DNA from: Candidatus Poribacteria bacterium
Lineage (GTDB): Bacteria; Poribacteria; WGA-4E; WGA-3G
NCBI GenBank assembly: GCA_022821965.1
Contig: JAJECN010000024.1
Location: 51,112-115,111 of the forward strand
Length of the DNA stretch: 64,000 bases
Reading direction: 5' to 3'
A program made the position numbers and the translations under genes. The notes beneath the pieces are model-generated. The model saw nothing but the letters and a program-made list of their open reading frames with translations, made no database searches and was not told the origin of the DNA. Below are positions 1-64,000 of this stretch, in pieces; the first letter of the stretch is position 1; each line of letters starts with the position of its first letter.

Positions 1-50
1 AGATTGAGAGAGCTTATGACGATTACAAGGTTCGTGTACAAGGGAGTTAG
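1..50 (+). CDS. possible 3' end of an upstream gene
   Basis: The frame beginning at base 3 is open from the window edge and ends at TAG 48-50, reading IERAYDDYKVRVQGS. This looks like an ordinary protein C-terminus, and the nadD promoter starts shortly after it. The piece is too short to recognise a family, and chance openness over 15 codons is quite possible. Confidence 0.3.
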   Translation, partial: IERAYDDYKVRVQGS

Positions 51-68
51 CACAACACGATTTTTCCG

Positions 69-97
69 TTGACTTTTCCCGCGCAAATCCGTATACT
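69..97 (+). promoter_or_regulatory. sigma-70-type promoter for the nadD cluster
   Basis: TTGACT (69-74) and TATACT (92-97) are separated by exactly 17 bases. Transcription would start near 104, giving a leader of about 35 bases before nadD. The match to the vegetative consensus is seen directly; promoter activity is inferred. Confidence 0.65.
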
Positions 98-137
98 TTA
101 AGAAGCAGAAAAAAATGCCGGATTCCCTGAAGCAAGT

Positions 138-758
138 TTGCATCCGATGGACATTCCGACACCAAAAACGACCAATAGAATCGCTGTGATGGGTGGAACA
201 TTCAACCCGATTCACTATGCACATCTGATCAGTGCCGAACAGGTTCGGACAGGATTAGGCTACGACAAGATCCTGTTCATCCCTTCTGCCAGACCACCAC
301 ATAAAGTAGCAGACGTTGACATTATTGAACCGGAACATCGGTATCAGATGGTCCTCTCGGCGATCGCAGAGAATCCACACTTTGAGGTGTCACGAATTGA
401 ATTGGAACGAGCCGGTCCGTCATACACTATTGAAACGCTGAAAGTCCTTAAAAAACGCTATGGGGAAACCACCGAACTGGCATGGATTATCGGGGCAGAT
501 TCGCTCATTGAGTACAAAGTCTGGAGAGACTTTGACGAGGTGTTGGCACAATGTGTCATGATCGCAACAACACGTCCGAGTTACGATCTGAATCGAGTTC
601 CATTAGAAATCAGGAAGAGGGTTACGACTTTCCCTATAACAGGGGTTGATATATCCGCCACGGTTATTCGGGAACGGATTCGGAAAGGGCTTTCAATCCG
701 GTATCTTGTGCCAGAAGATGTTCAAGCCTATATTCATCGGTATCGGTTGTATCAATAA
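138..758 (+). CDS. nadD: nicotinate-nucleotide adenylyltransferase NadD
   Basis: Transfers AMP from ATP to nicotinate mononucleotide, making deamido-NAD in cytoplasmic NAD synthesis. The nucleotidyltransferase signature GGTFNPIHYAHL lies at residues 19-30 with the HxxH histidines at about 26 and 29, and the C-terminal nucleotide-binding motif SATVIRERIRKG follows near residue 177. At about 206 aa it has normal length. The ORF starts at TTG 138; ATG 147, three codons on, is an equally good start and neither has a strong Shine-Dalgarno. It is first in a same-strand run with yacG, yqeK and rsfS, a grouping common for nadD. The nadB gene of the same pathway lies 58 kb away in this window. Confidence 0.95.
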   Translation: MHPMDIPTPKTTNRIAVMGGTFNPIHYAHLISAEQVRTGLGYDKILFIPSARPPHKVADVDIIEPEHRYQMVLSAIAENPHFEVSRIELERAGPSYTIETLKVLKKRYGETTELAWIIGADSLIEYKVWRDFDEVLAQCVMIATTRPSYDLNRVPLEIRKRVTTFPITGVDISATVIRERIRKGLSIRYLVPEDVQAYIHRYRLYQ

Positions 759-819
759 TTGTAAAAATCCGTTTAAAAAAATTGAGATTCTGAGAGTCAG
801 AAAATAAGGAATTAAAAAC

Positions 820-1053
820 GTGCAACACACGTGCAGTATGTGCGGAGCAGTCTACGATTTTATCTGGAAAGAGGGAACCCCTTTACCGAAAAATTTCCCT
901 TTCTGTAGTGCGCGATGTAAAGCAGCAGATTTGTCAAAATGGCTGAACGAGGAATACGCCATTAGTACCCCGTTGCCGGACATGATATTGTCGGATACTG
1001 AACGAGAGCTCCTTGTCGAACTTGGAGCAGACATTGATGATGACATGGACTAA
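820..1053 (+). CDS. yacG: YacG-like zinc protein (DNA gyrase inhibitor family)
   Basis: A 77-residue protein with the YacG zinc-binding arrangement: CSMCG near the N-terminus and FCSARC about 20 residues later, followed by the family-typical LSKWLNEEYAI and an acidic C-terminal tail (DIDDDMD). E. coli YacG binds GyrB and inhibits gyrase; that role is only inferred here. The start is GTG at 820, supported by AAGGA about nine bases upstream. It lies between nadD and yqeK in the same direction, 60 bases after nadD and 40 before yqeK. The ORF on the opposite strand here is a shadow. Confidence 0.85.
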   Translation: MQHTCSMCGAVYDFIWKEGTPLPKNFPFCSARCKAADLSKWLNEEYAISTPLPDMILSDTERELLVELGADIDDDMD

Positions 1054-1095
1054 TTGAGCAAGCTTAATGAAGTTCAAAAATTTTATAACGATTAA

Positions 1096-1728
1096 ATGAA
1101 TTGTACATTAGCAGAACTCCGGGCACACCCGAAGTCAGTTGAAATTCAGCAGTACCTCTCAGACAAGCTGAGCGAGAAACGTTTCCAGCATGTTCTCTCT
1201 GTACAAGAAATGACAATTGACCTCGCACGTGTTCACGACGCAAATGTCTGGCATGCCAACCTCGCTGCTCTTTTACACGACAGCGCAAAATGGATGAGTC
1301 CTAAAGAATTATACAGCGAAGTAAAACGCTACGGAATTCATCTCGATCCAATTGAAAAGGTAAATCCATCGCTTCTGCATCCATTCATCGGTGTAAAACT
1401 CGCAATTGAAAAGTTTGCTGTAACTGAACTTGAGATACTTGAAGCCATTCGGAATCATACAACAGGCAGCCCATCAATGGGGCTTCTTTCGCAAGTCTTA
1501 TATGTCGCGGACTTTGCAGAGCCGACACGCACCCACAAAGAGGCTGAGGTCGTGCGTGAGTTAGCATATACAGTGTTGAATCGGGCGGTACATCACGTAG
1601 CAGGGTCGAAGATCGCGCATCTCCTTGAAAAAGGGGTGCTGATTCATCCCAATACGCTTCACACTTATAACAGTACGTTAGAGGGTAGTGAGATTCAAAA
1701 TAAGGGTCGTTTTCGCGTGCCTTCGTAA
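1096..1728 (+). CDS. yqeK: YqeK-type HD-domain phosphohydrolase
   Basis: Predicted bis(5'-nucleosyl)-tetraphosphatase (symmetrical) of the YqeK family, which removes Ap4A. The metal-binding HD architecture is clear: RFQHVLSV (His about 32), LLHDSAKW (HD at 61-62), a second histidine motif AIRNHTTG, and YVADFAEPTR carrying the last metal ligand. Length 210 aa fits the family. Its place after nadD and before rsfS repeats the nadD-yqeK-rsfS order known from many bacteria, which raises confidence. The C-terminal 20 residues after HTYNS are not family-like and vary freely. Confidence 0.9.
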   Translation: MNCTLAELRAHPKSVEIQQYLSDKLSEKRFQHVLSVQEMTIDLARVHDANVWHANLAALLHDSAKWMSPKELYSEVKRYGIHLDPIEKVNPSLLHPFIGVKLAIEKFAVTELEILEAIRNHTTGSPSMGLLSQVLYVADFAEPTRTHKEAEVVRELAYTVLNRAVHHVAGSKIAHLLEKGVLIHPNTLHTYNSTLEGSEIQNKGRFRVPS

Positions 1729-1755
1729 CGGATTGAGACCGGTAAGGAAAACATA

Positions 1756-2211
1756 ATGGAAACTGAAAAGAACACATTAGATATAGTAAAAGCCGCTGCA
1801 GCCGCGGCGATGAGCCGACGCGCACAAGACGGAGTTATCCTCGACCTACGCGAACTTGACGGCTTTACGGACTTCTTTGCAATCTTCAGCGGTGTCTCTG
1901 ATATACAGGTGGAAGGTATCTCACAGGCAGTTCTTGAAGAACTTGAAACTAAGTGGGAACAGCGACCTTGGCATCAGGAGGGTGAGCGCAAAGCAGATTG
2001 GATTTTATTAGACTATGTTGATTTTGTTGTGCATGTCTTTCTTGCCGAGAGGCGTGCCTACTATAATCTTGAACGTTTATGGGCTGAAGCGGGCAGGATT
2101 GACTTGCCAGAATTAACGATGCCCTCACATCAAGAGATATGGGAAAAAGAGATAGATCCAGATGGCGCATTGGTTTTTGGTGAACACGAGGAGGACACGC
2201 CAGAGGCATAG
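1756..2211 (+). CDS. rsfS: ribosomal silencing factor RsfS (Iojap)
   Basis: RsfS binds ribosomal protein uL14 and blocks joining of the subunits when growth slows. Diagnostic family segments are visible: DGVILDLRELDGFTDFFAI, SGVSDIQVEGIS, and DWILLDYVDFVVHVFLAE followed by YYNLERLW. The 151-aa length includes an acidic C-terminal extension (GEHEEDTPEA) beyond the usual 110-120 aa core. The start ATG 1756 is preceded by GGTAAGGAAAACATA. It is the last gene of the nadD cluster; the next gene is convergent. Confidence 0.95.
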   Translation: METEKNTLDIVKAAAAAAMSRRAQDGVILDLRELDGFTDFFAIFSGVSDIQVEGISQAVLEELETKWEQRPWHQEGERKADWILLDYVDFVVHVFLAERRAYYNLERLWAEAGRIDLPELTMPSHQEIWEKEIDPDGALVFGEHEEDTPEA

Positions 2212-2290
2212 ATTGCGTTTTGGTGAAACATGTTGTTAAAAATCTGTAGGAAAGAAAAAGGGGAGGGACCGCTTACATACAGGGGGTAGA

Positions 2291-3025
2291 TTAATCGACA
2301 GCAACGAGAAGAACCGTGACATTATCGGTGCCACCATAATCAAGTGCCTTGTTGATGAGTTTCTCGCCTGCTGTCTCAATATCATCGGCAGCCAAGATAA
2401 TTTCAGCAATCTCGCGGTCATCGATAATTAAGTCATGTAAGCCGTCGGTACAAGCGAGAACAATATCACCCGGAACAAGTGGATAGGCATCGGCATTGAC
2501 GGCGACGGTTGGCATCAAACCGATAGCTTTTGTAATAATATTTCGTTTTTCATGCGTACGGCTCTCTTCCACTGTGATTTCGCCCTTTTCGACCATTTTT
2601 TGAACGAAAGAGTCGTCTGTCGTTATCTGTGTCAGTTTCTCATCACGTAAAACATAGAGCCGACTATCACCGACGTGAACATAAGTGAGGTAACTAAAGG
2701 TAACGAAGCCTGCGATAAGTGTTGTACCCATGCCACGTGCTTGGCTACTACTTTCAGAGGCACTATAGATCTGCTGATTTGCTTCCTCTGCAAGCTCGGT
2801 GAGAACCTCAAGCCTTTTCATGGGACCCAAATCGGTGTGTGGAGACACTTGGGCTTGTGCCCACTCCTGAATAATTTCAAGAGCAATACGGCTTGCGATG
2901 TCACCGCTCTCATGCCCGCCCATACCATCAGTAATGGCAAACAACTGGAGCTGCGCATCAAAATAATATAGGTCTTCGTTTCGCTCACGAAGTTTACCTG
3001 TATCTGTTTTTGCTACAAACTGCAT
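2291..3025 (-). CDS. PP2C-family serine/threonine phosphatase (Stp/PrpC type)
   Basis: A metal-dependent protein phosphatase that would reverse Ser/Thr kinase signalling. Motifs in order: RNEDLYY (residues 15-21), the metal-binding TDGMGGHESGD (32-42), GTTLIAGF, HVGDSRLYVLRD, CTDGLHDLI and the terminal DNVTVLLV. The 244-aa length and absence of membrane segments match cytoplasmic Stp/PrpC enzymes. No Hanks-type kinase lies beside it in this window, so its substrate kinase must be elsewhere. It is convergent with rsfS and divergent from the propeller gene. No strong ribosome-binding site precedes the ATG. Confidence 0.93.
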   Translation of the reverse strand: MQFVAKTDTGKLRERNEDLYYFDAQLQLFAITDGMGGHESGDIASRIALEIIQEWAQAQVSPHTDLGPMKRLEVLTELAEEANQQIYSASESSSQARGMGTTLIAGFVTFSYLTYVHVGDSRLYVLRDEKLTQITTDDSFVQKMVEKGEITVEESRTHEKRNIITKAIGLMPTVAVNADAYPLVPGDIVLACTDGLHDLIIDDREIAEIILAADDIETAGEKLINKALDYGGTDNVTVLLVAVD

Positions 3026-3326
3026 TTTTTGTATCGCCTGGATCGTCTGTGGTTAAGAATACGAAAGGCTTAGTGCTCACTATATTAAGGAAGGTGCCAA
3101 ATTTATTCAGAGCTTATTCAGAAAAACCACATATCTTTCCCTGTTTCAATGTTAACTAAATGAGAAAACGATAAAATTCATCTTTCGGTTTCAAAATTCG
3201 CTCCTAATCAATAAAACAATCATGTTGTGATGACTTTTTTGATAACACTATATATTTGAAATCAATCAAGGTCTCAGGGGCATGATATACCATAATGTAA
3301 CTCATAAGTCAAATTAATTAGCTTAT
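3026..3326. other. divergent intergenic region, no gene seen
   Basis: About 300 A/T-rich bases between two divergent genes. It must hold promoters for both, but I could not settle on a convincing pair of boxes on either strand. No repeats of the families seen elsewhere in the window occur here. Confidence 0.5.
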
Positions 3327-4466
3327 ATGGACGTAAAAAGGTTATCTGCGGGTCCAAGACACCATTTTTTTGGGTATTACGGTATTAATCCGTGGGATAG
3401 TACCACAAGGTATCACCTCGCATTAGAGACAGATTTTCATACCCACCGTCCGTTGCCCGAAGATGTTGCAACAATTGGGCTAATCCATCGGGACACACAT
3501 AAATTTATCCCGCACGCGAAAACCTCCGCTTTTAATCTCCAGCAGGGGAGTATGATGCATTGGATTAATGGCGGTGCTGGCGCGGAATTCACCTTCAACA
3601 GTTGGGAAAATCGCACACTTGTGTCACGTACGATGAATCCAACCACGGGCACTGTCCGAACGATTCAGGGTGCGATCGCCGCAGTGTCGCCGACCGCGCC
3701 ACTCGCGATAGGCTTGAACTATGGACGGATGGCACACTGCCGTGCTGTTGTCGGCTACGCCACACACAGTAAATCCACCGATGTAGAGGAGCAACCGGAG
3801 GACGATGGCTTATATCAGCTCAACCTCCAAAACGGGAGTTCAAAACTTGTTCTCTCTATTGTCGATGTCATCCGAGCGAGTGGAGACAAACAGGTGGTAG
3901 GAAAACGGACATGGTTTAATCACGTTCTGTTCAATACAGACGGAACGCGCCTCCTATTCTTCTGCCGAGTTCGACACGAAACAGGATTCTACACTTCGCT
4001 TTGGACAGTGAACCCCGACGGTTCCGATTTGGAAATGCAAATTCCATTTGGCTACCGAGTTTCTCATTTTGATTGGCGAACACCCACGCGGGTTCTTGTT
4101 TCATCAGATATATTGGGCGAGATGGGATTCGTTGAATTTACAGATGGGCTGCGCGACTTCACACCCCTCGGGCGCGGGGTCTTGCCGAGCGATGGACACG
4201 CTTCATTCTCACCAGATCGAGAATGGTTGCTTTGTGATACATACCCTCGCGGGACAGAGCGTTTGGCGCAACTCATGGTTTACAATATCGCTGAAAACCG
4301 AAAAATTGTCTTGGGTGAATTCCACCACGAAGAACAGTTCGTTGGAGATATCCGATGCGATTTACATCCTCGCTGGGCACTTGATGGAAAAACGATTACT
4401 TTTGACTCAGTCCATGAAGGTTCCCGACAGATATATCTCGTGGAGTTACCATCGTCAATCAAGTAA
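3327..4466 (+). CDS. TolB/oligogalacturonate-lyase-like beta-propeller protein
   Basis: A 379-aa protein of repeated blades with WD40-like (PD40) signatures: LLFFCRVRHE...LWTVNPDGSDL, GHASFSPDREWLLCDTYP and HPRWALDGKTITFDSVHEGSRQIYLVEL. Such seven-bladed propellers occur in TolB and in oligogalacturonate lyases; the opening KRLSAGPRHHFFGYYGINPWD is a recurrent start in uncharacterised members. There is no signal peptide, so it is probably cytoplasmic. It sits 30 bases upstream of the dehydrogenase-like gene and likely shares a transcript with it and the dipeptidase. Substrate and catalytic residues cannot be assigned. Confidence 0.7.
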   Translation: MDVKRLSAGPRHHFFGYYGINPWDSTTRYHLALETDFHTHRPLPEDVATIGLIHRDTHKFIPHAKTSAFNLQQGSMMHWINGGAGAEFTFNSWENRTLVSRTMNPTTGTVRTIQGAIAAVSPTAPLAIGLNYGRMAHCRAVVGYATHSKSTDVEEQPEDDGLYQLNLQNGSSKLVLSIVDVIRASGDKQVVGKRTWFNHVLFNTDGTRLLFFCRVRHETGFYTSLWTVNPDGSDLEMQIPFGYRVSHFDWRTPTRVLVSSDILGEMGFVEFTDGLRDFTPLGRGVLPSDGHASFSPDREWLLCDTYPRGTERLAQLMVYNIAENRKIVLGEFHHEEQFVGDIRCDLHPRWALDGKTITFDSVHEGSRQIYLVELPSSIK

Positions 4467-4495
4467 AGTCGCTCGAATCTCATAAGAGGATTCTG

Positions 4496-5539
4496 ATGTT
4501 ACCAGATGATTGTTCTCATGAAAAAATTGGACGACTGCCGAGTATTGTGAGATGCTCCCTTGCAGACATTAAGGAACGACGTGAAGCAGTCGTTCTAACA
4601 ACAGAGCCAGCATGGGAGGCAGTCAAGGGTATTGATGTCCATTCGCAACAACCTGTCTATGTTGATGGAAATACGAAGGCGGATATGACAGCACTCGCAG
4701 AAGCGTGTGAGGGTGAAGTCATTTACGGCATCGGTGGCGGCTTAGTGATAGACACTGCTAAATACGTTGCCGCATCACATGGACTTCCACTGATCGCGTT
4801 CCCTACTATTCTGTCAACAGATGCCTTTCTTACTGACGCGACAGGCGTAAGGGAAAATGGGTGTGTCCACTATCTTCCGTCAAAAGCACCAGACACCGTC
4901 ATCATAGATATGGATGTCTTATGCAACGCGCCCGCCCCAATGCGAGCAAGTGGTGCTGCAGATGTTCTCTCAATCGCAACAGCAATCTGGGATTGGCAGG
5001 AAGCCGAAAAGATGGGTGCGAACCCATCAACTCAGCAGGTCACGCCACAAGCGATTGATATAGGAAGCACTCTTCTCCAAACGCTTCTGGACAACGCACG
5101 CGAAATCGGTAGTGGAACGCCTACAGGATTGAAACTTCTACTTGATCTGCTCTGCATGGAGGTGCAGCTCTGCCATCTATGTGGGCATAGTCGTGTTGAA
5201 GAAGGGAGCGAACACCATTTTGTCTATGCAATTGAGAACCATTTAGCTTCCACCAATGAGACGACAAATGGAGAAACAGTTTTACACGGTGAATTGGTAG
5301 GACTCGGTATCTTACTCATGGCTGTGCTCCAATCACAACCGTGGATGCAGTACCGCCACGCGTTAGAGTGTTTGCAGATCAACTACCGTCCATCCGCTGT
5401 GGCTCCGGATGTAATCGCCGAAACGCTTATTAATTTATCTGACTACGTCATGCAACATCAACTCCCGTATACCGTCGCAACAACTTTACGGGTTACCCCC
5501 GATATCGCCGAGCGGACGATACAAACGATATTAGATTAG
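4496..5539 (+). CDS. iron-containing alcohol dehydrogenase family, glycerol-1-phosphate-dehydrogenase-like
   Basis: The fold is indicated by the dinucleotide-binding segment YGIGGGLVIDTAKYVA, then IAFPTILSTDAF, and metal ligands in ASGAADVLS (Asp), EGSEHHFVYAIE (His) and GETVLHGELVG (His). This order matches the glycerol-1-phosphate/glycerol dehydrogenase branch (AraM/EgsA-like), where a Zn- or Ni-bound enzyme reduces a triose phosphate with NAD(P)H. The length (347 aa) fits. ATG 4496 has TAAGAGGA five bases upstream. The precise substrate is unresolved; related enzymes also make dehydroquinate-type products. It ends a few bases before a palindromic repeat leading into the dipeptidase gene. 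Confidence 0.65.
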   Translation: MLPDDCSHEKIGRLPSIVRCSLADIKERREAVVLTTEPAWEAVKGIDVHSQQPVYVDGNTKADMTALAEACEGEVIYGIGGGLVIDTAKYVAASHGLPLIAFPTILSTDAFLTDATGVRENGCVHYLPSKAPDTVIIDMDVLCNAPAPMRASGAADVLSIATAIWDWQEAEKMGANPSTQQVTPQAIDIGSTLLQTLLDNAREIGSGTPTGLKLLLDLLCMEVQLCHLCGHSRVEEGSEHHFVYAIENHLASTNETTNGETVLHGELVGLGILLMAVLQSQPWMQYRHALECLQINYRPSAVAPDVIAETLINLSDYVMQHQLPYTVATTLRVTPDIAERTIQTILD

Positions 5540-5541
5540 TA

Positions 5542-5565
5542 GAGGTTGGGTAACCCAACCCCTCC
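5542..5565. repeat. GGTTGGG/CCCAACC palindromic repeat, copy 1
   Basis: GAGGTTGGG-TAA-CCCAACCCC forms a hairpin with seven or more perfect pairs between two genes. A near-identical copy lies 150 bases downstream inside the dipeptidase gene. Confidence 0.75.
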
Positions 5566-5574
5566 ATTAAAACT

Positions 5575-6660
5575 ATGCAAAAGAAAAACGAACAAACAGG
5601 ATCAACCCCCCAAATTTCGACGTTACACGAGCAGTCCCTCGTTATCGATTCGCACAACGATGCTATCGTGGCGCATATCCGCCGAGGAATAGAGGTTGGG
5701 GAACCCAACCCCTACAACGAAAACGTCCAAAATCCCACGGAGCTGACTGGCACTATCGCTTATCTCCGCGGGCCTGTCCCCCCTGAAGAGGAAGCCATCG
5801 GCATCCAACTTAACATCCCAAAAATGCGGCAAGGTGGCATTGATGCTGCATTTTTCGCTGTTGACGTGACACGCGCATGGAAAAATCACCTCGCCTATGC
5901 GTTAGATGCGTTCGGCTGGTTCGATGCAGAAGTGACAGCAAACGCGGATGACATCTGTATCGCACGGAAGGCGAGCGACATTCGTGAAGCAAAGGAGGCA
6001 GGTAAACTCGCTGCAGTCCTCGTCATTGAAAACAGCGAAGCTGTCGAACGGAGTCTGAATATTCTCCGCTCACTGTATATGATTGGTGTCCGTTCAATCG
6101 GGTTGACACATAACTTGAACACATGGGCATCGACGGGAAACGACGAGGAGGACCTTGGCGGCGGTTTGACACGATTTGGTATGGCATTGGTCAAAGAGAT
6201 GAACCGTCTTGGGATGCTTGTGGATGTCTCCCACATTAGCGAGCGTGGTTTCTGGGACGTTCTGGAAATCTCGGAACACCCTGTCATCGCATCTCATAGC
6301 AACTGCAAAACATTGTGTCGTCATCCGCGGAATTTGAGTAACGAGCAGTTGAAAGCCTTGGCAGCCAATGGCGGTGTTGTCGGTATCACCTTTGTTCCGG
6401 GGTTCATTACGATAGATGGCTGGCAGAAAATGCCACCTCTGGCGCAATTGCTTAACCACATTGCCTATGCAATTGACATTGCTGGCATTGACCATGTTGG
6501 TATCGGTTCGGATTTTGATGGTGGCGGAGACTTATTGAAGGACGCGAGTGAATTCATCAAAATCGCGGAGGGGTTGAGCGAACGCGGTTATTCCGATGAC
6601 GATATCCGAAAAGTCCTCGGCGAAAATCATCTACGCGTTTTTGAGGCGGCATGCGGATAA
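5575..6660 (+). CDS. membrane dipeptidase (peptidase family M19)
   Basis: A zinc dipeptidase related to renal dipeptidase, cleaving L-Xaa-(D/L)-Xaa dipeptides. The metal-binding motifs are complete: VIDSHND (HxD at about residues 27 and 29), LVIENSEAV (bridging Glu), VDVSHISERG and VIASHSNCK (His ligands), CRHPRNLS, and HVGIGSDFDG (Asp). Length 361 aa is usual. No signal peptide is visible, so despite the family name it is probably cytosolic. Residues near 40-47 (EVGEPNPY) are encoded by a copy of the palindromic repeat also found upstream. No Shine-Dalgarno precedes ATG 5575. Confidence 0.92.
   Translation: MQKKNEQTGSTPQISTLHEQSLVIDSHNDAIVAHIRRGIEVGEPNPYNENVQNPTELTGTIAYLRGPVPPEEEAIGIQLNIPKMRQGGIDAAFFAVDVTRAWKNHLAYALDAFGWFDAEVTANADDICIARKASDIREAKEAGKLAAVLVIENSEAVERSLNILRSLYMIGVRSIGLTHNLNTWASTGNDEEDLGGGLTRFGMALVKEMNRLGMLVDVSHISERGFWDVLEISEHPVIASHSNCKTLCRHPRNLSNEQLKALAANGGVVGITFVPGFITIDGWQKMPPLAQLLNHIAYAIDIAGIDHVGIGSDFDGGGDLLKDASEFIKIAEGLSERGYSDDDIRKVLGENHLRVFEAACG
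5691..5715. repeat. GGTTGGG/CCCAACC palindromic repeat, copy 2 (inside M19 gene)
   Basis: AGAGGTTGGG-GA-ACCCAACCCC matches copy 1 at all but about three positions and is read in frame as EVGEPNPY within the dipeptidase, so a mobile-type palindrome seems to have become coding. Confidence 0.7.
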
Positions 6661-6681
6661 AGAAAATCCCAGTCCATGTTG

Positions 6682-7677
6682 TCAGGTTCTCGCAAGTGCG
6701 CGAGAGACGGACTGCCACACTTCATCAACATCAATCCCTTTCATGCAGATGTTATCTTTGCACTTATCTGTGAACTGTTTACAAGGGCTGCAAGGCACAT
6801 CGTGACGGATAGTTTGGTGTAACTCGCCGAGCGGTTGAAATCGAATGTGGTTGCCAGGACCGAATAGGGACACGGTAGCGGTTCCTACCGCTGCGGCGAT
6901 GTGCATAGGACCGGTATCATTGGTGAGAAAGAGATCACACTTTTCGAGGCAGGCGGCTAACTCCCGAATCTGGAGATTCCCCGCGAATGTAACAGCGCGC
7001 GCGTCCATTAGATTCGCAACAGTATGTACGAGTTCCGTTTCCCTTTGTCCACCAAAAATTAGGACATCGGCGTTGAAATGTTGGACCAGTTTATCCCCTA
7101 TGGCTGCGAAGCGTTCGGGCATCCATTCGCGTAACTTCCAACCCGCTCCCGGAAAGAGTCCCACCTTTAAACCCGTCTCGGTAATGCCTGCAGCGTCAAA
7201 TCGCTGTGTGGCATCTGTACGTTCAGATGACGCGAAAAACATTTCTAATCTCTGATCTACCGCCGGAATTCCAACCGCATGCAACAGATCGAAGTAATGT
7301 GCTGTGGCGTGTTTGTTCCCCTGTTCGCGAACGCGGACGGTGCAGAGTCTACCTTTACCGACACGCTCAGTAGCACCGCTGAGGTACATGAGCAGCTCCG
7401 TGCGAAACTTCCGTTGAAGATCAATCGTCAGTGTAAATTTTCGTTCGCGTAGGATGCGGACAACCCGCAGCATCTCACCCGTATCCTTGTTTTTAGCGAA
7501 CCGATCAAACGTAATTATTTCATCAAGGTGCGGATTTTCTCGGAGCACATCTGCTGACTGTTTCGCGACCAGCACAGCAATGTACGCATCTGGAAAATAG
7601 GCGCGAACAGCCCGAATAACCGGGGTCGTAAGCACAATGTCGCCAAGGGAACTGAGCCGAATGAGCAGTATTCTCAT
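6682..7677 (-). CDS. glycosyltransferase family 9 (LPS heptosyltransferase-like)
   Basis: Starts MRILLIRLSSLGDIVLTTP, the hallmark N-terminus of GT9 ADP-heptose:LPS transferases. The C-terminal donor-binding half contains LFPGAGWKLREWMPERF and FLTNDTGPMHIAAAVGTATVSLFGP, followed by a cysteine-rich end (CSPCKQFTDKCKDNICM) typical of WaaF/RfaF-like members. It would add heptose or a related sugar to core lipopolysaccharide at the inner membrane; the exact sugar is unknown. The ATG comes directly after a heptad repeat arm with no Shine-Dalgarno, so translation initiation may be leader-poor or the promoter may lie in the repeat. Confidence 0.88.
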   Translation of the reverse strand: MRILLIRLSSLGDIVLTTPVIRAVRAYFPDAYIAVLVAKQSADVLRENPHLDEIITFDRFAKNKDTGEMLRVVRILRERKFTLTIDLQRKFRTELLMYLSGATERVGKGRLCTVRVREQGNKHATAHYFDLLHAVGIPAVDQRLEMFFASSERTDATQRFDAAGITETGLKVGLFPGAGWKLREWMPERFAAIGDKLVQHFNADVLIFGGQRETELVHTVANLMDARAVTFAGNLQIRELAACLEKCDLFLTNDTGPMHIAAAVGTATVSLFGPGNHIRFQPLGELHQTIRHDVPCSPCKQFTDKCKDNICMKGIDVDEVWQSVSRALART

Positions 7678-7678
7678 A

Positions 7679-7771
7679 GTTTTCGGTTTTCGGTTATCAG
7701 TTTTCGGTTAAGCGAGTTGCAAACGTTTTTCCTTCTACAAACGGGTTACTGAAGACTATTAACCGACAATT
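7679..7771. repeat. heptad palindromic element between GT9 and thiI
   Basis: Left arm GTTTTCG-GTTTTCG-GTTATCA-GTTTTCG-GTTAAG begins next to the GT9 start codon. The right arm is short (TTAACCGACAA) and supplies the stop codon and last codons of thiI. Confidence 0.75.
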
Positions 7772-8916
7772 ATCTTCTCAAGATTGTTTAATGCGTTTTC
7801 AACCAGTGTTTCTATATCCAAACCTGATTCTGCATCCGCTAATTCAGTAAGCGAAGCACGGGTGGCGGGATGTTTGGGGACAAAAAGGGAACAACAATCC
7901 TGATGTGGACATGTCGATACGTCAAAAGTACCTATCCGTTGTGCTTTTTCAATAATTTCAGCCTTGTCCTCACCGATAAGTGGACGCAGAATCGGGATGT
8001 CGGCAATCGCTTCAATTGTACGGAGGTTCGTTAAAGTCTGGGAAGCCACTTGTGCGAGGCTTTCACCCGTGACGAGTGCCTCTGCATTCACCATAGTCGC
8101 GACGCGCTCAGCAATCCGCGTCATCATCCGCCGGTACAACAGCACCCGGAATGGAGCAGGTGTTGCAGCGACGATAATTTGCTGTAACTCAGCAAATGGA
8201 ACAAGATAGACCGTGCTGCGATAGTTTGATGCCGCCAAAATCTGAGCGAGTTCAATGACCTTCTCCAAGGAAGCCTTATCGGTATACGGATAACTGTAAA
8301 AGTGAATAAAAACGGCTTTTGCGCCGCGCTTTATCATCTGCCATGCAGCGACAGGGGAATCAATTCCACCGGACAACATAACAAGCACCTTACCACTCAC
8401 GCCCACTGGCAATCCGCCAATCCCTTGAATCTTCTCTGTGGAGATATAGGCACCATCTTGTGTTATTTTAACCCAACAAACCAGGTCGGGGTTATGCATA
8501 TCGGCACGCGCACCTGTTTCCTTGATGAGATACCCACCGACCTCCGCACTGATCTGCGGAGAGGTTAACGGAAATGTTTTATCGGTGCGTCTCGTCTCAA
8601 CCTTAAGGGACTCGTAACAGACATTTTGGAGCTGCCGTAACGCCACCTCTTTAATCGCGGTGAGGTCCCTCTCGGTCCGACAAGCGAGTTCAAAATAAAC
8701 GATGCCCATAACTTGCCGCAAGCGTCTTTTAATTTCCGTGGTGTTAGCATGTTGTCCAAGATGAACAAGAATTCTATCATGCAGCCGCTCCACTTCTGCA
8801 TACCCTGTACCACGCAGCGCGAGTTTGATGTTATTCGCAAGTCGTTTCTCAAAAAACACTCTATTTTTGCCTTTGAGTCCAACTTCGCCGTAATGAACAC
8901 TAAACATTTCTTCCAT
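7759..8916 (-). CDS. thiI: tRNA 4-thiouridine synthase ThiI
   Basis: ThiI makes 4-thiouridine at position 8 of tRNA and, in some bacteria, supplies sulfur for thiamine. N-terminal ferredoxin-like/THUMP region: HYGEVGLKGKNR, then KVETRRTDKTFP. The PP-loop ATP-pyrophosphatase motif VMLSGGIDSPVAAW sits near residue 180. STCPHQDCCSLFVPKHP follows with candidate catalytic cysteines. There is no C-terminal rhodanese domain, so it is the short form; an IscS-type donor would have to act directly. ATG 8916 is the ORF start; ATG 8907, preceded by GGAAGAA, is an attractive alternative. The last codons (IVG, stop) come from a heptad repeat arm. Confidence 0.95.
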   Translation of the reverse strand: MEEMFSVHYGEVGLKGKNRVFFEKRLANNIKLALRGTGYAEVERLHDRILVHLGQHANTTEIKRRLRQVMGIVYFELACRTERDLTAIKEVALRQLQNVCYESLKVETRRTDKTFPLTSPQISAEVGGYLIKETGARADMHNPDLVCWVKITQDGAYISTEKIQGIGGLPVGVSGKVLVMLSGGIDSPVAAWQMIKRGAKAVFIHFYSYPYTDKASLEKVIELAQILAASNYRSTVYLVPFAELQQIIVAATPAPFRVLLYRRMMTRIAERVATMVNAEALVTGESLAQVASQTLTNLRTIEAIADIPILRPLIGEDKAEIIEKAQRIGTFDVSTCPHQDCCSLFVPKHPATRASLTELADAESGLDIETLVENALNNLEKIIVG

Positions 8917-8939
8917 AATTTTTCTCGCGCCATAAAAAT

Positions 8940-9665
8940 CTAAAATAAGTTAGTTGTCTCCGAAGCACGGACAGCATCTGTCAGACTAAAGTGGAGTTTT
9001 GCAACGTCCCCTAATGCATCACTGCCATGCAGCGAAATAAACTCTCTACCTGCTTCCACGACCTGATACGCACCTCTCGGTAATTGTATTTCATATTTTT
9101 CGGAAAGTGTTTCCATCCCACTCAAGAAAGCGTCACGAGCAATAATAGAAGCGGCAGCAACAGCAATGTCGCGTTCTGCTTTTGGAATCTGCTTTATCTC
9201 CATTCCCAAGGGGGCACGAGAGGTTACATGCTGTAAACGAGACTCTCCATTCACTCGCTTGTGCAGCTGCTGTGTGATGAGATCATCTTTAGAAAATCTG
9301 TCAACAAGTGCGTGTTTCGCACCTATCCGAGTCGCTAAGGTATGAATCGCTTCCGCATGAAGCGATGCGAGAAGGTGGTTCAGGTTTTGCCCTCGTCTGC
9401 GGAGATTGGTATAAAGGGAGTTATATTCAGTGGGCATTCTTTCTACAACAACAATATGCCGTTCATACTGATGGTGCATCAATTCGGCAAGGTCCCGGAT
9501 ACGGCGATTTGACAGCGTTTTCCCATCAGTAATACCCAAATCGGAGAAGATTTCTCGACAGTCTCTGTCCACGTAAACGGCTGCGACGACAAGCGGACCG
9601 AAATAATCACCTTTTCCTGCCTCGTCTGTACCGATCCATGCGTTCCAGTTGTGTATAACGTTCAT
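8940..9665 (-). CDS. RNase HII/HIII-family ribonuclease (HIII-like)
   Basis: Type 2 RNase H, cutting the RNA strand of RNA/DNA hybrids. WIGTDEAGKGDYFGPLVVAAVYV at residues 10-32 carries the first catalytic Asp/Glu pair, and the YFGPL ending is typical of RNase HIII rather than HII. Further active-site segments are HALVDRFS and QIPKAERDIAVAAASIIARD. At 241 aa it lacks the N-terminal TBP-like substrate-binding domain of classical RnhC (about 300 aa), so it may represent a short HIII or intermediate type. Start ATG 9665 sits beside a repeat with little Shine-Dalgarno. It lies 24 bases upstream of thiI. Confidence 0.85.
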   Translation of the reverse strand: MNVIHNWNAWIGTDEAGKGDYFGPLVVAAVYVDRDCREIFSDLGITDGKTLSNRRIRDLAELMHHQYERHIVVVERMPTEYNSLYTNLRRRGQNLNHLLASLHAEAIHTLATRIGAKHALVDRFSKDDLITQQLHKRVNGESRLQHVTSRAPLGMEIKQIPKAERDIAVAAASIIARDAFLSGMETLSEKYEIQLPRGAYQVVEAGREFISLHGSDALGDVAKLHFSLTDAVRASETTNLF

Positions 9666-9670
9666 TTTTA

Positions 9671-9772
9671 AGGGGTATCGGCTTTCAGTCTTCGGTTGTC
9701 GGTCAAGAGGCTTTCGGGACTGCTACAAACATTTCTGTACCGACATCTGATATCCTAGAACCGACTGCTATT
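9671..9772. repeat. heptad palindromic element between FMN reductase and RNase H genes
   Basis: Degenerate arms GTATCGGCTTTCAGTC...GTTGTCGGTCAAGAGG and GAACCGACTGCTATTC flank a non-coding core containing CTGCTACAAAC. The arms diverge more than in other copies. Confidence 0.6.
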
Positions 9773-10340
9773 CAGCTGAATTCCGAAGGGCGGCAAATTC
9801 GACAACCTGCTTGCCTACCGCTTTGACGCGCGTTGTTAATTCAGCATCGTGTAAATTACCGTTTCCATCAAACGCTTGAGATGAATTCGGAATGGATACA
9901 TCATTCGGGACAACCCAAGCGTGAAGGGCAGTGCCTACCGTCCGTAACATCGAAAGCGCATTCACCGCGCCCATTCGCCCACCAGATACACCCACAAGCC
10001 CAATAACTTTATTCTCAAATTCATCAAAACCCATTAAATCAAGGGCACTCTTAAGGACACCGCTGAAGCTGCCGTGGTATTCGGGCGATCCGAGAAGAAT
10101 GCCGTGTGCCCGTTTCACTTTCTCCCGTAGTCTGAACACGCCCGGTGGATATTCGCTTTCGCTTGCAACAGAACCTTGAAAAACGAGGTCGTATTTGCTA
10201 AGTTCAAGCAATTCAACCTCGGCGCCTGCCTCTTCCGCAGCGGAAAGAGCGATTTGGAGTGCGGCATGCGTTGAACTGCCTTGTCGTAGACTTCCACAAA
10301 TCGCAACGACATAGATAGATTGATTATCGCTTCCCTTCAT
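9768..10340 (-). CDS. NADPH-dependent FMN reductase family flavoprotein
   Basis: Flavodoxin-like fold with the FMN phosphate loop ICGSLRQGSSTH near the N-terminus and the family motif ILLGSPEYHGSFSGVLKSALD, followed by VIGLVGVSGGRMGAVNA. Members reduce FMN, quinones, azo dyes or chromate using NAD(P)H; the physiological substrate cannot be told. The ORF track starts at 10349, but AAAGGG touches that ATG directly, whereas it stands nine bases before ATG 10340, which I prefer (190 aa). The stop lies in the adjacent heptad element. Monocistronic by appearance. Confidence 0.85.
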   Translation of the reverse strand: MKGSDNQSIYVVAICGSLRQGSSTHAALQIALSAAEEAGAEVELLELSKYDLVFQGSVASESEYPPGVFRLREKVKRAHGILLGSPEYHGSFSGVLKSALDLMGFDEFENKVIGLVGVSGGRMGAVNALSMLRTVGTALHAWVVPNDVSIPNSSQAFDGNGNLHDAELTTRVKAVGKQVVEFAALRNSAE

Positions 10341-10472
10341 TTTCGGCATCCCTTTCAGCGTCTATTTAGTTATTGTTCACCTGGACTTACTGAAGTACGT
10401 CTTAGCATAACACAGCGATGATGCTATGTCAAAGGATTTTTATCTCAGTGCTATTTATAGTAAACGTTAGAA

Positions 10473-11072
10473 TTAAAGATACAAGTTTATGACTTCATCA
10501 ATAGTTATATCTGCCTTGTATTCTCTGAGACGTTTGATATTCGCAAAGTCGCGTTCAATCGGGTTGTAGTCGGGTGAATAAGGTGGCAAAAACAATACCT
10601 CTGCTCCCGAGGCTTCTATCAACTCACGCGTCCGATGCGTCTTGTGAATCTTCGCATTATCAAGAACAACCACATCTGAGGCAGACAGCCGTGGACATAA
10701 ATAGACTTCAAGCCACGCATTGAAACACGCAGCATCGCAGCTGCCCTCAAAGAGACAGGGTGCCGTAAAAGTCAAATCGATACGCGCAGCGACCAACGTC
10801 GTTGTTCGTGTCCTTGTGCCTGAGATGAGACCTAAAATACATTCGCCTTTCCGGGCATACCCATAACGTCTATAACTCTCAGCACGAAAACCGCATTCAT
10901 CAACATAAACAATCTTTTTGCCAATGGCGTGTTTCTCGGCGAGGACCTGACGGTAGACTTGACGTTTTTCATCGCACCGCTCCTTATATCCGAGTGTTTT
11001 TTTTTCGCGTGATACCGAGTTTCCGCAGCCCATAGGCGATAGAAGACTCTGAAACACCGAAATGTGAGGCAC
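10473..11072 (-). CDS. IS630 transposase, catalytic part (OrfB frame)
   Basis: Carries the DDE nuclease domain: IVYVDECGF (first Asp), VVVLDNAKIHKTHRT (second Asp) and LPPYSPDYNPIERDFANIKR (Glu). The open frame extends back to 11072, but the functional product is expected to begin as the N-terminal OrfA and to cross into this frame at the A9 run (10997-11005). The residues before about SREKKTLGYKE in the ORF track are therefore probably not translated in this frame. The overlap is about 90 bases. Confidence 0.85.
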   Translation of the reverse strand: MPHISVFQSLLSPMGCGNSVSREKKTLGYKERCDEKRQVYRQVLAEKHAIGKKIVYVDECGFRAESYRRYGYARKGECILGLISGTRTRTTTLVAARIDLTFTAPCLFEGSCDAACFNAWLEVYLCPRLSASDVVVLDNAKIHKTHRTRELIEASGAEVLFLPPYSPDYNPIERDFANIKRLREYKADITIDEVINLYL

Positions 11073-11304
11073 GTTCGTTTTGCGTCAAGTCTGGGAAATC
11101 AGCGACATGTTTTTTCAGTGCTGTCTCGTCAAGCACGCGCATGTTTTTGGGACCCGGTTTTTCGCTCGAAAGCGGGTCTTCAGCCGCTAACCATCTATAA
11201 ATCGTTGAACGATTGAGAGAAAAACGACGGGCAGCTTCGGCTTTTTTCCCGCCGGTTTCAATAAAATCTAAAACGCGTTTGCGTAAATCTGTTGAATAGG
11301 TCAT
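10984..11304 (-). CDS. IS630 transposase, DNA-binding part (OrfA frame)
   Basis: Helix-turn-helix half of the transposase. MTYSTDLRKRVLDFIETGGKKAEAARRF and LNRSTIYRWL form the first HTH, and TQNERASHFGVSESSIAYGLRKLGI a second. It stops just after an A9 homopolymer (ACGCGAAAAAAAAACACTC). Losing one A would fuse it to OrfB, so either programmed slippage makes the full protein or one extra base has inactivated it. It begins about 36 bases inside the right terminal repeat. Confidence 0.85.
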   Translation of the reverse strand: MTYSTDLRKRVLDFIETGGKKAEAARRFSLNRSTIYRWLAAEDPLSSEKPGPKNMRVLDETALKKHVADFPDLTQNERASHFGVSESSIAYGLRKLGITRKKNTRI

Positions 11305-11364
11305 AATAGACGCATTCTATTACAAAACACAAAAAATGTCTCTTTAATTCTAATGGTCACTATA

Positions 11365-11777
11365 GTTCTCCGTTCTTTACTAAATTTTCAGGCCCCAGGC
11401 CCGGTAGATGCGGTTTCCTAACCGCACCATAAATGTCAATTTTAGAGCAAATAACCGTTGTGGTCCCAGGTCCGGTAGGGTTTTGCTTGGATGTTTCTTC
11501 ACTGTTTCCAACTGCGCCGGGTTTTAGCCATAAACTTTGTACACGCCAGAAACCCTCTTCAGTCCCGTAGGGACGCAATGTTTATAGAAACGCGCTTCCC
11601 CTGTCTCCTAAGCCCCGTAGGGGCGGCATCTGTTGAAACCCTGCTTTGAAATGACGTGTGAAATCCCTAAATTGACACCTATGAGTGCGGTTTGGAACCT
11701 CACCGGGAAATCTGAAAAAGAAGATTCAAAAATTTAGAGAATCCGATTGTACTACAAGCGAAATTGCCTAAGTCCTG
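11365..11777. other. non-coding stretch rich in short palindromes
   Basis: No supported gene. It contains GCGGTT-TCCT-AACCGC (11410-11425), two CCAGGYCCGGTAG boxes, a pair of CCCGTAGGG-type hairpins about 50 bases apart, GTGCGGTTTGGAACCTCACC (near 11690), and TGCCTAAGTCCTGA (11765-11778), which resembles the AGGACTTACGCA repeat end. It appears to be a landing zone of small repeats next to the IS630 copy. Confidence 0.6.
11561..11641. repeat. two CCCGTAGGG hairpin repeats in tandem
   Basis: AGTCCCGTAGGGACG (11561-11575) and AGCCCCGTAGGGGCG (11611-11625) are each followed by similar tails ending in GAAA/GAAAC. The stem pair T-A in the first is C-G in the second, a compensatory change around the shared GTA loop. 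Confidence 0.65.
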
Positions 11778-11778
11778 A

Positions 11779-11812
11779 CAAAAAAGGCAGGGAGCTATAA
11801 GAACTCCCTGCC
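11779..11812 (-). terminator. rho-independent terminator of the large LRR gene
   Basis: On the minus strand, GGCAGGGAG and CTCCCTGCC form a nine-pair stem with a nine-base loop, followed by TTTTTTGTC. It lies 26 bases after the stop of the 1.4-kilo-residue surface protein. Confidence 0.85.
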
Positions 11813-11837
11813 CTCGTGCTATACCTAACAAACGGAC

Positions 11838-14800
11838 CTATTTCCGTATCAACATCTTTCGTGTCGCTGAGAAATCACCCGCAGTGAGTGTATAGAAATA
11901 GACACCGCTTGCGACCGGTTCACCTTGTGCATTTCTACCGTCCCAATACGCTGCACGACTCCGATACTGATAGATACCGGCAGGTTGGTAACCCAACGCC
12001 AACGTCCGGACTAAGACACCATTTATAGCATAGATATGCACCGTGACATCCGCAGATTCCGCAATGTCATACGGTATCCACGTCTCTGGATTGAATGGGT
12101 TCGGATAGTTCGGTAGTAATGCTGTCTTTTCTGGAACGAACAGTGCCAACAGCTGCTTGAGGTTTGCAATTCCGCGTTGGAAAGTGAGCGATCCATCGTC
12201 TACTGCACACAGGACATCTAATGCATATTCAACTATTTCGAGCCTGACCCCTGGAGGCAGCTTGACATTTGAGGGCGCAGCCGGGGCTGCGCCTTCTCCG
12301 AGATGTTCAGCAACAAGAGCAAGGTCTTTGCCGTCTACCATACCATCGCCATTCACATCGGTGCGCGGGTTCTCAGGTGGATTTTCTCCTAATGCTGCCG
12401 TTACCAATTGTGCGTCCGTTGCATCCGTTACGCCATCCTCGTTGACATCATAAACCGAGAAAACAGGCTCAGGTGCCGCCACGGTGATGAGAACTTCAGG
12501 CGGCGTAGTAGTGATTCTCTCGCCAGTGCTGGAGCCCGCTTGAAAGTTACGCAGCGATACGCGGCTTTCTCCATTTGCAATGGCAGTAAATCTCACCGAT
12601 AGGAGCGTGCCTTCACCGTTCACCCCGCCTTCGGAAATCCGCAGTGAACTTACCCCCTTAATCCTACCCGTTGTGTTATCAATCGTGCCTCTCCGAAAAT
12701 AGGTACGTCCGCCGCTTTGCCTCAAGAAGCTGCCCTCGGTTACGCTATTTACTTTCAGCACAGTGGGGTCAAACTTAATATCAGCTTGCCAGCCTGCTAA
12801 ATCGGTCATATCTTCTGTCCTAAGATGAAGGGTAAACGTATCGTCGACCTCTACTTGCGTCGTCTCTGTGAATAAAGAAAAGCTGTCACCAGGAGGTAAT
12901 ACGGTATATTCAGCGTCAGGTGCGAATCCAAAATACCCTCCCAGATAACCATCCCATTTGTGAACAGCAACCAATAAAACGTTTTTCCCCTGTTTCAATG
13001 TGATAGGGACAAATACTTGATAATCAAGATTATAACCAGAATGCTCATTAATCAATTGCCCGTTCAGCCAAACCTTGTGATTGTCAGCACTTCCAGCAAA
13101 CATCCTTGTCTTCTGCTCCCGTGGCGAATCCAAGGTGATCGAACCGTAAGCTATATTTGAGACAGCACCGCCGGTTCCCAGTATTTCTCCGATATTATTC
13201 CAACCTACGGATTTAATTTTGCCAGCTGTCCAGACCTTGTTGCCAAGGGGCTGTCCTTCTATGGCACCGTTTGTAGCAATCTTCAACTCTGTTACATCAC
13301 CGCCACTTGCTCCTGCAAGCAAATCTCTGTTCCAGAAGTCATTATGTTCTAATCCCGGGAACTGCACCCACAACCAGGGGCCTGTTATTTTTGGGCCTCC
13401 TTGCGGGAGAACACCGGGGTTATCCTTCGCCTGGATATATATCTTCTCGGCCAACCCTTCCAGAGGTGAAAAATCGGATATAGCGTTGTTTGCAAGGTTT
13501 AGTCGTTCCAAGTTGGTTAATCCAGCAAGCGGTGATACATCCGATATGACGTTACCGTTGAGGTGCAGTTCTTTTAAACGGGTTAATTCCTCAAGGGGGG
13601 ATACATCTGATATGACGTTACGTTCGAGATTTAGATGGGTCAATACTTTTAGGGAATTCAACGGCGAGACATCCGAAATCAAGTTATCCGGTAATGTTAA
13701 AGATGTCAATTGTGTTAGTGCCTCCAGTCCTGAAAGGTCTGAGATAGCGCATCTGTGGATGTCCAACCGTCTCAAACTTTTTACTCCCATCAGAGATGAA
13801 AGACTCGATAACGATTTGTTATCGCTAATTTCTAACCATTTCAGCCGCCGCACCTTCGCCAAAGGCGAGAAGTCGGTGATTGGCGTTCTCCATGCCCTGA
13901 TGCCTTCTAAGCTAAGTAATCCGGCAAGGGGTGACAGATCGGATACTGGATTGCCTTCAAGTCCTATCCCGTTTAATTTTACTAACCCCTTCAAGGGAGA
14001 TAAGTCTTTTATTTTGTTCTCCTCAAGCCCGAGCCAGTCCACATTGATTAACTCTGCAAGCGGGGATACATCAGTTATTCTATTTCCGCGCAGCTTGATG
14101 TTATTCAATCGAATTAATCCTACTAACGGAGACAAGTCGGATATCGCATTCCGACGGAATTCTATGCGTTCCAGATTTGTCGCATGCTCAAGCCCTGTTA
14201 GATCGCTGATGCCTTTCTCATCTGCAATAATATGCGTCAATCTTGCCATGTCCGCTGATGTAATCACAGTCCCCGGTGTCTTGCCGAGTGCCGCTTCAAT
14301 TGCCGCTCGCAGGTTCACGTCTGGAATGTAAACAGTTCCCGTGAGTGTGCGGCGGTCTGGCGGTACGATTGACGTGTGGAGGCTCGGCGCGTCCTCCGAA
14401 TTCAGGGCAGAAATCACGTCAGAAAATTGCTCTGTCCATGTGTCTCGTTTCACGTTTCCGCTATCTAAGAGCCCTGCCAAACCTAAGTTTCGTAAACTCG
14501 ACTTCTCACGAATCTCTTTGAGGAACGTATCGGTTTCTAAACCGACAGCAGCGGCAGCGTGTGGAGCGTCAAGGGGGCCGTGAAACGCCTCATAGAAACG
14601 AGACACCGGCTCAATTCCCTCAAACACACCACCTGTCTTTTCAAGTGCTGTCTTGTAACGTTGTGTATCCGCCTCCACATAGGTATCCATATCCGATTTC
14701 GCCACATACAGCCGCAACACCTGCGCTTTGATAGCGGAGTCAGGCTGCTTTTCAAAAACAGCACGCACTTCATCCTCAAACGTCTTCATCCCTTCTGTAT

Positions 14801-16022
14801 GGCACCCGATGCAGGAGAGCCCGTTGCGTACAGTTGGATCACTCGCAGCAAGGTTTCTGACGATGGCTATTGGTGCTTCGTCAATACGCTTACCCGAGGC
14901 ATCAGACACATAATATGCCTGCAACCCGTTGGGGAGATTGAAGACAACTTCACCACCGTCGTGTGTAAAAGAGAGGGGGTGTGTCAAGATATCCTGCGTT
15001 CCTATATTTCCTGCAAAGTCGTAGCTTTTCCAATACGCGCCGTACCGAGAGGTGTGGCGTTCCACGACGCGGTTGTTATTCGAGACACCAGATTCTTTAA
15101 AACCTGCGCGCCGGACGTGCACCCCCGGTGCACTCTCAATGTTCCTCGTGACATTCACATCAAGGTCTCTCTCCAATTCGCGATCGGTTTCCGGCAAATC
15201 CAAAATATCGTGGTAGAGCGGTGGTAAGGATGCGGTCCCAAGAAACCAATCGACATGCATGAACGGCACTTGGCAGTTCATCTCCGCACGCAGGTTTGTT
15301 AACTTTTCAAACAAACCCACTTGCGTCTCTGGGTCGAATTCAATGTTGTATGGATACACCTGTTCCATCTGCATCCACGCTTCATTTCTGTCCCATTCGT
15401 AATGCCGCAGATCAATGTAGAAGATTGTCTCATCGGTGCCTTCTATCGGAACCGGGTTGCGTATCTCAAATCCCCAGGAGAGGCTATTGACGAGTTTCGA
15501 GAGGGCAAGTTGATAAGCCCCCAATTCCTCAAGACTTCTACCAGCGTTATAGAGATGCGTCAGTGTAAAGTAGCGTGCATAGGGACGGTCAAACGGTTCG
15601 AGGGTGGTAAGGTGTGCCTGGATTGCGGTAAGCATTTCATCGGTTGTAATGAAGGTGATGTCATGCTGGACCTCCCAATTTTGCGCACCTTCGGCAATCC
15701 AGCGTTGAATTGTCTCAATTGCTGCCGGTGGAAGTGGTGGTTGTGCAAAAGGCATCTGTGCACCGTTTTCGGTAGGTCCAAGCAATCGCTTATAGAACTC
15801 GGAGACATCAGGGTTTCCGGGAACAACTGTCCCGGTAGTAATCAATCCTTGGGCAGACTCAATGATGAGTTGTTCGGTATAGGAACCGTGTGGTCCGTGG
15901 CAGTTGAGGCAGTTCTGTTGAAAGATGGTATACGCCTGTTGTGCGAGTTCCAATTGTGCTTCAACATTTTGATACCCAAAAATAAATGTTAGTAGAAGAC
16001 CCATTTTGACGAGATGCTTCAT
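11838..16022 (-). CDS. giant secreted multidomain protein: haem c, LRR, cohesin-like, dockerin, sorting domain
   Basis: I start it at ATG 16022, preceded by GAGGGGAAAGAT; this gives a signal peptide (KHLVKMGLLLTFIFGYQNVEA). Domains in order, by residue from that start: haem-c motif CLNCH (38-42) in a region like planctomycete cytochrome c proteins; second haem motif CIGCH (about 400); internalin-like leucine-rich repeats built on ISDLSPLAGLTNL (about 570-860); a PA14-like or sugar-binding segment with KVWLNGQLIN (about 880-1040); a cohesin-like module (about 1055-1180); a dockerin with two calcium loops, YDVNEDGVTD and TDVNGDGMVDGKD (about 1190-1245); and a C-terminal FlgD/type-IX-like sorting domain, YPNPFNPETWIPY...SGVYFYTLTAGDF (about 1305-1394). 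Predicted outside the cell, probably anchored or secreted through that C-terminal domain. The function is unknown; redox sensing or matrix assembly are guesses. It is followed by a strong terminator. Confidence 0.85.
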   Translation of the reverse strand: MKHLVKMGLLLTFIFGYQNVEAQLELAQQAYTIFQQNCLNCHGPHGSYTEQLIIESAQGLITTGTVVPGNPDVSEFYKRLLGPTENGAQMPFAQPPLPPAAIETIQRWIAEGAQNWEVQHDITFITTDEMLTAIQAHLTTLEPFDRPYARYFTLTHLYNAGRSLEELGAYQLALSKLVNSLSWGFEIRNPVPIEGTDETIFYIDLRHYEWDRNEAWMQMEQVYPYNIEFDPETQVGLFEKLTNLRAEMNCQVPFMHVDWFLGTASLPPLYHDILDLPETDRELERDLDVNVTRNIESAPGVHVRRAGFKESGVSNNNRVVERHTSRYGAYWKSYDFAGNIGTQDILTHPLSFTHDGGEVVFNLPNGLQAYYVSDASGKRIDEAPIAIVRNLAASDPTVRNGLSCIGCHTEGMKTFEDEVRAVFEKQPDSAIKAQVLRLYVAKSDMDTYVEADTQRYKTALEKTGGVFEGIEPVSRFYEAFHGPLDAPHAAAAVGLETDTFLKEIREKSSLRNLGLAGLLDSGNVKRDTWTEQFSDVISALNSEDAPSLHTSIVPPDRRTLTGTVYIPDVNLRAAIEAALGKTPGTVITSADMARLTHIIADEKGISDLTGLEHATNLERIEFRRNAISDLSPLVGLIRLNNIKLRGNRITDVSPLAELINVDWLGLEENKIKDLSPLKGLVKLNGIGLEGNPVSDLSPLAGLLSLEGIRAWRTPITDFSPLAKVRRLKWLEISDNKSLSSLSSLMGVKSLRRLDIHRCAISDLSGLEALTQLTSLTLPDNLISDVSPLNSLKVLTHLNLERNVISDVSPLEELTRLKELHLNGNVISDVSPLAGLTNLERLNLANNAISDFSPLEGLAEKIYIQAKDNPGVLPQGGPKITGPWLWVQFPGLEHNDFWNRDLLAGASGGDVTELKIATNGAIEGQPLGNKVWTAGKIKSVGWNNIGEILGTGGAVSNIAYGSITLDSPREQKTRMFAGSADNHKVWLNGQLINEHSGYNLDYQVFVPITLKQGKNVLLVAVHKWDGYLGGYFGFAPDAEYTVLPPGDSFSLFTETTQVEVDDTFTLHLRTEDMTDLAGWQADIKFDPTVLKVNSVTEGSFLRQSGGRTYFRRGTIDNTTGRIKGVSSLRISEGGVNGEGTLLSVRFTAIANGESRVSLRNFQAGSSTGERITTTPPEVLITVAAPEPVFSVYDVNEDGVTDATDAQLVTAALGENPPENPRTDVNGDGMVDGKDLALVAEHLGEGAAPAAPSNVKLPPGVRLEIVEYALDVLCAVDDGSLTFQRGIANLKQLLALFVPEKTALLPNYPNPFNPETWIPYDIAESADVTVHIYAINGVLVRTLALGYQPAGIYQYRSRAAYWDGRNAQGEPVASGVYFYTLTAGDFSATRKMLIRK

Positions 16023-16035
16023 ATCTTTCCCCTCT

Positions 16036-16109
16036 TCTTGTAGGAGCGAGCTGTGCTCGCAATTCTTCAATGTGCTTCCTTCTTGTAGGAGCGAGCTGTG
16101 CTCGCGATC
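16036..16109. repeat. two GTAG-REP-like palindromes
   Basis: CTTGTAGGAGCGAGCTGTGCTCGC occurs twice, at about 16037-16060 and 16083-16106. Each holds the hairpin GCGAGC-TGT-GCTCGC preceded by GTAGGA. They fill the gap between the two LRR genes. The layout closely resembles REP sequences of pseudomonads mobilised by TnpA-REP (RAYT) proteins. Confidence 0.75.
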
Positions 16110-16116
16110 TTTTGGC

Positions 16117-18228
16117 TTACTTCGTTATTAACATCTTCCCCGTTCCCCTGAAACCACCAGCGGTGAGCGTATAAAAATAGACACCACTTGCCACGGATTC
16201 ACTCACTTCATTCTTACCATCCCAATACGCCGCGCGGCTCCGTTCCTGATAGTGTCCTGCAGGCTGATGTCCCACATCCAAGGTCCGAACCAAGGTACCA
16301 TTTGCAGTATAGATGTGCAACGTCACATCGGCAGGTTCCGCCAGTTGATACGGTATCCACGTCTCTGGATTGAATGGGTTAGGATAGTTCACAAGTAACG
16401 CTGTTTTTTCAGGAATTAACAACATTAAAAGGCGTTGTAAATTTGAAATACCTTGTTGAAACGTAAGCGAACCATCGTTTTCAACCTGTGCCTGTGCTAT
16501 CCACGCTCGTATGATGGCTGGGTCTAATTTCATGTTGGCTCGCGCAAGTGCAGCGGGAGCAGTGGGAATACCCGTGATTTCGCCGAGGTGTAGCGCGACA
16601 AGGATGAGGTCTGATATATCACGTTTGCCATCGCCGTTCACGTCCGTTCGAGTGTTGGTTGGCTGCGCTTTTCCAATATCTTGTCCTACGAGGATTAAAT
16701 CCAAAACGTTGATTTGTCCATCTTCATTCACATCATAAGCAGGTGTGTCTGACGCAGTTCGCGAAATCGGTGGGTTCACCGTATATTTGGTGTCGGTGTC
16801 AAATCCAAAAAACCCTTTCCATTTGTTGAAATGATGGTTGTCAAGCGCGACTAACAAAACATTTGTGCCCTCGTTCAAAGTAACAGGAAAAAACCTGTGG
16901 TACCCCTCACCCCAATGGCCGTCCCGTTTCTGGTGAACGAGTTCGCCATTAAGATAGACTTTGACTCCATCCCGGTGACCGACAAACATCCGTGTTTCCT
17001 GTTCGTGAGGGGATTCCAAGGTGGCGGAGCCATAGACAACAAAATTTCCCATACCTTGGACCCCCAGCATCTCGCCGATGTTATTATGCCCAACAGGGGT
17101 GATGTTATCGGCTGTCCATACATTCTCACCGACAGATTTTTCCTCCGATGCCCCGACAGTCGCGACTTTCGCTTCTGTTACCGTCCCGTTACTCACTTGC
17201 GCGAGCAGATCTCCGTCACCAACACGGTTCCCAGGCACTAACACCCATAACCACGGTCCCTCTATTACCGGACCCCCCGTTAGGAACGCTGGCGTGTTGT
17301 GGTGAAGGATAGGGATAGACAATCCTCCTAAAGCCGATAGATCCGATATTGCGTTGTGGGTAATTCCTAACCATGTCAAATTAGTTAACCCTGCAAGCGG
17401 GGAGACATCTGCTATCTGGTTCTCCGAAAGGTTCAATCGTGTCAACCCTGTTAAACTCGCTACCGGTGAAATGTCTGTGATTTCATTGCCTACGAGATAG
17501 AGCTCCTTCAAACCTGTTAATCCCTCCAAGGCGGAAAGGTCTGATATTTCGCCTCCGCAAATATCTAACCTCTGCAATTTTGGCAATTTTGCAAAGGGTG
17601 CAAGGTCCAGGATCGGCGTACCCCAAGAGTGATAGTTCGTTAGACTGGTTAACCCCGCAAGGGGCGATAAGTCCGCTGGCGGATTCCGGCTCATCCATAT
17701 ATTGTTTAGTTTTATCAAACCTTCGAGTGGTGATAAATCGGATATGATGTTGTCCGAAATATCTAACCCGTGCAAGTTGACTAAGCCTTCAATCGGTGAG
17801 AGGTCAGATATTAGGTTATGGGGAAAAACCAACCAAGTTAAGTTAATTAGTTTTTTGAGCGGTGATATGTCGGATATCGTGTTACGCCTCAATTCTACGT
17901 GACGCAGCTTGATCAACCCCATAAGTGGTGATATATCGGATATCAAATTGCTGTTAAGTTCCAGAAGTTCTAAATTCGTTGCAGCTTCAAGTCCTGTTAA
18001 ATCGCTAATATTGGCATCGTTTGCCTCAAGGTGGGTTAACGTTGCCATCTCATCCGCTGTAATCCGAGCATTTGATGCTTTACCGAGTGCTTTTGCAATT
18101 GCTGCGTGCAGATTTGCGTCGGGAATGTTAACAGTTTGTGCGGATGCCGTCGGTGGAAATATCAAGAGCAGCATCGCGCAGAGCACGAGCGTGTAAACGG
18201 AAACATGTTGTGTTTTGGCGAATTGCAT
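16117..18228 (-). CDS. secreted LRR protein with dockerin and C-terminal sorting domain
   Basis: A 703-aa relative of the larger downstream protein without the haem and cohesin parts. N-terminal signal peptide (LVLCAMLLLIFPPTASAQ), about ten leucine-rich repeats of the ISDLSPLEGLIKL type (residues about 35-310), the same PA14-like region with RMFVGHRDGVKVYLNGELV (about 350-490), a dockerin pair YDVNEDGQIN and TDVNGDGKRDISDLILV (about 500-555), and the sorting domain YPNPFNPETWIPY...SGVYFYTLTAG at the end. Probably exported and displayed. GGAG lies about 11 bases before ATG 18228. The pair looks like a diverged tandem duplication; the two genes read in the same direction separated only by REP-like repeats. 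Confidence 0.88.
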   Translation of the reverse strand: MQFAKTQHVSVYTLVLCAMLLLIFPPTASAQTVNIPDANLHAAIAKALGKASNARITADEMATLTHLEANDANISDLTGLEAATNLELLELNSNLISDISPLMGLIKLRHVELRRNTISDISPLKKLINLTWLVFPHNLISDLSPIEGLVNLHGLDISDNIISDLSPLEGLIKLNNIWMSRNPPADLSPLAGLTSLTNYHSWGTPILDLAPFAKLPKLQRLDICGGEISDLSALEGLTGLKELYLVGNEITDISPVASLTGLTRLNLSENQIADVSPLAGLTNLTWLGITHNAISDLSALGGLSIPILHHNTPAFLTGGPVIEGPWLWVLVPGNRVGDGDLLAQVSNGTVTEAKVATVGASEEKSVGENVWTADNITPVGHNNIGEMLGVQGMGNFVVYGSATLESPHEQETRMFVGHRDGVKVYLNGELVHQKRDGHWGEGYHRFFPVTLNEGTNVLLVALDNHHFNKWKGFFGFDTDTKYTVNPPISRTASDTPAYDVNEDGQINVLDLILVGQDIGKAQPTNTRTDVNGDGKRDISDLILVALHLGEITGIPTAPAALARANMKLDPAIIRAWIAQAQVENDGSLTFQQGISNLQRLLMLLIPEKTALLVNYPNPFNPETWIPYQLAEPADVTLHIYTANGTLVRTLDVGHQPAGHYQERSRAAYWDGKNEVSESVASGVYFYTLTAGGFRGTGKMLITK

Positions 18229-18653
18229 GAAGGGTAATCTCCTTTTCTACTACTGGTGTTGCGCTGCGTGAGTACTCCGTTTCGGGACTAAAATAGATGG
18301 ATTTTCGTGATTCTTTTAAAATCAGGACTTACGCAATGCGTAATAATGCACGTCGCATTTGGGCGAGTCCGCCGCAAAATTGCGCGACTACAAACCATAC
18401 GGCTTTTGAGAAACACACATCCTTTTCGGAGGTTTCGATGCGATTTTCAGGCACTTGCCCTTATTAAGTTATAATAAACCCAATTTCATAAATTTTCAAT
18501 TAAAAATAAGGAAGTCTGAATCTGACTTATGGGCATTCAATCTTCGACATTTCCGTTGATTTACGGAGGACATCGCTACAGCGCAGATTCCTCAAGCAGC
18601 AGATCGAAATTATGGGAGAGTGGAATGACTTTGGGCGTGGATGTAGATTTTCC
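18229..18653. other. non-coding region upstream of LRR and LamG genes
   Basis: No gene seen. It holds TCAGGACTTACGCA (18322-18335), a single copy of the repeat end that bounds the small element at 40576-40698, and A/T-rich sequence. The promoters of the divergent LRR gene should lie here, but I could not choose one. Confidence 0.5.
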
Positions 18654-18683
18654 TTGACATATTTAAGTTTTTTCGTGTATTAT
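18654..18683 (+). promoter_or_regulatory. promoter of LamG gene 1
   Basis: TTGACA (18654-18659), an 18-base spacer and TATTAT (18678-18683). The same arrangement, including most spacer bases (TTTAAGTTTTTT), recurs before the second LamG gene, which supports function. It leaves a leader of roughly 100 bases. Confidence 0.8.
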
Positions 18684-18788
18684 ATCTCTGTAAGTTAAAA
18701 CGCGGGCGTTTTATCTAAGAGGTCTCCACCTTAACACAAGCTGCTCGCATAGCACATCAATATGTTTTAGGCATGCGGAGGTTTACTC

Positions 18789-19577
18789 ATGCGTTTAATC
18801 ATGTATCTAATTGCTGCTGCGCTACTAATAGTCGGCAGTGCATTCACCACACATGCTGTCCAAGACGACGGCTTAATTCTTTACTTCAGTTTCGATGAAG
18901 CAGATGGTAATACAGTTAAAGATGAATCAGGCGGCGGAAATGATGGCATGATCGATGGAGCGGATATTATGTCCGATGAAGTCGTCTACGGCAAAGGATC
19001 ACTGTTATGCGACGAACCGGGTGACAGTGTGTCGGTCGAATCATTTCCAGAATTAGAAGATTATACAGATAATTCCTATCTCTTCTGGCTCAATTTCACC
19101 GTAGCAAACTCCGGCAGCTGGGATCAAATCATCGCGAAAAAAGCACCAGGCTCTGACCGTTCTCCAGGTATCTGGACCTGTAACCGCGTGAGTTTGCACA
19201 TCCACTACCGGTTCAATCCAGGTAATGCCGGAAGCCACTGCGTCGGTCCTGAAGGCGAAGGTGATGCCTTTGACACGGGCGATTGGCACCATATTGCTGG
19301 CATCAAAGAAGGGAATGGCTTCAAGTTTTACATTGATGGCGAAGTGGTTGACGAACAGACCGTTCCAGAAAATCACGCGCAAGGCGAAGAGAAACTCTAT
19401 ATCGGTAAAACGGGTTATAACTCTGCGAAGTTCTACCTTGATGACCTCTATATCTATGACCGAGCACTCAGTGCTGATGAGGTAGCAACCGTCATGGAGG
19501 GTGGTCTTCTCACCCCTGTGGAACCGCAAGACAAACTCGCCACGACGTGGGGACAACTGAAAACACATCGTGATTAA
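18789..19577 (+). CDS. secreted LamG-domain protein, copy 1
   Basis: A 262-aa protein with a signal peptide (MRLIMYLIAAALLIVGSAFTTHA) and one concanavalin-like LamG domain: GLILYFSFDEADGNTVKDESGGGNDG, YIDGEVVDEQ, and the closing strand KFYLDDLYIYDRALSADEVATVM. It ends in LATTWGQLKTHRD, a C-terminus recurring in this group of proteins and perhaps an export or anchoring tag. LamG domains bind sugars or proteins; the ligand is unknown. GGAGG stands seven bases before the ATG. It is a monocistronic unit with its own promoter and terminator and is a tandem duplicate of the next gene. Confidence 0.85.
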   Translation: MRLIMYLIAAALLIVGSAFTTHAVQDDGLILYFSFDEADGNTVKDESGGGNDGMIDGADIMSDEVVYGKGSLLCDEPGDSVSVESFPELEDYTDNSYLFWLNFTVANSGSWDQIIAKKAPGSDRSPGIWTCNRVSLHIHYRFNPGNAGSHCVGPEGEGDAFDTGDWHHIAGIKEGNGFKFYIDGEVVDEQTVPENHAQGEEKLYIGKTGYNSAKFYLDDLYIYDRALSADEVATVMEGGLLTPVEPQDKLATTWGQLKTHRD

Positions 19578-19592
19578 TTTCACACCCTAAAA

Positions 19593-19629
19593 TGTGGGAT
19601 GGCTCTCACGTCATCCCACATTTATTTTT
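19593..19629 (+). terminator. terminator of LamG gene 1
   Basis: TGTGGGATG and CATCCCACA form a nine-pair stem with a ten-base loop, followed by TTTATTTTTCC, 16 bases after the stop codon. Confidence 0.85.
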
Positions 19630-19702
19630 CCATCTGTGCTTGCCTGTCTGTCACAGTGTTTACTGCTTTCCAGAGCCAAACCTATCCGCACGCAAATTTT
19701 CC

Positions 19703-19732
19703 TTGACACATTTAAGTTTTTTAGTGTATCAT
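19703..19732 (+). promoter_or_regulatory. promoter of LamG gene 2
   Basis: TTGACA (19703-19708), an 18-base spacer nearly identical to that of copy 1, and TATCAT (19727-19732). The downstream words GAGTTAAAACGCGGG are also shared, then the leaders diverge until the ribosome-binding site. Confidence 0.8.
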
Positions 19733-19848
19733 ATCTCCGTGAGTTAAAACGCGGGTCTCTTATTACTTCACAGTAGGCTTGCAAGCCACGGATTATAAGC
19801 GACTTGCACGGTACGCTAATTTTCTTTTAGACATGAGGAGGTTTACTC

Positions 19849-20643
19849 ATGCGTTTAGTTATGTATGTACTCGCCGTTGCCCTATTAATAATAGGCAGCG
19901 CACTCACCACAGATGCCGCAAAGGTCGAAGATAAGGGTTTAATCCTTTACTTCAGTTTCGATGAAGCAAAAGGTGGAACGCTTGAAGATGGAACCGGTGG
20001 CGGAAATGATGGTGAAATAGTTGATGGCGCGAAGATTGTTAAGGATGAAGTCGTCCACGGTAAAGGCTCAATGTTATTCGCAAAGCCCGGTGACAGTGTG
20101 CATGTCGATTCCTTCAAGGAATTAGAAGATTATACAGACAATTCCTATCTCTTCTGGCTCAACTTTACTGATCCGAACTCCGGTGGTTGGGATCAAATTA
20201 TAGCGAAAAAGGCACCCGGCTCTGACCGTTCACCGGGTATATGGACTTGTAACCGTGTACCTCTGCACATCCACTACCGGTTTAATCCCGGTAACGCAGG
20301 CACGCACTGCGCAGGACCCGATGGAGAAAACGACACATTTGATACTGGTAAATGGTATCACATTGCTGGTATCAAAGAGGGTGCCGAGTTGAAGTTCTAT
20401 GTTGATGGAAAAGAAGTCGTGAAAATAGCTGTTCCGAAAGATCACGCACAAGGGGCAGAGAAACTTTACATCGGTAGAACGGGTTACAACGCTGCGAAGT
20501 TCTACATCGATGATCTCTACGTCTACGACCGAGCTCTCAGTGGGAAAGAGGTTGCAAATGTTATGGACGGTGGGCTGCTTCCTGTTGAACCTGAGGACAA
20601 GGTCGCCACTACGTGGGGACAACTGAAAAAGCGTCGTGACTAA
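19849..20643 (+). CDS. secreted LamG-domain protein, copy 2
   Basis: Paralogue of the preceding gene, collinear over its whole length (264 aa): signal peptide MRLVMYVLAVALLIIGSALTTDA, LamG core GLILYFSFDEAKGGTLEDGTGGGNDG, the invariant middle AKKAPGSDRSPGIWTCNRV, KFYIDDLYVYDRALSGKEVANVM, and the C-terminus VATTWGQLKKRRD. Conservation is strongest around the central tryptophan/cysteine segment, while loops differ, as expected after duplication and relaxed selection. GGAGG lies before ATG 19849. Role as for copy 1. Confidence 0.85.
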   Translation: MRLVMYVLAVALLIIGSALTTDAAKVEDKGLILYFSFDEAKGGTLEDGTGGGNDGEIVDGAKIVKDEVVHGKGSMLFAKPGDSVHVDSFKELEDYTDNSYLFWLNFTDPNSGGWDQIIAKKAPGSDRSPGIWTCNRVPLHIHYRFNPGNAGTHCAGPDGENDTFDTGKWYHIAGIKEGAELKFYVDGKEVVKIAVPKDHAQGAEKLYIGRTGYNAAKFYIDDLYVYDRALSGKEVANVMDGGLLPVEPEDKVATTWGQLKKRRD

Positions 20644-20658
20644 TTTCACACCCTAAAA

Positions 20659-20688
20659 TGTCGGGACGGTTCCCATGCCGTCCCACAT
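20659..20688 (+). terminator. terminator of LamG gene 2 (weak tail)
   Basis: GGGACGG and CCGTCCC form a seven-pair stem at the same distance from the stop as in copy 1. The stem sequence differs from copy 1 at paired positions, but the T-tail is poor, so the TPR gene may be partly co-transcribed. Confidence 0.6.
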
Positions 20689-20706
20689 CTACTCTCTCAT
20701 CCCCGC

Positions 20707-22077
20707 ATGTTTACGCATCAAGGTCGCCTGTCCCTCAAAAGCCTACTGCTCTATTTTGTTCTACTCGCTTCGTTTTCACCGATGCACGGGTGGTGCAACG
20801 CTGAGCAGGAACTCAACAGCAGATTTGAACGCGGTGTTCGCTACCTTGATGAAGAACAGTACGATCTGGCACTCGCCGAATTCCAATCTATCCGAAGAGA
20901 ATTTGCGACATCCGAAAGTGTTGGCAGTCTTGCCGAATGCTACGTCGGTATTGTCCATCAAGAACTTAATAATCTGAACGAGGCAGGGACGGCATATCAC
21001 AAGGCATTGGCACTGAAAGCACCACAACAGGTGCACGGGAACGCCCACCTGCATTTAGGGATCGTTTACAAGACACAAGGTGAATTGTTGTCTGCTGAAA
21101 ACCACCTCAGCCAAGCACTCACACTGTTGCCCGAAACTGCAGAAGTCCATATTCATCTTGGGGATGTGTATGTGCTTCAACATCGACTGAATGCAGCCGA
21201 AAAGGCGTATCGTGAAGGCATCCGTTTAAACCCCGACCATACGGAATCCTACTATGGGTTGGGAAGGGTATCAGAACTGCAGAACCGCTTGCAACAGGCA
21301 ATGGAATATTACGACGCTGCACTCGCGCGAAACCAATATTGGGCACAAGCGTATTACCGCCGCGCCCTCACATATCGGAAACTTGGAGACAGCGAACAAG
21401 CCAAGGTCGCTATGGCACAGTTCCAGCACCTGAAAACTTATGAGGATACGGTCCATCAGTTTCGGGAGGCACTCTACGAGAATCCGAACTTGCCGATGCT
21501 GTACATCAAATTAGGGGAACTTCACGAGGCATATAACAATTTAACGGCAGCAGCCCGGGTTTACAAAATTGCCACACAGGTGCATCCGTCTAATCTGACA
21601 GTACACACGCATCTTGGCGAAGTGTTCATCAAACAACGGGCGTTTGAAAAAGCAGCTCTTGCCTACCAGAAAGCCACAGAAATCGCTCCATCCAATGCCC
21701 AGATATGGCTGAAGTTAGGTGCCATTTATATCAACCAGCAGCAGTTTGAATTAGCAATTTCGGTATTCAAACAAGCCATCGCTGTAGACAAAACAGCAGC
21801 GGAAGGGTATAACAACTTGGCGCGTGTGTATGCAGGACTTGGTAAAGAGATGCAGCAGGCAATTGACTTAGCTAAACATGCCGTCTCCTTGGCTCCAACT
21901 GCGAGACACTACGACACACTCGCGTATACCTATTACCGCAACGCACAATATGTGCAAGCGTTAGAAGCAATTCATCAAGCCATCGCACTGGCACCAGATG
22001 TAGGCGCATACAAGAAACTCCTATTAAAAATTCAGGAGGCGCACGTCACAAGCGGAACTGAAAGGAAAAATAGATGA
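20707..22077 (+). CDS. tetratricopeptide-repeat protein with signal peptide
   Basis: A 456-aa protein starting with a hydrophobic export segment (LLLYFVLLASFSPMHGWCNA) followed almost entirely by TPR units. Canonical examples are AYHKALALKAPQQVHGNAHLHLGIVYK, AYREGIRLNPDHTESYYGLGRV, VFKQAIAVDKTAAEGYNNLARVYAGLG and AIHQAIALAPDVGAYKK. About ten repeats run from residue 35 to the end, forming a protein-binding superhelix, likely in the periplasm. No enzymatic domain is seen. Its stop overlaps the next start (ATGA), so it is translationally coupled to the isomerase gene, which is an odd pairing for a secreted scaffold. Confidence 0.8.
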   Translation: MFTHQGRLSLKSLLLYFVLLASFSPMHGWCNAEQELNSRFERGVRYLDEEQYDLALAEFQSIRREFATSESVGSLAECYVGIVHQELNNLNEAGTAYHKALALKAPQQVHGNAHLHLGIVYKTQGELLSAENHLSQALTLLPETAEVHIHLGDVYVLQHRLNAAEKAYREGIRLNPDHTESYYGLGRVSELQNRLQQAMEYYDAALARNQYWAQAYYRRALTYRKLGDSEQAKVAMAQFQHLKTYEDTVHQFREALYENPNLPMLYIKLGELHEAYNNLTAAARVYKIATQVHPSNLTVHTHLGEVFIKQRAFEKAALAYQKATEIAPSNAQIWLKLGAIYINQQQFELAISVFKQAIAVDKTAAEGYNNLARVYAGLGKEMQQAIDLAKHAVSLAPTARHYDTLAYTYYRNAQYVQALEAIHQAIALAPDVGAYKKLLLKIQEAHVTSGTERKNR

Positions 22078-22862
22078 AAAAAGGAATATGTATAGGTTCA
22101 TTACCCGGCAATTCAACCGAAGCGCGATTTAAACTCGCGAAAGAAGCGGGGTTTGACGGCGTTGAGATTGGCACCCTTGACAACGATACCGATAGACTCC
22201 AGACGAAAGAAATCGCAACACAACACCAATTGGAAGTGTTCAGCGTAATGAACAGCAAACACTGGGCATGTCCGCTGTCCGATGCAGATGATGCGGTGCG
22301 TGCTGAATCGCGAGACGGAATGCTTGATTCCATAGCAACCGCAACGACTGTCGGTGCGGACACTGTTTTACTCGTTCCCGCTGTTGTCAATGAGGCAACT
22401 CACTATGAAGCAGCGTATGAGCGTTCACAAGCAGAAATTCGTAAACTGGTTCCAATAGCAGCAGAAAAAGGTATTACAATTGCACTTGAGAACGTTTGGA
22501 ATAAATTTCTACTCAGCCCGATGGAATTCTCGCAGTACCTTGATGAATTCGAGAGTGAGACGATAACAGCCTATTTCGATGTCGGTAATATTGTGTTGTA
22601 CGGATATCCACAACACTGGATTCGCTCTCTCGGAAGTCGTATTTCTAAAGTACACGTCAAAGGTTTCAATGCAAACGAAAATCGGTTCACTTACCTGATT
22701 GAAGACTGTACAATTGATTGGAACGCTGTCATGGCGGCATTTGAAGAGATCGGATATGATGACTACATGACAGCAGAACTACCAGTTGATGGAGACAATC
22801 CTGAAGGCAGGGTACACGGCATTAGCGACGATATGGATAGAATTATCGCTGGGAATGTATAA
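22074..22862 (+). CDS. sugar phosphate isomerase/epimerase family (xylose-isomerase-like TIM barrel)
   Basis: A 262-aa single-domain TIM barrel. Features: AGFDGVEIGTLDNDT near the N-terminus, IALENVWNKFLLSPMEF with the first metal-binding Glu, TAYFDVGNIVLYGYPQHWI (Asp), KVHVKGFN (His) and DDYMTAELP with the final Glu. These are the metal ligands of the hexulose-3-epimerase/xylose-isomerase-like group. Substrate unknown. The ATG overlaps the TPR stop codon. Together with nagB downstream it suggests a carbohydrate-processing neighbourhood. Confidence 0.85.
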   Translation: MKKGICIGSLPGNSTEARFKLAKEAGFDGVEIGTLDNDTDRLQTKEIATQHQLEVFSVMNSKHWACPLSDADDAVRAESRDGMLDSIATATTVGADTVLLVPAVVNEATHYEAAYERSQAEIRKLVPIAAEKGITIALENVWNKFLLSPMEFSQYLDEFESETITAYFDVGNIVLYGYPQHWIRSLGSRISKVHVKGFNANENRFTYLIEDCTIDWNAVMAAFEEIGYDDYMTAELPVDGDNPEGRVHGISDDMDRIIAGNV

Positions 22863-22983
22863 ACCAAATTAAATGGTATAGCGGATAGAAGCGTTTCTGT
22901 GTTTTTAACCTAACTGAGAACTTTTATCATCCTGATTATGGACAAGAAGTGCCAGCACATTTGAAAAAGGCATTACGAAATAA

Positions 22984-23775
22984 ATGGAAGTTATTATTCA
23001 ACCGACCTATGCGCAGCTTGTAGCAGTTTCGGCAGAAATCATCCGAGACGCGCTCCTAAAGAAACCGCATCTCGTTCTGGGGCTCGCTACCGGCAGCACA
23101 CCGATTGGGCTTTATGAGGCTCTGGTACGGATGCACAAAACAGAAGGTCTCGATTTTTCATCTGTGACGACGTTTAACTTGGATGAGTACGTCGGGATCC
23201 GCCCGAACCATCCATATAGTTACCACACCTTCATGAAAACTCACTTCTTTAACGCCATTAATATTCCCACCGAGAATTGCCATATCCCTCAGAGTACAGC
23301 TGAAGCACACGAAGAATTTTGTGAGAACTACGAAGAAGCAATCGTGAATGCAGGCGGCATTGATATCCAAGTACTTGGCATTGGAACAGATGGACACATC
23401 GGGTTTAACGAACCGAGTTCCTCCCTCGGATCTCGGACCCGCATTAAGACACTGACGCAGAGCACCTTGGAGGCAAACGCGCCACATTTCGGTGGAACCG
23501 TCGATGCAGTCCCCAAAATGGCAATCACAATGGGCGTAGGCACAATTATGGAAGCAAAACGGTGCCTACTTATGGCAAGCGGCGAATCGAAAGCCGAAGC
23601 GATTGCCCACGCTGTGGAGGGACCAATCACTGCGGAAGTTCCAGCCTCGGCGTTACAGATGCATCCACACACGGTGGTCATCATTGACGAGGCGGCGGCT
23701 TCCAATTTGAAACGCGCAGATTACTACAAACAGGCTTATGCAAACAAGCAGAAACTGTTGTCTCACCGAGAATAA
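22984..23775 (+). CDS. nagB: glucosamine-6-phosphate deaminase NagB
   Basis: Converts glucosamine 6-phosphate to fructose 6-phosphate and ammonia, the last step of amino-sugar catabolism. Family motifs: LGLATGSTPIGLYEAL (phosphate binding), FNLDEYVGI with catalytic Asp67/Glu68, and the active-site loop GIGTDGHIGFNEPSSSLGSRT. Length 263 aa is normal. No nagA or transporter adjoins it here. It is separated by about 120 bases from the isomerase gene and convergent with the sigma-54 activator gene; no clear Shine-Dalgarno precedes ATG 22984. Confidence 0.95.
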   Translation: MEVIIQPTYAQLVAVSAEIIRDALLKKPHLVLGLATGSTPIGLYEALVRMHKTEGLDFSSVTTFNLDEYVGIRPNHPYSYHTFMKTHFFNAINIPTENCHIPQSTAEAHEEFCENYEEAIVNAGGIDIQVLGIGTDGHIGFNEPSSSLGSRTRIKTLTQSTLEANAPHFGGTVDAVPKMAITMGVGTIMEAKRCLLMASGESKAEAIAHAVEGPITAEVPASALQMHPHTVVIIDEAAASNLKRADYYKQAYANKQKLLSHRE

Positions 23776-23792
23776 AAGGGAGAAATATTGCG

Positions 23793-25229
23793 CTACAATT
23801 CCTGTTCATCGTGCAATCCGTACGCTTTTGCCTTCCGTTGGACTGTTCGTCGGCTTATTTTCAGGATTTCTGCGGCTTTTGCTTTATTATTGTCCACAGA
23901 TTCAAGCGTAGCTCGGAGTACCTCCCGGTTAATTTCATCAAGGGACATCCCAACTTTCACATTTAAACGCTGACCGTTCTCAATCGGATCCGCAGTCTCC
24001 CAGACATCCGGAACTGAGAGTAAGTTTGAAAACTCCGTTCCCGTTGCATTGAGAACGCGTTCGGGTAAATGGATTTGTCGGATGATTGATTGCGTAGACA
24101 TCACAACAATACCTTCAATGCAGTTTTTCAATTCGCGTACATTTCCCGGCCAGTCATATTTCATTAAAGTCCTGATAACTTCGGGTTCTATGGTTCTCAG
24201 AGCCTTACCGTTCTGCCGACAAAATTCTTCAAGAAAATCCTTAACGAGAAGCGGGACATCTTCAATACGTTCTTGAAGCGTCGGGAGATGGATAGGGATT
24301 ACGTTAAGTCGATCATAGAGGTCCGGGAGGAACTCTCGCTTTTCGGATGCGGCTTCCAAATCGTGGTTCGTGGCACATATAACGCGGACATCAACCTGAA
24401 TTGTTTTGTTACCACCAACGCGTTCAAACTCACGTTCCTCAAGAACACGCAAAAGACGGGCTTGATTGGAGAGGCTCAACTGCGAGACTTCGTCAAGAAA
24501 AAGGGTGCCACCGTGTGCAAGCTCAAATCTGCCTTTGCGTTGATTATACGCCCCACTGAACGCACCACGTTCATGACCGAAGAGTTCGGATTCGGCGAGG
24601 TTCTCGTTTAGCGTCGCACAATTAAAGGCAATAAGCGAACCGTGTCGCAAACTCCGGTGGTGAATCGCACGGGCGACCAATTCTTTGCCCGTACCACGTG
24701 CCCCGTAAATCATTACAGTTGCTTTTGTGGGCGCGATCTGGGTGATCATGTCGCGAATTTTGGTGATTTGAGGCGAATTCCCTGTCAGGCGCCGCAAGCC
24801 TTCTCTTTCATCTATTTGCGATTGTAACTGCCGATTTTCAAAGGCAAGGCGTTGATTTTCCAGCATTCTATGCAGAAGTGCTGTCAGATGCACAGGATTA
24901 ACCGGTTTCGGTAGGAAATAGGTGTCTTTGTACGCGAGCATCGCTTTAATACCGACATCAGTTTCCAGAACGTTGGGTTCCGTAATGAAAACCACACCTA
25001 CATCTGGGTGATGCTGTGCTGCCGCTTCCAACAGCGTTAATCCGTCAATACGCTCTGCTCTCAGTTGTGCAACGAGAATATCTACCTTGAGATGCTCAAT
25101 TTGATGAAATGCCTGATACATGTTCCCTGTAACAACGAGACGAAATCCTTTACCTGCAAGTGTCTCACAGACAAGCTCACGTTCAGTCCGGTCGGCGTCT
25201 ACAATAAGTATGGTTTTCTGGGCATTCAT
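23793..25229 (-). CDS. NtrC-family sigma-54 activator with degenerate receiver domain
   Basis: Three domains: receiver (1-120), AAA+ ATPase (about 150-380) and a Fis-type HTH (AAEILKISRRTVQRKAKAYGL) at the C-terminus. Motifs: Walker A GARGTGKE, the sigma-54-contacting loop GAFSGA (usual GAFTGA), Walker B GGTLFLDEV, and the arginine-finger region. In the receiver the acidic pocket (D11, D13) and the PKP lysine are present, but the phospho-acceptor site reads DILVAQLRAERIDG, so the expected Asp is Gln55. It is therefore probably not phosphorylated there. ATG 25229, with GGAAGG ten bases upstream, is preferred to the TTG at 25259. No partner histidine kinase adjoins. Its sigma factor, rpoN, is in this window. 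Confidence 0.92.
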   Translation of the reverse strand: MNAQKTILIVDADRTERELVCETLAGKGFRLVVTGNMYQAFHQIEHLKVDILVAQLRAERIDGLTLLEAAAQHHPDVGVVFITEPNVLETDVGIKAMLAYKDTYFLPKPVNPVHLTALLHRMLENQRLAFENRQLQSQIDEREGLRRLTGNSPQITKIRDMITQIAPTKATVMIYGARGTGKELVARAIHHRSLRHGSLIAFNCATLNENLAESELFGHERGAFSGAYNQRKGRFELAHGGTLFLDEVSQLSLSNQARLLRVLEEREFERVGGNKTIQVDVRVICATNHDLEAASEKREFLPDLYDRLNVIPIHLPTLQERIEDVPLLVKDFLEEFCRQNGKALRTIEPEVIRTLMKYDWPGNVRELKNCIEGIVVMSTQSIIRQIHLPERVLNATGTEFSNLLSVPDVWETADPIENGQRLNVKVGMSLDEINREVLRATLESVDNNKAKAAEILKISRRTVQRKAKAYGLHDEQEL

Positions 25230-25388
25230 AATGCGAGCACCTTCCACAGATATTTTCAAGATTCCGCTTAAAGTTTTTCATTGGAAAAAAATATTTGTTT
25301 AAAATTTTGAATTCAGGTAAACTATTAAAATTATACTATTACAATATACAGGGCGAAGAATTTTATTTGCACTTTTTCGGAGGAATGA

Positions 25389-26018
25389 ATGGATAAAAAA
25401 CTCAGCTCGCTATATAGACTCGGCGGGCTTACTGGTGTTTTGAGCGGCTTCCTTATGCTTGCGTCAAGTATTTGGTTTATTTTCGATTTATCGTCTATTT
25501 CTTCACTCTCACCAGACTTGGGAAAAATCGGGGCTTTTCACGGAATAGGGGTCGTTACGACACTTTTACTTATCCCAACCCTGTTAGCCGGTTACGGTTT
25601 ACTCTCTTCCGAAGCGAGTTCACGAAGTATTTTGGGAGCAAGCTTCGCCATCCCTTGGATTATCATAGAACTGATCGCCCACTGTTCGCAAACTGCGCCA
25701 TTAAACTCATTATCCGAACTTGCCGGTGAGCCTACCGCTGCAATTGGCACATCACTCTATGCTCTCTGGGCAGAGTGGGGCGAAGCACTCTTTATGACGG
25801 GGGCATTCCTCTGTACACTGCTATTACTCTGTTACGGTTCCGCACTTCATTCATGGGGAAACTCAATCGCGAGTTACCTATTTTTTCTTTCAATAATTGC
25901 CTTTCCAGTAGGTCTTTTCTTAAACCTTGGGGTCCAGTTGCATGTATTAATTCGAGGTATCGCCTTTTTATTCCTTGGAGGTATCCTCGTACAAGCACCA
26001 GATGAAGACGAGATATAA
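25389..26018 (+). CDS. multi-pass membrane protein of unknown function
   Basis: A 209-aa hydrophobic protein with about six predicted transmembrane helices, for example LTGVLSGFLMLASSIWFIF, GIGVVTTLLLIPTLLAGYGLL, ALFMTGAFLCTLLLLCYGSAL and YLFFLSIIAFPVGLFLNLGV, ending in an acidic cytoplasmic tail (APDEDEI). No charged residues or motifs that point to transport or catalysis were found. GGAGG stands about six bases before ATG 25389. It is divergent from the NtrC-type gene. I do not recognise a family. Confidence 0.7.
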   Translation: MDKKLSSLYRLGGLTGVLSGFLMLASSIWFIFDLSSISSLSPDLGKIGAFHGIGVVTTLLLIPTLLAGYGLLSSEASSRSILGASFAIPWIIIELIAHCSQTAPLNSLSELAGEPTAAIGTSLYALWAEWGEALFMTGAFLCTLLLLCYGSALHSWGNSIASYLFFLSIIAFPVGLFLNLGVQLHVLIRGIAFLFLGGILVQAPDEDEI

Positions 26019-26136
26019 CAGACGGCAGAATCGGAGCAATAACATTCTGCAACATTAACGTGTGAAAAGGACTCGGGACCCTTTAATATTAACCGTAGTC
26101 CCGATGTGCCATTAAACAGCTCTCACAGACCCTACA

Positions 26137-26904
26137 CTACGCATCTTCTTCATTTAGCAATCTTTCCAACTCTGCCAAAATATCCTCTTCGTCACTTTCT
26201 GCGTCAGTCTCCTCTGTTTCAAGTGATTCCAAATCGGATCGAAATTCTATGAGATTACTGAGATAGCGTTCGCGCGTAATATTTTCTGCCTCGCCGTGTT
26301 CCTCGCGTAAACATTCACCGCAGAATTCTCCAATCTGCCGAATCCCTGTGTCAATATGTTGTAGTGCTGCCGCTGTGTCATCTTCTTGTAGACTCAATTC
26401 CGCATTGGCGATGCTGTGCATCATGAGCATATAGCCTTTATACTGGTAACTCCGCCAAGCAATTTCGGAGGGCGCGCATTGGCGTGCCAAATTCGTTACA
26501 GCGATATTGGTAGCAGTATCACGCCGGACATCCTTCCACCGTTTGATGCCTGCAAATAGAAGATAGCGGGTATATCGATGAAAAGATTCCTCAAAGAGCA
26601 TTTCCCATTCCTCCGACTCTAATTGAAATCCTTCATGCGTGTTGTGTTCTTCTTCATAAGCTTTCAATTTCGCGAAGAAGTAATCATAATAGGAATCCAC
26701 ACCGTGCGGACGCATACCATCGGGTCTACCGGTCGCGTAAATACGCGAGATAGTGAAGGCATTGGGTTGTACGACGACAACCTCCCTACCGTCTTCAATC
26801 TGTAGAACACTCACCGGACGGTCCGCGTCAAGGTTCAGCATCTCAAGGATTCGATCAAAGGTCTGAACCCATCGAGTATTTCTTTGTATAGAATCGTTCG
26901 CCAT
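26137..26904 (-). CDS. uncharacterised acidic protein
   Basis: ATG 26904 with AAGGAT nine bases upstream gives a 255-aa soluble protein starting MANDSIQRNTRW. The ORF track extends 33 codons further, but those residues come from a heptad palindromic repeat and should be dropped. It has an N-terminal beta-rich portion (SVLQIEDGREVVVVQPNAFTISRIYATGRPDG), a helical middle with aromatic residues (EESFHRYTRYLLFAGIKRW), and a very acidic tail (EETDAESDEEDILAELERLLNEEDA). No recognised domain. It lies downstream of carB in the same direction and may be read through from the pyr genes. Confidence 0.65.
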   Translation of the reverse strand: MANDSIQRNTRWVQTFDRILEMLNLDADRPVSVLQIEDGREVVVVQPNAFTISRIYATGRPDGMRPHGVDSYYDYFFAKLKAYEEEHNTHEGFQLESEEWEMLFEESFHRYTRYLLFAGIKRWKDVRRDTATNIAVTNLARQCAPSEIAWRSYQYKGYMLMMHSIANAELSLQEDDTAAALQHIDTGIRQIGEFCGECLREEHGEAENITRERYLSNLIEFRSDLESLETEETDAESDEEDILAELERLLNEEDA

Positions 26905-26946
26905 TTGTATATCCTTTTTATCGTTGTCAGTTTGCCTCGCAGGGAG

Positions 26947-27033
26947 AGTTGTCAGTTGTCGGTAACTCCTTATAGTAGGTGAGAACGCTTGCAACTGACA
27001 CACGCTTAACTGAAAACTGATAACCGATAACTA
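26947..27033. repeat. heptad palindromic element downstream of carB
   Basis: Left arm GAGTTGTCAGTTGTCGGTAAC, right arm CTTAACTGAAAACTGATAACCGATAACT, core GTAGGTGAGAACGCTTGCAAC. The right arm ends at the carB stop codon. Confidence 0.8.
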
Positions 27034-30000
27034 TTAAAGCATTTGAAAATAATCTTGAAGCGGCGTGACTGTAATATCTCCACGTTGCAACGCATCAATG
27101 GCGTTGACGGCTGCTGCTGCACCGGGGATCGTTGAGAAAATCGGAATATCATGCGCTATCGCCATTTCGCGAATTAAGAGTTCATTGGAACGATGCAAAT
27201 CGCCGGTTGGTGTATTAATAATTAAATCTACCGCATGATTTTTGATATAATCGTGAATCGTCGGTCTGCCTTTACCGATACTGAAAACGAGTTCTGACTC
27301 CATTCCGTTGCGGAGCAGCACCTTTGCTGTTCCATGTGTGGCAATGAGTTCAAAGCCCATGTCAGTCAGTTTTTTGGCAATGAAGATAATAGCACGCTTG
27401 TCTTTATTTTTAACACTGATAAAAACCTTGCCACCGATAGGCAACGTATAACCACACGCCTTTTGTGCCTTCGCAAAGGCGCGAGAAACATCTGTATCAA
27501 TTCCCATGACCTCGCCAGTTGACTTCATTTCGGGGCCTAAGCGCGTGTTTGAACCGGGAAAACGGTTAAAGGGAAATACCGGTGCCTTGACGCTGAAATA
27601 CGCAGGCTCAATCTCGCTCGTAAATCCAACTTCAGCAAGTGTCTTACCTGCCATCACACGCGCTGCCAGTTTTGCTAACGGTACACCAATCGCTTTACTC
27701 ACAAATGGAATGGTTCGTGAGGCGCGCGGATTCACTTCAAGCACATAAATCTCATCGTTCTTTATGGCATATTGGACATTCATTAAGCCACGGACACGTA
27801 GTGCTTTCGCCAAGGCGTAAGTGGAGGTCTTAAGGTTTTCAATCTGTTCATCTACGAGCGTATATGGGGGCAACACGCAATCGCTATCTCCCGAATGAAT
27901 GCCTGCCTCTTCAATATGCTCCATGATGCCACCGATGACAGTAAGGTCTCCATCCGATATCGCATCGACATCAACTTCAATCGCTTCCTCAAGATATTTG
28001 TCAATAAGCACAGGATGCTCTGGCGACGCTTGAACAGCAGACTGCATGTATTCATGCAGAAGTTCCTCGTCGTAAACTATTTGCATGGCACGTCCACCTA
28101 AAACATACGACGGACGGACAATCACAGGGTAACCGAGTGCAGCCGCAATAGGTGCGGCTTCCTCACTTGAAGTCGCAGTCCCGTTAGGTGGTTGCATTAA
28201 TCCAACGTCGTCTAACACCTCTTTGAAGAGCTGCCGATTCTCGGAACGCGCTATATCTTCAGGGCTTGTGCCAATTATCGGCATGCCTGCATTTTTGAGT
28301 GCGACAGCAAGGTTCAGCGGTGTCTGTCCACCAAACTGAACGATGACTCCTACCGGTTTTTCTTTGTGATAAATATTCAGAACGTCTTCACACGTCAATG
28401 GTTCAAAGTAGAGTCGATCAGAAGTGTCGTAATCGGTGCTAACAGTTTCCGGATTACTGTTTACCATGATGGTTTCATAACCATCGGTTTTGAGTGCGAG
28501 GGCAGCATGAACACAACAGTAGTCGAATTCGATCCCTTGTCCAATACGGTTCGGACCGCCACCGAGAATCATGATTTTGGGCTTATCAGATGGACGCACC
28601 TCATCTTCACTGGAACAAGTTGAATAATAGTAGGGTGTTTCCGCTTCAAACTCAGCAGCACAGGTGTCCACGGTTTTGAAAGTCGCCTCAATGCCAAGTT
28701 TTGTTCGACATTTGCGAATGGCTTCTTCAGACACGTCATAGATGTCCCCCAGCTGCCGATCAGAAAATCCAAACTGCTTTGCCTGATGAAGGAGTTTTTT
28801 CGTGGTTGTGCCATCTGTTTCATGTTCCGGTGGTACTTGACTTGTCGCAGAACTTTGCAAACGCTGCCCTATATGTTGCCGTGTATCGGGTTCCGACAAA
28901 GTCTTTTCAAAGTCTACAATTTCTTTCAAATTGTAGAGGAAAAACGGGTCGATATGTGTGTAGGCATAGATTTCCTCAATGCTCATTCCACGTGCAAGGG
29001 CAGCTTTGATATAAAAGATGCGTTTGACATTTGGGATACTCAACTTGCTCGGAAGTTCAGACAGCGGCAGCGCATCAAGTGGATGGTTATCTAAGCCGGA
29101 CCAGCCGGTTTCCAACGAGCGTAAGCCTTTCTGTAACGCCTCTTTAAAGGTTCTACCGATAGCCATCGCTTCACCGACGGATTTCATCTGTGTTGTGAGC
29201 GTTTCATCAGTCCCTTGGAACTTTTCAAACGCCCATCTCGGAATTTTGACCACAACGTAGTCAATTGTCGGTTCAAAGCAGGCAGGCGTTTCAGCGGTAA
29301 TATCGTTCGGAATTTCATCCAAATTATAACCGACAGCGAGTTTCGCTGCGATTTTCGCAATTGGAAATCCAGTGGCTTTTGATGCAAGTGCAGAACTCCG
29401 AGAAACGCGGGGGTTCATCTCAATAACCACCTGTTTCCCAGTTTTCGGATCGACAGCAAACTGGATATTGGAGCCGCCGGTGTCAACGCCAATCTCACGG
29501 ATAATCTTAATTGCCGAATCCCGCATCAGTTGATATTCCTTATCCGTCAATGTTTGGATAGGCGCGACGGTAATACTATCACCCGTGTGGACCCCCATAG
29601 CATCAACGTTTTCAATGGAACATATAATGACAACGTTGTCCGCTCCATCCCGCATTACCTCCAACTCGAATTCCTTCCACCCGATGACAGACTCTTCGAT
29701 GAGCAGTTCACTGATTGGGCTTAGGGCGAGTCCCGCCGTGACCATTTTTTCATATTCTTCGATGTTGTAAGCGATACCGCCACCCGTACCACCAAGCGTA
29801 AAGGCAGGACGGATAATCGCAGGGAAGCCGATCTGCCCAATAAGGGCAAGTGCCTCTGGCACGGAGTGTGCAATGCCACTCTGTGGAACGGCCAGCCCAA
29901 TTTTTGTCATCGCCTCTTTGAAAAGGGCACGGTCCTCCGCTTTCTGGATAGCGGGCAGTTTTGCACCAATCAGCTCAACCGCGTACTTATCTAACACCCC

Positions 30001-30315
30001 CGATTCTGCAAGTTCAACAGATACGTTCAAAGCAGTTTGTCCACCGAGGGTCGGCAGCAACGCTTGCGGTCGCTCCTTGGCAATTACGAGCTCCACTGTA
30101 TCCGCAGTAATCGGTTCGATGTACGTTTGATCGGCAAAGTCCGGATCGGTCATGATAGTAGCAGGATTACTATTGACAAGGGTAATCTCATACCCTTCCT
30201 CCTTAAGTGCCTTACACGCCTGCGTTCCGGAGTAATCAAACTCGCACGCCTGCCCGATAATAATCGCACCGGATCCGATAATTAAGATTTTTTCTATGTC
30301 TGTTCGCTTTGGCAT
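27034..30315 (-). CDS. carB: carbamoyl-phosphate synthase large subunit CarB
   Basis: Makes carbamoyl phosphate from bicarbonate, ammonia and two ATP for pyrimidine and arginine synthesis. The 1093-aa protein shows both homologous ATP-grasp halves: [24 protein letters not shown] at the start with [30 protein letters not shown], and the second copy [54 protein letters not shown], followed by the C-terminal MGS-like allosteric domain. The linker near residues 485-510 ([21 protein letters not shown]) is somewhat longer than usual. No Shine-Dalgarno: the ATG follows a heptad arm directly. It lies 100 bases after carA. Confidence 0.97.
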
Positions 30316-30317
30316 GA

Positions 30318-30356
30318 TTTGTTTTCGGTTATTGGTTGTCGGTCATCGGTTAAGAA
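30318..30356. repeat. heptad repeat arm between carA and carB
   Basis: GTTTTCG-GTTATTG-GTTGTCG-GTCATCG-GTTAAG, one arm only, next to the carB start codon; the second arm appears eroded (TAAAGTCTGAAAATAAG). Confidence 0.7.
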
Positions 30357-30415
30357 GTTTTCGTTTAGAATAAAGTCTGAAAATAAGTGGACGCTTTAAG
30401 AAAACACAAAACATC

Positions 30416-31675
30416 TCACCTGCGCTGGCGAGGTTTGGAACCTCGCCCTTTCGTTGGTGTATAGATAATTATGGGCTTTACTATAAATGACTGCTGACGA
30501 CCCTCTTCCCCCATCATTTCCGTAAAACGTGAAAATAGATAACTTGCATCATGCGGACCGGGTGATGCCTCCGGATGATACTGCACAGAAAAAATGGGAT
30601 ACTCCCGATGCTGTATCCCTTCAAGTGTGTCATCATTTAGATTAATATGTGTAACGTCAACGCTATTTGGTAGTGAATCAATATCAACACAGAACCCGTG
30701 GTTTTGCGAGGTGATTTCAACCCGATCGGTCTCAAGGTGTTTGACAGGTTGATTCGCACCCCGATGTCCAAACTTCAGTTTGAACGTTTTCCCACCAAGG
30801 GCAAGTCCCAAAAGTTGATGCCCCAGACAGATACCGAAAAGCGGTTTTTTGCCCATTAATCCTTGAATTGTCTCAATGGCATAGTCAACTGGCATTGGAT
30901 CACCCGGACCGTTCGATAGGAACACACCATCCGGTTCCGCCGCGAGAATCTCTTCAGCAGTCGTTTTCGCTGGTACCACTTGCACCTGACATCCGTGCTC
31001 AGTGAGTTGACGTAAGATATTGTATTTAATACCGAAATCAAGAGCAACGACGCGATATTTGGAAATGTGGCTTTCGGTTTTCGGATTTTGGCTATCAGTA
31101 AGAAAACTCTGATGTGCATCGGATCCCTCTTTCTGACTGCTGACTGCTGATTGCTGACCGCTGTCTTGTTGCTGCCATGCATACGAGCTTGGACACGTCA
31201 CCCGATGCACCAAGTCCCAACCTACCAAACCGTGCCACGCTTTAGCTTTCTCTACAAGAGACTCAGGATTCAGATCTTCCGTAGAGAGACATCCATTCAT
31301 TACCCCATGAACTCGGAGACGACGGGTGAGCGCACGAGTATCGATCCCTTGGATCCCAATAATACCGTGTTCTGATAAGTAGGAATCTAAACTCCATTTT
31401 GAACGCCAATTGCTATAGTACGCGCTGTATTCACGAACAACAAACCCTTCCACCTGAGGACCGATGGATTCCACGTCTGCTTCGTTACAACCGTAATTGC
31501 CAATCAATGGATATGTCATCGTCACGATCTGTCCTTTGTAAGAGGGATCGGTCAAAACTTCCTGATAACCCGTCATACTTGTATTAAAGACAACCTCGCC
31601 GAGGGTTTCACCCGTCGCCCCAAATTGCTCACCTTCAAAAACTGTTCCGTCCGCTAACGCGAGAATCGCTTTCAT
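30416..31675 (-). CDS. carA: carbamoyl-phosphate synthase small subunit CarA, with repeat-derived insert and tail
   Basis: Glutaminase subunit that feeds ammonia to CarB. N-terminal half: [50 protein letters not shown]-terminal class I amidotransferase: [26 protein letters not shown] with the catalytic Cys, SQNHGFCVD and [13 protein letters not shown]. Between the two halves residues about 170-204 ([17 protein letters not shown]...) are encoded by a complete heptad palindrome inserted in frame. The last ~30 residues after FTEMM are also extra and end in [10 protein letters not shown], encoded by a second hairpin repeat. The catalytic parts are untouched. ATG 31675 directly precedes carB in the operon direction. 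Confidence 0.96.
30427..30447. repeat. GGCGAGGTT/AACCTCGCC hairpin encoding the CarA C-terminus
   Basis: Two perfect nine-base arms around a TGG loop lie just inside the carA stop codon. A decayed relative (GCGGTTTGGAACCTCACC) occurs near 11690. Confidence 0.75.
31071..31164. repeat. heptad palindromic element inside carA
   Basis: Arms CTTTCGGTTTTCGG...GGCTATCAGTAAGAAA and CTGACTGCTGACTGCTGATTGC are inverted copies made of seven-base units (coding strand GTCAGCA repeated). The whole element is open and in frame with carA. Confidence 0.75.
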
Positions 31676-31772
31676 TTTTCTAATTTTCCTTGCGGTTCGT
31701 TTAGACGGATTGCGGGAAGAACAGTTCTCTCCGTATATCCGCCTGCGCTGTTGTTGCAGGCTACGCGCTTTT

Positions 31773-33646
<1,874 letters not shown>

Positions 33647-33666
33647 CTATGCAATCTCTTAATAAC

Positions 33667-33702
33667 AAAAAAGCCCCTCCCGCCTGATGTGACGAGAAAG
33701 GC
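33667..33702 (-). terminator. attenuator terminator of the pyr leader
   Basis: On the minus strand GCCTTTCTC pairs with GGGAGGGGC over nine positions (with G-U pairs), loop GTCACATCAGGC, followed by TTTTTTGTT, about 30 bases before the pyrR start. Its position in the leader, not after a gene, fits transcription attenuation. Confidence 0.75.
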
Positions 33703-33749
33703 ATCATCCAAATAATTCCGATGGACAGGCTAACTTTTGGCTCCGATTC

Positions 33750-33800
33750 AAATTCCGATCTTGCATCCTTTTTTCAACCTCTCTGGATTGGATTAAAAAG
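33750..33800 (-). promoter_or_regulatory. PyrR-binding loop (anti-antiterminator)
   Basis: The minus strand reads ATCCAGAGAGGTTG then AAAAAAGGAT, closely matching the conserved UCCAGAGAGGCU terminal loop bound by PyrR in Bacillus pyr leaders; ATCC and GGAT can close the loop. The adjoining sequence down to the terminator could form the alternative antiterminator. Confidence 0.75.
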
Positions 33801-33833
33801 GGTTTTATTAATATTAACACCTTAATTTCTTAT

Positions 33834-33862
33834 ATTATATCATATTTATATGTTAATTGCAA
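33834..33862 (-). promoter_or_regulatory. promoter of the pyr operon
   Basis: On the minus strand TTGCAA (33862-33857), a 17-base spacer and TATAAT (33839-33834). The transcript would begin near 33827 and carry the PyrR loop and attenuator. Confidence 0.75.
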
Positions 33863-33903
33863 ACTTTTTTATTTTTTTTAGGCGCGATATCAAACTTCTG
33901 TGA

Positions 33904-34509
33904 TTACACCTTTTGCTCAACCATACTGGCGAGGATGCCGAGAATTTTGTCGCACTGTGAGATATGATAGACCACTCTATCAATATGAAGTCTTTCGCCT
34001 TTCAATTTGAGAAACCGCCAATCTGTTCCGGAGGTTGTGGCACCATAGATGCAAGGAATGTTATTATCTCTCTCAGCGTTAAAACGTTGTGCTGCGATCA
34101 TCTCGGCGGCGCACTGACCGAGCCCGACTATCAAATTCTCGCGTTTTGCTTCAACCAGAATGATAACGGGTGCCTCTAAGAAAGAGAGTAGCGGAGACAG
34201 ACTCACTAAAAAATCACATATACCTGTTAATCCTTGTTCAGTATCAACGCTAAACTCAATCCCTGAAAAGAAGCTGATACGGTGATCGAAATATTTTCGC
34301 AGTTCAAACAGCACATCAGCCACAATCAGCTCCGAGCGTGCTTTCTCTGTACCACTGGAGATGGCTAATTCCACCCTTTCCGCTAACTCGTCTGTGAAAC
34401 GCTTCCGTAGTGCTACTGTTGATGCTTGAGAAAAAATGTCTGCGGACTCAACTATTTCTAATTGAAACGCTGTTCGCACCATTTCTAATGTAAAATTACT
34501 ATATGCCAT
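33904..34509 (-). CDS. probable PD-(D/E)XK-fold nuclease-like protein
   Basis: A 201-aa protein with a restriction-endonuclease-like core: SELIVADVLFELRKYF, then GLTGICDFLVSLS providing the first acidic residue and VIILVEAKRENLIVGLGQCAAEMIAAQ providing the ExK pair, followed by a typical IYGATTSGTDWRFLKL. Similar proteins are frequent in cyanobacteria and environmental bacteria with no proven role. GGAGG stands 11 bases before ATG 34509. It lies immediately upstream of the pyr promoter in the same direction but is not part of that operon. Nuclease activity is inferred only from the motif spacing. Confidence 0.65.
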   Translation of the reverse strand: MAYSNFTLEMVRTAFQLEIVESADIFSQASTVALRKRFTDELAERVELAISSGTEKARSELIVADVLFELRKYFDHRISFFSGIEFSVDTEQGLTGICDFLVSLSPLLSFLEAPVIILVEAKRENLIVGLGQCAAEMIAAQRFNAERDNNIPCIYGATTSGTDWRFLKLKGERLHIDRVVYHISQCDKILGILASMVEQKV

Positions 34510-34627
34510 TACGACCTTGCCTCCTCCGCGTCGAATTCTACTAAGACTCTCAATATCGTAGAATTATGTTAGGTATATCACATAAAATTTCTGTTGTCAA
34601 GGGAAACTAAACAAATGTTAACGCTCT

Positions 34628-35410
34628 TTATTCCCCCTGCACAGCACTGATTTCGTCTTCCGAAATTTTATGGACGCTTTTTGGATTAAAGGTCTGTGTT
34701 GTATCTACGCGTAAAGCAACTTCAATCCTACCGCCCGTTAGCACAAAGAACTGAATCAGGAAACCACCGCCCTGCATAGATTCAACCTGATAATCTTCTT
34801 CGTCAAGATCGCCAAGCCATCTCGGCAAAGCCTCCTCAAACTTCGGGTGTGCAAGCACACCTTCTGGCAACGCGATAATCAGAGTACCGGGCGCATCACC
34901 GATAGCATTGCCGATAACTTCGCGTCTCTCCACCATAAATGGTACAACACGGTTCGCATATTCAAAATCATCGGAGGAGGTGCGTTCCGGTGGCACAAGC
35001 CCCCATGTCAGGTGATGGATAAAAGGATTTCCGTACCCTTGACCGAGCATGTGTTGCAGTGCAGGTTTATCAACGGGATGCACGACAGCAACATAATCAA
35101 ACCATCCTTCATCGCGCGCGGGACTATCCGTGGGTAATTGGGCAGAGACATTGATATAATCACAGCCATCAACAGGCGATGGATAACACCGCGCATCCCA
35201 ACCGTTGACATAGCCGAGTTGTTTCAAACCGTCTGCAACGAGGTGTGGCGGGTCGCAGAAGATCGCAGCGTGATCCATGTTCGGATGGATTTCTACACCG
35301 GCACCCATGACGCGTTCTGCAACCTCAGTCGCTTCCTTGAAACGAAGATCGGCGTTTTCGATCGTCAGGTAATCATCAAAATTTGTTGGTAATTTCATCA
35401 AGCTTTTCAT
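34628..35410 (-). CDS. uncharacterised conserved-looking protein
   Basis: A 260-aa soluble protein without recognised domain. It has two half-like regions: DHAAIFCDPPHLVADGLKQLGY...CDYINVSAQLP, and FDYVAVVHPVDKPALQHMLGQGYGNPFIHHLTWGLVP, whose spaced His/Asp and Tyr residues remind me of vicinal-oxygen-chelate enzymes, but this is weak. The C-terminal part (FLIQFFVLTGGRIEVALRVDTTQTFNPKS) is beta-rich. GAGG lies six bases before ATG 35410. It is divergent from the HpcH/HpaI-type aldolase gene and may share a regulatory region with it. Confidence 0.6.
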   Translation of the reverse strand: MKSLMKLPTNFDDYLTIENADLRFKEATEVAERVMGAGVEIHPNMDHAAIFCDPPHLVADGLKQLGYVNGWDARCYPSPVDGCDYINVSAQLPTDSPARDEGWFDYVAVVHPVDKPALQHMLGQGYGNPFIHHLTWGLVPPERTSSDDFEYANRVVPFMVERREVIGNAIGDAPGTLIIALPEGVLAHPKFEEALPRWLGDLDEEDYQVESMQGGGFLIQFFVLTGGRIEVALRVDTTQTFNPKSVHKISEDEISAVQGE

Positions 35411-35542
35411 GAGAAACCTCTATTTGTATCTTGAAGGAGAGCATTTAGAAGAATCAATTAATCCGAGTCAGATATTACAAGTTTAACAGAAATTGTGTCT
35501 ATAAACAAGCGTTTTTGGACATCCGTTGGAATCCAAAAATTG

Positions 35543-35571
35543 TTGAAAAAAGTACATATCTCTGCTAATGT
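35543..35571 (+). promoter_or_regulatory. promoter of the HpcH/HpaI-type gene
   Basis: TTGAAA (35543-35548), 17-base spacer, TAATGT (35566-35571); the transcript would have a leader of about 45 bases with GAGGAG before ATG 35623. Confidence 0.5.
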
Positions 35572-35622
35572 TAATGTAGACTTGAACGCTACGTCCTATA
35601 TTCAAAAACAGAGGAGCAATTT

Positions 35623-36411
35623 ATGAGAAAAAACACGTTTAGAGAGCTACTCAATGCGGATAAACCGACAGTCGGCACGCATATCCATACTACATGGCCC
35701 TCCATCGTTGAAGCGATCGGACACACAGGGATGTACGACTACGTCGAATTCGTAGGCGAATACGGTCCGTTCGATCTGCACGATCTGGACAACTTATGCC
35801 GAGCGGCTGAACTTCACAACATCTCTACAATGATTAAAGTCGACCAAGAGCCACGCGGCTTCATCGCACAACGCGCGATTGGCTCTGGCTTCCAAAGTGT
35901 GCTCTACGCGGATTGCCAAAACGTCGAAGATGTAAAAGAATGCGTGAAAATTACGCGTGCTGATACACCGGAAGATGGGGGCAGCTACGGTGTAGCGACC
36001 CGCCGATTTTCCTATATGGGTTACGGAGGTGGTCCAGAATACGTTCAAGCACTCCGTGATGTCGTTAACGTCATTATGATTGAGAAGAAAGGCACCGTTG
36101 AGAACCTTGAAGAGGTGCTGTCTGTTAAAGGCGTTGATATGATTCAGTGGGGCGGTTCAGATTATTCGATGAGTGTCGGGATGGTCGGTCAGCGCGGTGC
36201 GCCTGAAATCCAAGAGGCACACGACCGGGTGTTCAAAACCGCGATAAAAATGGGGGTGCCGCCGCGCGCGGAAATTGGAAGTGCCGACGACACGAAACGC
36301 TATCTGGATATGGGGGTTCGGCATTTCTGCATCGGCACCGACATTTCCATCCTCTATAGTTGGTGGCGGGAACAGGGTGACGGGGTAAGGAAGGCTCTTG
36401 AAGGACATTAG
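35623..36411 (+). CDS. HpcH/HpaI-family aldolase
   Basis: Class II pyruvate-type aldolase family (2,4-dihydroxyhept-2-ene-1,7-dioate aldolase-like). Seen: VGTHIHTTWPSIVEAIGHTGMYDYVEFVGEYGPFD at the N-terminus, the conserved Arg/Gln region VATRRFSYMGYG, MIEKKGTVENLEEVLSVKGVDMIQWGGSDYSMSVG with metal-binding Glu and Asp, and the C-terminal RHFCIGTDISILYSWW. Length 262 aa fits. It would cleave or form a C-C bond using a pyruvate-like enolate; the substrate is unknown. Convergent with the creatininase-family gene, with a complete heptad element between them. Confidence 0.88.
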   Translation: MRKNTFRELLNADKPTVGTHIHTTWPSIVEAIGHTGMYDYVEFVGEYGPFDLHDLDNLCRAAELHNISTMIKVDQEPRGFIAQRAIGSGFQSVLYADCQNVEDVKECVKITRADTPEDGGSYGVATRRFSYMGYGGGPEYVQALRDVVNVIMIEKKGTVENLEEVLSVKGVDMIQWGGSDYSMSVGMVGQRGAPEIQEAHDRVFKTAIKMGVPPRAEIGSADDTKRYLDMGVRHFCIGTDISILYSWWREQGDGVRKALEGH

Positions 36412-36412
36412 A

Positions 36413-36537
36413 GTAGTTATCAGTTTTCAGTTATCGGTTATCAGTTAAGAGGCATGCTGTGGCGGGTACAACAAAAGCAACTGCCACAAGTGGTTAACTG
36501 ACAACTGATGACTGAAAACTGATAACCGACAACTATT
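36413..36537. repeat. heptad palindromic element, best-preserved copy
   Basis: Left arm TAGTTATCAGTTTTCAGTTATCG + GTTATCAGTTAAG and right arm TTAACTGACAACTGATGACTG + AAAACTGATAACCGACAACTA are near-perfect inverted copies of 36-43 bases around a 45-base core (GAGGCATGCTG...CTGCCACAAG). Each arm is a chain of seven-base units of the form GTTWTCR. Confidence 0.85.
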
Positions 36538-37264
36538 AAAGCATTGACTGCATCTTTTCTGCAACCCAATCTACAGCGACATCGATCATCGCTTGCCCTT
36601 TTTCGGCTGTTGCCAATTTTGCTTGATGATGATATTCGCGGTCGGATTTTGCTTGTCCTTCGTTGGAGATGGTGAGTTTCGCACTGTCATAATCCACACC
36701 GTTCCAATCAACGTTCTCCGCAAAAGCAGCGAGTGCGAACGCTGTCTCAAACTCCGCAGCGTGTCCAGGACAAACACCAGACTCCATCTGTTCTTGAACC
36801 AGCTCTGGGGTGTACGCCTCCCAATAGGAGTGAAATTCGATGTTGATGCCGAGTTTCTCTCGGTAGCCATCTAAGCGTTCATGTACTGGACCGGCATTGC
36901 CCGCATGCCCGTTCACAATCAGGATATTGTCAATCCCGTGCCGATGCATGCTGTCAGCGACATCATATAACACCTCACCGAAGACCTCCGCGCGAAGCGT
37001 GAGAGTCCCCTTATGGTCCATCCAGTGTTCCGATACACCGATCGCCAAAGGTGTTGTCACAATCACTTGCGGGAACAACTTTTCAGCTGCTAATTTGGAG
37101 ACATAGACCGCGCTTTGCGTGTCGTGATACATCGCTAAATGTTCGTTGTGTTGTTCTGTACTACCCGTTGGGATAATCGCTCCCTTGAGCGTCCCGGCAT
37201 CAATCGCCTCACGGAAATAACGCCGTTGGTTTTCCCAAAGTAGTACGGATTTGATTTGAGACAT
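36536..37264 (-). CDS. creatininase-family amidohydrolase
   Basis: Metal-dependent amidohydrolase of the creatininase/MftE fold. Ligand motifs are all visible: IIPTGSTEQHNEHLAMYHDTQ (Glu, His, Asp), LIVNGHAGN (His) and CPGHAAEFETAFALA (His/Glu). Length 242 aa is normal. Members hydrolyse creatinine, formamidopyrimidines or peptides; the substrate is unknown here. GGAGG lies seven bases before ATG 37264. It follows the phosphotransferase gene by 13 bases, so these two form an operon. Confidence 0.9.
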   Translation of the reverse strand: MSQIKSVLLWENQRRYFREAIDAGTLKGAIIPTGSTEQHNEHLAMYHDTQSAVYVSKLAAEKLFPQVIVTTPLAIGVSEHWMDHKGTLTLRAEVFGEVLYDVADSMHRHGIDNILIVNGHAGNAGPVHERLDGYREKLGINIEFHSYWEAYTPELVQEQMESGVCPGHAAEFETAFALAAFAENVDWNGVDYDSAKLTISNEGQAKSDREYHHQAKLATAEKGQAMIDVAVDWVAEKMQSML

Positions 37265-37277
37265 TGTTTAACCTCCA

Positions 37278-38309
37278 TTATTTCGATAGAACACCACACC
37301 TATTAAGTGTGCTTTGGACAGTTGCAATACCATCTTCCATCAATGCTTGATTAGGTGGCAAATAGTCTTGCAGGCTTTCCCAATCGTATTCGTTCTGCTG
37401 CACGTCTTCGTTTTTAAAAAGTATTTTAGTGCCGTAGTCTCGGATCTCATTGAGCGTCCATTCATAGATATAGAAACCGAAAATGTCTGTGTGTAGGGAA
37501 ACGTCGCTCTGTCTCTTCGTGAGATACTCCTCCAGAACTATCTCAAATCGCTCACCTGTGAAAGAGACTAAGTCTTTTTCAGGCGGACCTAAGCAGACAC
37601 CATCCCAATCAATTAGGTGTAATTGGTTTTCGGTGTCCAAAATCAGATTCCCCGGTGTCGGATCGCCGTGTGTAATTACAAAGGGTGTTTGCCGCGCCGT
37701 CGCTGAACGCCCTAATGCGTCGTATCTCTCAAGCGTCTGTAGAACCTCTGATCTGTATTGCGTAACCGCTTCAAGAAGCCGCTTCTGGTATCCATTCCGA
37801 GCCGTTATCTTCTCCGGTGCCTCAAGTACTATGTGAAGTTCATGTCGTAAGGGCAAGTCATACTTTGCGACTGTAAGGCTATTAAAGGCAATTGCATCTG
37901 TGCATTCATGGATTATCGCGAGTAATGCCGCTGTTTGTGAGAGTTCTGTATCGGTGAAATCCTTTCCAACCTTCCACAAATCCCAACGGCTTTTGCCTTC
38001 AATGAACGGAAACAACGAAACCCGAAAATCCTGCCAAGGAATGCTCAGCGCGCCATTTAGCGTTTCCAAAGGTGCAACAACGCCGGATATGTTGCCTTGG
38101 TGCCGCAGAAGTGATGCAACCTGCAGACAGGTATCCGGTCCAGAAGTAGAGGCTTTGACAAAATGCTTTTCTCCGGTTTCGGACGTAGCGATGTAGCCGT
38201 AACTATCTTCACCTTCAGGGAAAAAGGTTATGGATTGCAAAGGTAAATCGTAGGCAGTCCTGAGGCGTTTCAGCAATTCCGTTTTATCGAAGGCGTTGTC
38301 AACTTTCAT
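37278..38309 (-). CDS. APH-fold phosphotransferase
   Basis: Aminoglycoside-phosphotransferase/choline-kinase fold: FFPEGEDSYGYIATSETGEKHFVKAST (nucleotide loop and Lys), PLETLNGALSIPWQDFRVSLFPFIEG, the catalytic loop FVITHGDPTPGNLILD, and the metal-binding LHLIDWDGVCLGPPEKDL. The 343-aa length fits small-molecule kinases. The acceptor may be a sugar, amino acid or drug; nothing in context decides. Its start overlaps the end of the broken restriction gene by 11 bases. Confidence 0.85.
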   Translation of the reverse strand: MKVDNAFDKTELLKRLRTAYDLPLQSITFFPEGEDSYGYIATSETGEKHFVKASTSGPDTCLQVASLLRHQGNISGVVAPLETLNGALSIPWQDFRVSLFPFIEGKSRWDLWKVGKDFTDTELSQTAALLAIIHECTDAIAFNSLTVAKYDLPLRHELHIVLEAPEKITARNGYQKRLLEAVTQYRSEVLQTLERYDALGRSATARQTPFVITHGDPTPGNLILDTENQLHLIDWDGVCLGPPEKDLVSFTGERFEIVLEEYLTKRQSDVSLHTDIFGFYIYEWTLNEIRDYGTKILFKNEDVQQNEYDWESLQDYLPPNQALMEDGIATVQSTLNRCGVLSK

Positions 38310-38972
38310 ATCTAAATTTCTCGAAATAACTATCGATTTCTGGTCTTAACTCAATACCAGCCATTTCAAAGGCATCCAACAGATCTGCGTAACCACCTTC
38401 ACCACCAAAAAAATCCCAGAGTGCTTCTGCTATCAAAACTTCGTGATCCAGATCTAACATCCCTTTCAGTGTCCATCGTTTATACGGCTCTGACTCATAA
38501 GGATTGTAAGGAAAGCCAATCATTGTGTTTACAACTGCCTTTGGGTCTCGTGTTAGTTCAGCAGCGGTCCACTGCAAAAGAGTTTGCTTGAATTTCTCAA
38601 AATTACTTTTGTTAGGTTTTACAGTTTTTAGATCAAATAAAAACAACTCGCCTTCATAATTTTCCAACCAAACATCCACCTAAGTCAGTTTTACTGTTTC
38701 TAAGTCTCCAGTTTGACAAACTTCCCTAATTTCCTGTGTTTCCAGAGATTTATTAGGCTCCCTATATGTTCCAATTACTAATTCATTGATAATTGTCTGT
38801 ATTTGTCGCTGTGCCTCAGTGCTGATTTGGTTAAAGGGTTTAACTTGAGTCTTGACAACCTTAAACCTTAGTGAAATGGTTTATTGGTTGTTTTAGGACT
38901 ATAGGTTTTGAACTTAGCGTGTACACAGTCCTTAATTTTTTCTTTAATCATCAGTTGTCGTTGCGAGGACAT
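38299..38972 (-). pseudogene. TdeIII-like type II restriction endonuclease, broken
   Basis: The ORF track shows only the last 126 codons (VDVWLENYEGELFLFDLKTVKPNK..., NPYESEPYKRWTLKGMLD), which match the TdeIII family of type II endonucleases; ELFLFDLKTVKP carries the Asp-x-Lys of the active site. Reading upstream I find the rest in pieces: ATG 38972 three bases after the methyltransferase stop gives MSSQRQLMIKEKIKDCVHAKFK...KPFH then a stop; after a frame change FKVVKTQVKPFNQIS... continues to VKLT, an in-frame TAG, and then VDVWLEN. So there is at least one frameshift/internal deletion and one nonsense codon. Inference: the restriction activity is lost. Confidence 0.8.
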
Positions 38973-38975
38973 CCG

Positions 38976-40550
38976 TCAATTTCCTTTTCCTTTCAGGTGG
39001 AATATTGTCTCAGAATATACCGATTCCCGATTCTTTTCGGTTCGATTTAGGACAGGACGCTTGTGCTGATTGACAATGTGCATGCCCGCTATCTCAGCGA
39101 TGGTTGGATACATATTAAACTTATCGTTTGCGACAACAAAGACATCGTAATCATCAGCCAAAAACCGCTTACAGTTCTTAAAAACTTCTGCAACACCGTG
39201 AATGTACGACGCTCTCGCTTCTCGTCCTTTTCCTCTGAACAGTGGTCCTATTTCTAATTCGTCTAACCTTTTGAAACCGAAGAGATCATAGGCGTAGGCG
39301 TGCTGCTCGTGGTAATTGATGAGTCCAACATAAGGAGGACTTGTAAAAATCCCCTTAATTTTTTGTTTTTGGACAATCGCCGCGAATTGCATATCTACTT
39401 GTTTCAACATCGTGAAGAGGTCAATTGTCCGAGAATCACCGATTATACAGTGTTGAAAAGTGTCCGTTTTTAACTTACTGAATTCAGCCCATCGTTGGAT
39501 GCTATCTTTACAATATCGTTCCCACCAACTGAGGATTGAGAAAAGCGGTTTGCAGACTTTCCCATGCTTTCGGCAATAGTAGGTCGTCGTTACAGGCTCC
39601 CGCAATGTGCCTAAATCTGCGTGCGTTGTCGCTCTGCAAGAACGGATAGTCCGACTTAAGATAAGCATTAGAGCTCTTTGTGTTGATGCCTCTTTTACTT
39701 TCCGAATTTCGTCGTGGACAAAATCAATCTCTGCCCTAATCCCCGGAAGATACCATTGCTTCATAAAGCGGGCAGAGTCGGTTGGCATCTGTGTGTCAAT
39801 TTGGTACTCGGCAACAAGTTTGTGATATGTTTGTAAAAAAGCAGCCTCCTTTTCAGCTCCATATCGCTTCTGGTCAATTTCACCTGTTCTGACTTGGCGT
39901 TTGAATGACACTGGAAAATATTGATTATTGAAACCGGTAAGCGTTTCCGCGAGTTTCGATTCAAATTCAAGTATCCCGGACGTAGCAACAAAATTTCTGA
40001 GAACCGTCGTAATCTTCCGACTTTCTTCATACAAACGGGTCAAATCATAAGTAGCCACCTTAGCATTACCGATGAAAGCATTAAACGCTGAAACATCAGC
40101 ACCGATCGCGTGCATACCAAGTTCATTTGCTTGGACTAAGGTAGTCCCACTCCCACAAAACGGATCAAGCACAACATCACTTGGTCGAAAATAGACATCC
40201 GGCTTAAAGTTGTCGGTGTGTGTATCTAAGAAGTATTCAACTAATTGCGGAATGAACTTGCCTTTATACGGATGTAACCGGTGGACATGTTTTGTTGTTT
40301 CCGCTTCTTTAACTTTTTCAAAAGCCAATGTCCAATTCAAATCATCACCGAGTTCATCTTTCCATCGTGTTTCTCGGCGGTTCAAACTGTAGTAATCTTC
40401 AAGGCTTTGCTTAGGAACCAATGTTAACCCGTTGCTAACAACGGAGTCAATTCTCCCATACTGGATTAAATAGGTGATATTTGCGGGTGTAACGTTTTTG
40501 TTCAGGTATGCTGAAGCCCATTGGCTTGCCTGTTTAAGTGTAAGAAGCAT
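38976..40550 (-). CDS. DNA methyltransferase of an R-M system (N4-C/N6-A type) with N-terminal HTH
   Basis: ATG 40550 is preferred; the 13 codons before it in the ORF track come from a small mobile element. The 524-aa protein has an N-terminal HTH-like segment (TLKQASQWASAYLNKNVTPANITYLIQYGRI), then the SAM-binding motif VLDPFCGSGTTLVQANELG near residue 125 and the catalytic TSPPYVGLINYHEQHAYAYDLF near 403. Motif I preceding a distant TSPPY is the alpha-like order. TSPPY indicates methylation of an exocyclic amine (N4-cytosine or N6-adenine). It is open throughout, so modification may persist although its endonuclease partner, three bases downstream, is broken. The HTH could regulate its own expression. 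Confidence 0.88.
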   Translation of the reverse strand: MLLTLKQASQWASAYLNKNVTPANITYLIQYGRIDSVVSNGLTLVPKQSLEDYYSLNRRETRWKDELGDDLNWTLAFEKVKEAETTKHVHRLHPYKGKFIPQLVEYFLDTHTDNFKPDVYFRPSDVVLDPFCGSGTTLVQANELGMHAIGADVSAFNAFIGNAKVATYDLTRLYEESRKITTVLRNFVATSGILEFESKLAETLTGFNNQYFPVSFKRQVRTGEIDQKRYGAEKEAAFLQTYHKLVAEYQIDTQMPTDSARFMKQWYLPGIRAEIDFVHDEIRKVKEASTQRALMLILSRTIRSCRATTHADLGTLREPVTTTYYCRKHGKVCKPLFSILSWWERYCKDSIQRWAEFSKLKTDTFQHCIIGDSRTIDLFTMLKQVDMQFAAIVQKQKIKGIFTSPPYVGLINYHEQHAYAYDLFGFKRLDELEIGPLFRGKGREARASYIHGVAEVFKNCKRFLADDYDVFVVANDKFNMYPTIAEIAGMHIVNQHKRPVLNRTEKNRESVYSETIFHLKGKGN

Positions 40551-40575
40551 CTTTCGTATGTTTCCGTTTAATTGA

Positions 40576-40698
40576 CAGGACTTACGCAATTTTGCTCATC
40601 GCAGACTCTATGAGAGGGGGTCCCTGTAAAAAACGCATTCGGTTTCAGGGCACAACCTAACAGGTTATGCTACAAATAGAGTACTCTGCGTAAGTCCT
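40576..40698. mobile_element. miniature inverted-repeat element with AGGACTTACGCA ends
   Basis: AGGACTTACGCA at 40577-40588 and its exact complement TGCGTAAGTCCT at 40687-40698 bound a 120-base non-coding element; AATTG is present just outside both ends (possible target duplication). The core contains the hairpin GCACAACCT-AAC-AGGTTATGC. It sits between the methyltransferase start and the lipoprotein stop, supplying part of that stop codon. No transposase is encoded. Confidence 0.75.
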
Positions 40699-41137
40699 AA
40701 TTGGTTGAGGACGATTCTACTTTCTGAAGCACTACTTTGCTCTGGTTTTTCAACTTCAAGGCTTCAGCGATGTTGCCCATGTTAATCGCGATCTTGAATT
40801 TTTTCGTAGAGGTCGAAAACCGTCCCAAATAGTCCCCGACGGGAACATCCCCATAGTTTTCAACGAATTTTATCTGAATTTTTTGTCCTGTTGTAAACGT
40901 CGCTTCAAGCGTATCACCGAGTTTCCAGCCGCGTTCGGTAAACGGAGCAATTTCCAGATCGGTCACGGCGTTGCCGTGGTCATCTATTTCAACAATTGTC
41001 CCACTGAGCGATGTCATTTGAGAGGTTTCCGACACACCCGTCTTTTGGCTGCATCCGATAAGAAGTACTGCTGTCATCAAAACACTCACAAACGCCAACT
41101 TCCAACAACGTAAACAGAGTTGATAGTAGAATTTCAC
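40697..41137 (-). CDS. lipoprotein with SAM-hydroxide-adenosyltransferase C-terminal-like domain
   Basis: A 146-aa protein with a lipoprotein signal (FVSVLMTAVLLIGC, lipobox Cys about 29). The mature part, SLSGTIVEIDDHGNAVTDLE ... IKFVENYGDVPVGDYLGRFSTSTKKFKIAINMGNIAEALKL, resembles the C-terminal beta-barrel of the DUF62/SAM hydroxide adenosyltransferase family (GxVVxIDxFGNxVTN ... LEIAxNxGNAA). That domain normally sits after a catalytic N-terminal domain in a cytoplasmic enzyme; here it stands alone and is exported. Function unknown. The stop codon overlaps the adjacent miniature element. Confidence 0.7.
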   Translation of the reverse strand: MKFYYQLCLRCWKLAFVSVLMTAVLLIGCSQKTGVSETSQMTSLSGTIVEIDDHGNAVTDLEIAPFTERGWKLGDTLEATFTTGQKIQIKFVENYGDVPVGDYLGRFSTSTKKFKIAINMGNIAEALKLKNQSKVVLQKVESSSTN

Positions 41138-41373
41138 TATTATATCCCTCCATGAATTTTTTAGAAACTGCCTTAAGTATAGTGGAAAGACAGGTAAATG
41201 TCAAGCGATGTTCAACGAATTTCGTTTGACACGCTATCCGGTTTGTGTTATTCTCTTTTTTGCGTTATTTCCCGTGTAAAACACGTCAAAATACATTAAT
41301 ACCAGTTGTGATCGGAAGATCGCTCTGATAGCAAGCGTGCCACAATGTAGAAATTGAGGCACTGGAGGTAAAT

Positions 41374-42492
41374 ATGCTAAAAAATTTGAATCTTTATAGT
41401 TGGTATTCAAAGTTTGATAGTTCCATAAAAATTGTTCTCCTATTGTTTGGCGTTCTATTAAGTCTTTCGGGTTGCGAAAGAATATCAGACCCGATGCTAC
41501 CGGATGACAGTACATTAGAGGCGGAACCACTCACAGTAATGACCTACAACGTTTATGTCGGGGGCAGTACGGACCGACTTTTAGTTGTAGAGAATCTGTT
41601 ACAGGTGCCCCAGGAAGTCGCTAATATGTATAACAACGTTATAGCATCCGATTTTCCGGGACGCGCTGCGGCAATTGCCAAATCTATAAAGACGTATCAG
41701 CCGCATCTTATCGGGTTACAAGAAATTTCATTGATTCGCCGACAGAGCCCAGGAGATAGACTCACAGGTGGAGAGCCTGCTGAAGAAGTCCTCTTCGATT
41801 TTCTGGAAATTATGATGGAAGCCCTTCAAACGGAAGGTTTAAACTATCAGGTCGCCGCGAAAGTCCAAAATTTTGATATTGAAATGCCAATGGGATCATT
41901 TACCGAATATGACGATGTCCGTCTAACCGATTTTGATGTAATTCTCGCCCGAAGCGATGTCACTGTCTCGCGCCCTGTGAGCATGAATTATAACAGTAAA
42001 CTTACGATTGACGATCTCTTCATCGAAGTCTTGCGAGGTTACGTCGCTATAGATGCCACTGTCTCAGGTACGACTTACCGCGTTGTTAATACACATTTGG
42101 AAGCAGAGGCATTAGGGAAAGAAAGCCGGGTGACGCAAGCACAAGAACTCGTGAATAACCTTCAAGATGAAACTTTACCAATCATCCTGTTAGGGGATTT
42201 TAATACGGCGGCCCCCGATGGTGCTGCTTACCAAATTTTATTATCGGCAGGATATGTTGATGTCTGGCAGATGGACTCCGTCGGAACCGGCAATACGTGT
42301 TGTCAAGACGATGACATCTTGAATGAGGTGAGTGATCACACTGTTCGGATTGACCAGATCTTTGTCCGCAATCTGGAAATTCCTGCTTCTGTTACGACAC
42401 ATACCATAGGTGATAAACCCTCAGACCGTCTACCTTCTGGGTTGTGGCCATCTGACCACGCGGGCGTTGCCGCACATTTCACTTTTGAGTAG
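41374..42492 (+). CDS. endonuclease/exonuclease/phosphatase-family lipoprotein
   Basis: Lipobox LLLFGVLLSLSGC near residue 34 predicts a membrane-anchored lipoprotein. The EEP fold follows: LTVMTYNVYVGG, PHLIGLQEIS (metal-binding Glu), VVNTHLEAEAL, IILLGDFNTAAPDGAAY, and HTVRIDQIFVRN...WPSDHAGVAAHF with the catalytic Asp-His. Length 372 aa. Exported members act as nucleases or phosphodiesterases on DNA, sphingomyelin or phosphoinositides; the substrate is not evident. CTGGAGG lies before ATG 41374. It is monocistronic and ends in a strong shared terminator. Confidence 0.88.
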   Translation: MLKNLNLYSWYSKFDSSIKIVLLLFGVLLSLSGCERISDPMLPDDSTLEAEPLTVMTYNVYVGGSTDRLLVVENLLQVPQEVANMYNNVIASDFPGRAAAIAKSIKTYQPHLIGLQEISLIRRQSPGDRLTGGEPAEEVLFDFLEIMMEALQTEGLNYQVAAKVQNFDIEMPMGSFTEYDDVRLTDFDVILARSDVTVSRPVSMNYNSKLTIDDLFIEVLRGYVAIDATVSGTTYRVVNTHLEAEALGKESRVTQAQELVNNLQDETLPIILLGDFNTAAPDGAAYQILLSAGYVDVWQMDSVGTGNTCCQDDDILNEVSDHTVRIDQIFVRNLEIPASVTTHTIGDKPSDRLPSGLWPSDHAGVAAHFTFE

Positions 42493-42520
42493 TGTGGAAG
42501 CGTTTGATTCTTTAAAAAGC

Positions 42521-42565
42521 AAAGCGCGCTGTAACAGAATTGGAATATTCGTTACAGCGCGCTTT
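42521..42565. terminator. bidirectional terminator between convergent genes
   Basis: AAAGCGCGCTGTAAC and GTTACAGCGCGCTTT form a perfect 15-pair stem with a 15-base loop. A T-run follows on the plus strand and an A-run precedes it (T-run on the minus strand), so it can serve both the EEP lipoprotein gene and the solute-binding protein gene. Confidence 0.9.
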
Positions 42566-42585
42566 TTGTTTGACGCGTTTTAAAC

Positions 42586-43761
42586 TTACTCGTTTCCACT
42601 AATCTCAGGTGCTGCCTCAATTATCATATCCTGCGGCATACCATTAAGAATTTGCCGTACCCCGACACTTTTAACCGGATTGCGATTCGCATCAAAATGA
42701 GAGATACTTGTAGCACCTTCGTAACTTGTGATTTTAGCGATCGCCTCTCGAATCGCAGCCGGATCATCGGTTGATCCTACTGTCTCGATTGCCATTTTCA
42801 AGATTCTCATGGCATCATAGCCTGCTGCTGCAATGCCGTCAACAGAGCCGTATGTCGCCTTATAAGCAGCATTAAAATCTACAGCATCCGGATCTAAGTT
42901 GGTACAATAGTAACCATCAACAGGTTCATTATCCTCCAAAGTCGTAGACATCAGCGGATCGTCCCAACCATCGCTACCAATAAAGGTAGATTCAATTCCC
43001 ATGTCCCGTGCTTGTTTCATTATATGTGGGTTCGCTGGTGGAAAACTGGCGAGGAGAAGGACATCGGGGGCTGCAGCCTTAACTGCAGTAAGTTGTTCAG
43101 TAAACATCATCGCCCCGCTCTCATAGGTTTCCTCGACAACTACGCTCCCACCAAGTGTTTCAAAACTTGTCTTAAATGATTGCACAAAACCCTCAGAATA
43201 GACATCCGCGTTCTGCCAAATCATTGCAGCGGTGCTCGCTCCTTGTTGACTTATAACTTGTGCCAGAAGTTTCGCCTGCAACACATTGGAGCCAGCAATG
43301 AGAAACATAAAATCATTTGGGTCAGTCGCGTCTGCTGTTACCTCTGCCCTTGTTGCACCTAAAAGTACCGGGATATTGATAACCGGTCCAACTTTCACAG
43401 CATGACTCGAAAAGAGAGGACCCAATATCGCAACAACCCCTTCCGATTCAGCCAATTCTGCGGCATCCTGAGCGACGGTGGCTGTGACTTCCTCTTTATA
43501 GACGAATTCCACCTGCATACTGAGGATACCCCCAGATGCGTTGATTTCAGCTTGGGCAAGTTTAGCCCCTTTGCCAAAACTGGTGTAATTTGGCTGCGGG
43601 TGAATCAAACCCACTTTAAGCGTAGGTATAGGGTCGGTATCAGGGGTAGGGATCATCTCGTCGGTTCCTACTATGTTCCGTACCCGATCACATCCTGACA
43701 TCAACGCGACTGAGAGTGAAAGGAATACGCATAGCATAAACTGAAAAATTTTAATGTTCAT
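42586..43761 (-). CDS. ABC-type substrate-binding lipoprotein (Leu/Ile/Val-binding family)
   Basis: ATG 43761, with GAAGGAG six bases upstream, gives 391 aa and a clean lipoprotein signal (FMLCVFLSLSVALMSGC). The mature part is a type I periplasmic-binding fold of the LivK family: KVGLIHPQPNYTSFGKGAKLAQAEINASGG, VVAILGPLFSSHA, FIGSDGWDDPL, and GIAAAGYDAMRILKMAIE. These bind branched-chain amino acids, amides or other small ligands. No permease or ATPase genes flank it, so it is an orphan binding protein in this window. Confidence 0.9.
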   Translation of the reverse strand: MNIKIFQFMLCVFLSLSVALMSGCDRVRNIVGTDEMIPTPDTDPIPTLKVGLIHPQPNYTSFGKGAKLAQAEINASGGILSMQVEFVYKEEVTATVAQDAAELAESEGVVAILGPLFSSHAVKVGPVINIPVLLGATRAEVTADATDPNDFMFLIAGSNVLQAKLLAQVISQQGASTAAMIWQNADVYSEGFVQSFKTSFETLGGSVVVEETYESGAMMFTEQLTAVKAAAPDVLLLASFPPANPHIMKQARDMGIESTFIGSDGWDDPLMSTTLEDNEPVDGYYCTNLDPDAVDFNAAYKATYGSVDGIAAAGYDAMRILKMAIETVGSTDDPAAIREAIAKITSYEGATSISHFDANRNPVKSVGVRQILNGMPQDMIIEAAPEISGNE

Positions 43762-44280
43762 AATATCTCCTTCAATAATGATAGACACACATCGTGTGCT
43801 GGGACTTCGTCAAATTATTCAAAATGTCTTCAAAGGCATCTAATACCATTTCTATTTGGATGGTTATCATAATAGATCGTCCTTAGCAGTCGCCTGATAA
43901 GGACGAATTAGGATGTTTCGGACACAACACCGAAAACGTCTGATCCGTTTTATGACTCCAGTGGTAAAAAAACAACAACACATCAACTCCCACAGAAAAC
44001 AACAAGATCTTTTGGTCTCTTAAAATTGACCGAAAACCTAAGCCACCAAAGGTCTGAGAGGCGATTTTGAAAGATTTCATAAAACTTGATATCGGTCAAA
44101 TTTCTGTGGTGAATTCGAGAGGTAATCGTGTTCGTCAAGTTGATAGAAGTTGAAGGCATTCGCAACTTTGAGAGGGGAATAATCTGATTTGTGAATTGTA
44201 GATATACTATATGTTAACTTTCACAATGCGTATAGTTATGAAAGTTATTCAATATAATATAACACAGGTTGCAGAGCAAA
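43762..44280. other. non-coding gap with a hairpin and a repeat end
   Basis: No convincing gene; the short minus-strand ORFs (60-65 aa) lack start signals and recognisable content. It contains ATACCATTTCT (43843-43853), matching the ends of the element at 60801-60888, and a perfect inverted repeat CGTCCTTA...TAAGGACG (43878-43905). The rest is A/T-rich and may be decayed mobile DNA. Confidence 0.5.
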
Positions 44281-47247
44281 TTAATTCCGTGCCTCAGGGA
44301 TAACTGTCAACTTTACTCGTTTTCCATCGCGCAGTACAACAACTTCAACAGGTTCCCCAATTTTTACAGCGTCAAGTGCATAAGTATAGTCATAGATATT
44401 GGTAATCTCCTGTCCGCCGAATTCGACGATAACATCACCACCCTTTAAACCTGCTTTATCAGCGGGACCGCCTGCACGAACACCGGAGAGTTTGACACCG
44501 GTGCCTTCGGTTGTATAATCTGGGATAGTACCTAAATATGCGCGCAGCGTATCACGGCTTCCTTCTTCTGATTGACTCCGTTCAACCCGAACGTACTCTG
44601 GACGGTCAGTGGCACCGATTAAGTCTAAAACAATACCGTGTGCTAAGTCTGAAATCCGCTCTATACCATCATAGTTAAGTGTCTCAGGATCATCTGTTGG
44701 ACGGTTATAGTCCTCGTGTCCACCAGTAAAGAAACTGAGCACTGGTACCTCTTTCGGATAGAAAGCAGTCACGTCTGTTGGCAGATAGGGATCCTCTTGG
44801 AGCGTCAGATTAAAACCGATAGGAACATTCCGTTTTTCAATCAGTTTTGTCCATACAGAAGATGAACCGACACCTTGCAAGATAAGTTTGTTGTCACGGA
44901 GTCGCCCTACCATATCGAAGTTGATATACGCGGCGATTTTGTCTAAGGAGATAACGGGATGGTTAACAAAGTGGGTAGAACCGATGAGTCCGAGTTCCTC
45001 ACCCGACCAGAGCGCAAAGATGACACCTCTCTGGAACTTTTCTGGGTGCTTCTGAAACGCTTCGCTGAGTGTCGCCGCCAATTCCAGTACGACAGCGGTG
45101 CCGGAAGCGTTATCATCTGCTCCATTGTGAATCTGTCCTTCTTCGCCTTTCCGTGCAAGTGAACCGATTTCACCGTAGCCGATATGGTCGTAGTGCGCCC
45201 CGACAACAACATATTCAGTATCGTCTGTTAATTCAGATGGAGGCAAAAGTGCAACCACGTTCTGATCGGTTTTCTTAACTTTTTCAACCGAGACAACGAT
45301 TTTGACTTTGACATCGGGCAACGGAAACTGTCCGAGAAAGTGTGGATTTTCCACGTCAAGTCCTGATTGAACATCTTTTAGGTTTTTACCTGATGGTGCA
45401 AAGAGGGCATTTGCTACGGTATCACTTATTGAGACAGCGACAATCCCGGAATCCGCGAGGCTGCTGTCAAAATCGAGTGGTATCAGTTTACCAGCGTTCG
45501 GAGAGTTCGGACCGGCAACGACGAGAAACGCCTTTGCCCCTTGTTCTCGTGCTTGCATTGCCTTGTAGCGGAGTCCGGCATATCGATTCAGTTGTTGACG
45601 GCGTTCGGGTTCCACACCTTCGGGGACATAGCGGAGTGCAACAACGATCTTATCCTTCACATCCAAACCAGCGTATGCATTGTAGCCTTCGCCTAACTCA
45701 CCGGGCACAAATAATCCGTACCCAACAAACACGACTTCACCTTCAACGATACCGTTACGCGAGAAGGAGAGAGGTTGAAAGTCCTGCTCTACACCGAACT
45801 CCATTATCTGCTCGGAGCCGTGCTTATGACGTGTGATATGGAAGTGATTCTCTCCCTCTATGACCCGTCTTCCCGCTGTGAATTCAAATTCTTGAAAGTA
45901 ATCCGATTTATTACCGACCGGCTTAAGATTAAGTTGTGCGAATTGAGTTGCAATATGCTCCGCAGCTTGCGCTGCTCCTTCGGAACCGGTCATCCTGCCT
46001 TCCAGCGCGTCGTCAGCCAGAAATTCGATGTGCTGTCGGATACTCATTTTGGTCCTATTAGAAAATTCGGAGTCAGCAACCGTTCGTACTGGATGCACGG
46101 GTGAATTCTGGCTTTTCGGCGCATCCAACACTGCCGCCAGTGCTGCTTGGTGATTCCATTCTGCAAGATAGAGTTGCGAAACCTCTTGGCTGTTTCGATT
46201 CGAGGTCCAGCAGAGTTGGTTCCCGTCAGGTGAGAAGACAGGAAGTCCATCAAATCCGTCGGTTGAGGTAACCCGAACCGGTTCGTGTCTGCCTCTTCCA
46301 TCAACGAGATACAACTCAAAGTTAGAAAATCCGAGTTTGTTGGAAGCGAAGATCACATAAGCACCGCTCGGATGGAAATAGGGTGCCCACGACATACTTT
46401 TAAAATCGGTCAGTCGTCGTATATTGGAGCCATCTATCCGCATAGTATAGATGTCGGCTTGACTACCATCAGCTGTGAAGTGCCGCCAGACGATGTGCTG
46501 TCCATCAGGGGTAAAGAAGGACCCTCCATCGTAACCGGGTGAGTCCGTCAAGCGGATCTGATCGGAGCCGTCGGCATTCATCAGATAAATTTCGCCGAAA
46601 TAGGCAGGATCCACTTCCAGTTGTTTCAGTTCTTTTGGAGAGAGTTGGCTCTTAGGATATGCATCTCGCAGTGAACAGAAAACGATATATTTTCCATCGG
46701 GCGAATACGAGGCTTCAGCGTCATAACCAGGGGCGTTTGTCAGCTGTTTAAGGTTGCTGCCATCCCGGTTCGCCGAGAAGATGTCCATCGCTTCATCGTA
46801 ATCCCAACTATATCGCCTTTCTTTTCCCGATGCTCGGAATTTCAGTTCTTCTTCCTGTTTTGCCTTCGCAAAAACGTCGTGGTGCGTTGAAGCGTAGAGT
46901 ACTTCATCGGTCCCCGGACGAAAGAAAGCACAGGTCGTCTTGCCAAGACCAGTAGAGACACGATGTGTATCACCCGTCAGTAGGTCTAAAAGATAAATCT
47001 GATAAAATGGGTTGTCCGGTTCACGTTCACTTTGGAAGATGAGTGCATTGCCATCTTCGGAGAAATAACCCTCCCCAGCGCGTTTTCCATCATAAGTGAG
47101 TTGTCGGATGTTGCTGAGAAATTGTGATTCGTCAGCAGAATTTACCCCTATTTCGTTTGACATCGCGTGTTGTGCCACGACTCCGCTCCACAGAGAAACG
47201 GCAAAGAATATCACGCAGAAAAAACCGATCCGTTTGATGCAATGCAT
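44281..47247 (-). CDS. secreted TolB-propeller/M28 metallopeptidase/PDZ fusion
   Basis: ATG 47247, with GTAGGAGG upstream, is preferred over the ORF start and gives 988 aa with a signal peptide (RIGFFCVIFFAVSLWSGVVA). Residues about 40-380 are a TolB-like propeller (IYLMNADGSDQIRLTDSPGYDGGSFF and similar blades). A PA-like insert and an M28 aminopeptidase domain follow: VVVGAHYDHIGYG (His), NGADDNASGTAV (Asp), LWSGEELGLIGS (Glu), YINFDMVGR and FTGGHEDYNRPTDD. The C-terminus is a PDZ domain (GPADKAGLKGGDVIVEFGG). All zinc ligands are present. It likely degrades peptides outside the cytoplasm, with the propeller and PDZ controlling access. Confidence 0.92.
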   Translation of the reverse strand: MHCIKRIGFFCVIFFAVSLWSGVVAQHAMSNEIGVNSADESQFLSNIRQLTYDGKRAGEGYFSEDGNALIFQSEREPDNPFYQIYLLDLLTGDTHRVSTGLGKTTCAFFRPGTDEVLYASTHHDVFAKAKQEEELKFRASGKERRYSWDYDEAMDIFSANRDGSNLKQLTNAPGYDAEASYSPDGKYIVFCSLRDAYPKSQLSPKELKQLEVDPAYFGEIYLMNADGSDQIRLTDSPGYDGGSFFTPDGQHIVWRHFTADGSQADIYTMRIDGSNIRRLTDFKSMSWAPYFHPSGAYVIFASNKLGFSNFELYLVDGRGRHEPVRVTSTDGFDGLPVFSPDGNQLCWTSNRNSQEVSQLYLAEWNHQAALAAVLDAPKSQNSPVHPVRTVADSEFSNRTKMSIRQHIEFLADDALEGRMTGSEGAAQAAEHIATQFAQLNLKPVGNKSDYFQEFEFTAGRRVIEGENHFHITRHKHGSEQIMEFGVEQDFQPLSFSRNGIVEGEVVFVGYGLFVPGELGEGYNAYAGLDVKDKIVVALRYVPEGVEPERRQQLNRYAGLRYKAMQAREQGAKAFLVVAGPNSPNAGKLIPLDFDSSLADSGIVAVSISDTVANALFAPSGKNLKDVQSGLDVENPHFLGQFPLPDVKVKIVVSVEKVKKTDQNVVALLPPSELTDDTEYVVVGAHYDHIGYGEIGSLARKGEEGQIHNGADDNASGTAVVLELAATLSEAFQKHPEKFQRGVIFALWSGEELGLIGSTHFVNHPVISLDKIAAYINFDMVGRLRDNKLILQGVGSSSVWTKLIEKRNVPIGFNLTLQEDPYLPTDVTAFYPKEVPVLSFFTGGHEDYNRPTDDPETLNYDGIERISDLAHGIVLDLIGATDRPEYVRVERSQSEEGSRDTLRAYLGTIPDYTTEGTGVKLSGVRAGGPADKAGLKGGDVIVEFGGQEITNIYDYTYALDAVKIGEPVEVVVLRDGKRVKLTVIPEARN

Positions 47248-47313
47248 CTCGAATCCTCCTACCTCCGGCATAATTTATTATAAAAACTTGTGCGACTTTG
47301 GTCGCTATGTATA

Positions 47314-48165
47314 CTACAAATACTCAGCAGCCTTCTGTTTGAGAAATGCGAGCCCATCAGTTGCAAGGCTTTCGGCACTCGGTGCGATGTCGCGCCAGAT
47401 GCACGTCGCAGCGGCGATTTCTTTAACAGCGGGTGTAAACGATTCAATCACGAGCCATCTGTCGTAGTTCACTTTCGCAAGTGCCCCGAACACACCGTCC
47501 CAATCTACAAGTCCTGTCCCCGGTGTCCCACGATCATTTTCACAGCAGTGAACGTGATGCAGGAAATCACCGGTAGCAATAATAGCATCCGCCTGATTCT
47601 TTTCTTCAATGTTCATGTGAAACGTATCCAGATGCACCTTGAAGTATGGGCTATCCACCGCTTCACAAAGTTTAACAGCATCTTCGGCGATGTTGATGAA
47701 ATAGGTTTCAAACCTGTTGAGCGGTTCACTGGCGAGCGTAACACCGTATTTTTCTCCGGTTTCGCAAATTTCTTGCAAACCTTCAACGCACCATTCCCAT
47801 TCCTGTTCGTTTCTACCGCGTCCAACGAGCTTACCGACAGCACTATACATGGGTCCAACAAGCGTATCGGCTCCCAATTCTGCGACAATTTCACAACAAC
47901 GCTTGAGATAGGATTTCCCGTTTTCGCGAATAGTGGGATCTTCGTCGATTGGATTTCTATCCCCAGCCATGATATTACACCCGATGGTTTCTAAGCCGGT
48001 ATCCTTCAGTAACGCTTGGGTGTAGGGGATATCCACTGTATCCGGGGCAAAAATAGGGATTTCTACACCATCAAAACCCATTTCAGCGACTTTAGGAATC
48101 AGGTCTGCAGTCTCTCTGTCAAACTTATCTGCCCAGAGTAATAAATTTACACCAAACTTTGGCAT
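47314..48165 (-). CDS. sugar epimerase/isomerase, D-tagatose/D-psicose 3-epimerase-like
   Basis: A 283-aa TIM barrel with the ketohexose 3-epimerase pattern: FGVNLLLWADKFDRE, MGFDGVEIPIFAPDT, VTLASEPLNRFETYFINIAEDAVKL (metal Glu), FKVHLDTFHMNIEEKN (Asp, His), HHVHCCENDRGTPGTG (His) and RWLVIESFTP (Glu). These are the four metal ligands of the D-tagatose 3-epimerase family. Substrate specificity is not predictable. AAGGAG lies about 12 bases before ATG 48165. It is about 60 bases upstream of the M28 peptidase gene in the same direction. Confidence 0.88.
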   Translation of the reverse strand: MPKFGVNLLLWADKFDRETADLIPKVAEMGFDGVEIPIFAPDTVDIPYTQALLKDTGLETIGCNIMAGDRNPIDEDPTIRENGKSYLKRCCEIVAELGADTLVGPMYSAVGKLVGRGRNEQEWEWCVEGLQEICETGEKYGVTLASEPLNRFETYFINIAEDAVKLCEAVDSPYFKVHLDTFHMNIEEKNQADAIIATGDFLHHVHCCENDRGTPGTGLVDWDGVFGALAKVNYDRWLVIESFTPAVKEIAAATCIWRDIAPSAESLATDGLAFLKQKAAEYL

Positions 48166-48279
48166 TGTGTGTTGTTCTCCTTAAAAAAATAGCGTGTAAT
48201 ACTTTTTTAGTTTAGCACAAATTGCAAAGCGTTTTCAAGTTTTTTCCAATAGCGGTGAATGCCTGATGACAAACTCTGA

Positions 48280-49599
48280 TTATCCAGAATCCCCCGGTTT
48301 AAACAGGTATTTCGGTGCCATCATCGTCAACGAAACACCGCGAGCAATCAGAAGGAGTGTGTACGCAGCCCATAACCCGTGGTTACCAAAAGGTATCAGT
48401 AAATAGACAGCACTTAAAAAGATCAGGGTTGAGACAATCACAGAATTTCGTAATGCCTTAGAAACAGTTGCTCCGAGAAAGATCCCGTCCCAAATGTAGG
48501 CGGCAACATTAATAACGGGAGCGATGATTATCCAAATCAGATACGGTTTCGCTTGTTCGATAAGTGGCATCTGATTGGTAAAAAGATGCAGCAAGTGCTC
48601 CCCAAACAGCACAAAAATTAACATAAGGATGCCCCCGAACAGAAATGCCCAGAGGAAGATTTGACGCGTCGTCTGTTTCAGATTCTGTAGGTCCTGGGCA
48701 CCTTTATACTTACCGATAAGACTCTCTGCTGCAAAAGCGAGTCCGTCAATCGCATAAGATAAGAGGTTGATAAACTGAAGTAAAATCGTGTTAATCGCGA
48801 GGAGAGTATCACTCAAAGCCGCAGATTTCGCTGTGAAAACGGCGTGGCTAAACACAAGGCAGCAGGTCCTGATGAAAATGTCCGCACTAATGTTAAGGAA
48901 TCGCTTGAGCTTAGAAAATGCTAAGATTTCCCAGAAATCCCATGCTGGCAAAATACCGCGATAGTATCTCGAAAACAGGGAAATAGCTACAAACAATCCG
49001 ACATACTGCGCAATGACAGTTGCTAAAGCGATACCCGCCACCTTCATACCAAGTAACCACACAAACACCAGGTTCAGGACGATGTTAACGAGGTTCACCA
49101 CAATTGTCAATAGCATCGGATAGCGGGCATTCTGTAACCCCAAAAACACACCGTGAAACGCATGTAAGCACAATGTTGCTGGCGCAGCATAGATACGGAT
49201 ATGGAAATAGAGGCGTGCGAGATGTTCCACATCAGGACTCGTATCAATGAGGAGGAAACTGAGATCAATCAGCTGCCACTGGAAGATAAGGAGTAATAGA
49301 CTTGACGTGATGCCGATGCATATCGCTCTCAGCAGCAAGCGTCCGCATTCTCGGAGGTCCTTTTCTCCGAAGGCTTGTGCTGTCAGCCCTGTCGTTGCCA
49401 TTCTGAGAAACCCAAATCCCCAATAGATAAAACTGAAGAGAACACCACCAATACCGACTGCACCGAGGTAGTCTTCGGATTCCAGCCGCCCCATCAAGGC
49501 GGTATCCACAGCCCCTAAAAGTGGAATGGAGAAGTTACTAATGATGTTGGGAAGGGCAAGTCGATAGATTTGCTTATTGATGTCTTTTGGGTTGCTCAT
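48280..49599 (-). CDS. MATE-family efflux transporter
   Basis: Start ATG 49599 (MSNPKDINKQIYRLALP), with GGAAATT upstream; the 50 codons before it in the ORF track are non-homologous. The 439-aa protein has about twelve membrane helices and MATE signatures: ALPNIISNFSIPLLGAVDTALMGRL, RMATTGLTAQAFGEKDLRECGRLLLRA and, in the second half, LLSYAIDGLAFAAESLIGKYKGA. This sequence type belongs to the DinF-like branch, which exports organic cations or drugs using Na+ or H+ gradients. It is divergent from the acyltransferase gene. Confidence 0.92.
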   Translation of the reverse strand: MSNPKDINKQIYRLALPNIISNFSIPLLGAVDTALMGRLESEDYLGAVGIGGVLFSFIYWGFGFLRMATTGLTAQAFGEKDLRECGRLLLRAICIGITSSLLLLIFQWQLIDLSFLLIDTSPDVEHLARLYFHIRIYAAPATLCLHAFHGVFLGLQNARYPMLLTIVVNLVNIVLNLVFVWLLGMKVAGIALATVIAQYVGLFVAISLFSRYYRGILPAWDFWEILAFSKLKRFLNISADIFIRTCCLVFSHAVFTAKSAALSDTLLAINTILLQFINLLSYAIDGLAFAAESLIGKYKGAQDLQNLKQTTRQIFLWAFLFGGILMLIFVLFGEHLLHLFTNQMPLIEQAKPYLIWIIIAPVINVAAYIWDGIFLGATVSKALRNSVIVSTLIFLSAVYLLIPFGNHGLWAAYTLLLIARGVSLTMMAPKYLFKPGDSG

Positions 49600-49833
49600 A
49601 GAAATTTCCGTTCCATTTCTGTCGCATAACTTAACACGGGTTACGATGAAAAGCAAGCGATATTTCGTCTGCGGGCAGACGCGTTCAGTTCCCTTAAAAT
49701 ATATTCTTAAAAACAAAGGAAATTTACTTATGATGCAACAAAGTATCAAATTCTGCCGTATATGCCGGAGGATTTGTGTTGCTTTACATTTTTCTTTGTA
49801 ATTTTGCCAGAAATTTAGTATACTATTTAACTA

Positions 49834-50715
49834 ATGAAACTAATCAAAGACAGGTGTTATGAGTTTGCCGCCAAATTGATCGGATTCTGTGTATCTCGAC
49901 TGCCGCGTCCTGTAACCCTGACTATAGGCGCGTGGTTAGGTGCCCTCGTATTTCGGCTCGCACCGCAGCAGAGAAAGTTGACGTATGAACATTTAAGGTA
50001 CAGCTTGGTGCTCTCGGACGAACGCAGGGTCAAAGCAATAGCAAAACAGTGCTTTGAAAACTTAGGGAAAACTGTCGTCGAGTTCATGCAGTTCCCTCGC
50101 TTAGACAGACAGCAAATTCAACGATATGTTACTTTTGAAGGAACTGAGCATGTAGAGCAAGTGCTTTCACAAGGGAAAGGAGCAATCATTCTAACAGGGC
50201 ATTTTGGGAATTGGGAACTTCTCGCTGCCAGTATTTCCGCCACAGTTGCTCCGCTCACACCTATTGTTCGTGAATTGCGTTCGCCTCGTTTAAACGCCTT
50301 GGTCTCCAGGTACCGGGAGAAAGCGGGATATGCTACCATCGATAGAGATACAGGGGTACGCCACGCACTTCGGTGTCTCAAGCGTAACGAATTGCTTGGA
50401 ATCGTTGCCGATGTTGATACAGCAGTGAACGGCGTTTTTGTCGATTTTTTTGGTAGGCACGCCTATACACCGTATAGTCCAGTTGCTATTGCCCTCAAAA
50501 CAGGGGCGGCGATACTGCCAACGTTTATTATTCGTCAACCCGATGGTTCACACCGCGCAATTATTGAACCGCCCTTGGCGTTGAAACGGACAGATACGAA
50601 AGAGAAAGATCTTGTTATCAATACACAGAGATTCACAAAAATCATTGAATCTTACATTCGACAATACCCAGCACAGTGGATTTGGATGCATCGACGGTGG
50701 AAAACACAACCTTAG
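49834..50715 (+). CDS. LpxL/HtrB-like lipid A acyltransferase
   Basis: Adds a secondary acyl chain to lipid A at the inner membrane. The LPLAT core motif GAIILTGHFGNWELLAAS has the catalytic H(x)4 pattern (HFGNWE); later motifs are DVDTAVNGVFVDFFGR and TYSPVAIALKTGAAILPTFI, with the C-terminal QYPAQWIWMHRRWK typical of the family. Length 293 aa. It heads a run with lptC, lptA and lptB, which export the finished lipopolysaccharide. The 3' end overlaps the lptC reading frame. Confidence 0.9.
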   Translation: MKLIKDRCYEFAAKLIGFCVSRLPRPVTLTIGAWLGALVFRLAPQQRKLTYEHLRYSLVLSDERRVKAIAKQCFENLGKTVVEFMQFPRLDRQQIQRYVTFEGTEHVEQVLSQGKGAIILTGHFGNWELLAASISATVAPLTPIVRELRSPRLNALVSRYREKAGYATIDRDTGVRHALRCLKRNELLGIVADVDTAVNGVFVDFFGRHAYTPYSPVAIALKTGAAILPTFIIRQPDGSHRAIIEPPLALKRTDTKEKDLVINTQRFTKIIESYIRQYPAQWIWMHRRWKTQP

Positions 50716-51286
50716 CAAGATCGGCACGTGGTTGTCCATTTGTCTGCTACTTTGCGTAATTTGTTGTAAAAACACAGAGATCCCGGTCAGTGTAACTGAC
50801 GAATCTGTAGAAGCGGTTCCAACACAGAAATTGGAAAGGTTTTCTACGCAACACACCGAGGCAGGCATTATTAAATGGACACTTGTCGGAGACGCTTCAA
50901 CATTCCACGGGAGTTATATTGAAGTGGAAAATCCGAATGTCGAAATTTTTGAAAACGGTGTTGTTTCTATCACCTTGAGTAGCCAAAAAGGCAAACAATT
51001 TCTCACGGGCGGCAAAAAAGACAATCTGCACCTCTCAGGGAACGTCGTCGGCATCAGCAAAGATGGCACCTTGTATACGGATACGCTCCATTGGCAAAAC
51101 CGGATGGGCAGACTATACGCTCCTGACGAAGCAACACTTGTCCGCGGAGATTCCACCTGGGTCGGAGTAGAAATGTACGCGAATCCGACACTCGAAACCG
51201 TAGAAATGAAAAACAATCAATTCAAACTTCACTCAAAAGATGAGAAAACGCATGAACACCATAAAACCCCAACTGAACCAGAGTAG
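50612..51286 (+). CDS. lptC: LptC-like LPS export component (start uncertain)
   Basis: The recognised part, IIKWTLVGDASTFHGSYIEVENPNVEIFENG and NLHLSGNVVGISKDGTLYTDTLHWQNRMGRLYAPDEATLVRGD, is a bacterial LptC/OstA-type beta-jellyroll. It would hand lipopolysaccharide from LptBFG to LptA in the periplasm. A membrane segment IGTWLSICLLLCVICC precedes it and may be a lipobox. The ORF start at 50612 lies within the acyltransferase gene; the true start is probably a later TTG or similar codon before the hydrophobic segment, and I could not fix it. It overlaps lptA by about 45 bases. Confidence 0.8.
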   Translation: MLSIHRDSQKSLNLTFDNTQHSGFGCIDGGKHNLSKIGTWLSICLLLCVICCKNTEIPVSVTDESVEAVPTQKLERFSTQHTEAGIIKWTLVGDASTFHGSYIEVENPNVEIFENGVVSITLSSQKGKQFLTGGKKDNLHLSGNVVGISKDGTLYTDTLHWQNRMGRLYAPDEATLVRGDSTWVGVEMYANPTLETVEMKNNQFKLHSKDEKTHEHHKTPTEPE

Positions 51287-52184
51287 GTACGAACACATAT
51301 CTCAATTTCGCAAATTTTGTAATCTTTGTAAATATACCGGTTTCCTAACCCTTCTTGTTTGTCTTGTCTCCTTAACTCTCGCTGCAGAGAACACGGAAAC
51401 AGAAGCACCTTCTTCAGCCAGCAGTGTGGAAATGCAAACCACAGAGAACACGGAACAAGAAACAGGCACTGCTGAAGATACCGGTACTGCAGCAGAGATG
51501 ACCAAAGAAATAATCACCGGCACCTCGAAAAGGATGGAGAGTTATGAGCAGAAAGGCATAACGATTCTTATTGGCGAAGCCAAGACGGTTCGACGTAACG
51601 AGCAGGGAATTGAGATCGGGTTTCTCAACGCTGACAAAATCACCCTCAAGCGCGACTTGGAAACTGAAACGACAAAAGAAATCATCGCTGAGGGCAATGT
51701 AGAAATCCGAGATCAAAATATCTTTGCCACCTGTGACCACGCTACTATGGACAACCTCACAAGTACTATTATCCTTAAAGATAACGTCGTCGTCTTACAA
51801 AATAAGGACCGACTCGAAACTAAATTCTTCACTTTCAATCGGATAACTGGCAAACAGACTGCTGAGGGCGATGTCAAATTTAAGGTTACTGTTACGCAAG
51901 TGGCACCGGTAACTACAGAAGAAACCGAAAACACCGAAAGTGATGCGGAGACCGGTGAAGAGGAAACCTCCGCACCTGCCTCTGAGGAATCAGAAAATCA
52001 GGCTCAAACGGATACGGACACTGAGGCTGATAATGCTGACGCGAACGCAGAAACAGAAGAGGAACCTAATACAGATACTGAAAACTCTGAAGATGCGGAC
52101 TCGGAAGAAGAAACGGATACAGACCCTGAAGACTCCGATGACGCAGATTCAAACCCTGAGACGGAAGAATCTGAGGACAATTAA
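51240..52184 (+). CDS. lptA: LptA-like periplasmic LPS-bridge protein with acidic tail
   Basis: Signal peptide (YTGFLTLLVCLVSLTLAAE), then an OstA/LptA domain about residues 95-220: KGITILIGEAKTVRRNEQGIEIGFLNADKITLKRD, IIAEGNVEIRDQNIFATCDHATMDN and GKQTAEGDVKFKV. The final ~90 residues are almost entirely E, D, T, S, N and A (TESDAETGEEETSAPA and so on), a low-complexity extension absent from model LptA proteins. A second acidic/Thr-rich stretch precedes the domain. The tail may bind cations or be a disordered spacer in the periplasm. The gene is followed by a heptad element and lptB. Confidence 0.85.
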   Translation: MRKRMNTIKPQLNQSRYEHISQFRKFCNLCKYTGFLTLLVCLVSLTLAAENTETEAPSSASSVEMQTTENTEQETGTAEDTGTAAEMTKEIITGTSKRMESYEQKGITILIGEAKTVRRNEQGIEIGFLNADKITLKRDLETETTKEIIAEGNVEIRDQNIFATCDHATMDNLTSTIILKDNVVVLQNKDRLETKFFTFNRITGKQTAEGDVKFKVTVTQVAPVTTEETENTESDAETGEEETSAPASEESENQAQTDTDTEADNADANAETEEEPNTDTENSEDADSEEETDTDPEDSDDADSNPETEESEDN

Positions 52185-52198
52185 GATGTGAGGAATGG

Positions 52199-52284
52199 TC
52201 TTCAGTTGTCAGTAACAAGAAGGTGTTTCTATAGATTTCCCGTGTTAAATGCAACCCTCTTACTTAACTGAAAACCGATAACTC
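52199..52284. repeat. heptad palindromic element between lptA and lptB
   Basis: Arms CTTCAGTTGTCAGTAACAAG and CTTAACTGAAAACCGATAACT around a 45-base core; the right arm ends 11 bases before the lptB start. Confidence 0.75.
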
Positions 52285-52294
52285 TGAAAAAATC

Positions 52295-53065
52295 ATGGCA
52301 ATAGAATTACAAGCACACAGACTCGTAAAACGTTATACACGACGTGGTCCCATCGTTGTTAACGAGGTAAGCCTGTCAGTCCAGCAGGGCGAAGTCGTCG
52401 GTTTACTCGGTCCCAACGGTGCTGGAAAATCGACCACATTTTACATGGTTGTAGGGTTGATCCGTCCGAATGCTGGTAGAATCACATACGACGATAAGGA
52501 CATCACCTTCTACCCTATGTATAAACGTGCGAGACTCGGCATCGGCTACCTCGCACAAGAGACATCAATTTTCCGTAAACTGACGGTTCAACAAAACATT
52601 GAGGCGATTCTCGAAGTACAAGGCGTACCGAAAGCAGAACGGAAGTCTCGTATCCGTGAATTGACAGACGAACTCGGTATTTCAAATCTTTTATCACGCA
52701 AAGCATATACGCTTTCAGGAGGTGAATGTCGTCGGGCAGAGATAGCAAGAGCCCTCGCCGCACAACCCGATTTCATTTTACTTGATGAACCGCTTTCCGG
52801 AATAGATCCGATTGCTGTCGCTGACATTAAGCAACTCATTGCACATTTACGTGATCGCAACTTGGGGGTACTTATTACAGACCATAATGCGGCTGAAACT
52901 CTTGACATTGTTGACAGGGCATACATTATTGTTGACGGAAAAATTACCCTTACCGGAACGCCTACGGAGCTCATAAACAGTGAGACTGCAAGAGATCTCT
53001 ATTTTGGACACAATTTCTCCTATCGGCTGGGTGGCAACGCTCCTGGAACACCGACAGATTATTAG
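52295..53065 (+). CDS. lptB: LPS export ATPase LptB
   Basis: ABC ATPase that drives LPS extraction with LptFG and LptC. Walker A GPNGAGKST, Q-loop region YLAQETSIFRKLTVQQN (FRKLTV is characteristic of LptB), signature LSGGECRRAEIARALA, Walker B FILLDEPLSGIDPIA and H-loop LITDHN. Length 256 aa. It lies between lptA and rpoN as in proteobacterial genomes. No Shine-Dalgarno is seen, as the start sits just after a heptad element. LptF and LptG genes are not in the window. Confidence 0.96.
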   Translation: MAIELQAHRLVKRYTRRGPIVVNEVSLSVQQGEVVGLLGPNGAGKSTTFYMVVGLIRPNAGRITYDDKDITFYPMYKRARLGIGYLAQETSIFRKLTVQQNIEAILEVQGVPKAERKSRIRELTDELGISNLLSRKAYTLSGGECRRAEIARALAAQPDFILLDEPLSGIDPIAVADIKQLIAHLRDRNLGVLITDHNAAETLDIVDRAYIIVDGKITLTGTPTELINSETARDLYFGHNFSYRLGGNAPGTPTDY

Positions 53066-53132
53066 TTAGTTGTTACTAAGAAGGGGTTCCCTTTCTGAAA
53101 ACCGATACCTAATAATCGGGAGATTGGATGAA

Positions 53133-55031
53133 ATGTACAAAGCGCAACTTACCCAAACCCCTCAACTGACGCAGAAGACGTCTATTACACCGAGGTTACA
53201 ACAGGCACTTAAAGTGCTAAACATGCCGCTGCAGGAACTGAAACATTTCGTCGCCCAAGAACTCGAACAGAACCCATTCTTAGAACTCGAAGAAGATAAT
53301 GAAACAGAAACGGTCGATGAAGAATTCGATCCGGCACTCGAATGGAATGAATCGGAAGAAGATTTTGATCGCGAAGATAGTACCGTTGATATCGACTGGG
53401 AAACTGCTTTTGAAGACCGTGTGTCCCTTAGCGAACGGACGAACTCCAGATACTCAGACGCTGACGAAGAATCACTATCAGAGTTACCATACGAATGCTC
53501 GCTATATGACCATCTCGCCGAACAATTAGAACTCGCCCCTCCCGACATTATAGGCTCAGAAACGGAGCGCGCCATTGGGGAACAGATTCTCGGAAATCTA
53601 AACGATGACGGGAAATTGGAACTCAAATTGTTTCAAATTCCGTGCGAATTCCTGACAGAACTGGATCAAGAAAACCTTTCACCAGAGCTATACAGGGTTA
53701 TTCAGAAAAATTTACAAACGACTACAGGCAATAAGAACATCCAATTCTCAACAGATGCCACAATTACCGTGAAAAATACCGGGTACATCTCCATAGAAAA
53801 CGGAGGTATATGCCCGAATCGCGCATGGAAAATTAACGATCCAGAGAATAAAAAAACGTATACGATTCTATATGAACAGGCATCAGCTCCCTACAAAGCA
53901 GCCCTTAACTTCTACCAACTGACATTGGAAGACATCGCCGAAGCAGTTGGCTGTGATACACAACTCGTTGAAACTGTCCTTCGTAAGATACAAGATACTT
54001 TTGAACCTCTCGGTATAGCACATCGAGATGTTAGGGAAGCACTAATCATCCAGATCCGCAACCGGAAGCCAGAAGAAGGAGTGGATATAGCGTACAATTC
54101 ACAGATTTCTGATGTAGTCGAAGCAGAGAACAATACGACTCCCGGAGTAGAATGTAGCGCACATAAAAATGTGCCTTTGCAGTGCCTTGCCCAAGAAGTC
54201 ATTGAAAATCACTACGATGCCTTTTTAAATCAGCAATGGAACTGCATAGCGGAAACGCTAAAAATTGACCTCACAGTGATTGATACAGTCGCAAAGTGGA
54301 TAGGAAAACTATCGCCTTACCCAGGTCGCTACTTCACTGATCCAACAACTCACTTGTTCAGAAGATCCTCCGTTACAGAGTTCGCCACACCGGACGTGGA
54401 GATACAATACCTTAACGGGAAATATCAAGCAATCTCTGTTGACAATTACATACCACGCTTACAGATGAACCCTTATTATCTGAATTTGATGCGGAACCGT
54501 CAGGACACCTTAGACGCAGAGACAAAAGGATGGATAGAGAAGCGGTATCGTGATGCCTCAAATTTGCTCAGCAGTCTCGCACAGCGAGGCAGCACGATCG
54601 CCCGAGTCACCGAGGCGATTTTTGAGGTGCAAGCAGAATTCCTAACACAAGGTGATAAAAGCATTAAACCCCTAACGCTGAGAACCATCGCTGAAAAAGT
54701 AGGAATTCACGAGTCAACAGTTAGCCGAGTAACAAGCAACAAATACGTGCAAACGCCACACGGTATGTATCCACTCCGATTTTTCTTCAGCAATGAACTG
54801 GCAACTACACAAGGAGAGGGTGTCTCCGCCAAACAGGTGAAAAACCTCATTCAAGAGATGGTTGGTGCTGAGGCACCTAAGAAACCACTGAGCGACCAGG
54901 CAATTAGTAACGCCTTGAAGGCGAAGGGTATTTTGCTCGCGAGGAGAACCGTTCAAAAATATCGTGACGAATTAGGCATTCCTACATCACGTGAAAGGTC
55001 TGCTGCATCCGAAGTTCCTCGCATCAGTTGA
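53133..55031 (+). CDS. rpoN: RNA polymerase sigma-54 factor RpoN, with insertions
   Basis: Directs RNA polymerase to -24/-12 promoters and needs an NtrC-type activator, one of which is encoded at 23.8-25.2 kb. ATG 53133 (MYKAQLTQTPQLTQKTS) with GGAG upstream gives 632 aa; the 21 codons before it in the ORF are doubtful. Region I is Q/L-rich (LTPRLQQALKVLNMPLQEL, FVAQELEQNPFLELEED) and is followed by an acidic stretch. The C-terminal HTH (TLRTIAEKVGIHESTVSRVTSNKYVQTP) and the RpoN box (ARRTVQKYRDELGIPTSRER) are intact. It is about 150 residues longer than usual: an extra segment of about 90 residues near 165-260 (IQFSTDATITVKNTGYISI...) splits the core-binding domain, and a smaller one follows. 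Confidence 0.95.
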   Translation: MYKAQLTQTPQLTQKTSITPRLQQALKVLNMPLQELKHFVAQELEQNPFLELEEDNETETVDEEFDPALEWNESEEDFDREDSTVDIDWETAFEDRVSLSERTNSRYSDADEESLSELPYECSLYDHLAEQLELAPPDIIGSETERAIGEQILGNLNDDGKLELKLFQIPCEFLTELDQENLSPELYRVIQKNLQTTTGNKNIQFSTDATITVKNTGYISIENGGICPNRAWKINDPENKKTYTILYEQASAPYKAALNFYQLTLEDIAEAVGCDTQLVETVLRKIQDTFEPLGIAHRDVREALIIQIRNRKPEEGVDIAYNSQISDVVEAENNTTPGVECSAHKNVPLQCLAQEVIENHYDAFLNQQWNCIAETLKIDLTVIDTVAKWIGKLSPYPGRYFTDPTTHLFRRSSVTEFATPDVEIQYLNGKYQAISVDNYIPRLQMNPYYLNLMRNRQDTLDAETKGWIEKRYRDASNLLSSLAQRGSTIARVTEAIFEVQAEFLTQGDKSIKPLTLRTIAEKVGIHESTVSRVTSNKYVQTPHGMYPLRFFFSNELATTQGEGVSAKQVKNLIQEMVGAEAPKKPLSDQAISNALKAKGILLARRTVQKYRDELGIPTSRERSAASEVPRIS

Positions 55032-55098
55032 CTTTAGGGTACCAGCAAGAAAAGGTTCATTTTTTGGAATTATTCATAAAAAAAATAGGAGGCTTGAA

Positions 55099-55656
55099 AT
55101 GAAAGTAACGTACTCTGGACATAACTTAAAGATTACGGATGACATTCACGCATACATCCTCAAGCGTGCTGATAAAATCGAATCACGTTTCGACGGGATG
55201 CAGGAACTAAATGTGGTTCTTAAATCCGAGAAGCGTCGGTTTGATGCCGAAATGATAGTGACAGCACCACGCGTATCGTTCTATGCAAAAAGCGAGACAC
55301 ATGAAATTTTATCTGCATTGGACAGCGTTACAGATAAGATCGTCAGCCAGATCCGACGATACAGGGATAGAGTGAAAGACAGGCGACATAACGCACCCCA
55401 CCGAGAAGTGGTGGAGCGACTGAATCCAGATGTGGAAGAAACATCGCCAGAAGTTGATATCGGTGATGCTCCAGTTGTTGTGTCAACACAGGACAAATTT
55501 GCATCAAAGCCCCTGACTGTAGCAGAAGCCACAATGGAACTTCAAGCCTCAAATGCGGAATTTCTTCTCTTCTTAAACGCAGAAACGCGGCAGGTAAATC
55601 TACTTTATGAAATGGAAAAAGGAAAATACGGGTGGGTAGAACCCCTCTTCGCCTAA
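55099..55656 (+). CDS. hpf: ribosome hibernation promoting factor, long form
   Basis: Start ATG 55099, with TAGGAGG six bases upstream; the upstream part of the ORF overlaps rpoN and is not coding for this protein. The 185-aa product has the S30AE fold: MKVTYSGHNLKITDDIHAYILKRADKIESRF, EKRRFDAEMIV and KSETHEILSALDSVTDKIVSQIRRYRDRVKDR. A C-terminal dimerisation domain follows (PLTVAEATMELQASNAEFLLFLNAETRQVNLLYEMEKGKYGWVEP), so it is the long HPF that forms 100S ribosomes. Its location behind rpoN is a classical order. Together with rsfS it gives this window two ribosome-silencing factors. Confidence 0.95.
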   Translation: MKVTYSGHNLKITDDIHAYILKRADKIESRFDGMQELNVVLKSEKRRFDAEMIVTAPRVSFYAKSETHEILSALDSVTDKIVSQIRRYRDRVKDRRHNAPHREVVERLNPDVEETSPEVDIGDAPVVVSTQDKFASKPLTVAEATMELQASNAEFLLFLNAETRQVNLLYEMEKGKYGWVEPLFA

Positions 55657-55871
55657 TGGTTATCGGTTTTCAGTTAAGAGGTTTTTTTGTAATGATCTTC
55701 GCTCACTTGGAATATTTCAGGGCAGCGATCAATTGTTACAGACCATTCTTAACCGATAACTCTCACTGCGAGGCAAACTAACAACTGTAAATATGAGGAA
55801 TGGTTATCGGTTATCAGTTACAAGAGGAAACCGTTCTTAAACGAAAATCTCTTAACCGAAAACTGACAAGT
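55656..55871. repeat. two heptad palindromic elements in tandem before valS
   Basis: Copy 1 (55656-55762): GGTTATCGGTTTTCAGTTAAGAGG with right arm CTTAACCGATAACT. Copy 2 (55798-55871): GGTTATCGGTTATCAGTTACAAGAGG with right arm CTCTTAACCGAAAACTGAC. The second ends six bases before the valS start codon. Confidence 0.8.
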
Positions 55872-55877
55872 AAAAAA

Positions 55878-58544
55878 ATGACAAATCTCCCGAAAACCTA
55901 TACCCCTCAGGAAATTGAGGGGAAATGGTACCAATTTTGGCAGAAAAACGGCTACTTCCACGCGGAAGCAACCTCAGATAAACCGCCTTATGCGATTGTG
56001 ATCCCGCCGCCGAATATCACGGGCAGCCTACACATCGGGCATGCGCTCGATAATACACTCCAAGATTGCCTCATCCGATGGAGACGCATGCAAGGCTATA
56101 ATACGCTCTGGATGCCCGGTACCGACCATGCTGGTATCGTCACCGAGCTTATTATGGAGCGACAACTTGCCGAGGAAGGCACCAGTAGAATCGCACTCGG
56201 ACGCGAAAAATTCATCGAACGCATGTGGCAGTGGAAAGCTGAATCTGCTGGCTACATCGTTTCACAACTTCAACAAATCGGGTGCTCTTGCGATTGGGAA
56301 CGTGAACGTTTTACCCTCGATGAAGGCTTGTCTAAAGCCGTCCGTACCGCCTTTGTCAAGCTCTACAACCAAGGACTTATCTATCGCGATACCTATATGG
56401 CAAACTGGTGTCCGAACTGCAACACTGTCTTAAGTAACCTTGAGGTCGAACCTATTGAGATAGATGGACACTTTTATCACATCCATTACCCAATTAAGGA
56501 CAGTGATGTCGTGCTTGAAATTGCCACAACACGCCCCGAAACGATGTTGGGGGATACCGCTGTTGCTGTGCATCCTGACGATGAACGCTACCAACATCTG
56601 ATCGGAAAGACAGCACTCCTACCGCTCTGTGACAGAGAAATTCCGATAATCGCAGACGCTTATGTAGACAGAGAATTCGGTACCGGTGCCCTAAAAGTTA
56701 CACCCGCGCACGATACCAACGACTACGAAATCGGCTTGCGGCATAACCTTGAACAGTGGAATGTTTTCACACGAGATGGATATATAAACGAAAATGCCCC
56801 TGAGAAATACGTCGGTTTAGCCCGATGGGATTGTCGCGAACGTGTCGTTGAAGATTTGCAAGATTCGGGTTATCTCGTCAAAATTGTACCGCATCGGCAC
56901 GCCGTTGGACATCATGATCGGTGCGGCACGATTGTCGAACCCACGATATCGCTGCAATGGTTCATGAATGTCCGTCCGCTTGCGCAGCGCGCCATCGAAG
57001 CAACCCAAAAAGGTGAAGTAAAGTTCATTCCAGAACGGGAAACAGCGCGCTTCTATCATTGGATGGAAAACATTGAACCGTGGCCCATCTCACGCCAACG
57101 GTGGTGGGGACATCGACTTCCAATATGGTACTGTAACGAATGTGAGGCAGTCGTCGCATCAATTGAAGCACCTGAGCAATGCGAGTGTGGTGCCGCCGAT
57201 TTCCGTCAGGAAGAAGACGTTTTAGACACATGGTTCAGCTCTGGGTTGTGGCCCTTTTCGACAATGGGATGGCCAGAAGAAACGGAAGAACTGAAAACCT
57301 TTTATCCGACCTCCGTTCTTGTAACCGGCTGGGATATTCTCTTTTTTTGGGTGGCAAGAATGATTATGTTAGGATTAGGGTGTATGGACGAAGTTCCGTT
57401 CCGTACTGTCTATCTGCACGGGCTTGTTGCCGATGAAAAAGGGGAGAAAATGAGCAAATCGAAGGGAAATAGCATCGATCCGTTGGAAACAATTGACACC
57501 TACGGAACGGATGCCTTCCGCTTCGCACTCGCAAACACAAGTACTCCAATCCCCTATGTCCCGCTCCAGGAACCTCAGATTGAAGCAGGCAGGCGATTTG
57601 CCAACAAAATTTGGAATGCCGCTCGGTTCATTTTGATGAATTTAGAGAAACATCCCGTGCCTACAGAAACGGATGCTCTGAAAACTACAGAGGAAACATT
57701 AGAAATCACGTGGATACGGAGTCGTCTCAGCCACACCATCAAAACGGCAACCGATGCGCTCGAAAATTTCCGGTTCTATGAAGTGGCGCAAACACTCTAT
57801 GCCTTCCTTTGGCATGAATTCTGTGATTGGTATCTGGAATTCGCCAAACAGCGGATCGCGCAAGATAAACCAGAGGCACTCTGGGTAGCCGCCGATGTTT
57901 TAGAGCAGACAATGCGACTCCTTCACCCTCTGATGCCTTTCTTAACCGAAGAGATCTGGCAACAACTCCCTCACGGTGGTGGAAGAGAAAAAAGCTCTGT
58001 AACAGTTTCCTCCTGGCCAGAACCAATAGGAGAAAATCCAACAGCAGAAACCACGATGACCACGCTAATGGAAGTCATTGATAGTGTTCGTAGTATTAGG
58101 GGTGAGTTGAACGTTCCAATCGGGGCATCTGTAGACGTTCACATCCAATCACCAGAGGCTGAAGTGCGTGAACGCCTCGAAACATATCTCGCACACTACT
58201 TACCCGCTTTCACAAAGATAGCAGACATTACTATCGCGGAATCGCTGCCAAAACCCAGTGCCTCAGCGGAAGCTGTAATCGGTGAACTTGCCATTTATAT
58301 CCCGCTTGCTGACGTAATCGACTTGGAAGCAGAACATGCAAGACTTAGCAAACGGCATCAACAGGCAGTTAAAAATGTCGCATCAGCACAGAAGACTTTA
58401 GATAACCCAAACTTCATTCAGCGCGCACCGGAACAAGTTGTGGCACAAAAAAGAGCGCAGCTCGAGCGGCTAATGATGGAGCAGGAAAAATTAGCACAGA
58501 GCCTCACAATGCTCATCGAATCAGGAAGTGAAAATGGCGATTGA
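55878..58544 (+). CDS. valS: valyl-tRNA synthetase ValS
   Basis: Class I synthetase charging tRNA-Val. ATG 55878 (MTNLPKTYTPQEIEGKWY) is the real start; the 26 codons before it in the ORF come from a heptad repeat. Motifs: HIGH as SLHIGHALDN, the CP1 editing domain with TTRPETMLGDTAVAVHP, WCPNCNTVLSNLEVE, VLDTWFSSGLWPFSTMGWP, KMSKS as GEKMSKSKGNSIDPL, the anticodon-binding domain, and a C-terminal coiled coil (LEAEHARLSKRHQQAVKNVA). Length 888 aa is normal. No T-box or other leader was recognised. It overlaps the thioesterase start by 11 bases. Confidence 0.97.
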   Translation: MTNLPKTYTPQEIEGKWYQFWQKNGYFHAEATSDKPPYAIVIPPPNITGSLHIGHALDNTLQDCLIRWRRMQGYNTLWMPGTDHAGIVTELIMERQLAEEGTSRIALGREKFIERMWQWKAESAGYIVSQLQQIGCSCDWERERFTLDEGLSKAVRTAFVKLYNQGLIYRDTYMANWCPNCNTVLSNLEVEPIEIDGHFYHIHYPIKDSDVVLEIATTRPETMLGDTAVAVHPDDERYQHLIGKTALLPLCDREIPIIADAYVDREFGTGALKVTPAHDTNDYEIGLRHNLEQWNVFTRDGYINENAPEKYVGLARWDCRERVVEDLQDSGYLVKIVPHRHAVGHHDRCGTIVEPTISLQWFMNVRPLAQRAIEATQKGEVKFIPERETARFYHWMENIEPWPISRQRWWGHRLPIWYCNECEAVVASIEAPEQCECGAADFRQEEDVLDTWFSSGLWPFSTMGWPEETEELKTFYPTSVLVTGWDILFFWVARMIMLGLGCMDEVPFRTVYLHGLVADEKGEKMSKSKGNSIDPLETIDTYGTDAFRFALANTSTPIPYVPLQEPQIEAGRRFANKIWNAARFILMNLEKHPVPTETDALKTTEETLEITWIRSRLSHTIKTATDALENFRFYEVAQTLYAFLWHEFCDWYLEFAKQRIAQDKPEALWVAADVLEQTMRLLHPLMPFLTEEIWQQLPHGGGREKSSVTVSSWPEPIGENPTAETTMTTLMEVIDSVRSIRGELNVPIGASVDVHIQSPEAEVRERLETYLAHYLPAFTKIADITIAESLPKPSASAEAVIGELAIYIPLADVIDLEAEHARLSKRHQQAVKNVASAQKTLDNPNFIQRAPEQVVAQKRAQLERLMMEQEKLAQSLTMLIESGSENGD

Positions 58545-58965
58545 AAACAATGACAACTGCTTTGTTTGCGGCATGAAAAATCCGTTTGGCTTGCAGGTGA
58601 AACCTGAAATTATAGATGGCGGGGCGTTTGTTCGCATTGAATGTACGCCCGATGAACATTTACAAGGTTGGGCAAATATTCTACACGGCGGCATCCTCAG
58701 CACTCTATTAGATGAAGCGATTACTTATGTCGGGATAGGTACCTTTGATCAGCCCGCAGTAACAGCACAACTTGAAGTCCGTTTTCGCAAACCATCACCA
58801 ACCTGCGTGAAACTTCATGTATGTGCACAGCGTATTAAAGTTTCCAAAAGGTTAGTCGAGGCAAAAGCAGAGGTGACACTCAGTGATGGCACCCTCATTG
58901 CTACGGGGACTGGTAAGGTCGTACCGGTTAATGAGAGTTTCGCGCCTCACTCACCAACGTCGTAA
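58534..58965 (+). CDS. PaaI/YbgC-type hotdog thioesterase
   Basis: A 143-aa protein with the hotdog thioesterase pattern: CFVCGMKNPFGLQVKPEI (typical opening of one PaaI-like subgroup), GWANILHGGILSTLLDEAITY with the active-site HGG and Asp/Glu, VTAQLEVRFRKP, and EVTLSDGTLIATGTGKVVPV. It would hydrolyse acyl-CoA thioesters; the substrate is unknown. The ORF begins at GTG 58528, but ATG 58534, with AGGAAG six bases upstream, is preferred. It overlaps the 3' end of valS and is probably cotranscribed with it. Confidence 0.85.
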   Translation: MAIENNDNCFVCGMKNPFGLQVKPEIIDGGAFVRIECTPDEHLQGWANILHGGILSTLLDEAITYVGIGTFDQPAVTAQLEVRFRKPSPTCVKLHVCAQRIKVSKRLVEAKAEVTLSDGTLIATGTGKVVPVNESFAPHSPTS

Positions 58966-58999
58966 GCGTTCGCTTGAAAACTTGCAACAGAAAAGGGGA

Positions 59000-59113
59000 A
59001 TAGTTGTCACCCGTCAGTCATCAGTTTGCAACCAGAGTCGTCTCTACCAGAAAACAATACGCAACTGCCACATACTGATAGCCGAGTGCCAAGTGCTGAT
59101 AGCCGAAAACAGA
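59000..59113. repeat. degenerate heptad element before nadB
   Basis: AGTTGTCACCCGTCAGTCATCAGTTTGC and AACTGCCACATACTGATAGCCGAGTGCCAAGTGCTGATAGCCGAAAAC are degenerate inverted arms. It accounts for the 31 non-homologous codons at the start of the nadB ORF. Confidence 0.65.
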
Positions 59114-59118
59114 AACTT

Positions 59119-60801
59119 ATGAAAAATACAACATCTGCGATGAATCCAGAAGGGCATCCAAATTGGGACACAGATGTCCTCATCATCGGTAGCGGTGCTG
59201 CAGGGTTACGTGCTGCCCTCGCTGCGAGTGAGCACGCGAATGTGACGTTAATCACCAAAACTACACTGACAGAGAGCAACACACACTACGCTCAAGGCGG
59301 TATCGCAGTTGTCATGAATCTTGATGACACGATTGCCTTGCACATAAAGGACACCTGCGATGCGGGTGCTGGACTCTGTGATGTCGAAGCTGTTGAGATG
59401 ATGGTATCTGAAGGCATTCCACGCGTCGCTGAACTTTTAGAGTGGGGCGCGAACTTTGATTGGGAAGGCACGCTCCCGCGCTTCACACAAGAAGCCGCGC
59501 ACAGCCGCCGCCGTATTGTTCATAAAGGGGACGCAACCGGACGCGAAACAACGGATGTTCTCATTCAGCGTGTGCTTAACACTGAACGCATTCATGTCCT
59601 GCAGAACACATTTGCTATCGACTTACTAACGGATGCAGACATTGCAAAGGCGCGTGGCGAAACTGTTACATGCTACGGTGTTACTGCGATTGTAGAGGGA
59701 GAAGTCGTTTGTATTCGTGCGAGAGCCACAATCCTCGCGACTGGTGGGCTCGGACGGGTCTACCCCTGTACCTCTAACCCAAAAGTGGCAACTGGCGATG
59801 GATTCGCTGCAGCATGGCGCGCTGGATGCGAAATGGTCGATATGGAATTCGTTCAGTTCCATCCAACGACGCTTTACTTAGATGGTGCCCCCAACTTCTT
59901 AATCTCTGAAGCGGTCCGTGGTGAAGGGGGCAAGCTCATCAATATTCGTGGTGAACGCTTTATGGAGAAATATCACGAAAAAGGCGAACTCGCACCACGT
60001 GATATTGTCAGCCGTTCCAACCAAAAAGAGATGGAGTTGACTGCATTCCCGTGCGTCTACCTTGACATCACCCACAAACCCGCCGAGTTTATCCACGAAC
60101 GATTTCCAACCATCTCTGATACTACCAGACGCTATGGATTAGATATCAGCGTTGACCTAATTCCTGTCCGTCCCGGTGCTCACTTTATGATGGGTGGCAT
60201 CCGCACGAATACCGATACAGAAACGAACCTTAAAGGACTTTACGCGTGTGGTGAAGTGGCATGCACTGGCGTGCACGGAGCAAACCGTTTGGCGAGTAAC
60301 TCTCTGCTGGAATGCCTCGTCTACGGTACCCGTGCTGGCACAAACGCAGCAACTTTTGCGAATAGTTATCAGTCATCAGTCATCAGTGCTCAGTTCCAAG
60401 AAGGTTTTGAGGCTGCCACGAGACATTCTTTAAATGATAACCGAAAACTGAAAACCGATGACTATTCTATAGAAGCGATAAAGGATGCGATCCAGGAAAC
60501 ACTCTGGGAAAATGTGAGTATTGAACGAAACGGCGAAGGTTTAAGACAAACCCTCGCCGAATTGGAAGATTTAACGGAGCATTTAGAAGCGGTGCGAGCA
60601 ACACCAGAAATGACGACTATCTCGATGATCGAAACGGTTAATATGCTTGATGTTGCTTTGATGATAACGCGATCTGCACTTATGCGGACCGAAAGTCGCG
60701 GTGCACACTACCGTGCTGACTGCCCGACACAAGACGATACCAATTGGCACCACCGTATCCTTATCACGCACGATAACTCACCAGAAGTAATCCCCTTATA
60801 A
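59119..60801 (+). CDS. nadB: L-aspartate oxidase NadB, with repeat-derived insert
   Basis: Oxidises aspartate to iminoaspartate for quinolinate and NAD synthesis. ATG 59119 is preferred. FAD-binding N-terminus VLIIGSGAAGLRAALAASEHANVTLITK, then THYAQGGIAVVM, AAHSRRRIVHKGDATGRE, ILATGGLGRVYPCTSNP, MEFVQFHPTTLY, VRGEGGKLIN, HFMMGGIRTNTDTETNLKGLYACGEVACTGVHGANRLASNSLLECLVYG. This matches NadB/SdhA enzymes, and the HGANRLASNSLLE active-site end is intact. Residues about 414-449 (YQSSVISAQFQEGFEA...RKLKTDDY), between the FAD domain and the C-terminal helical domain, are encoded by an in-frame heptad palindrome. nadA and nadC are not nearby; nadD opens the window. Confidence 0.95.
   Translation: MKNTTSAMNPEGHPNWDTDVLIIGSGAAGLRAALAASEHANVTLITKTTLTESNTHYAQGGIAVVMNLDDTIALHIKDTCDAGAGLCDVEAVEMMVSEGIPRVAELLEWGANFDWEGTLPRFTQEAAHSRRRIVHKGDATGRETTDVLIQRVLNTERIHVLQNTFAIDLLTDADIAKARGETVTCYGVTAIVEGEVVCIRARATILATGGLGRVYPCTSNPKVATGDGFAAAWRAGCEMVDMEFVQFHPTTLYLDGAPNFLISEAVRGEGGKLINIRGERFMEKYHEKGELAPRDIVSRSNQKEMELTAFPCVYLDITHKPAEFIHERFPTISDTTRRYGLDISVDLIPVRPGAHFMMGGIRTNTDTETNLKGLYACGEVACTGVHGANRLASNSLLECLVYGTRAGTNAATFANSYQSSVISAQFQEGFEAATRHSLNDNRKLKTDDYSIEAIKDAIQETLWENVSIERNGEGLRQTLAELEDLTEHLEAVRATPEMTTISMIETVNMLDVALMITRSALMRTESRGAHYRADCPTQDDTNWHHRILITHDNSPEVIPL
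60362..60466. repeat. heptad palindromic element inside nadB
   Basis: Left arm GTTATCA-GTCATCA-GTCATCA-GTGCTCA-GTTCCAAG and right arm TAAATGATAACCGAAAACTGAAAACCGATGACTAT, open and in frame across roughly 105 bases. Confidence 0.8.
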
Positions 60802-60888
60802 TACCGTTTCTAAAAGTTTATATCGCATTAACCGCCGTTTAGTGCACAGACTAACAGTCTATGCTACAATTTCAATCAGAAATGGTAT
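60801..60888. mobile_element. miniature element with ATACCRTTTCT ends
   Basis: ATACCGTTTCT at 60801-60811 and AGAAATGGTAT near 60878-60888 are inverted ends with one mismatch. The core holds GCACAGACT-AAC-AGTCTATGC (60844-60864), the same hairpin type found in the element at 40576-40698. It lies between convergent nadB and lytic-transglycosylase genes. Confidence 0.7.
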
Positions 60889-60951
60889 AACAAGACACGC
60901 AGCTGCGATTTAGGCGCTTCCTGATCAGTTTTGAAGGAAAATTAAAAATCC

Positions 60952-63261
60952 TCAAAAACCCTCTAACCGCTTTTCTCCGATTACCGTTGCTGAATTCATC
61001 GCAGGCGGTTCTTTCGTTTTTCCATAAAGCGCAACATAACGGTCGTGACTGTCAATGACCTTCTTGATATGAAGTCGGGTCTCTCGGATAGTAATTTTCT
61101 CAACAAATTCATCAATGTCCTTAATATTCTTGGATTTCACCCATCGTCTCATGCGTCCGGGACCACCGTTATATGCACCGATTACGAGCATCGCGTTGTC
61201 ATTAAACCACGAGTTGAGGTCCCCTATATACTTCGTCCCCATCCGGATATTAACATCGGGCTGCTTCAGCATTGAGGTTCGGAAGCGACGAATTTTGAGT
61301 TGCTGTGCGAGTTCCTTTCCAGTAGCCGGCATAATCTGCATCAGTCCAATCGCGCCTGCCCAACTAACTGCCTCTGCATTGTATCGACTCTCTTCCAGGA
61401 TCATTGCGGCAACTAAGAAAGTGTCTACGTTGTATAACTTCGCATACTTTTCAACCATATCAGCATAGTAGCGTGGATAGAGTTTCTGCTGAAGTGTCTC
61501 TAAATCCACACGCGTTGCATTTTCAAAAGCAGAATTTTTAAGGGACTGTTCCGTTGCCTTTCTCGCTTTATCGTACATCGCGAGTCCCTCATAACAGGTG
61601 ATTAAATTATAAAAACACTTTCGTTCGGAGAGCGGAGTTGTGTTGATATGTTCGTTCAATTGTGCGATCGCGTCATCATAGAGCCGAAGTTCCATCAACA
61701 CCGACACCTGTGGCGGGCATACTCCGCGTGCTGGCAATTTTGCATCCTGAACGGCTTTTGGATCTAACGCAGGTATAGAAATATCCAAAATCGCCTTCGC
61801 CCTTGCTGTGTAATACCAATAATCCGCCTCTGCGACTTCTTTATACAACTTGTGTGCAAGGGCAGGCTTGTTTTGGCGTTCGCGGATCTTCGCCATCCAA
61901 AAATGCGCGCCCATCGCATAGCGGTTTCCCGGGAAGTTCTCTTTCAACACCTTGAACGCATTGTAACTCTCTTCATAACGACGCTCGTCAAAACGCCGCC
62001 AACCGGTTCGCCATGCGGCAACGTCCGCGTAAGGACTCTTAGGTGCGACCTTAATCAAGCGTAAATACGCATCAAGTGCTAACTCCAATTTGCCCTGTTT
62101 TTCCCGGAGTTGCGCAATATCATATAGGGCATCGTCCACCAACTCACTCCAATCGTATGTCTTCACGAAACTCTCAAGTCGGCTGATGGCGGTTTTAATA
62201 TGCCCTTTTCGGCGGTAACACTGGGCTATTTGATAGGTAGCACGCGTTAAATACTCATTATTGTCTCCAAGCGCAATAACAGCGTTAAACCTCTTAATCG
62301 CTGTATTATACCACTTCCGTCCCTGATAACTCCGCCCGATAAGATAGAGCGCATGCGCCCGTAAATTCAAATCCACAGTCTTAGGAATTAATTCCAATTC
62401 TGCCACGGCGGCTTTCCATTGCCTATGAGAATAAAATACTAAGCCACAATTAAGCCTGTCCGTGGGGGTGAGCTTTAGGGTCCTATTCCTCCTCACCAGT
62501 TGTTTGAGGCGACCGAGCGCCTTCTCTGCAACCCCATCTGAGTGCTTTCCTGTAATGAGTTCGCGATAAGTCTCAAACGCTGTAGAAATGTCACCAAACT
62601 CTTCATTACAGCGTGCTAAGCCCAAGTTAACTTCTCTCGCATAGCGCGGATGCCCAACGAGGTCCACTAAATGTGATTTCGCTACCCCATACTGCTTCTG
62701 CTTCAGATGAAGCTGCGCTAAAGCCCATTTCGCTTCTGAGAGATAGAAACTTGTGGGATAATCCTCAATGAGCTGTGCATACCATTTTATCGCCCGCGCC
62801 CTGTTATTCATATCCTCGTAAAGTTTTGCTAAGCGATAGACAGCACAGTCCGCTAACGGATAACTGCGCGAAGCAACCCGCGCGTAGTGTCCAACCGCCT
62901 TCGGACGATTCCGAAGCTTCTCGTAGTTATAGCCGAGCGCATGATGAACTTCAAGTTTTTCTGACTCAGACAAGTCGGTTTGCAATAAAGCCTCCAGTTT
63001 CAAGACGGCTTTTCTGCGGTTACCTTTATCAACCAATGCGAAAGCCTCTTGCCATGCAGCACTACGAACCTCATCAGCTGAAACCGATATTCCGATGGAT
63101 AAGCAGCCGTAAACCAGCGCGAGCAAACCTAAAAAAAACTTTTGGATTATGATAGTATCTGTCACAGCACTCAAACCCGTTTTTTTGCTGGATCGTATTC
63201 GGCTTCTGCTAAAAAACTTCAAATATTTCATTTCTTTCTTCTTTTGGGTCCTCCTCATCAA
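60952..63261 (-). CDS. Slt70-type soluble lytic transglycosylase with TPR repeats
   Basis: A periplasmic enzyme cutting the peptidoglycan glycan chain. N-terminal hydrophobic segment FFLGLLALVYGCLSIGISVSA serves as signal/anchor after a basic leader. Residues about 65-600 are TPR-like helical repeats (AVGHYARVASRSYPLADCAVYRLAKLYEDM and others) forming the Slt superhelix. The C-terminal goose-lysozyme-type domain has the catalytic Glu in AMILEESRYNAEAVSWAGAIGLMQIMPATG, then DVNIRMGTKYIGDL and VIGAYNGGPGRMRRW. At 769 aa it is larger than E. coli Slt70 (about 645). The start is either ATG 63261 or ATG 63231; the latter gives the better signal peptide. Confidence 0.92.
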   Translation of the reverse strand: MMRRTQKKKEMKYLKFFSRSRIRSSKKTGLSAVTDTIIIQKFFLGLLALVYGCLSIGISVSADEVRSAAWQEAFALVDKGNRRKAVLKLEALLQTDLSESEKLEVHHALGYNYEKLRNRPKAVGHYARVASRSYPLADCAVYRLAKLYEDMNNRARAIKWYAQLIEDYPTSFYLSEAKWALAQLHLKQKQYGVAKSHLVDLVGHPRYAREVNLGLARCNEEFGDISTAFETYRELITGKHSDGVAEKALGRLKQLVRRNRTLKLTPTDRLNCGLVFYSHRQWKAAVAELELIPKTVDLNLRAHALYLIGRSYQGRKWYNTAIKRFNAVIALGDNNEYLTRATYQIAQCYRRKGHIKTAISRLESFVKTYDWSELVDDALYDIAQLREKQGKLELALDAYLRLIKVAPKSPYADVAAWRTGWRRFDERRYEESYNAFKVLKENFPGNRYAMGAHFWMAKIRERQNKPALAHKLYKEVAEADYWYYTARAKAILDISIPALDPKAVQDAKLPARGVCPPQVSVLMELRLYDDAIAQLNEHINTTPLSERKCFYNLITCYEGLAMYDKARKATEQSLKNSAFENATRVDLETLQQKLYPRYYADMVEKYAKLYNVDTFLVAAMILEESRYNAEAVSWAGAIGLMQIMPATGKELAQQLKIRRFRTSMLKQPDVNIRMGTKYIGDLNSWFNDNAMLVIGAYNGGPGRMRRWVKSKNIKDIDEFVEKITIRETRLHIKKVIDSHDRYVALYGKTKEPPAMNSATVIGEKRLEGF

Positions 63262-63866
63262 AACTTTACGGATTGGAAACCCCCTTGCTTCAGCGGGGGA
63301 GGAAAATCCGCCCTCGTGTGTTAGACCATGGGTCTATGTTGTGAAAAAAGTGATAATAAAAAGTGCAGTCCGTTTTTTCGCCACGGTTCTGCTTGGCGTT
63401 CCTCTCCGATTGTGCTGCTTCTTTCCGGAAGTCCTGTCACTATCTCCGATCCAACCTGACACGGTGTCTTTGAGAAAATAGGTAAGTTCCCTTTCGGGTT
63501 GTATATTTCCCCATCCCGATCGCAATATCCAAGAGGGGCAAGGCTTGGGGAGCACCCTTAGCTATACTTACTACCAGTTCGGTATAGCGTTTTCTGACCA
63601 TTGTGTTGGCTACCACGCCAAGATATTGCGATATATTACGGTAGAAAATGGTTTAACTTGTGGAGTGAACCTGTAGTATAGGCTTCGCACAAGCCCCTAT
63701 GCCTTAGCAGGGGGGCATTGATGTCAGTTCCTGTGAATTCAATTGGAATGAACATAGTTTTTTTTTACGCCCTTATCTAAATTTCCGAGACTAAAACCTC
63801 GCCATTTATGGCGGGGATACAGTCTTGCCCCCGTGAATTAGCCCGTAGGTTTTTTGTTGAAAAGAT
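63262..63866. other. non-coding region with three IS200/IS605-like hairpins
   Basis: No gene that I can support. Hairpins: CCCCC-TTGCTTCAG-CGGGGG (63280-63300), CCCCTATGCCTTAGCAGGGG (63693-63712), and CTCGCC-ATTTAT-GGCGGGG (63798-63816). Such GC hairpins with short loops mark ends of IS200/IS605 elements and TnpB guide RNAs. A 73-aa minus-strand ORF and another open frame (VVANTMVRKRYTELVVSIAKG) lie here but are not recognised. Confidence 0.45.
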
Positions 63867-63895
63867 TTGGCTTTTTGTCAAAAATGTGGTATACT
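63867..63895 (+). promoter_or_regulatory. promoter for the structured leader at the window end
   Basis: TTGGCT (63867-63872), 17-base spacer, TATACT (63890-63895). The predicted start near 63902 coincides with the first base of the outer stem of the downstream structure. Confidence 0.6.
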
Positions 63896-63901
63896 TAAGG
63901 T

Positions 63902-63994
63902 AGCATAGTCGGTAGAGAATGCAACCCTCGCCGCAAGGCGGGGTCTCTACCGCCACCGAGTTGCATCGGGAACTATGCTGAGATAAACTATGCG
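63902..63994 (+). ncRNA. highly structured leader RNA of unknown class
   Basis: Pairings seen directly: outer stem AGCATAGT (63902-63909) with ACTATGCT (63972-63979); CGGTAGAGA (63910-63918) with TCTCTACCG (63944-63952); inner hairpin CCTCGCC-GCAA-GGCGGGG (63926-63943) with a GNRA loop; and ATGCAAC (63919-63925) with GTTGCAT (63960-63966), which would form a pseudoknot. AACTATGC is repeated at 63971-63978 and 63987-63994, the second copy covering a possible ATG at 63990, so the upstream GCATAGT could pair with either. It may be a cis-regulatory RNA or the end of a mobile element. No known riboswitch class fits. Confidence 0.5.
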
Positions 63995-64000
63995 AAATAC
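63990..64000 (+). CDS. possible start of a gene running off the window
   Basis: ATGCGAAATAC at the very end could open a reading frame (MRN...), placed about 90 bases after a promoter and directly after the structured leader. Too little sequence remains to test this. Confidence 0.2.

Follow-up and report, generated by a model that had tools for sequence, protein, structure and literature searches.

Direct repeats of the heptamer TAACTGA are known from Beggiatoaceae, Cyanobacteria and five Bacteroidetes; in the most closely studied genome 169 sets were recorded as direct and a single one as inverted, and the paper makes no mention of Poribacteria (MacGregor 2015, PMC4679880). The same heptamer (GTTATCA, whose reverse complement can be rotated to TAACTGA) makes up the arms of a family of palindromes in the genome of a Candidatus Poribacteria bacterium (5.69 Mb, 62 contigs), examined here from a stretch of 64,000 nucleotides, G000:C15:51112-115111, hereafter called the window. 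The original prediction for this DNA had presented the heptamer arms as unlike those of standard elements, and the heptamer itself turns out to be no novelty. The TAACTGA repeats and the poribacterial arrays are alike in lying mostly between genes, near stop or start codons, and in their translations (LSVISYQ, or LITDN plus stops). They differ in that the repeats described by MacGregor are direct with nearly no inverted partner, whereas the poribacterial arrays as a rule converge in pairs on shared cores, with two-armed copies also occurring in frame within housekeeping enzymes. Heptamer arrays were also matched in plasmids of Fischerella, Microcystis, Nostoc, Planktothrix, Brasilonema and Bernardetia and in phage Mic1, and the seven plasmid stretches that were read all carry direct arrays with no inverted partner. 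On the cyanobacterial plasmids L280, L283 and L284, the arrays start no more than a few nucleotides past an annotated stop codon.

Other described systems share parts of this design. The P6b stem-loop of the Nostoc trnL intron likewise consists of seven-nucleotide repeats on both sides of a stem and in variable number; its repeat class switches within a single locus, and side stem-loops have entered it at the same position (PMC4476775). It is the closest parallel for such a stem, but it is a single intron locus with a role in RNA structure and no dispersed family. Rickettsia palindromic elements, the closest parallel for palindromes in frame, are short (about 150 bp), lie in unrelated genes and are translatable (PMC10969869); heptamer arms do not feature in their description, which is what they were compared by, and their trait of lying in frame within genes whose function is known recurs here in carA, nadB, pbpC and glyQ-glyS. 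REPINs and RAYT-associated REPs also are inverted hairpin doublets of high copy number in intergenic DNA (PMC3116915), but the poribacterial arms are tandem heptamers and no RAYT is linked to them in this genome. MITEs resemble the palindromes as short elements with terminal inverted repeats (here TAAT-RGTT on both arms) and no transposase of their own (PMC10969869), but for the palindromes no target-site duplication was seen and no parent IS was found among the 432 kb sampled. Literature on palindromic or repetitive sequences in Poribacteria, searched within an open-access library, gave no description of this family, and the palindromic arrangement with shared cores, together with the in-frame copies in carA, nadB, pbpC and glyQ-glyS, is apparently new.

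The type copy (36413..36537) lies beside an aldolase gene (35623-36411) whose closest relatives are in Candidatus Poribacteria MAGs, at up to 97% protein identity; the cyanobacterial origin that the heptamer had at first suggested for the window is thereby rejected. Its left arm (36416-36448) and right arm (36494-36526), each of 33 nt, are 91% complementary and enclose 45 nt with a family B core (TGTGGCGG..ACTGCCACA). As RNA the copy reaches a folding energy of -59.4 kcal/mol, which corresponds to z = -10.2 relative to dinucleotide shuffles, and it scores 88.2 bits at 36432-36509 with covariance model R1, of whose 13 source sequences it is itself one. In Rfam 15, no match above the gathering threshold was found for the window.

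Every copy position originally listed for the window yielded heptamer arrays (unit CRGTTNT, i.e. GTTATCA), mostly as convergent pairs, while those at 9671, 30318 and 59000 proved weak or one-sided. Palindromic copies occupy 7678..7769, flanked by genes on the minus strand at 6682-7677 and 7759-8916; 26947..27032, downstream of carB; 52197..52283, in an intergenic space between tandem genes; and 55658..55761, with a family C core (GTAATGAT..ATTGTTAC). A second, short palindrome (55802..55869) overlaps the called ORF 55800-58544, whose true start is probably downstream of it. The copy at 9671..9767 is degenerate; at 30318..30348 (plus strand), in the carA/carB spacer, only a left arm is present; and a weak copy at 59013..59085 overlaps the called start of the ORF at 59026. 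Two further copies, at 31069..31158 and 60364..60463, had been listed by the original prediction (as 31071 and 60362), which missed that both lie in frame, within carA (30416..31675, minus strand) and nadB (59026..60801, plus strand). The last 26 residues of CarA (window 30416-30500) also match other places in several congeneric genomes, and the C-terminus of this protein seems to derive from another dispersed repeat.

A typical copy reads TAAT-RGTT-(heptamers)-GTTAAGAGG-core-CCTCTTAAC-(heptamers)-AACTATTA and measures about 70-170 bp between outer ends TAAT-RGTT..AACY-ATTA. The arms hold 2-6 heptamers CRGTTNT aimed at the core, which is bounded by the inner junctions GTTAAGAGG and CCTCTTAAC and has a modal length of 47-51 nt in the 47 pairs listed. 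Several unrelated core families exist and recur at unrelated loci, which establishes the dispersal of shared cores: family B (TGTGGCAGTTACA..TGTAACTGCCACA), family C (TTGTAACAATTTAC..AATTGTTAC), one more whose centres resemble GTTTAATYAAA, and still others. Two copies at different loci are up to 87% identical over about 150 nt. Side-hairpin modules X (ACGATTTTTCTGCGAAAAATCTT) and E (CTCTCACTGCGAGGCAAA) may be placed within an arm, and where one copy has both they sit in opposite arms. The outer edge TAAT-RGTT is conserved on both arms, with no conservation beyond it, and its TAATAG form includes stop codons. Copies do touch stop and start codons, as first noticed, and those in spacers between tandem genes begin at a median of 8 nt past the upstream stop codon.

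Array censuses covered 432 kb, about 8% of the genome, made up of the 64-kb window, which was not picked for its copies, and another 368 kb mostly picked for containing hits. A cyclic profile trained on this set gives C(93) A/G(76/24) G(99) T(92) T/C(83/12) A/G/T(53/26/21) T(92), in which GTTATCA is the commonest form. A mechanical scan of the window found nine arrays of at least three degenerate units, against 0.05 per shuffled window, and among the short tandem repeats of poribacterial loci it is those of period 7 that are in excess (6.6 per 100 kb versus 0.6-1.3 for the other periods from 4 to 12). Polarity is marked: adjacent arrays no more than 150 nt apart in the 432 kb were convergent in 52 cases and divergent in six, and more stringent scoring left 140 strong arrays, of which 102 (73%) had a convergent partner within 130 nt and two (1%) a divergent one, while a reversed control gave six. 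The further copies on which the original prediction of a dispersed heptamer-armed family depended are present genome-wide, with 351 matches to GTTATCAGTTATCAGTTA at up to two mismatches and none to the reversed control. Extrapolation from the window density of about 11 per 64 kb puts the element copies of all kinds in the genome at several hundred to a thousand.

The family also is genus-wide. In a genus sample of 38 genomes, the source genome included, a covariance model of family B (E <= 0.01) has matches in all 38, at least 21-110 in each; these numbers are not copy numbers, as palindromes often match on both strands. The same model is sparse in two sister genera (0-16 matches) and has no match in genomes of other families of the phylum. 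A pattern related to GTTATCAGTTATCAGTTA was searched for in 35 congeners and occurs in every one of them, 44-586 times per genome counting both strands; in other families it is rare or missing.

Orthologous sites were compared by aligning the window with five congeners. Most window sites are common to relatives at about 90-94% nucleotide identity, so that gain of the element is slow or past, and at each of them the arms and cores have been rebuilt. The type site at 36413, for instance, is filled in all six genomes with differing unit numbers per arm and differing cores. Relatives lacking the element at orthologous positions, the other support that the original prediction called for, do exist. 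The 9671 site is filled in G008 and G017 and lacks the element in G001, G020 and G021; the 26947 site lacks it in G017, and the 58995 site, that of the weak copy at 59013..59085, in G017 and G021. The absence at 9671 may be a loss, because the close relative G001 retains a short remnant-like sequence. The spacer upstream of carA exists in both filled and empty versions, and so does carA itself, where the site is filled in 18 genomes of the genus and empty in 12. Differences between filled and empty spacers could also reflect replacement by gene conversion. Nesting was encountered as well: a further palindrome (TTAACCATCAACTCG..CGAGTTGATGGTTAA) lies within heptamer elements at 9671 in G008 and at 30318 in G001 and G008, where other palindromes occupy the spacer.

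Of 48 pairs in the 432 kb, seven lie in frame and well within predicted genes. The carA copy encodes about residues 172-202 of the carbamoyl-phosphate synthase small subunit, after its CPSase domain (5-130) and before its GATase domain (211-386), a placement examined also by alignment to E. coli CarA; the 12 empty genes have a short linker of the HQENNNVDPK type. The carA segments keep the frame at all lengths, and no listed segment contains a stop. The filled or empty label changes four times on the carA tree, with well-supported branches forcing at least two changes. The copy in nadB, which codes for L-aspartate oxidase, contributes the peptide SYQSSVISAQFQEGFEAATRHSLNDNRKLKTDDY at about residues 446-479, between FAD_binding_2 (50-427) and Succ_DH_flav_C (487-584). 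With a consensus element peptide, many more matches appear in 25 of the 38 genomes, a good part of them within long open frames, including two positions in a gene read from its sequence as pbpC and the linker of what reads as a fused glyQ-glyS. The arms of in-frame copies switch heptamer between species: at the pbpC site they are GTTATCA-like in G001 and G008 and GTCAGCR / AGCCTTY-like in many others, and some genomes have unrelated linkers. The pbpC of G003 (L229) holds a complete element set within an older one. At the same site, L241 and L248 have a linker of GTTCGCG-type heptamers, possibly another dialect of the repeat. Palindromes of another kind, starting with GTAG, lie in frame in the glyQ-glyS linker of many congeners (L251-L279, with peptides such as VGAVSNRTE and VGGICNPD), so that the heptamer family is not the only one whose palindromes turn into protein linkers here.

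The coding capacity of these inserts depends on the word. As a seven-base word read in triplets passes through all three frames every 21 bases, it gives the same translation cycle in each frame: GTTATCA yields the stop-free VISYQLS, and TGATAAC two stops per cycle, a behaviour already noted for this heptamer (MacGregor 2015, PMC4679880). In this genome, GTCAGCN arrays are coding in 4 of 4 cases, and GTTNTCR arrays are intergenic in 32 and coding in two. Open frames make up 7.7% in intergenic copies versus 13.1% in shuffled sequence, and every coding copy has at least one. From the open frames and the conservation of flanking protein sequence, the inserts are probably translated as part of the protein.

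Several explanations can be offered for a palindrome of this kind. One is that the copies are regulatory RNA hairpins, acting as terminators, mRNA stabilisers or protein-binding repeats under selection at the transcript level. The very stable fold of the type copy and the short median distance to the upstream stop codon are in its favour, as is the translational regulation that MacGregor proposes for the TAACTGA repeats of Beggiatoaceae (PMC4679880). Selection on a hairpin RNA would make a copy's own arms fit each other better than swapped ones, but no such excess exists, which argues against it: the duplex energy is -1.000 kcal/mol per nt for own arms and -1.025 +- 0.031 for swapped arms, and compensatory change between the arms is accordingly rejected. 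Nor do the two arms of a copy correlate in length (rho -0.24, p 0.11). With covariation missing in sequence and length alike, the arms owe their symmetry solely to the word they share, and the suggestion that inverted symmetry is kept while they expand and contract is right in kind, but coordinated change preserving the match of one arm to the other is not seen. An excess at heptamer positions 4 and 7 in a pooled set is weak or absent within this genome and is most simply explained by the mixing of genomes with different heptamer types. In 31 copies between tandem genes, sense and antisense folding do not differ (p = 0.71); arms and cores are freely remodelled at one site, and in some in-coding copies the arms no longer match each other. 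All this makes a function as RNA hairpins unlikely. Adjacent units of one arm resemble each other more than units drawn at random do (0.722 versus 0.674, given without a significance figure), and this likeness, together with the independent arm lengths, is what slippage inside each arm predicts. The same two features, and the occurrence of the heptamer elsewhere as plain direct arrays, both in the TAACTGA repeats (PMC4679880) and in the plasmid matches, would suit sequences that do not move: slippage would build the arrays where they stand, as it does in short tandem repeats of Cyanobacteria, and a switch of template from one strand to the other would make them into palindromes. Against this stand a nearly absolute convergent polarity and the fact that unrelated loci have core families, side-hairpin modules, inner junctions and outer ends in common, and we hold an origin in place to be quite unlikely.

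Among mobile elements, the palindromes might be REPIN-like and moved by a RAYT or another Y1 transposase of the IS200/IS605 type. Their two inverted halves with a spacer, length of about 100 nt, mostly intergenic position, occurrence as hundreds of arrays and lack of a visible target-site duplication are compatible with such an element, and the genome does contain one IS605-like locus and three RAYT-like Y1 transposase genes (L157 and L158 at about 376 and 371 kb of G000:C57, and L159 at about 57 kb of C6). Each RAYT-like gene, however, has on its flanks a GTAG-starting repeat family of its own, different from the heptamer palindromes, none of which lies beside any of the three in this genome; mobilisation by these RAYTs is rejected on that ground, and the explanation as a whole appears quite unlikely. 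No transposase was found for the palindromes in the 432 kb, in keeping with the first reading of the window: between solo arms there are only three ORFs, none recognisable as a transposase by inspection, and no autonomous relative. All-against-all alignment showed no target-site duplication for the heptamer family, nor is one visible in the filled and empty carA spacers, which are diverged. The same alignment method does reveal apparent duplications of 6-9 bp for a separate MITE-like element, present at 40574-40698 of the window with ends GGACTTACGCA..TGCGTAAGTCC; in G017, this MITE is inserted in the right arm of the heptamer copy at the 7679 site. A further idea is that a template-bearing enzyme writes the convergent arrays, always of the same heptamer, by adding repeats to the two ends of a broken DNA or of a replication intermediate. 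Such an enzyme would explain one heptamer in unrelated phyla, the near-absolute convergence, the independent arm lengths and the lack of covariation; the shared cores speak against it, unless cores have a copying route of their own, and we give the idea hardly any credence.

The explanation we consider probable, with moderate confidence, is that the heptamer palindromes are a non-autonomous family of dispersed elements of one poribacterial genus, acting at the DNA level, whose arms turn over by slippage. The shared cores, ends and polarity indicate that the whole palindrome was dispersed, presumably by mobilisation, and whole palindromes would have been moved in trans by a recombinase or transposase or else copied between sites. 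After placement, each arm would gain, lose and homogenise its own heptamers by replication slippage, through which the arms could drift apart and the heptamer type change. Most copies may be neutral or tolerated, sitting just past stop codons or in loose interdomain linkers, and in the linkers purifying selection would hold the frame open. There, the stop-free GTTATCA arm would be easily tolerated and the TGATAAC arm would be forced to stop-free variants. Counting against this explanation are the lack, in the 432 kb, of a transposase or autonomous relative, the failure to find a clean insertion bearing a target-site duplication, the many sites common to relatives, and the possibility of gene conversion at filled and empty spacers.

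The heptamer was previously seen as plain tandem arrays with a patchy occurrence over phyla. It now appears as the arms of a dispersed element, in a further phylum, and its spread can therefore be studied as that of an element. The poribacterial family joins the Rickettsia palindromic elements as a second system in which palindromic DNA turns into protein linkers, and its filled and empty orthologues, together with dozens of congeneric genomes, allow the change from palindrome to linker to be followed.
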